DNA of 22,439 nt from Promethearchaeota archaeon (lineage in GTDB: Archaea; Asgardarchaeota; Lokiarchaeia; Sigynarchaeales; SOKP01): the NCBI GenBank assembly GCA_014730295.1, contig WJIN01000142.1, forward strand, positions 1-22,439, written 5' to 3'. The notes beneath the pieces are model-generated. The model saw only the letters and a list, made by a program, of their open reading frames with translations. It ran no database searches and was not told the DNA's origin. The position numbers and the translations under genes were made by a program. Shown here piece after piece: positions 1 through 22,439 of the stretch; position 1 is the first letter of the stretch, and each line of letters opens with the position of its first letter.

Positions 1-267
1 ATAAGAAGTGACGAATCCTACACCACGCAGACTTGTGCAAAGTGCGGAAAGAGAGGAAATCGAAAGTTATCCGAGCGTGATATTATCTGCGATTGTGGTC
101 ATCAAATGGACAGGGACTTAAACTCAGCCGTGAATATTATGATTAAGTTTCTCACATCGGATGCCCTATCGCAACGACCCTCTTTGAAGGAGGAATCTTT
201 TCTACGGAAGTGGAAGGGGTTTTCTACGACACACAGCCCTGAGATATGCCCACCAGCTAACGCTTAG
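1..267 (+). CDS. tnpB: TnpB (IS200/IS605 OrfB) C-terminal part, cut by window edge
   Basis: The open frame enters from the left edge and stops at TAG 265-267, giving 88 residues. It shows the TnpB C-terminus: a four-Cys zinc finger with CAKC at residues 12-15 and CDC at 30-32, followed at once by MDRDLNSAVNI (36-46), the third RuvC acidic motif with its conserved Asn. TnpB is an RNA-guided DNA endonuclease carried by IS200/IS605 elements. The tail after the RuvC motif (about residues 50-88) is low in conserved features, as expected where coding sequence overlaps the guide RNA. The N-terminus and the first two RuvC motifs lie outside the window, so intactness cannot be judged. No TnpA transposase is seen on this side. 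Identification is firm. Confidence 0.9.
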   Translation: MRSDESYTTQTCAKCGKRGNRKLSERDIICDCGHQMDRDLNSAVNIMIKFLTSDALSQRPSLKEESFLRKWKGFSTTHSPEICPPANA

Positions 268-331
268 CGGACTCGTAGGAATCCCCGTCCTTTAGGGCGG
301 GGAGACTTCAATTTGAGACCATCTATAATAA
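150..331 (+). ncRNA. Possible omega RNA (reRNA) from the IS right end, with guide
   Basis: In TnpB systems the guide RNA is transcribed across the 3' end of tnpB and the right end, and its guide is the flanking DNA just beyond the element. The architecture here fits. There is a small hairpin GCTAA-CGC-TTAGC over the tnpB stop (256-268), then an 8-bp stem-loop at 283-302, then TTCAA ending at 311. If 311 is the element tip, the guide is the first ~20 bases from 312. The 5' boundary is a guess, and expression cannot be seen. Confidence 0.45.
256..311 (+). mobile_element. IS200/IS605-type right end with subterminal hairpins
   Basis: The segment runs from the tnpB stop to the likely tip. CCCCGTCC (283-290) pairs with GGGCGGGG (295-302) around a TTTA loop, with one G-T pair, and is followed by GACTTCAA (304-311). 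Subterminal hairpins ending in TCAA-like tips are the hallmark of IS200/IS605 right ends recognised by the TnpA Y1 transposase. The tip at 311 is inferred from the TCAA-type ending and would need comparison with other copies. Confidence 0.65.
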
Positions 332-487
332 ATCCTATTAAATTATTAAGTAAACGAAGTAGTAAGCCCGATAAATATAAAAGTCCCCCAGATGAAGGAA
401 CTGTTGAATTTTTTGGTTCAAATGGAATGTATCTATGAAATTTGCTCGGAAGGTAATGGGATAATTTTAGATGCCTTAGGTTCCTAA
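313..487 (+). pseudogene. Frameshifted remnant, possibly the N-terminus of a metallo-beta-lactamase-fold protein
   Basis: Directly beyond the IS tip, frame 1 reads through without stops and ends ...GTVEFFGSNGMYL before TGA at 436-438. A shift of one base continues as YEICSEGNGIILDALGS, stopping at TAA 485-487. Joined, the two parts resemble the first beta-hairpin of MBL-fold hydrolases (FxGxxG...xxLDxG pattern). The HxHxDH motif that should follow is absent, since only AT-rich DNA comes next. I read it as a decayed gene fragment, perhaps broken by the insertion. Family assignment is weak because only about 55 residues remain. Confidence 0.3.
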
Positions 488-748
488 AATCTACAACATT
501 TTTCCTTCATTTACTTACTAATTTTTTTTAATAGAAAAAACAAAACACATAGATTTTAGAACTATTTAGAATTTTTTCTATAAACTCTTTTGGTGAAATT
601 AGGGATCACAATTTGACCTTTCTTACTTATTTTTCAAACATTCATACCTAAAAGTAAGAATCTAATTATTTACTATTTATTCTTATATTTTAAGAAATCT
701 ATTGTGTAGAAATATTTAAGAAAGCAGCTTTTATAACAAGATAACCTT
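488..748. other. AT-rich spacer without gene
   Basis: Very AT-rich DNA between the remnant and the 3' end of the redox operon on the minus strand. I see no open frame with coding character, no tRNA-like fold and no strong hairpin. It probably holds the 3' untranslated end of the operon. Confidence 0.5.
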
Positions 749-2083
749 TTAAAGATTAAAAAGGGATCCAATATCAAAAATCGAATTTCGTGAAAAAAAT
801 TCGAGCCCATTTTTAATAGTGAATCCCAAGTCCAATTTCTTTGAGGGATTGAGCATTGTCATGAGCATTGACATTGGTTTTTGAATACTTGACACGAAAT
901 ATTCAAAATTGGATTTCGGTTTAAAATATATATTTTTTATCTCCTCTGGGACTTCATACTTAACGTCTCTAAATAATGGATTAGATTTCTTGTTAGCTCT
1001 CATTAAATCATGAAATGCTTCAATTCTCGTTCTGATTCCTTCAAAACCAGAACTTCCATCAAGACTAATATGAATATGTGGCATGTAAAACTTGTCTATG
1101 TTTTTTTCTGCTTCTAACATTCCCAGAAGTGATATTTCGGGCATGCATGTAAATGGAAATATATGGACAAATCCATCAAATCCTTTATCTTGAGACTCAA
1201 GATAACTTCCCATATTCCATACTGCTTCTCCACCAATATCCATCGGTATATACTTTTTTGCTCTACGTTCCAGTCGTCTTCTTCGCTTACTGGCGTCAAG
1301 TTTGTACATTACCCAATCAAAGACATCATACTGCTTGTGGACCTCGATACCCATAACGCCTAATTCTCCCATCAGATCATAATTAACCCATTTCTCCAAC
1401 ATAACTTGGATTTCTCCAGTATAGCAAACCCTCAAAGGTTCCATTTCCCTATCAATAGGAATCTTGCGAAAATGATCATCTATCGTTCTATCAAAATTAG
1501 CTAATTTCATTAAATCATTTTCCTTATCAAGTAAATCCATCAATTTATGAACGACTTTAGTAGTCATTGATTTGTTTTTTTCCCGACATCTAACAAGCCC
1601 TTCAATATGGGTTATTCTTTCTACATAATACGCTTTGATCAAGAACAAGAGTGTGTTTCTTAAAATTTTATAGTCACTAAATTTATTTCCTGTCCTTTTT
1701 TCCAATTTTGGAAATACTCCTAGCCATTCAAGATTTCGGAAATCATCTTGATGTAGATAAAACATTCTAACATCCGCGAACCCCATATTTTTCAGGATTC
1801 TTTTCTGGATAACTCCGTACATTCCTGCTCGGCAAGGTCCGTGGTCAGCAATCATCATAAAGTCTTTAACATCATAATTCTGATACAGGTTTATCATTTC
1901 ACCAAGAATGAATTTAAATGGAAAACAAACAAATTCAGGAGAGTGTTTGACACCTTCACTAACGATCTCGGTGTTTACTACAGGGGGCTCAATAACTTCA
2001 ATTCCAGGAAGATCATGTAATAAACCTTTAAAAAAAATATAACTCCAACCCAATCGTGAAAACGACACCTGAACATTTACCAT
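749..2083 (-). CDS. COG3581-type HgdB-like protein (acyl-CoA dehydratase activase-associated), putative Fe-S subunit
   Basis: This 444-residue protein belongs to the family related to HgdB/double-cubane cluster proteins that is often the C-terminal module of long 'CoA enzyme activase' chains. Diagnostic Cys motifs are FVCFPFK (C53), DHGPCRAGMYG (C84) and FTCMPE (C313), followed by SLDGSSGFEGIRTRIEAF (341-358), the counterpart of the LDEHTGESQLTTRVESF stretch in the upstream gene. The cysteines are likely [4Fe-4S] ligands. It is the third gene of the operon, about 40 nt after the ATPase. An upstream in-frame GTG at 2107 is possible, but the ATG at 2081-2083 has GGTGAG about 9 nt before it, so I prefer that start. 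The substrate is unknown, and a role as electron acceptor/catalytic partner of the ATPase is inferred from family and context. Confidence 0.8.
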   Translation of the reverse strand: MVNVQVSFSRLGWSYIFFKGLLHDLPGIEVIEPPVVNTEIVSEGVKHSPEFVCFPFKFILGEMINLYQNYDVKDFMMIADHGPCRAGMYGVIQKRILKNMGFADVRMFYLHQDDFRNLEWLGVFPKLEKRTGNKFSDYKILRNTLLFLIKAYYVERITHIEGLVRCREKNKSMTTKVVHKLMDLLDKENDLMKLANFDRTIDDHFRKIPIDREMEPLRVCYTGEIQVMLEKWVNYDLMGELGVMGIEVHKQYDVFDWVMYKLDASKRRRRLERRAKKYIPMDIGGEAVWNMGSYLESQDKGFDGFVHIFPFTCMPEISLLGMLEAEKNIDKFYMPHIHISLDGSSGFEGIRTRIEAFHDLMRANKKSNPLFRDVKYEVPEEIKNIYFKPKSNFEYFVSSIQKPMSMLMTMLNPSKKLDLGFTIKNGLEFFSRNSIFDIGSLFNL

Positions 2084-2126
2084 TTTTATTTTCTCACCTA
2101 TTATCACTCGGAAGAGAGATTCTCAT

Positions 2127-3161
2127 TTACGAATACTTTCCACACCTACTATTCCATCGAGCAAAGATTCGTTCATCCTTTTCTCTTCCATTTACTCTAT
2201 TTTTATCTTCTTTCCTGACAAGGTATTTAATTGTACATCTATTAGCACAATCAGGACAGACAAAGGAACCTGGAGCCAAATTAATTTTACTAATTTTTAG
2301 ACCATGAAAAGAAGATAATTCTCCATTTACATGTTCCTTTGCTAAAATAGCTGAGCCGAATGCTCCCATCACGTAATGGTTTTCATGAATAATGACTTCA
2401 TGGCCCAATTCTTCTTCAAAAGCATTTTTTATTCCAGAATTCGCTGCTACTCCTCCTTGGAAGACAAATGGCGGATATAGTTTTTTACCCTTGCAGACAT
2501 TATTCAAGTAATTTCTCACAAGAGCTTTACACAATCCCTTAATAATTGCTTCTTTAGAATACCCTTCTTGTTGTTTACTAATCATATCTGATTCGGCAAA
2601 CACCGTGCATCGTCCAGCGATTGACACTTCCTCTTCTGCCCGAGAAGCATAATCCCCAAACTCTTCAATGGGAACATTGATCCGAACTGCTTGGTGATCT
2701 AGAAAAGAACCAGTTCCGGCAGCACAAACACTATTCATATTAAAATCTGTGACGATACCATTTTTCATCAATATAACTTTGCTGTCCTGTCCTCCGATTT
2801 CAAGAATTGTTCTTACGTCAGGGGTATAAGCTGATGCTCCAATTGCATGAGCGATTATTTCGGGTTTTGCTATATCTGCACCGATAAGAGCTTTTATTAA
2901 ATATCTAGCAGATCCTGTTGTCCCTACACCACAAATACGTTTTTCAATATTATCAGGAAGGACTTTTTCCATAAATTTTAGATTATCTTGGGTAGAAACA
3001 ATGGGAGAACCCTTATTTCTGGTCCAAGTAGCGAACAATAATTCATTTCTCTCATTTATGATGGCGCATTTTGTAGAGACGCTGCCAACGTCAATTCCTA
3101 AATATAATTTGTCATTCGTATCATCTGAAAGATGATTTATGATAAATTCTGGTTCATTCAA
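2127..3161 (-). CDS. BadF/BadG/BcrA/BcrD-type ATPase (2-hydroxyacyl-CoA dehydratase activator-like)
   Basis: A 344-residue ASKHA-fold ATPase. Phosphate-1 motif LGIDVGSVSTKC lies at 21-32, GVGTTGSARYL at 78-88 and the second phosphate motif EIGGQDSKVI at 121-130. The two cysteines that hold the [4Fe-4S] cluster between the two protomers are in NSVCAAGTG (C146) and GRCTVFAESD (C185). After the ATPase core (about 1-278) comes a tail with CPDCANRC (302-309) and RCGKY near the end (C340), as in the activase modules of long bacterial chains. The protein should use ATP to push an electron onto its low-potential partner. The start is TTG at 3161-3159: its TTGA overlaps the previous stop, and AGGAGG lies 11 nt upstream. 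Translational coupling with the upstream fusion gene is likely. Confidence 0.9.
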   Translation of the reverse strand: MNEPEFIINHLSDDTNDKLYLGIDVGSVSTKCAIINERNELLFATWTRNKGSPIVSTQDNLKFMEKVLPDNIEKRICGVGTTGSARYLIKALIGADIAKPEIIAHAIGASAYTPDVRTILEIGGQDSKVILMKNGIVTDFNMNSVCAAGTGSFLDHQAVRINVPIEEFGDYASRAEEEVSIAGRCTVFAESDMISKQQEGYSKEAIIKGLCKALVRNYLNNVCKGKKLYPPFVFQGGVAANSGIKNAFEEELGHEVIIHENHYVMGAFGSAILAKEHVNGELSSFHGLKISKINLAPGSFVCPDCANRCTIKYLVRKEDKNRVNGREKDERIFARWNSRCGKYS

Positions 3162-5593
3162 TTGTATTTTTTCCTCCTAATCATTTCGATAAAAGATTCT
3201 ACTCTGGTGGTTAGTTGAGATTCTCCAGTATGTTCGTCCAATGTGAGATCGATAAACGGCTTATCCTTCATATCAAAATCTTGCATCACCACTTCTTGAA
3301 TTAAAGAATCTGGGCCACACGCAAAAGAAATCAAGAAAATACCCCCATCAATCTCGTCATTATTGATCACATAATCTGATAATTGCATCAATTCATCTTC
3401 ATTATCCCAGAAATTGCACAGATTATCATCAATTTCAACCCTTCTTGAGAAGATTTCCTTTGGAGCATTTTCAACAGTTATAACGTCAACAAAATTAGAT
3501 TTGAGAATATCCATTAAACCATGATTAATAATTGGTTCATAGGTATTATATGGATGACCAAGAACCATTAATGAAAGTGGATGATTTTTGTATTCTTTAT
3601 GAAGTTTAGGTTGAAATCTTTTCTTAAAGTTATAATTTGGATATTTTTCAAAAGGATACATCTTGTAAAGTGCATCGGGAACAAAAATTCCATCCTCAAT
3701 CAACTCATGGAATTTTTCAAGCTTTTTATATCCATTCTCATAGGCAGGTTTTGATTCTTCTTTTGATTTCCCTAATTTTTTGCCGAAATTTATTGCTGAT
3801 TTCTTCATTGGATTTTCCCTGGCATTAAAGACCCATTCAATTACGGGAATCTTAGATACTGTTGAGTGTTCAGTGACATCTGGAAGAATAATAAATTTCG
3901 GACAAAAATAATGGTCATTACTATTACTGATAAATCTTGGAACAAAGATAAAATCGAGATCAGGGTGATTTCTTGATAAATAATTCACATGACCATAATG
4001 AATCTTCATTGGAATGCATAAATCGGTTGCTGATTGACTAGATCCTTTGGTAAGAATTTCTTTGTTTGTTTCTGGACTTACAATAACTTCGCACCCAAGA
4101 CTTGTAAGCATTCCTTCCCATAAAGGAAAAAACTTGTAGAAATAGAGGGACCGTGGAACACCTATCTTCAGTTTTTTCGTCTTTTTAGTCTTATTCTTAT
4201 AATTCGTCTTTTCGTACAAGTTTCGAAACAAGTTTTTGGGATCCGTTCGTTCTTTCACTTTATCGTATAGTTTCTTGTTATATACCTTCCAGAACAAATC
4301 TTCCTCGTAGTAATTGTGAGTTATCAGAGTTTTCATTCCTCTGAGCTCATAGACCTTTTCTTCTAATGCTTTATAGTAGTTGAATCCCTCTCTTTTTTGC
4401 TCGAACCCGTAAATGGCGAAATCTATGAATAATTCATTCTCAATGGGAGCGACCATTTCTTGATTGAGCCATGGATAAAACTTGTAGCCATCTAGTTTAT
4501 GTTTTTTCAAGCGGTATGGTACGATCCAAACGGGAAAGTAATCAAACACTTCAAGATACCAATTGAAAAATTCTTCCGCGTGGGTAACCGGTATGAAGAC
4601 ATCGACAATCACATCTGGTTTCCCCCCTTTCTTAGTTAAAAATGGCAATCGTTCGCTCATCTTAAGAATATTTGTCGATCCCAGTATAAAGGGACCTACT
4701 AGCCACCGGACTACCTTATTCTCAAAAATTCCTCCAGCAAAATTTCGGATCGACCAATGACAGTCAGCGTCATATCGGAAAAAATAATCTATGGTGGAGA
4801 GGTAATCTTGCTTTCTGTTCATGGCACTTTTATAATAAATATCGTAGAAATATTTATTCGTATAAGGAGCTTCCTCCTCATCAACGAAGCTGGCAACGCA
4901 GAGTAAGTTCTTATTCTCGGAGAATATAAGCCCGTCCATCATTTCAATATCTTGTTTTTCGTAGTGGTGTTTGATGGCGTCTATATATTCACTAAAAGTA
5001 TCATATTGGATGTAATCGATGCGGACGCATTTTTTTGCTGGAACGAGCTTGAATTTCAGAAGCGTGATGATTGCGATCGTGCCGAAACTTCCGTGCAGCA
5101 TCTCGAATATTTCAGGGTTATTACTTTTCGAGCAGACCATTATGTCGCCTGTTCCTGTCACAATCTCTATTTCTTCACAGGAATCGAAAAATCCCCCATA
5201 CTTAAATGACATGGATTCAACTGAACACCCTGCGACTGCCCCGCCTATCGTGATTCCCTTAAGCTCGGACACGCATTGAGGAACAAGGCCATACTCTAAG
5301 GTTTCTCTTGCAAGCTCAGCAAAAGTGACTCCTGCTTCAGCAATACACATCTGTGTATCTGGGTTTATCTCAATAATATCTGTAAGTGATCTCACATCTA
5401 TCGGCTTGTCACTATATTTCGGGTTATCCGGTTGTGGAGCCATGTGAGAAACGCTCGCCTTTTTTAGAGAGAAATATTCCCCGGGCTTCGCGTTATTATA
5501 GGCAGTTCTAACCATTTCAGAGATGGTTTCTATTTTTCTGTTATGTATTGCTAATTTTTCTTCACTCATATTAAAGATTTTGTATCCTTCCAA
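3158..5593 (-). CDS. Fusion of DHCR24-like FAD-binding oxidoreductase and DUF2229 (COG3580) activase-associated module
   Basis: 811 residues in two parts. Residues ~25-465 are a VAO/GlcD-type FAD domain: ITIGGAVAGCSVESMSFKYG (114-133) and EIEIVTGTGDI (141-151) match the flavin-binding core, with the SxESxSxKYG pattern typical of DHCR24/DWF1-like reductases. The end of this part (FWKVYNKKLYDKVKERTDP, 434-452) also resembles that family. Residues ~474-811 are DUF2229/COG3580, from KIGVPRSLYFYKFFPLW (476-492) through DLCIPMKIHYGH (C526), YFCPKF (C564), SFACGPDS (C759) to TLDEHTGESQLTTRVESF. It is the first gene of the operon and overlaps the ATPase by 4 nt. The TTG at 5593 is the longest start; an ATG at 5569 loses only 8 residues and is equally plausible. 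Both domains are clear, but substrate and direction of electron flow are unknown. Confidence 0.85.
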   Translation of the reverse strand: MEGYKIFNMSEEKLAIHNRKIETISEMVRTAYNNAKPGEYFSLKKASVSHMAPQPDNPKYSDKPIDVRSLTDIIEINPDTQMCIAEAGVTFAELARETLEYGLVPQCVSELKGITIGGAVAGCSVESMSFKYGGFFDSCEEIEIVTGTGDIMVCSKSNNPEIFEMLHGSFGTIAIITLLKFKLVPAKKCVRIDYIQYDTFSEYIDAIKHHYEKQDIEMMDGLIFSENKNLLCVASFVDEEEAPYTNKYFYDIYYKSAMNRKQDYLSTIDYFFRYDADCHWSIRNFAGGIFENKVVRWLVGPFILGSTNILKMSERLPFLTKKGGKPDVIVDVFIPVTHAEEFFNWYLEVFDYFPVWIVPYRLKKHKLDGYKFYPWLNQEMVAPIENELFIDFAIYGFEQKREGFNYYKALEEKVYELRGMKTLITHNYYEEDLFWKVYNKKLYDKVKERTDPKNLFRNLYEKTNYKNKTKKTKKLKIGVPRSLYFYKFFPLWEGMLTSLGCEVIVSPETNKEILTKGSSQSATDLCIPMKIHYGHVNYLSRNHPDLDFIFVPRFISNSNDHYFCPKFIILPDVTEHSTVSKIPVIEWVFNARENPMKKSAINFGKKLGKSKEESKPAYENGYKKLEKFHELIEDGIFVPDALYKMYPFEKYPNYNFKKRFQPKLHKEYKNHPLSLMVLGHPYNTYEPIINHGLMDILKSNFVDVITVENAPKEIFSRRVEIDDNLCNFWDNEDELMQLSDYVINNDEIDGGIFLISFACGPDSLIQEVVMQDFDMKDKPFIDLTLDEHTGESQLTTRVESFIEMIRRKKYN

Positions 5594-5946
5594 GAATATG
5601 GTATGTAGAACCTCTAATTTATTTTAATCTACAATATTAATTAATCTAATGACTTTCAAAATTAAGCTTTAAACTTAAAAATTTCTAAATAAGCAAAAAA
5701 TTAGGTGTTCTTTGACTTGATACCAGTTTATCATTTTTAGATATATCGAAGATAGAATGCCTAATTATTCCTATATATTTTATCCAAAAAGATTAAAAAT
5801 AATTTTTATAGCTCGAATAACATTCTTTTGTGCCTTAAATTGTTTTAATTATAACTTAAAAGATGCTCCAATAATAAAACTAAAGAATCAAATCAAGCAC
5901 CAGTATTTATATACCGTTTTTTGGAGAATTCGATTCATTTTTTGAG
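5594..5946. other. AT-rich intergenic region; promoter of the redox operon and a TATA-like box with no gene
   Basis: A gap of 353 bases between the operon start and the hisI 3' end, both on the minus strand. Near 5610-5630, read on the minus strand, is an A/T-rich TATA-like stretch about 25 nt before the operon start codons. A second, stronger TATA-like box (TATTTATATA, 5903-5912) has no coding frame behind it on either strand. A 62-codon frame at 5757-5945 has biased low-complexity composition and no start signals, so I do not call it. Confidence 0.4.
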
Positions 5947-6369
5947 TTATTCAGGATTTTTATAGATTTCTTCGGGATTGAAGACTTTTTTACCAATCAA
6001 TTTCATATCTCCCTCTTCGGAGTATTCATTATAAAAGCAGGTAGAATACCCTTTATGGCAGGGTGCTCCGATTTGGTGGACTTTCAGAAGGATAGAATCA
6101 TTGTCGCAATCAATTATAATCTTCTTCACTTCTTGAACATGACCGCTGGTGCCTCCCTTTTTCCAAAGTGTATCACGTGAGCGAGAATAATAATGTGCAT
6201 ATCCTGTTTCCAGGGTTTTTCTGACCGCTTCTTCATTGGAAAACGCCAGCATTAAAATCTCATTCGTCTCATAATCTTGCGCGACCACAGGAACGAGTTT
6301 TCCCTCGATTTTCGAAAAATCCAAAATATCAATAAAATTGTCTATGTCTCTATCACTATATTTCTTCAT
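5947..6369 (-). CDS. hisI: Phosphoribosyl-AMP cyclohydrolase
   Basis: 140 residues, the normal size of stand-alone HisI without the HisE pyrophosphohydrolase domain. It opens the adenine ring of phosphoribosyl-AMP in histidine synthesis, in the cytoplasm, as a Zn/Mg enzyme. The signature block is intact: YYSRSRDTLWKKGGTSGH (60-77), the metal-binding DCDND (87-91), and GAPCHKG (C104, H105) followed by STCFYN (C111). The start ATG at 6369 is divergent from trpS with 46 bp between the start codons. No other his gene is in the window, so it stands apart from any his operon. Confidence is high. Confidence 0.95.
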   Translation of the reverse strand: MKKYSDRDIDNFIDILDFSKIEGKLVPVVAQDYETNEILMLAFSNEEAVRKTLETGYAHYYSRSRDTLWKKGGTSGHVQEVKKIIIDCDNDSILLKVHQIGAPCHKGYSTCFYNEYSEEGDMKLIGKKVFNPEEIYKNPE

Positions 6370-6415
6370 ATATTATCAAAATTTTTTACTTTGTAAATAT
6401 TTTTCTTATTATATT
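6370..6415. promoter_or_regulatory. Shared divergent promoter of hisI and trpS
   Basis: Only 46 bp separate the two start codons. The central GTAAATATTT (6393-6402) can serve as TATA element on either strand, about 20 nt before the trpS ATG and about 25-35 nt before the hisI ATG. No Shine-Dalgarno is visible for either gene, so both messages are probably leaderless or nearly so. Confidence 0.4.
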
Positions 6416-7549
6416 ATGGCAGATGATGATAAATTATTCGTAGATCCATGGAGCAGTTCCAATATTTTAGATACTGATTATCTCCGTTTAATTGACGAGT
6501 TCGGTATCGAGACCATCAATGATATAACGCGAGAAAGATTTCGTAAGCATAAGTTCATCCGAAGGAAAGTGATTTTTGGACATCGAGATCTCGCTATGAT
6601 TCATAAGGCGATGGAAATGGATAAACCATGGGCGGTAATGTCGGGAATTAAACCTTCTGGACCATTTCATTTAGGGACGATGACCACGGCATTGGAGATC
6701 ATTGAATTCCAAAAAATGGGCGGAAAAGCTTACTATGCTATTGCCGACATTGAAAGTTGGGAAGATAACGGAATCCCCTACGCGGATGCCGAAAAAATCG
6801 CGGTCGATAATCTTGCCGATATCTTAGCATTAGGATTAGACCCCGATAATGCATATATATGGCGTCAATCTAAAGAACCCATAGTGAAAGATGTTTGTTT
6901 TAAGGTCAGTCGACTTGTCACGCAAAATATGCTGAATGCGATTTATGGAGAAAAAACATTCGGGTTATATCTTGCCGCATTAATACAATGTGGAGATATC
7001 CTCTTACCACAAGTAGTTGATGGGCCCCAACCAACTATCGTACCTGTCGGAATCGATCAGGATCCACATCTCCGCCTGACCAGGGATTTAACTCGCAGAT
7101 ATTATAAAGAAAAAAAAGTAGACGGGAAAATCGTCCAAGAAGAGTTTTTCCTTCCGGGAGCAACATATCATAAGTTATTACCGGGATTAGATGGCTCTGA
7201 AAAGATGTCTAAACGGAATCCCAATAGCTATTTTACATTTAACGAGCCGCTCCAATCTATCGAGAAAAAAATTAGAGGCGCACTTACGGGAGGAAGAAAA
7301 AATCGGAAAATGCAGGAAGAATTGGGTGGAGAGCCTCAGAAATGCATGATTTATAAGATCTTGATGTATCATTTCGAAGAAGATGATGAGGTACTTGCCC
7401 AAGAATTTGAACAATGTGTCAAAGGGGAATTATTATGCGGTGAGCATAAACAAACCTGCGTTGAGCGAGTGCTCAAATTTGTCAAGCACCACCGAGAAAA
7501 AAAAGAGAAGAATCTCGATAAAGCCAGGGAGATTCTTAACTTAGAATGA
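6416..7549 (+). CDS. trpS: Tryptophanyl-tRNA synthetase, archaeal/eukaryotic type
   Basis: 377 residues, class I synthetase charging tRNA-Trp. The HIGH counterpart is PSGPFHLG (80-87). VGIDQDPHLRLTRDLTRR (211-228) is the archaeal/eukaryotic TrpRS block, followed by LPGLDGSEKMSKRNPNS (255-271) with the KMSKS-like loop. The C-terminal block with GGRKNRKMQEELGGEP (292-307) and CGEHKQTC matches archaeal TrpRS. KMSKR replaces the more usual KMSxS at the loop's last position. The frame is open 26 codons further upstream (ATG 6338), but that would overlap hisI and adds an unconserved segment, so I take ATG 6416. It is divergent from hisI and convergent with the Rag-like GTPase gene. Confidence 0.93.
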   Translation: MADDDKLFVDPWSSSNILDTDYLRLIDEFGIETINDITRERFRKHKFIRRKVIFGHRDLAMIHKAMEMDKPWAVMSGIKPSGPFHLGTMTTALEIIEFQKMGGKAYYAIADIESWEDNGIPYADAEKIAVDNLADILALGLDPDNAYIWRQSKEPIVKDVCFKVSRLVTQNMLNAIYGEKTFGLYLAALIQCGDILLPQVVDGPQPTIVPVGIDQDPHLRLTRDLTRRYYKEKKVDGKIVQEEFFLPGATYHKLLPGLDGSEKMSKRNPNSYFTFNEPLQSIEKKIRGALTGGRKNRKMQEELGGEPQKCMIYKILMYHFEEDDEVLAQEFEQCVKGELLCGEHKQTCVERVLKFVKHHREKKEKNLDKAREILNLE

Positions 7550-7560
7550 TAACGATTAAC

Positions 7561-7586
7561 CCCACTTTTTTCTTATAATCTCCCTT
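7561..7586 (+). terminator. T-rich terminator region between convergent trpS and GTPase genes
   Basis: Downstream of the trpS stop lie six Ts at 7566-7571 and further T runs, without a stable hairpin. Archaeal RNA polymerase can stop at such oligo-T tracts alone. Confidence 0.35.
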
Positions 7587-8516
7587 TTACTCTAAAAGCG
7601 CATTGAGAATTTCTTTTATTTCGCTTAAAAATTCGGGAAACTGGGTGAGAAAAGCTTCCTTAAATTTTTCTTGTAAAAGCGCAGAAATAAAAAAACTCTC
7701 ATCTTGAATATCAATCCCGTGTAAATATGAAACTAGCTCATTTTCGATTGTTAGAAAATTTTTATTATGCTCGTAGTTTTCTTCTTGTATTCGTTTCAAT
7801 AGGAAAAGATGTTCCTTAATAGCTTCGAGTAAATATACATAAATGCCGGGATCGATATCTTCGCTGTAGAATTCGCTGATGATAATTCCGTTCTTATCAA
7901 ATAAAATGAGTGAAGTACAATTAAACTCCCCCAATGATTTTTCCATCAACAGCGAGAGTTCAAAAAATTTTTCATCAAAAATGGAAAGTCCGTAAGATAT
8001 TAGCTGGACGATAGAAATTACATCATAAATTGAGGTTTGTTGAAAGAGGATGTTAAATGAGGGGTGCTCTTCTTTGATTTTTTCCCGCAAATAATGAATA
8101 TCTTCATTGATTTCTTCATAGGAGCGGACTTCGGGATCATATTTGTGGAACGTTATAATAATTGGAATATCCATATCGTTTTTTCTAAAATAGCTAACTA
8201 TAGAATCGAAATAGTCAAGTGATGCTTGAAATTTTTCTTGGTCTTGAATATCCATCACATACAAAAGTAAATCGGTTTCAGAAAAATAGATATCCGCTTT
8301 TGAAAGATACATTTCACGATATTTTTCCTGACCGCCCATATCCCAGAAGATGGCATCTCGTCCGAGGAAGGTCGTCTTTTTATATTCTACTCGTATGGTA
8401 GGTTTTAATTCCAGGATTTCGTCTCTAAAATCGTATTTTTTATCAAGAGCGGTAAGAATAGATGTCTTACCCGCGTTGTGGAGCCCACTAACAATTACTT
8501 TGATTGCGTCTTCCAT
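7587..8516 (-). CDS. Rag/Gtr-like small GTPase with C-terminal roadblock-like domain
   Basis: 309 residues. The G domain (about 1-180) has every GTP-binding motif: P-loop GLHNAGKTS (11-19), switch Thr40, WDMGGQ (58-63), HKYD as G4 (124-127) and TSIYD as G5 (161-165). The HKxD form of G4, the TIxVEY strand before FLG, and the overall spacing match eukaryotic RagA/Gtr1 better than Rab or Arf. Residues ~190-309 read as a second alpha/beta domain (TSLILFDKNGIIISEF at 201-216, then helices and FLTIENELVSYL), consistent with the roadblock/longin-type dimerisation domain of Rag proteins. There is no lipidation motif or signal peptide. It is a single gene with an upstream A/T box; the ATG at 8516 is the only good start. 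A role in nutrient or membrane-linked signalling is inference from eukaryotic relatives. Confidence 0.87.
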   Translation of the reverse strand: MEDAIKVIVSGLHNAGKTSILTALDKKYDFRDEILELKPTIRVEYKKTTFLGRDAIFWDMGGQEKYREMYLSKADIYFSETDLLLYVMDIQDQEKFQASLDYFDSIVSYFRKNDMDIPIIITFHKYDPEVRSYEEINEDIHYLREKIKEEHPSFNILFQQTSIYDVISIVQLISYGLSIFDEKFFELSLLMEKSLGEFNCTSLILFDKNGIIISEFYSEDIDPGIYVYLLEAIKEHLFLLKRIQEENYEHNKNFLTIENELVSYLHGIDIQDESFFISALLQEKFKEAFLTQFPEFLSEIKEILNALLE

Positions 8517-8769
8517 TTTAATGACACTTTTCTATGGTTATAAGTATAACTTACTTAAATAATAAAAGATGTTGATTAAAAATTTGTGGAAAAGATAAAT
8601 TAATATTTGAGAAACATGTATAAATTTGTTTTATTTTTCGGGTTTGAATATATTCTCATAAATTTCAATTCTCGATATTATAATGATAATACTTGAATGT
8701 TATTCATTTTTTTAATTGAAATCTTCTCTCTTATCATTAAAGAAATATAAAGAGGATATATGAGTTAAA

Positions 8770-8961
8770 TTGATTGAGGAACCCACCAATTTTTTGAGAA
8801 ATTTGAAATTTCAAATCAGAAGAAAAGAGGAGTTTTTAGATAAGAGTCTTATCTCATTTCGAGCACAAATCAGAAACTGCATTGAAAGTTTCGAAGAGGT
8901 CTATTACCGGGAAGCCTATAAAGAACTGATAAACGAGTTGCGAAACCGTTCCAAGAAATAA
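8770..8961 (+). CDS. Small charged helical protein, unknown
   Basis: 63 residues starting at TTG 8770. The sequence is rich in Glu, Lys and Arg with few breakers, and predicts one or two long helices (FLRNLKFQIRRKEEFLDKS, then FRAQIRNCIESFEEVYYREA). I recognise no family. A TATA-like AAATATAAAG lies about 25 nt before the TTG, fitting a leaderless message, and no conserved gene is on the opposite strand. The neighbours are the Rag-like GTPase (divergent) and yjbQ (convergent). Existence is probable but unproven; the unusual start lowers confidence. Confidence 0.5.
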   Translation: MIEEPTNFLRNLKFQIRRKEEFLDKSLISFRAQIRNCIESFEEVYYREAYKELINELRNRSKK

Positions 8962-9056
8962 GAATAGATTGAAATGTGTACATTACATTGGGATTTTTCG
9001 GTGAAAAAAGTAGGATAAAAAAGAGAGAGGAATAATATCTAACAATTTATAGTTTT

Positions 9057-9479
9057 TTATTCTCCGATAATGGTACAGTAGATTTTCCGATTTCGTGGTT
9101 TTTCGTCAAATTCCAGATAGATTATCTGTTGCCATGTTCCATGGACCACTTTTCCATTCTGAACTGGGAATGTCTCAGAAGAGCCGATGAGAAACGATCG
9201 CAGATGCCCTGCTCCATTATGGTCTCCCCACGTATTATGATGGGCATAGTCCCTGTCATAGGGGATAATTTTTTCGAGAAACTCTTCAATATCGGTTTTT
9301 ACCAATCCAGGTTCATATTCTGTGGTTGAAATTCCCCCCGTTGACCCTGCAACATGGACATTAACCAATCCATTAGAAATATTACTTTCACTAACCGCAT
9401 TTTGAACTTTATCGGTGATATTAATGATATCGCAATATGGTTCGGTGCTTAGAGAAAATGTCTTAATTTCGACAGCCAT
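9057..9479 (-). CDS. yjbQ: YjbQ/UPF0047 family protein (thiamine-phosphate-synthase-like)
   Basis: 140 residues, the usual family length. The family signature is intact: GSTGGISTTEYEPGLVKTDI (45-64), then PYDRDYAHHNTWGDHNGAGH (73-92) and a C-terminal GTWQQIIYLEF block (114-124). Members form trimers with conserved His residues; some have weak thiamine-phosphate synthase activity, but the physiological role is not settled. An in-frame GTG at 9488 is possible. I prefer ATG 9479 because GGATG lies 8 nt before it and conserved sequence begins soon after. It is divergent from the sulfotransferase gene. Confidence 0.88.
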   Translation of the reverse strand: MAVEIKTFSLSTEPYCDIINITDKVQNAVSESNISNGLVNVHVAGSTGGISTTEYEPGLVKTDIEEFLEKIIPYDRDYAHHNTWGDHNGAGHLRSFLIGSSETFPVQNGKVVHGTWQQIIYLEFDEKPRNRKIYCTIIGE

Positions 9480-9567
9480 AGTATTCACATCCGTTTTCTT
9501 TAAATAGTAATTTCATTTATTACTCTTAGATAATTTAAAAATCGTATTAAATTTAAGTTAAAACCCA

Positions 9568-10455
9568 GTGAGCTCTCTAATGAAAGTTCAAAATTCTGAC
9601 GCGATTAAAGAAGAGAATGTAGCCCATCCTCAGAAGGTAGTATTTATTTGTGGTGCTCCGCATTCAGGATCCACCTTATTAGGATTGATTTTAGGAAGTC
9701 ATACTCGATGTTTTTACGCAGGAGAGGCGAATAAAGTAAAATTTTTGAGGAAAAATAATGAACATCCGGACAAATATTGTAAAATATGTGGACCAAGCTG
9801 TGAGATATGGGGAGATTTTGTATACAATAAGGATTTGAATATCTACCCAATTCTTTCTAAAAAAACGGGAAAAGAGATTGTGATAGACTCTACCAAAAAG
9901 CTTGAATGGGTGAAAATTCAGCTCGATAAATTAACAAATACTCCATCAGAGAAGTATCTGATTTATCTTTTAAGGGACGGGAGGGCGGTGATCAATTCTC
10001 GTCTCAGAAAGTATAAAGAAACGCACCCAGAAGAAATTATCGAGGAGTGGATCCGCCATATGGAAAAGACAAACTATTTTTATCAAGGATTTAATGGACC
10101 GAAAATTCAACTCCATTATGAGGAACTTGCCACGGAGCCAGTTAAAGCGATAAGGTCCTTATGTCAATTTCTCGGTATAATCTATGAGGATGCAATGCTA
10201 CGCTACTATAATCATCAGCATCATCCATTAGGGGGAAATACCGGTACGCAATCTCTTATTATAAAAGCACAAGAAGAGAATATAGAAAACCAATATATTC
10301 AATTGAGTGAACGAAATAAATATTATTATTCAGATCATCCGCTTTCAATTAAGCTAGACCTCCGTTGGGTAAAGGAGCTCGATTCGGATGTGATCGAATT
10401 GTTCGAACGAAAAGCAGGTGAAATAAATCTTCCTATGAAATGGAAGGAAAAATAA
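9568..10455 (+). CDS. Sulfotransferase-family protein (PAPS-dependent type)
   Basis: 295 residues. The 5'-phosphosulfate loop is GAPHSGSTLLGLILGSH (29-45) and the 3'-phosphate-binding segment is LLRDGRAVINSRL (134-146). These are the two hallmarks of sulfotransferases using 3'-phosphoadenylyl sulfate. VIDSTKK (105-111) and HHPLGGN (218-224) are also typical of the Sulfotransfer_3 group. A CKICGPSC segment (71-78) could bind a metal or form disulfides. No signal peptide or membrane segment is seen, so it should act in the cytoplasm; the acceptor is unknown. The GTG at 9568 gives the longest form; an ATG at 9580 preceded by GTGAG is an alternative. It is tail-to-tail with a second sulfotransferase-fold gene. 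Confidence 0.87.
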   Translation: MSSLMKVQNSDAIKEENVAHPQKVVFICGAPHSGSTLLGLILGSHTRCFYAGEANKVKFLRKNNEHPDKYCKICGPSCEIWGDFVYNKDLNIYPILSKKTGKEIVIDSTKKLEWVKIQLDKLTNTPSEKYLIYLLRDGRAVINSRLRKYKETHPEEIIEEWIRHMEKTNYFYQGFNGPKIQLHYEELATEPVKAIRSLCQFLGIIYEDAMLRYYNHQHHPLGGNTGTQSLIIKAQEENIENQYIQLSERNKYYYSDHPLSIKLDLRWVKELDSDVIELFERKAGEINLPMKWKEK

Positions 10456-10522
10456 AAGAATAATATAGAAGCAGAAAGAAAAAGTCAAAAACACAAAAAT
10501 AAAAATCGAGAATTATTAACTC

Positions 10523-11899
10523 TTAAATTATTTCAAATAATTGCTCATTAGTTTTAACATCGGGGAAACGTGTATTTATCACGGGGTAATTTAGAAAATT
10601 GCAGAGCTTTTTCCACGCACCTTCTTCAAAAATGTTTAGAACCAATAGTTTTCCCGGTTTATCCTTAAAGTAATCCAAGACATTTTTTATATGAAGATCA
10701 AAAACATAGGACATTCTGTCTCGATTGAATTTGTAGGTTCCATACACGCTGGCCCGCAGAAGCCGTCTAACTTTCATATAAGTCTCTGTCTGAGTGGAAT
10801 CTTCAAATGGATCTCGATCACTCCAATGTCGCTCAAAAGAGGTTAACCATGCTTCTTTGTCTCTCATCGTGAGAATAAATTTACTATTAGGAAAGAGTTT
10901 ATCCAACTGAGCGTAGTAAGGTGAGACTGTAATATCAGAAATACCGTCATAATCTTTCAGAACGGAGAAATTAAAGTCTCCGCTCGATAATTCATCAAAT
11001 GTCTCTCTATCGCTTGGATAATGTATAATATTATATCCTAAAATATACAGGGCGACTGTGAGGCTTTTCGTTCCCGTTCTACTTAATCCAATACAAAAGA
11101 TCTTTTCGTCATTTTCTATAGAACCCAAGGTATTATAAGCAACTCGTAAGTCTAATACTTCTTGAAGTTCTAATTTGAATTTTTCTTTAATCTTTAGTGC
11201 GCTTAGTTGGTCTTTAGCGATTTGGTGAAGGTTTTCAATAAAGAAGGATATTTCGTTGGAGGGAGCATTAGAAGGAATAGAATTCCGGGTGTATTTGACC
11301 GCTTGTCTGGCAATCACATAATCTAAATCCTCGTTGTGCCAATTAGCCATGCAATGCTCTAATTTTAGTCTCCTATGCTCTGATCGGCTTCTCAATTCTC
11401 TGAGCGCATATTTCACATAAATATCTTCATAATATTGAAAAAAATCGTGGAAGATACGAAATCGTTTAAATACCTTTTTTTCTCCCAGTTTCTCTAGAGC
11501 TATGTTCCTTAATCGGGATTCGGGACGTAAAATATACTTGAGATCTTCTTGTGGAATTTTTATTTGTTTCATTTCCTCAACGACATCTCTTCTTGTTATA
11601 TGAGTTCCCGTGTGAATAATTCCTCGAAATTTATCCATCACAAAGCAATCGATATATGCTTCTTCATTTTTATCCAGAAATTCTCTCATATTTTCCATAA
11701 TTAGGCAATCTGCATCCATAAAAACGATGAAATCCCCTTCATATTCAATATTGAGGATATGTTCCATTGCTTTGGCAAAGGGCTTTATATTTTCAATTAT
11801 ATGGACCTTATCTGGCTTAATATTTTTAAGCGCAAATTCGAGTGCTATATCCGATGTGCGTTCTCCAATGGTTCTAAAAACCAATTCTACTTTTTTCAT
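10523..11899 (-). CDS. Glycosyltransferase-like/sulfotransferase-fold fusion protein
   Basis: 458 residues with two parts. Residues ~1-200 resemble a GT-A nucleotide-sugar domain: beta strands around VELVFRTIGER, then GDFIVFMDADCLIM (55-68) with the DxD metal/nucleotide-binding motif. Residues ~265-450 are a sulfotransferase fold: IFCIGLSRTGTKSLTVAL (267-284) is the phosphate loop, and FILTMRDKEAWLTSF (341-355) is the second phosphate-binding segment, as in the Sulfotransfer_4 group. The linker is helical. There are no membrane segments. The ATG at 11899 is supported by the conserved first strand. It is plausible that one chain adds a sugar and a sulfate to the same acceptor, but neither substrate is visible. 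Identity of the second domain is clearer than the first. Confidence 0.77.
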   Translation of the reverse strand: MKKVELVFRTIGERTSDIALEFALKNIKPDKVHIIENIKPFAKAMEHILNIEYEGDFIVFMDADCLIMENMREFLDKNEEAYIDCFVMDKFRGIIHTGTHITRRDVVEEMKQIKIPQEDLKYILRPESRLRNIALEKLGEKKVFKRFRIFHDFFQYYEDIYVKYALRELRSRSEHRRLKLEHCMANWHNEDLDYVIARQAVKYTRNSIPSNAPSNEISFFIENLHQIAKDQLSALKIKEKFKLELQEVLDLRVAYNTLGSIENDEKIFCIGLSRTGTKSLTVALYILGYNIIHYPSDRETFDELSSGDFNFSVLKDYDGISDITVSPYYAQLDKLFPNSKFILTMRDKEAWLTSFERHWSDRDPFEDSTQTETYMKVRRLLRASVYGTYKFNRDRMSYVFDLHIKNVLDYFKDKPGKLLVLNIFEEGAWKKLCNFLNYPVINTRFPDVKTNEQLFEII

Positions 11900-12269
11900 T
11901 TTATTTAATTTTAGTGTACTTACAATTTTATTGAATACAATTATTTTTTTTGGCTTTTTTTTTTACTTAGATGGGTATGTAACAAATAATTTTCATTATT
12001 TAATATAAAGATCCGTTTTCTCAGTATTTTTATGATTTTTTTCTTTTTTCTTTAAATATTGATTACATTCCGCAAATCTTATTTATATTCACTATTCTTG
12101 GAAGCCTTATATAAACTCAGAAAAATTATATACTACTTGAAAAAAATATACAATAATCCAATTTAATATTAATGGTTTTTCCAGTTTTTTTAAAAATCAC
12201 AAAGAGAAAAAATACCTTTTCGATATAATGAAAAGGATGGATTAATCGAAGGTTTTATTAAAATTTTGA
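11900..12269. other. AT-rich intergenic region with TATA palindrome
   Basis: Upstream of the fusion gene and downstream of the G-domain-like gene, both on the minus strand. The promoter of the fusion gene should lie at 11900-11960. A symmetric TTATATAA (about 12108-12115) could drive either strand, but no coding frame follows it. The rest is A/T runs. A hairpin at 12215-12236 is listed separately. Confidence 0.4.
12201..12236 (-). terminator. Hairpin plus T-rich tract after the degenerate G-domain gene
   Basis: CCTTTTC (12215-12221) and GAAAAGG (12230-12236) form a perfect 7-bp inverted repeat with an 8-base loop. Read on the minus strand it is followed by TATTTTTTCTCTTT, and it sits about 35 nt after the stop of the upstream gene, as an intrinsic-terminator-like structure would. 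Confidence 0.4.
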
Positions 12270-13325
12270 CTATTTATACCTCAAACATTCTCTATATTTA
12301 TTGATCTGTTCTATAATGCTCAAGGGTAAGCTTTCTTCACTTGCATGTTTCAGAATAAGAATTTTAGAAAGTAACAATAGTTCTTTTTGACCCAAATCTA
12401 TAATATTACTCCACCCCTCAGTACGAGCTTCGATACATATGAAATTTTCTGTACGTCTCCTTTTCATGCATTTTGTATCTTTACAGTTCTCACACATTTT
12501 TGGAGTATAATATACGTTTCCATTCCTTAGAAATATTGAAAATGTTCCATAATTAGGATTGTAAATATTTATCCAATCTTCTTGCATTTGTTCATATTCG
12601 ATATTGAGATTCTGAAGATAGTGTTTTAATGCTTTTGTGTTTATTCGGCAACGTTCATGGGAAATACCTTGAGTAGGTTCATAATAATCATCACAATCGT
12701 AATTTAAATTTTTTTTTTCTGAAAGTTTATCTATGGAAATAAAATCGACCACGAAATTATCATCGTAACAATTCGACTCGACTTTTTTAAGAAAAAAGTC
12801 GCTAATTTGTGCAAAAATTTCGCGTGCATGCGTAATAGTATTGATTCTAAATTGTTCAGTTCTGATTAGATCAGTAAAGTTGGCGGAGTTAAAATAAGCT
12901 TCTTGTACTTCTTCCGCTGTCTTATCGTTCAAGACAACACAAAATATAATCGTGACAATAGGAATACGTGTTTTGATTTCGTGAAAATATCGAATTATTT
13001 GTTCGACTTTATTTTCAGAGATAAGCACAACACAAGCTTCTGCTCCTGTATAGAAGGTAGTTCTGAGAAACGCTTTTTCGCGTGAGCAATTGATATTCCA
13101 TAAGAAATATTCAAAATTATGATTTTGGGAAAATAGATCGACCTTTGAGATGTTGACTCCGATGTTTCTCTTGTTTTCCATGGAAAGTGTACTAGAACTG
13201 AGATAATCTTGGAACTGGTTCTTAATATCTTCTAAACCCCCAAGTAGGCAGACCTTTTTTTTAAAGTATGCTTCTTTTAAGTCAGTTTTGAGAGTATTCA
13301 TCGATATTATCTGCCTCTTATCCAT
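12270..13325 (-). CDS. Degenerate Ras/Rab-like G-domain protein (pseudo-GTPase) with C-terminal Cys cluster
   Basis: 351 residues. Residues ~22-180 follow the layout of a Ras-superfamily G domain, but each motif is broken. KVCLLGGLEDIKNQF (24-38) occupies the P-loop, with only Lys35 left from GxGGxGKTS. NIGVNISKVDLF (54-65) matches the TIGVD strand. FLWNINCSREKAF (74-86) stands where WDxAGQERF should be. FYTGAEACVVLI (91-102) matches the YYRGAxGxIxV strand, and VVLNDK (130-135) replaces the NKxD motif. The C-terminal ~130 residues hold YTPKMCENCKDTKCMKRRR (273-291) with CxxCxxxxC, a possible metal site, and a conserved-looking WSNIIDLGQKELLLLSK stretch. The ATG at 13325 is used; an inner ATG (codon 9) is possible. 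Loss of GTP binding is inferred from sequence; the G-domain ancestry is a pattern judgment. Confidence 0.6.
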   Translation of the reverse strand: MDKRQIISMNTLKTDLKEAYFKKKVCLLGGLEDIKNQFQDYLSSSTLSMENKRNIGVNISKVDLFSQNHNFEYFLWNINCSREKAFLRTTFYTGAEACVVLISENKVEQIIRYFHEIKTRIPIVTIIFCVVLNDKTAEEVQEAYFNSANFTDLIRTEQFRINTITHAREIFAQISDFFLKKVESNCYDDNFVVDFISIDKLSEKKNLNYDCDDYYEPTQGISHERCRINTKALKHYLQNLNIEYEQMQEDWINIYNPNYGTFSIFLRNGNVYYTPKMCENCKDTKCMKRRRTENFICIEARTEGWSNIIDLGQKELLLLSKILILKHASEESLPLSIIEQINKYRECLRYK

Positions 13326-13416
13326 TAGGTACTAAGGAGATTAGGGGAGTAGATGATCATATATTAAATAAAATTCCAAATTAATATTTGTTATTATTGA
13401 TTTAAATAATCAAAGC

Positions 13417-13425
13417 TTATAAAAA
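13417..13425 (+). promoter_or_regulatory. TATA box of the 142-residue gene
   Basis: TTATAAAAA lies 23 nt upstream of ATG 13440, the spacing expected for transcription starting at or next to the start codon. There is no ribosome-binding site in between, so a leaderless message is likely. Confidence 0.5.
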
Positions 13426-13439
13426 ATTTTGATACAAGA

Positions 13440-13868
13440 ATGAGTGAGAAATACGAAGAACTCTTAGATAAAATCCACGATAAAAAAGGGAAGATCCCGA
13501 TATACATTACTATTACCATCCGTTCGGGAAAGAAAAAGGACTTAATCGATATTAAGATTAGAAAAGACAAATCTAATATTCTAAAAATCATGGCTCATGA
13601 AGCTGAGCAGAAAGGGTGGTATTTACATTCATATCATATACCATTGAAAAATTTAGGTTTACCAGAGGATGCAAAAAACAAAGAGATCCTCCCCTATTTG
13701 AATGAACCCTATAGAATAATGGCCGATAAATATACCAAAGATTTGGTTGAAGAAATACTTCAAAAATATATCGAAATTCACGCTGAGCGAAAAAAACATT
13801 TTTTCCGAACTGAACGATTTAAAGTGAAGAAAGATTTCAGTATTGGAGCGAAAAAAAAGGGTTTCTAA
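13440..13868 (+). CDS. Unknown basic protein
   Basis: 142 residues, strongly basic, with many Lys and Arg and a tail ending in IGAKKKGF. The N-terminal half predicts helix then two strands (IPIYITITIRSGKKKD, 19-34), and the middle predicts helices with YHIPLKNLGLPEDAKN. I do not recognise the family. The basic charge suggests nucleic-acid or ribosome contact, but nothing specific shows this. A clear TATA box, TTATAAAAA at 13417-13425, sits 23 nt before the ATG, so the message should be leaderless. Coding quality is good, with no conserved frame opposite. Convergent with trmI. Confidence 0.75.
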   Translation: MSEKYEELLDKIHDKKGKIPIYITITIRSGKKKDLIDIKIRKDKSNILKIMAHEAEQKGWYLHSYHIPLKNLGLPEDAKNKEILPYLNEPYRIMADKYTKDLVEEILQKYIEIHAERKKHFFRTERFKVKKDFSIGAKKKGF

Positions 13869-14043
13869 TTCTTATTTCATTTTCGCATCCAGAGGGCCTT
13901 TCGTTTTCTTGTTTCCTATTAAATTTGTCAAAAGAGATATCTTATCAAGGTCTACAGCAAGCAATAACCTCTCACTTTTTTAGTCCATTCTCGCGAACTC
14001 ACATGATACAAATCGCATATCTTAACTCTTCAAGTTTTTATAA

Positions 14044-14922
14044 TCAGTCATCTGAATCTCTTCTTAGTGGCATTCCATCCATCTCTACGAACTCTGGTTT
14101 CTGGGGTTTTATCGCTCTATAGGGATTTTCTCGATTTCTAATTTTTCTTGCGAATGTGAGATATCCCGAATGACCAACCATCCTGCTGTCTGGACGGGTT
14201 GCACTCCGTTTAATTTGCATATCCCTTAATAGCAATTCAACCGTCTTAATTTCAAAAAATTCATGCTCCTCTAACGCAAAGGTAGTTTTTTTCACTTGTT
14301 CTATAGTAGGAGAAAAAGAGACTATGCATCCACTCAATTTTAAATAATCTTTGACTTTTCTAATCGCGACCCATGGAATTGGCATATCCAATACCACGGC
14401 ATCAATGTTCTTGTGATTGAGCTTATCGTCTACGATATTTCCCTTCCTAATAGTAATAACGTCGTCCAATCTCGCATTTTTAACATTGCGACGTGCTTGT
14501 TTTAACGATTTGTCCCTTATATCATATGAATAAATATGACCATTGGGGCGAACATAGCTTCCGAGGATACAAGTGAGAGCACCAGAGCCAGTTCCAGCTT
14601 CGAGCACCTTACTCCCCGGGCCTATTCCCCCATATAACAGAATTAGTCCCGCATCTTGTGGATATATTATTTGGGTTTTTCTGCTCATATGTAGGATAAA
14701 ATCAGAGGGTAATGGTTTCAAGATGTAGAATTTGTACCCTTGTGAATCATGTGGATGGGAAAACGTACATATTCCATAGGATTTTCCTATGATATCATCA
14801 AAATATATAATGCCGCGATGTGTATGGAACTCTTCCCCCGATTTCGCTTGAGCTAGCCATCTTCTTCTAGGATCTAAGACAATAAACACAAAATCTCCGT
14901 TCTGAATTATATTTTCATCCAT
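14044..14922 (-). CDS. trmI: tRNA (adenine-N1)-methyltransferase, TrmI family (positions 57/58)
   Basis: 292 residues. An N-terminal beta domain (~1-75) precedes a Rossmann methyltransferase. The linker sequence IIYPQDAGLILLYGGIGPGS is typical of the TrmI/Gcd14 family. The SAM loop is VLEAGTGSGALTCIL (106-120), the acidic end of strand 2 is YSYDIRDKS (131-139), and the catalytic-side motif is VVLDMPIPW (176-184). The C-terminal RPDSRMVGHSGYLTFARK (243-260) is diagnostic. Archaeal members methylate A57 and A58 in the T loop of tRNAs, giving thermal stability. A charged ~30-residue tail after 260 is longer than in many relatives. Single gene, convergent with the unknown basic protein. Confidence 0.93.
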   Translation of the reverse strand: MDENIIQNGDFVFIVLDPRRRWLAQAKSGEEFHTHRGIIYFDDIIGKSYGICTFSHPHDSQGYKFYILKPLPSDFILHMSRKTQIIYPQDAGLILLYGGIGPGSKVLEAGTGSGALTCILGSYVRPNGHIYSYDIRDKSLKQARRNVKNARLDDVITIRKGNIVDDKLNHKNIDAVVLDMPIPWVAIRKVKDYLKLSGCIVSFSPTIEQVKKTTFALEEHEFFEIKTVELLLRDMQIKRSATRPDSRMVGHSGYLTFARKIRNRENPYRAIKPQKPEFVEMDGMPLRRDSDD

Positions 14923-15192
14923 ATTTTCTATTTATTTATTCGAATTATTTATTGATAATAACAATAGTCATAATATAAAATATAAAAGAAACAAAATTCA
15001 ATAAAAATTGTCAAATTTCCACAAAGGCATTAGATGATGTTAGATTGAAGTGAGCCCTAACAAATTAAAGAAATAAGTATCATTTTAGAATTGTTTATAG
15101 AGAAACTAAGCATAAAAAATAAAAATAATTAACCTTTAGTATATTCAACAGCTGAATAGCCAAGTATTTAGTACTTTTTAATTGAATTTTTT

Positions 15193-16080
15193 ATGAGTCA
15201 TAATAACACCAATCATAAATCACAAACTTCTTTCCGGGATCTCCAATCTGCAATAGATGCAGCCAAGGATAAACGGGACGAATTAAATCAAAAAACCAAG
15301 GAATACATCAATAGACTTCAAGACATAGAAGCCAAAATTGAAGATATGATCACCCTTGCGCGGAACAAATTAAAAAAAAAGCGAGATCATTGGAATAAAA
15401 AAGTTGCAAAATTAAAAGATAAAAAGATTGAATATAAAAATTTATTACATGATTTAATAGCAGAAAAGCGCAATTTAGAACGCCATATGAAGCAAAATTC
15501 GGGAGAATTTATCCCTACTAAAAAGATTGAACGCAAAATTGAAAATATGGAGAGAAGAATCGAGACAGAGAATCTATCTCTCCAAGAGGAGAATGCTATT
15601 ATTGACCAAATAAGCCACCTTGCGATGCAAAAACACGAACAATTAGGTGAAGATAAAAGCAGTGAGCTTCTAAAAAAAGAGAAACAGATTGAAATCGTAA
15701 AAATTAATCTAGATAAAATTTATGAACAGCTAGAAAAATGGTCTAACAAAAGCCAAGACTACCACAATAAGATGCTAAACGCCTACGATAAAGCCAATGC
15801 CTTAAAAGAAAAAAAGAAAGAAATAGAGGAGAAATTAATTGAGAACAAAAAAAAAGCGGATAAATACCATGAACAATACCTTAACCTACTAAAAAAGAAA
15901 AAGGGGCGAGGGAGAGGGCGTTCATATAAACAAAAGAAATATAATCGACGACGTAGTAGAAAGGACGAAAAACTAGAAAAAATAAAACAGGATAAATTAG
16001 CAACTGCCTTGGAAAAACAGAAAGCTGGTAAGAAGTTAAATATTTATGAAGCGAGATTAATCTTAGAAGATAAGAAGTAA
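15193..16080 (+). CDS. Long coiled-coil protein with basic RG/K-rich region (COG1340-like)
   Basis: 295 residues, nearly all charged helix. Heptad-like coiled coil runs about 15-230, with a short break near GEFIPTKK (104-111). A strongly basic patch, KKKKGRGRGRSYKQKKYNRR (234-253), then leads to a small C-terminal segment, EKQKAGKKLNIYEARLILED (274-293), which resembles the conserved end of archaeal COG1340 coiled-coil proteins. There are no membrane segments or cysteines. The basic patch suggests RNA, DNA or ribosome binding. It has its own A/T promoter box and an oligo-T end. Convergent with the two-TM gene. Family link is moderate; function unknown. Confidence 0.75.
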   Translation: MSHNNTNHKSQTSFRDLQSAIDAAKDKRDELNQKTKEYINRLQDIEAKIEDMITLARNKLKKKRDHWNKKVAKLKDKKIEYKNLLHDLIAEKRNLERHMKQNSGEFIPTKKIERKIENMERRIETENLSLQEENAIIDQISHLAMQKHEQLGEDKSSELLKKEKQIEIVKINLDKIYEQLEKWSNKSQDYHNKMLNAYDKANALKEKKKEIEEKLIENKKKADKYHEQYLNLLKKKKGRGRGRSYKQKKYNRRRSRKDEKLEKIKQDKLATALEKQKAGKKLNIYEARLILEDKK

Positions 16081-16107
16081 TTTTTGGATTATTACTTAAT
16101 TTAAGAA

Positions 16108-16116
16108 TTTTTTTTT
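16108..16116 (+). terminator. Oligo-T terminator after the coiled-coil gene
   Basis: Nine consecutive Ts about 28 nt after the stop codon of the coiled-coil gene, in the gap before the convergent membrane-protein gene. This fits oligo-T termination by archaeal RNA polymerase. Confidence 0.45.
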
Positions 16117-16154
16117 GTTTATAAAGTGAACTCAATTCATTTTTTGAAAACATC

Positions 16155-16826
16155 CTAAGAGGAGATCAATTGGGTGCAAAAATCTCTAATTATCCATCCG
16201 AGAAGAGTTGGATTTCCCGAAATTAATCTAGAACCAACCATTATATATGGAGTGCTATCGTATTTAGTTGGATCTCTCAGGAAGAATTCAACACAGTGAG
16301 TTCTTATTGATACAGGTTCAACCTCTCCAATTAGTACCTTTCTCTTACTAAGCTGAACAGACACGATATCTTTCCAAATAATTTTAACCTTTTCTTTGGA
16401 ATAGCTGGATTCTTTTCTTATCCACGCATTCACATACTCTTTATATAATCCTAGCCCTTTTAAGAAGGTAAAAAAGGATTTCTCAAAAAAGCTCGAATCA
16501 TCTCCGATAGTCCAATAAAATCGCAATCCGTAAGCAAATGCTCCAATGAATATTGCGGCAAGGATTATAAGTAAAATAAGGATGATGAGAGCAGGGGCTG
16601 TCTCGTTATAAGGAAGGGGAATATCATAAATACCTCTTGAGATGAAATTAATATAAATACTGATACAAAAATAAAGAATGACAGTGATGAAAATAAAACC
16701 ACAGAAAAAAGCGGATAGAGTTTGGACACGATTTTTGTTCCGTAATTTTTTTCGGGTTGATTTAGGTAGATCCCAAAAAAACTCTGCGGCAATTGGATAT
16801 AAATCGTGCTGTTTATTATCATCCAT
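16155..16826 (-). CDS. Two-TM membrane protein with cytoplasmic PH-like C-terminal domain
   Basis: 223 residues. Two hydrophobic segments, about 37-60 (SLSAFF-like stretch through LYFCISIYINF) and 77-101 (ALIILILLIILAAIFIGAF), are joined by a short polar loop. The soluble C-terminus has IIWKDIVSVQLSKRKVLIG (149-167) followed by strands, resembling bacterial PH-like (bPH2/DUF304-type) domains, where an IxWxDIxxV motif is common. No signal peptide. I use ATG 16826 because TATAAATTTT sits about 25 nt before it, giving a leaderless start; the upstream TTG at 16880 would place this box inside the gene. The PH-like link is tentative. Confidence 0.7.
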   Translation of the reverse strand: MDDNKQHDLYPIAAEFFWDLPKSTRKKLRNKNRVQTLSAFFCGFIFITVILYFCISIYINFISRGIYDIPLPYNETAPALIILILLIILAAIFIGAFAYGLRFYWTIGDDSSFFEKSFFTFLKGLGLYKEYVNAWIRKESSYSKEKVKIIWKDIVSVQLSKRKVLIGEVEPVSIRTHCVEFFLRDPTKYDSTPYIMVGSRLISGNPTLLGWIIRDFCTQLISS

Positions 16827-16847
16827 TTGATTCTCAATATTCTCTAT

Positions 16848-16857
16848 AAAATTTATA
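16848..16857 (-). promoter_or_regulatory. TATA box of the two-TM gene
   Basis: On the minus strand, GGTATAAATTTTATAG has its TATA core about 25 nt before ATG 16826. It decides the start of that gene and implies a leaderless message. Confidence 0.5.
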
Positions 16858-17036
16858 CCTAAATAATTATTTCTATTCAAGGAGATTATCGAATGCGATT
16901 TTTCTTAAGAGTTTTAATGATGTGTAATATTTTGAAATATCGATAATTCTTTGATTTAATTAGTTTTTTAATGCTATCTACTTTAGTTCTTTTTATGTTT
17001 TTTGAATAATAATACAAAGTCGGAATCAAAATAAAA

Positions 17037-17528
17037 ATGGTAAAGCAAAACCCTATTTTGAAAAATTTCGTAATTTTCGTTGAAGATATTCCCAGCTCTC
17101 GTAATTTTTATGAGAACATCCTCAAACAAGAAGTAGAGTTTGATTTTGGACGCAATGTAAGTTTTAAAGGAGGATTATCTATTTGGTTAAGAGATTATGC
17201 ACTCGAAACAATTTTTTCCGGTCAAAGAGAAAAAATTTCCGTGGGCAAACATAATGCAGAACTATATTTTGAATTTGATGATTTAGATGAATTATTTGAA
17301 ACCATTTCTGAGAAAGAGGTTAAAATGATCCATCCTATTATGGAGCATCCCTGGGGACAGCGAGGTTTTCGGTTTTATGATCCAGACGATCATATAATCG
17401 AAATTAGTGAAACGATCGAGGCGGTGGTATTACGATTGCATAATCAAGGGCTTAATATTAACGAAATCGATAAAAAAAGTATGGTGCCGGAAGACGTTAT
17501 TAAAAAAACTTTACAGAAAAGAGCTTAA
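17037..17528 (+). CDS. VOC-fold (glyoxalase/bleomycin resistance-like) protein with HTH-like tail
   Basis: 163 residues. The vicinal-oxygen-chelate fold is clear: NFVIFVEDIPSSRNFYENIL (10-29), the acidic ELYFEFDDLDELF (75-87), and EHPWGQRGFRFYDPDDHIIE (103-122) with Glu122 as a likely metal ligand. The position usually held by the first His ligand reads Asn10, so metal binding may be altered. A C-terminal tail, VLRLHNQGLNINEIDKKSMV (131-150) and onward, looks like a small helix-turn-helix; similar tails occur in some VOC relatives. Substrate is unknown. Single gene, with a TATA-like region upstream of ATG 17037. Confidence 0.8.
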   Translation: MVKQNPILKNFVIFVEDIPSSRNFYENILKQEVEFDFGRNVSFKGGLSIWLRDYALETIFSGQREKISVGKHNAELYFEFDDLDELFETISEKEVKMIHPIMEHPWGQRGFRFYDPDDHIIEISETIEAVVLRLHNQGLNINEIDKKSMVPEDVIKKTLQKRA

Positions 17529-17685
17529 CAAATTTGAATAGATTTGACAGGGAAAAGTAAGGATTATTTTAAAAATAATTATTTTATTTATGTGCTAATT
17601 CCATCGTTAAAAAATTTTTAATTTTATCTCTTCTTTTAGCAAGTATCATTGTTTAAAGTAAAACGATAATTAGTATTGATCTAAA

Positions 17686-19014
17686 TTGAGTAAAAAAATA
17701 ACTGAGATTCGTTCTATCTTACAAGAACATTCACAGATGCTAAGGAATGCAGTACCTCTCATTGCCTCTGAAAATGTAACGAGTCCCGCTGTTGATGAAG
17801 CTTGTGCTTCAGATTTTAGCCATCGATATGCTGAAGGATGGGTAGGACAACGTGTATATGCGGGCTGTAAATATATTGACCAAATCGAACGGAAATGCAT
17901 GGATCTGGCAAAGAAATATTTCAGTTGTATCCATGCTGATGTTCGTCCTGTGTCAGGAGTAATGGCAAACTTGGTTCTATATAATGCGTTTACATCAGAG
18001 AATAATGGAAAGATGTGTGCGATGCCTATACCTAAGGGAGGCCATATTAGCCATGCTCCCAAGTATACAAGCTCGGGAAAGCCGATATTTGGTACCGCGG
18101 GTACAGTCAGAGGGCTTGATATCAAGTATCTCGGATTTGATGAGAAGAACATGAATATTGATCCCGAGAAATCTGCCAAGATAATCAGAGAATTTGAGCC
18201 AGAAATGGTGTTATTTGGTGCCTCGGTATTTCTTTTTCCACATCCAGTAAAAGAATTAAGTGATGTCGCAAAAGAGGTCGGGGCATATGTTGGTTATGAC
18301 GCAGCCCATGTGGCAGGATTAATTGGCTCAGGATATTTTCAAGATCCGCTTAGAGAAGGAGCTGATGCGATGGCTTTAAGCACTCATAAAACACTTCCAG
18401 GACCTCAACACGGGGCAGTTTTATCAAATCGTGAAGATTTGGTTGAACTATTAAAATCATCCGCCTTTCCGGCACTCTTCTCAAATCATCATTTGCACAA
18501 TGTTGCTGGATTATCGGTGGCCTTAGTCGAGATGTTGGAATTCGGAAATAAATACCATAAAAGGGTAATAGAAAACGCAAAAGCACTCGCAGAAGCCCTT
18601 CATGAAAGAGGTTTTAATGTGTTATGCGAACATTTAGGATTTACCGAATCTCATCAATTGGTCATCGATATTACTAATTTTGAAAAATCTGTCGGACTGG
18701 GAGGAGATATTGAACGGATATTAGAAGAGGCAAATATAATCATTAACCGTAATTTACTTCCGTGGGATATTCGGGAGGGACGGCATTATATGAATCCTGG
18801 TGGACTCCGGATAGGTACCTCTGAAGTCACCAGACTTGGGATGGGAAAAAGTGAAATGGTTGATATTGCGGATTTCTTCAAAAAATTAATCATTGACCAA
18901 AAAGATCCTAAAAAAATAAAAAAGGATGTCGCGGATTTCAGAAAACGATTTCAATCGATTGAATATTGTTTTCAAAAAGATACTGAAGCCTACGAGTATT
19001 TAAAATTTTATTGA
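17686..19014 (+). CDS. glyA: Serine hydroxymethyltransferase
   Basis: 442 residues, a PLP enzyme that interconverts serine and glycine with a one-carbon carrier (tetrahydrofolate or an archaeal pterin). The PLP lysine is in LSTHKTLPGPQHGA (K235), preceded by the cofactor-binding YDAAHVAGLIG (204-214). The N-terminal PLIASENVTSP (24-34) and HRYAEGWVGQRVYAG (46-60) are family blocks, and the C-terminal GGLRIGTSEVTRLGMG matches archaeal SHMT. The start is TTG at 17686, with no ATG nearby and no clear Shine-Dalgarno. GTTTAAAGTAAAA lies 25-35 nt upstream as a TATA-like element. It precedes rpoD but is separated by 117 bases holding an apparent promoter. Confidence 0.95.
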   Translation: MSKKITEIRSILQEHSQMLRNAVPLIASENVTSPAVDEACASDFSHRYAEGWVGQRVYAGCKYIDQIERKCMDLAKKYFSCIHADVRPVSGVMANLVLYNAFTSENNGKMCAMPIPKGGHISHAPKYTSSGKPIFGTAGTVRGLDIKYLGFDEKNMNIDPEKSAKIIREFEPEMVLFGASVFLFPHPVKELSDVAKEVGAYVGYDAAHVAGLIGSGYFQDPLREGADAMALSTHKTLPGPQHGAVLSNREDLVELLKSSAFPALFSNHHLHNVAGLSVALVEMLEFGNKYHKRVIENAKALAEALHERGFNVLCEHLGFTESHQLVIDITNFEKSVGLGGDIERILEEANIIINRNLLPWDIREGRHYMNPGGLRIGTSEVTRLGMGKSEMVDIADFFKKLIIDQKDPKKIKKDVADFRKRFQSIEYCFQKDTEAYEYLKFY

Positions 19015-19131
19015 AGGATCTGCCTTTGATTTTTCGGTATTATTCTCCCTATCACTAAAATTTATCTTTTATGCTGCTTTTAATAAAATAATAGTATCAT
19101 ATATTCTAATTATTTTTCTAATTGAATAACT

Positions 19132-19968
19132 ATGGAACTCGAGATTATTGAACAAACCGACCAGACATTGCAATTTATCATTAAAGATATTTCAATTGAA
19201 ATGGTTAATGCTCTCCGTCGAATTATGGTTGGTTGGGTACCAAGTATGGCAGTAGATGAAGTCATTATCTTAAAAAATGATTCTCCATTGTATGATGAGA
19301 TTTTAGCACATCGAATAGGGCTTATTCCATTCACAACGGACCTTGATGCCTACAACCTTCCGGAAGATTGTGAATGCGGAGGATTTGGCTGTCCTCTTTG
19401 CCAAGTTTCCACCACTTGTGAAGTTACAAATGATTCCAAGAACAATCTTGTAATCTATTCGGGAGATTTGAAAACCAACGATCCTAAGATCGTACCAGTA
19501 AATCCAAATATCCCGATTGTTAAGATTGGGAGCGGAGAGAGCCTAATTTTCGAAGCTTATGCTGTTTTGGGTCGTCCCAATGAACATGTGAAATGGCAGT
19601 CTGTGTCTAATGCGTTTTATAGATATTTACCAATTATTGAATTTGACAATAGTAAATGCAAAAATTGCCCCGATAAATGTATTGTCTCACGTATGTGTCC
19701 AGAAAATCTTTATAAATATACAGATGGGAAGAAATCACCCGAATTAGTGGAGGAGTATTGGAAGACATGCACACTATGTCGTTCTTGTGAAAGTAATTGT
19801 CCAGAAGATGCGATTAAAGTGGATTATGAAGATAAGGCATTTATTTTTACCATCGAAAGCGACGGAGTATTGCCCTTTGACGTAATTCTAAGAAAGACTT
19901 TTGATATTTTCCTCGCGAAAATTGACGAGGCATTTGAAAAGCTTGAAAGCGCTGAGATCCAAGAATAA
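19132..19968 (+). CDS. rpoD: DNA-directed RNA polymerase subunit D, ferredoxin-domain type
   Basis: 278 residues; the archaeal counterpart of Rpb3/bacterial alpha, which starts polymerase assembly with subunit L. The N-terminal dimerisation domain has EMVNALRRIMVGWVPSMAVD (23-42). A zinc-type loop is CECGGFGCPLC (80-90) with Cys96. The inserted ferredoxin-like domain carries both full sets of ligands: C176, C179, C183, C189 (CKNCPDKCIVSRMCP) and C213, C216, C219, C223 (CTLCRSCESNCPEDAI). Two [4Fe-4S] clusters are therefore expected, rather than the one or none of many archaea. The ATG at 19132 follows a TATA-like ATATATTCTAA region. It heads the run rpoD-rpl18e-rpl13-rps9. Confidence 0.96.
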   Translation: MELEIIEQTDQTLQFIIKDISIEMVNALRRIMVGWVPSMAVDEVIILKNDSPLYDEILAHRIGLIPFTTDLDAYNLPEDCECGGFGCPLCQVSTTCEVTNDSKNNLVIYSGDLKTNDPKIVPVNPNIPIVKIGSGESLIFEAYAVLGRPNEHVKWQSVSNAFYRYLPIIEFDNSKCKNCPDKCIVSRMCPENLYKYTDGKKSPELVEEYWKTCTLCRSCESNCPEDAIKVDYEDKAFIFTIESDGVLPFDVILRKTFDIFLAKIDEAFEKLESAEIQE

Positions 19969-20025
19969 TTCTATCAAAAAATTATTAAATTATTATACAC
20001 TAAAAGAACTAAAAAAGTGGTTACA

Positions 20026-20382
20026 TTGAGTCATAAAATAACTGGTCCATCAAATTATTACGTTCGAAAATTAATTCGGGATTTATGGAAAACTAAACGA
20101 AATATCTGGAGACAAATTTCTAAGAAATTAAGTGGGTCCAGAAAAAATAGAGTAGAGGCAAACTTAAAGCGGATCAACAACAAAACGAAAGAGGGAGATG
20201 TCATAGTGGTTCCAGGTAAAATATTAGGAATTGGTACATTAGACCATAAAGTAACTATCGCGTGTTTAGACTGTTCGAGAAACGCGCGTGAAAAAATCAC
20301 GAATTCTGGAAGCACGCTATTATCTATTGAAGAATTACTAGCAGAAAACCCAGAAGGCTCAGGTGTAAAAATCTTTTATTAG
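20026..20382 (+). CDS. rpl18e: 50S ribosomal protein L18e
   Basis: 118 residues from TTG 20026 (an upstream in-frame GTG at 20017 would add MVT). The conserved opening SHKITGPSNYYVRKLIRDLW fits the family's start, supporting the TTG. VIVVPGKILGIGTLDHKVTI and the Ser-rich end SGSTLLSIEELL are also diagnostic. It is a large-subunit protein found only in archaea and eukaryotes. It follows rpoD after ~50 nt that include a weak TATA-like TTATTATAC, so a secondary promoter is possible, and it precedes rpl13 by 23 nt. Confidence 0.95.
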   Translation: MSHKITGPSNYYVRKLIRDLWKTKRNIWRQISKKLSGSRKNRVEANLKRINNKTKEGDVIVVPGKILGIGTLDHKVTIACLDCSRNAREKITNSGSTLLSIEELLAENPEGSGVKIFY

Positions 20383-20405
20383 AAAACTCAAGAAAGTGAA
20401 TCATT

Positions 20406-20882
20406 ATGCCAAAATATCATCTATTATTTGACGCAACAGACAAAATTCTGGGGCGTTTTTGTTCCCAGATCGCAAAGAAAGCCCTCTTAGGAGAGTACAT
20501 TGTAATTATAAACGCAAAAGATGCGATTATTAGTGGAAATAAAAAGGATGTATTCAATAAATATTTAGCGAAACTGAATATACGCACATCCACAAATCCA
20601 ACGCGCGGACCCTTCCATAAGAGACGACCTGACACTTTCATGAAACGTGTAATAAAACAAATGCTTCCGAGGAAAACTATCAGAGGAAAAGAGGCGGTAA
20701 AACGAGTCCATGTATTTATCGGAGAAATCCCGGAACGCTTTAAGAAAAGATATCAAAATCTCAAACCACAAGAAATACCGAAGTGTGAAAAACAACGCTT
20801 ATTTTATTATAATAAATTTGTAACATTAGAAGAATTATGCGACCAAATCGGTCAATGGAAAATGCAAAAGATTGAGGTATAG
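20406..20882 (+). CDS. rpl13: 50S ribosomal protein L13
   Basis: 158 residues. The family blocks are DATDKILGRFCSQIAKKAL (10-28), INAKDAIISGNK (35-46), RGPFHKRRPDTFMKRVIKQM (67-86) and LPRKTIRGKEAVKRVHVFIG. L13 binds 23S rRNA and acts early in large-subunit assembly. ATG 20406 has AGTGA a few bases upstream. It lies between rpl18e and rps9 in the standard archaeal order, and is cotranscribed with both. Confidence 0.96.
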   Translation: MPKYHLLFDATDKILGRFCSQIAKKALLGEYIVIINAKDAIISGNKKDVFNKYLAKLNIRTSTNPTRGPFHKRRPDTFMKRVIKQMLPRKTIRGKEAVKRVHVFIGEIPERFKKRYQNLKPQEIPKCEKQRLFYYNKFVTLEELCDQIGQWKMQKIEV

Positions 20883-20893
20883 GAAAAATGTCT

Positions 20894-21298
20894 ATGAAAG
20901 TGATCCAATCATCGGGGAAGAGAAAGACGGCGATTGCAAGAGCGGTATTGCGACATCCCGCAAAAGGGAGAATTAGGATTAATCGTGTCCCTTTAGAGAT
21001 ATATGAACCCGAAATAGAGCGAATGCGGATTCAAGAAGTCTTAGAAATTATCAACAATCCAAAGATAGAGAAATGCGATATTGATATAAAAGTTGAAGGT
21101 GGCGGAGTTTCATCACAATCTGACGCCATTCGATTTGCTATCGCAAGAGCATTAAACAAATTTATTGGTACAAAGAAAGTTGAAAATATCTTGAGAGATT
21201 ATGATGATGCATTGTTAAGCGGTGATGAGCGAAGAACTGAACCAAAGAAATTTGGTGGAAAAAAGGCACGAGCCCGCAGACAAAAATCATTCCGTTAA
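20894..21298 (+). CDS. rps9: 30S ribosomal protein S9
   Basis: 134 residues. Opening VIQSSGKRKTAIARAVLRHP, central VEGGGVSSQSDAIRFAIARA and the basic tail KKARARRQKSFR are unmistakable. The C-terminal Arg reaches the ribosomal P site. Two ATGs are near the start; 20894 is preferred because the TAGGA overlapping the rpl13 stop lies 9 nt before it, whereas it is only 3 nt from ATG 20888. It is the last gene of the cluster here: rpoN, which usually follows, is absent, and aroA lies convergent 18 bp away. Confidence 0.95.
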   Translation: MKVIQSSGKRKTAIARAVLRHPAKGRIRINRVPLEIYEPEIERMRIQEVLEIINNPKIEKCDIDIKVEGGGVSSQSDAIRFAIARALNKFIGTKKVENILRDYDDALLSGDERRTEPKKFGGKKARARRQKSFR

Positions 21299-21316
21299 TT
21301 TTACAGGATTTATATT

Positions 21317-22439
21317 TTAAGTTTTTCTTTCAATATGAGCTCCTAATGATTCTAAATCTTCAAAAAATTGAGGATATGAATCCTTTACTATTTCTATATT
21401 GTGAATTATAGATTCTGAATTAGCATATAATGCTGCTACTGCGCAGGCCATTGCGATCCGATGGTCTTTTCTATGATCGATAATGCATCCAGAAAGCGTT
21501 TTAGTGTGATGAATTAAGAGTCCATCTTCCTGTTCTTCTACAGATACTCCCATTTTTTTTAATTCAGATGCCATCACGGAGATTCTATCGCTTTCCTTAA
21601 AGCGTAAACTTTCCGCATTATAAAGATGCGTGGTTCCTTGAGCAAATGCTCCAATCACAGATAATATTGGAAAAAGATCGGGGATATTCGTACAATCGAT
21701 TCTTCTTCCTTTTAAAGGATATTTAGAAATATTTCCAAATACTAAGACGCTTCTATCAGTTAAATTTATTTGAATCTTTGCCCCCATCTGTTCTAGTATT
21801 TCAATAATTTTTTTATCACCTTGAGGATTTTGAAAATCAAGATTTTTAACTAATACATGGGACTCTTCTTTCGAAAGAGCTGCTGCTGCAATAATAAATG
21901 ATGCCGAGGAAAAATCTGCGGGGATTTCATATTCTTGGGTCCGCATCTTCTGACCCGTTTCAATCAAATATCTCAATAACCCATTACTATTGGTTTCTTC
22001 GATAATACTGATGCCGAAATTTCTAAGAATATCTAGACTAATTTTTACATAGGGATATGATACTAATTTAGTTGTTATATTAATTTCTATAAGTCCCTTT
22101 GTAGAACAATCTAACAATGGCAGGAGAATTAATAAAGCGGTAATAAATTGAGAGCTAATATCTCCTCTAATGTCAATGGATTTACAAAAAACGTCCTTCC
22201 GGTTTATTATTACTCCCTCTTCTTGAAGGGAGTACTGCGCCCCCAGTTTTGTAAGAGCTTCTAATAGAGGCTTGATGGGACGATTCCTCTTAAAGAATTC
22301 ACCAATTAACCTTAACCCGCCCTTAACTAATAGTGCCAATGCGCTAAAAATACGCACACTCGTACCCGAATTATAGCAATCTATTGTTGTAATTGAGGAG
22401 GTAGAAAAATTCTCTCTTCCAGTGATTATGTACATATTA
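21317..22439 (-). CDS. aroA: 3-phosphoshikimate 1-carboxyvinyltransferase (EPSP synthase), 5' part outside the window
   Basis: About 374 residues of the protein are in the window; the frame stays open to the right edge, and about 50-60 N-terminal residues should lie beyond it. EPSP synthase joins shikimate-3-phosphate and phosphoenolpyruvate in aromatic amino-acid synthesis. Motifs: DCYNSGTSVRIF (19-30 from the first Met seen, usually NSGTxxR), RGDISSQFITALL, PADFSSASFIIAAAA, LRFKESDRISVMASELKKMG and DHRIAMACAVAALYA. The Lys/Ser/Arg motif at the N-terminus cannot be checked. It is convergent with rps9, so it is not part of that operon. Confidence 0.94.
   Translation of the reverse strand, partial: NMYIITGRENFSTSSITTIDCYNSGTSVRIFSALALLVKGGLRLIGEFFKRNRPIKPLLEALTKLGAQYSLQEEGVIINRKDVFCKSIDIRGDISSQFITALLILLPLLDCSTKGLIEINITTKLVSYPYVKISLDILRNFGISIIEETNSNGLLRYLIETGQKMRTQEYEIPADFSSASFIIAAAALSKEESHVLVKNLDFQNPQGDKKIIEILEQMGAKIQINLTDRSVLVFGNISKYPLKGRRIDCTNIPDLFPILSVIGAFAQGTTHLYNAESLRFKESDRISVMASELKKMGVSVEEQEDGLLIHHTKTLSGCIIDHRKDHRIAMACAVAALYANSESIIHNIEIVKDSYPQFFEDLESLGAHIERKT

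Follow-up and report, generated by a model that had tools for sequence, protein, structure and literature searches.

The window analysed here, a 22,439-nucleotide stretch of DNA from a Promethearchaeota archaeon (Lokiarchaeia), encodes a protein that combines a Ras/Rab-type G domain, whose GTP-binding motifs are replaced throughout its family, with a conserved cysteine-containing C-terminal domain (CTD). This protein is probably a pseudo-GTPase that does not bind guanine nucleotide, is held in a fixed conformation, carries a fused metal-binding CTD, and serves constitutively as an adaptor or scaffold. The original prediction of a degenerate Ras-like G domain with a Cys-rich C-terminus was confirmed, and its interpretation as a pseudo-GTPase is supported as a whole.

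The minus-strand ORF at 12270-13325 is real: its 351 codons contain no stop, and both this intact frame and the motifs originally quoted from it are present. The likely gene starts at Met9, because homologues P0003-P0007 begin there and P0002, which is 99% identical, is 343 aa long; the sequence AGAGG lies upstream of this start (Table 1). Scanning the window against Rfam and for tRNAs revealed no match. The gene is under purifying selection. The dN/dS ratio was 0.079 against L001, the closest relative for which DNA was compared, and 0.08-0.34 across the 16 closest pairs from the window and 20 loci, so that the proposed selection on the frame was upheld against the value of about 1 expected under relaxed selection. 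The full-length copies in seven Lokiarchaeia genomes also lacked internal stops. The loss of catalytic motifs would fit a decaying pseudogene or an annotation artefact, but with dN/dS well below 1, full-length copies free of internal stops, and substitutions common to all 71 aligned sequences, this explanation can practically be dismissed.

Table 1. Features of the pseudo-GTPase gene and its neighbourhood (window coordinates unless a locus is named).
Feature	Position	Strand	Basis or remark
Pseudo-GTPase gene, preferred start	12270..13301	-	343 aa; Met9 of 351-codon ORF 12270-13325
Ras/Rab-like G domain, residues 18-186	12768..13274	-	Profile searches and predicted model
Altered P-loop (G1), residues 29-36, GGLEDIKN	13218..13241	-	71-sequence alignment and model
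Altered switch I (G2), residues 52-58, KRNIGVN	13152..13172	-	K52, G56, V57, N58 in 71/71
Altered switch II (G3), residues 76-81, WNINCS	13083..13100	-	W76, N77, C80 invariant
Site of lost NKxD (G4), residues 128-135, FCVVLNDK	12921..12944	-	G4/G5 windows without invariant residue
CTD, residues 228-351, predicted alpha-beta4-alpha3	12273..12644	-	Predicted model and C-terminal profile
Cys cluster C278-x2-C281-x4-C286-x10-C297	12435..12494	-	Alignment
Invariant W305, eight positions past C297	12411..12413	-	Alignment
142-aa conserved divergent gene, no Pfam match	13440..13868	+	In 20/22 records including the window
Two inserted sulfotransferase-domain genes	9568..11899	9568-10455 +; 10523-11899 -	Between pseudo-GTPase and UPF0047
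UPF0047 (YjbQ-type), conserved adjoining gene	9057..9488	-	Profile and locus comparison
Small unannotated ORF	8770-8961; L003:11507-11746; L008:11510-11740	+; -; -	L003 and L008 copies look alike
Gtr1/RagA-like GTPase, canonical P-loop	7587..8516	-	Downstream in 20/20 full Loki loci

The single sequence gave weak matches only (Pfam Roc, E value 8.5e-4; Rab23, E value 0.006). The family profile matched Rab11 (E value 4.9e-7) and Rab23 (E value 7.9e-7), and Pfam Roc was matched at an E value of 0.1 or better in 71 of 71 members (best, 2.2e-8). With the family profile, the sequence link to the Ras superfamily is firm. When the G-domain model was used in a structure search, Rabs in complexes with GEFs or regulators made up five of the six top VIA rows, one of these Rabs being titled nucleotide-free; the lead of GEF-bound structures among the VIA rows was small, with Ran-GTP rows close behind. 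The Ras-superfamily fold foreseen from the sequence was thus recovered by profile searches, predicted model, and structure search. Assignment as a Roc-COR protein was rejected, as Roc in P0001 scored 20 bits against a Pfam cut-off of 27, and COR had no match in P0001 and was absent from the 25 Pfam families listed for family members. Gtr1_RagA had no Pfam match in P0001 at E values up to 10, and no NCBIfam family matched more than three of the 71 members.

The features of an active Ras/Rab protein, namely a GxxxxGK[ST] P-loop with DxxG and NKxD, were not found. At the aligned P-loop positions GxxxxGK[ST] occurs in none of the 71 sequences, and no NKxD is conserved among them at G4. The Loki-type family instead has a substitute P-loop, GxxExxK[ND], and a substitute switch II, WNxxC, the latter in 71 of 71. 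All 71 aligned sequences have the same residue at G29, E32, K35, K52, G56, V57, N58, W76, N77, and C80, and likewise at R88. In Ras numbering, the P-loop retains its first Gly and its Lys, and has Glu throughout at position 13, Tyr, Ile, Phe, or Leu at position 15, and Asp or Asn at position 17; in switch II, D57 has become Asn and G60 Cys. Of the 16 residues that are invariant in the G domain, 10 lie in the G1-G3 windows, which cover 21 of 169 positions (p = 4.8e-7); the G4/G5 windows contain none. Because the invariant residues crowd into G1-G3 in this way, the former nucleotide site looks, from the alignment, re-specialised without relaxed decay.

A protein search returned 70 homologues at an E value of 3e-61 or better, and an alignment search returned 163; among the matches listed (120 of 163), every row naming an organism, a minority, named an Asgard lineage. 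Seven Lokiarchaeia genomes, chosen because they bear the gene, each contained one full-length copy. The same genomes gave 38 weaker matches over the G domain, 12 of which were fetched as a paralogue control, and both the GxxxxGKT P-loop and NKxD were found in 11 of these. The twelfth, L031 (524-1045, plus strand, genome G004), is a partly degenerate Ras-like protein of 173 aa without the CTD; it has GTETADKT as its P-loop and WDIGAQ, and lacks NKxD. It may bridge Asgard GTPases and the pseudo-GTPase clan as an intermediate form.

Across the phylum, the full-length profile matched 31 of 227 genomes at 1e-15, some of them in one domain only (G092, G domain only), and the C-terminal profile matched 74 of 227 at 1e-6. 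A CTD-bearing ORF was recovered from 128 of 129 fetched loci; 98 such ORFs were distinct, and in 80 of these the CTD was preceded by at least 120 aa. By pattern, GxxxxGK[ST] was found in none of these 80 clan proteins, so that the motif losses are shared by homologues and extend beyond the 71 aligned sequences. [NT]KxD was found by pattern in 10 of the 80, away from the G4 site as judged by eye (positions listed for four). GxxExxK lies close to the start in 30 of the 80, and the substitute P-loop is therefore not clan-wide; whole distant groups lack K35 and E32 and retain the architecture. Loki-type and distant alignments (the latter of 27 rows, two of which, L064 and L065, are near the Loki type) were matched by hhalign with probability 100 over 308 columns spanning both domains. 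By this comparison of sequence profiles, Loki-type and distant members are homologous across both domains. At an E value of 0.01, 14 of the 27 distant members had a Pfam match to Roc and 12 had one to Ras; the relatives P0157 and P0158 are labelled Helarchaeota. In a 41-row tree, 11 canonical GTPases fell on one side of a branch with support 97/92, which is compatible with a single origin of the clan, the root being arbitrary and several rows long-branched. The suggested distinct Asgard family is therefore a conserved family indeed, although one broader than this protein, reaching 74 genomes by the C-terminal profile.

We propose that the Ras/Rab-type G domain no longer binds guanine nucleotide, and that the substituted P-loop and switch II would take the place of the nucleotide in holding the switches in one conformation. 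The switch face would then dock a partner without a GTP cycle, and the CTD would dock a second partner through an interface that is perhaps metal-stabilised. The protein would most likely act as a constitutive adaptor or scaffold, its gene in Lokiarchaeia being usually paired with UPF0047. A divergent GTPase (a class ii or iii pseudo-GTPase) might still bind nucleotide, perhaps a different one, through K35 and unusual contacts, as the invariance of G29 and K35 and the only partly degenerate L031 would allow. This is distinctly unlikely, however, given that the equivalents of G15, S/T17, D57, G60 (again in Ras numbering), and NKxD are lost family-wide, that in the predicted model helix alpha1 starts at E32, three residues ahead of the P-loop Lys (K35), and so reaches into the P-loop, and that this Lys is also absent from some clan members.

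The region around the pseudo-GTPase gene is broadly syntenic in Lokiarchaeia, in the order EPSP synthase, S9, L13, L18e, RNA polymerase Rpb3/D-like, SHMT, DUF7121, GCD14-type methyltransferase, 142-aa gene, pseudo-GTPase, UPF0047, RagA-like gene, and class I W/Y tRNA synthetase. UPF0047 starts 20 bp or less from the pseudo-GTPase stop in 16 of 20 full Loki loci, with several overlaps; the gap is looser in L002 (130 bp) and L007 (201 bp), and an insertion splits the pair in the window, L001, and L004. In the window, the N-terminal part encoded by the inserted minus-strand sulfotransferase gene also weakly matches glycosyltransferase-2. UPF0047 is a neighbour in only two of 20 wide distant loci: in G103 it overlaps the pseudo-GTPase gene, and in G091 the gap is 48 bp, on a 14-kb contig that had no match to the seven other neighbour profiles tried. 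In one distant group, a SLOG-type gene adjoins in five of seven wide loci (identified by Pfam LDcluster4 for one gene and by BLAST for the others), and RING/zinc-ribbon-like genes, under Pfam cut-offs, adjoin in L117 (Helarchaeota-type) and L118. As UPF0047 occurs in both Loki and G103/G091 loci, it is the sole recurrent link, the other neighbours being lineage-specific. One report describes the function of YjbQ as unknown (PMC7954711).

K35 and G29 never vary among Loki-type members, so some ligand binding may persist. The old site could have been repurposed to sense another small molecule or a metal and to report to the neighbouring UPF0047 enzyme; the invariance of the proposed contacts (E32, K35, N58, N77, C80, and R88), the UPF0047 linkage in Loki loci, and the adjoining SLOG-type genes are consistent with such a sensor. 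We consider this rather unlikely, because the substitute P-loop is confined to 30 of 80 clan proteins, distant groups drop K35 and E32 but retain the architecture, and the UPF0047 linkage is scarce in distant loci. A constitutive scaffold remains the preferred reading.

Pairing of the protein, as the dead partner of a Rag heterodimer, with the RagA-like neighbour was also set aside: the two genes are close in 20 of 20 full Loki loci, but synteny there extends over the entire region, an opposite-strand ORF intervenes in three loci, and the predicted CTD model lacks the roadblock order. This small ORF, of 63-79 aa, was seen between UPF0047 and the RagA-like gene in all three loci inspected.

The two domains are conserved together, and the CxxC-C-C cluster of the CTD is present in 70 of 71 aligned sequences. 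The predicted model places it after the last strand and ahead of the later helices, where the CTD would probably bind metal. The guess of a zinc ribbon at the C-terminus was not supported, the model being an alpha-beta4-alpha3 domain; its element order differs from that of roadblock domains. Structure searches with the model gave weak matches and no confident fold. Its modelled topology and Cys-x7-Trp spacing are those of E2/UEV (UBC-fold) domains, and the CTD might be an E2-like (UBC) domain in which Cys297 takes the E2 catalytic position, the protein then having a role in the Asgard ubiquitin system. In the weak structure search, 22 of 50 VIA row titles named an E2 or E2 complex, with VPS37A, which has a UEV-type domain, at rank 2; the C297-x7-W305 spacing equals that of the Asgard E2s L137 and L138, C297 and the Trp persist in standalone proteins without CxxC, and the RING/zinc-ribbon-like genes of two distant loci also fit. 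Sequence homology to E2s was nevertheless rejected. A single pairing of CTD and E2 alignments, and then three CTD alignments against three Asgard E2 profiles, gave hhalign probabilities of 0.1-0.4, and the E2 scores of 9.9-13.7 fell below those of the best unrelated controls (21-24; 33 control clusters, one being the own family), for which reason the protein is not classed as an E2; the catalytic HPN upstream of C297 is also absent, though the C297-W305 spacing matches. We consider an E2-like CTD very unlikely. Equally improbable is the bolder proposal of an ancient Asgard clan in which a dead Ras-type domain is joined to a UBC-like domain with a retained cysteine at the E2 catalytic position, the protein serving an archaeal ubiquitin-like or thioester pathway as a recruiter that needs no GTP; if true, it would make the link between small-GTPase and ubiquitin machinery older than eukaryotes. 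The favoured reading leaves the CTD as a putative metal-binding docking domain.

Standalone CTD-only proteins of 115-162 aa that lack CxxC and retain Cys-x7-Trp were observed (L193, L195, L196, L205, L192, and L214). For L055, L061, and L188 (genomes G087 and G089), it was noted that G087 has six CTD matches, ORFs lacking a G domain among them, and that the C-terminus of several clan proteins forms a helical hairpin, which may be SHOCT-like.

Asgard Rab-like GTPases, including those fused to roadblock or longin domains, are G-domain sequence relatives, the common elements being a switch I like GV[NQD]ISK and stretches like FYxGA. They differ in that GxxxxGKT and NKxD are intact in 11 of the 12 that were fetched and in that the extra domain of the long ones is N-terminal. 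The Gtr1/RagA-like neighbour also joins a G domain to a C-terminal domain of similar length, but the pseudo-GTPase has no Pfam Gtr1_RagA match. Published work describes archaeal Rab-like proteins that carry Rab motifs, and the structure of a GDP-bound Thor-Rab, with no mention of the present family in the accessible parts of these papers (PMC4915359; PMC10933270). Class i pseudo-GTPases include p190RhoGAP pG1/pG2, CENP-M, and the fungal dynein light intermediate chain, and likewise have a Ras-type fold, several degraded G motifs, and an inferred scaffold or regulatory role (PMC5593906). Both the GTPase fold, by profile and predicted model, and the family-wide absence of G motifs that mark class i were found here. 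By analogy with these examples, the protein most likely works in the manner of class i pseudo-GTPases and is a candidate for that class (PMC5593906). Those examples are eukaryotic, whereas the present family is archaeal, has the fixed motifs GxxExxK[ND] and WNxxC in its Loki type, and bears a Cys domain as a fusion. No paper on Asgard archaea and pseudo-GTPases was found in the open-licence full-text literature. The family, its substitute motif, and its CTD appear undescribed in the searchable literature, the kind being known from eukaryotes; the family may exist as an unnamed arCOG/asCOG cluster.

Asgard archaea are the archaea closest to eukaryotes, and their many small GTPases are regarded as forerunners of eukaryotic membrane trafficking. 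A widespread, strictly conserved clan that retains the fold but has given up the switch motifs would indicate that GTPase scaffolds which do not switch, a kind familiar from eukaryotes, occur in Asgard archaea too. Counts of Asgard small GTPases based on fold or Pfam matches can thus include non-GTPases. With a conserved substitute motif and one copy per Loki genome examined, the use of the GTPase fold without GTP becomes testable in a small protein.

Elsewhere in the window, an 811-aa minus-strand ORF (3158-5593) contains FAD_binding_4 and DUF2229, with a 2-hydroxyglutaryl-CoA dehydratase D-component match below cut-off, and lies beside a BcrAD/BadFG ATPase-family ORF (2127-3161).
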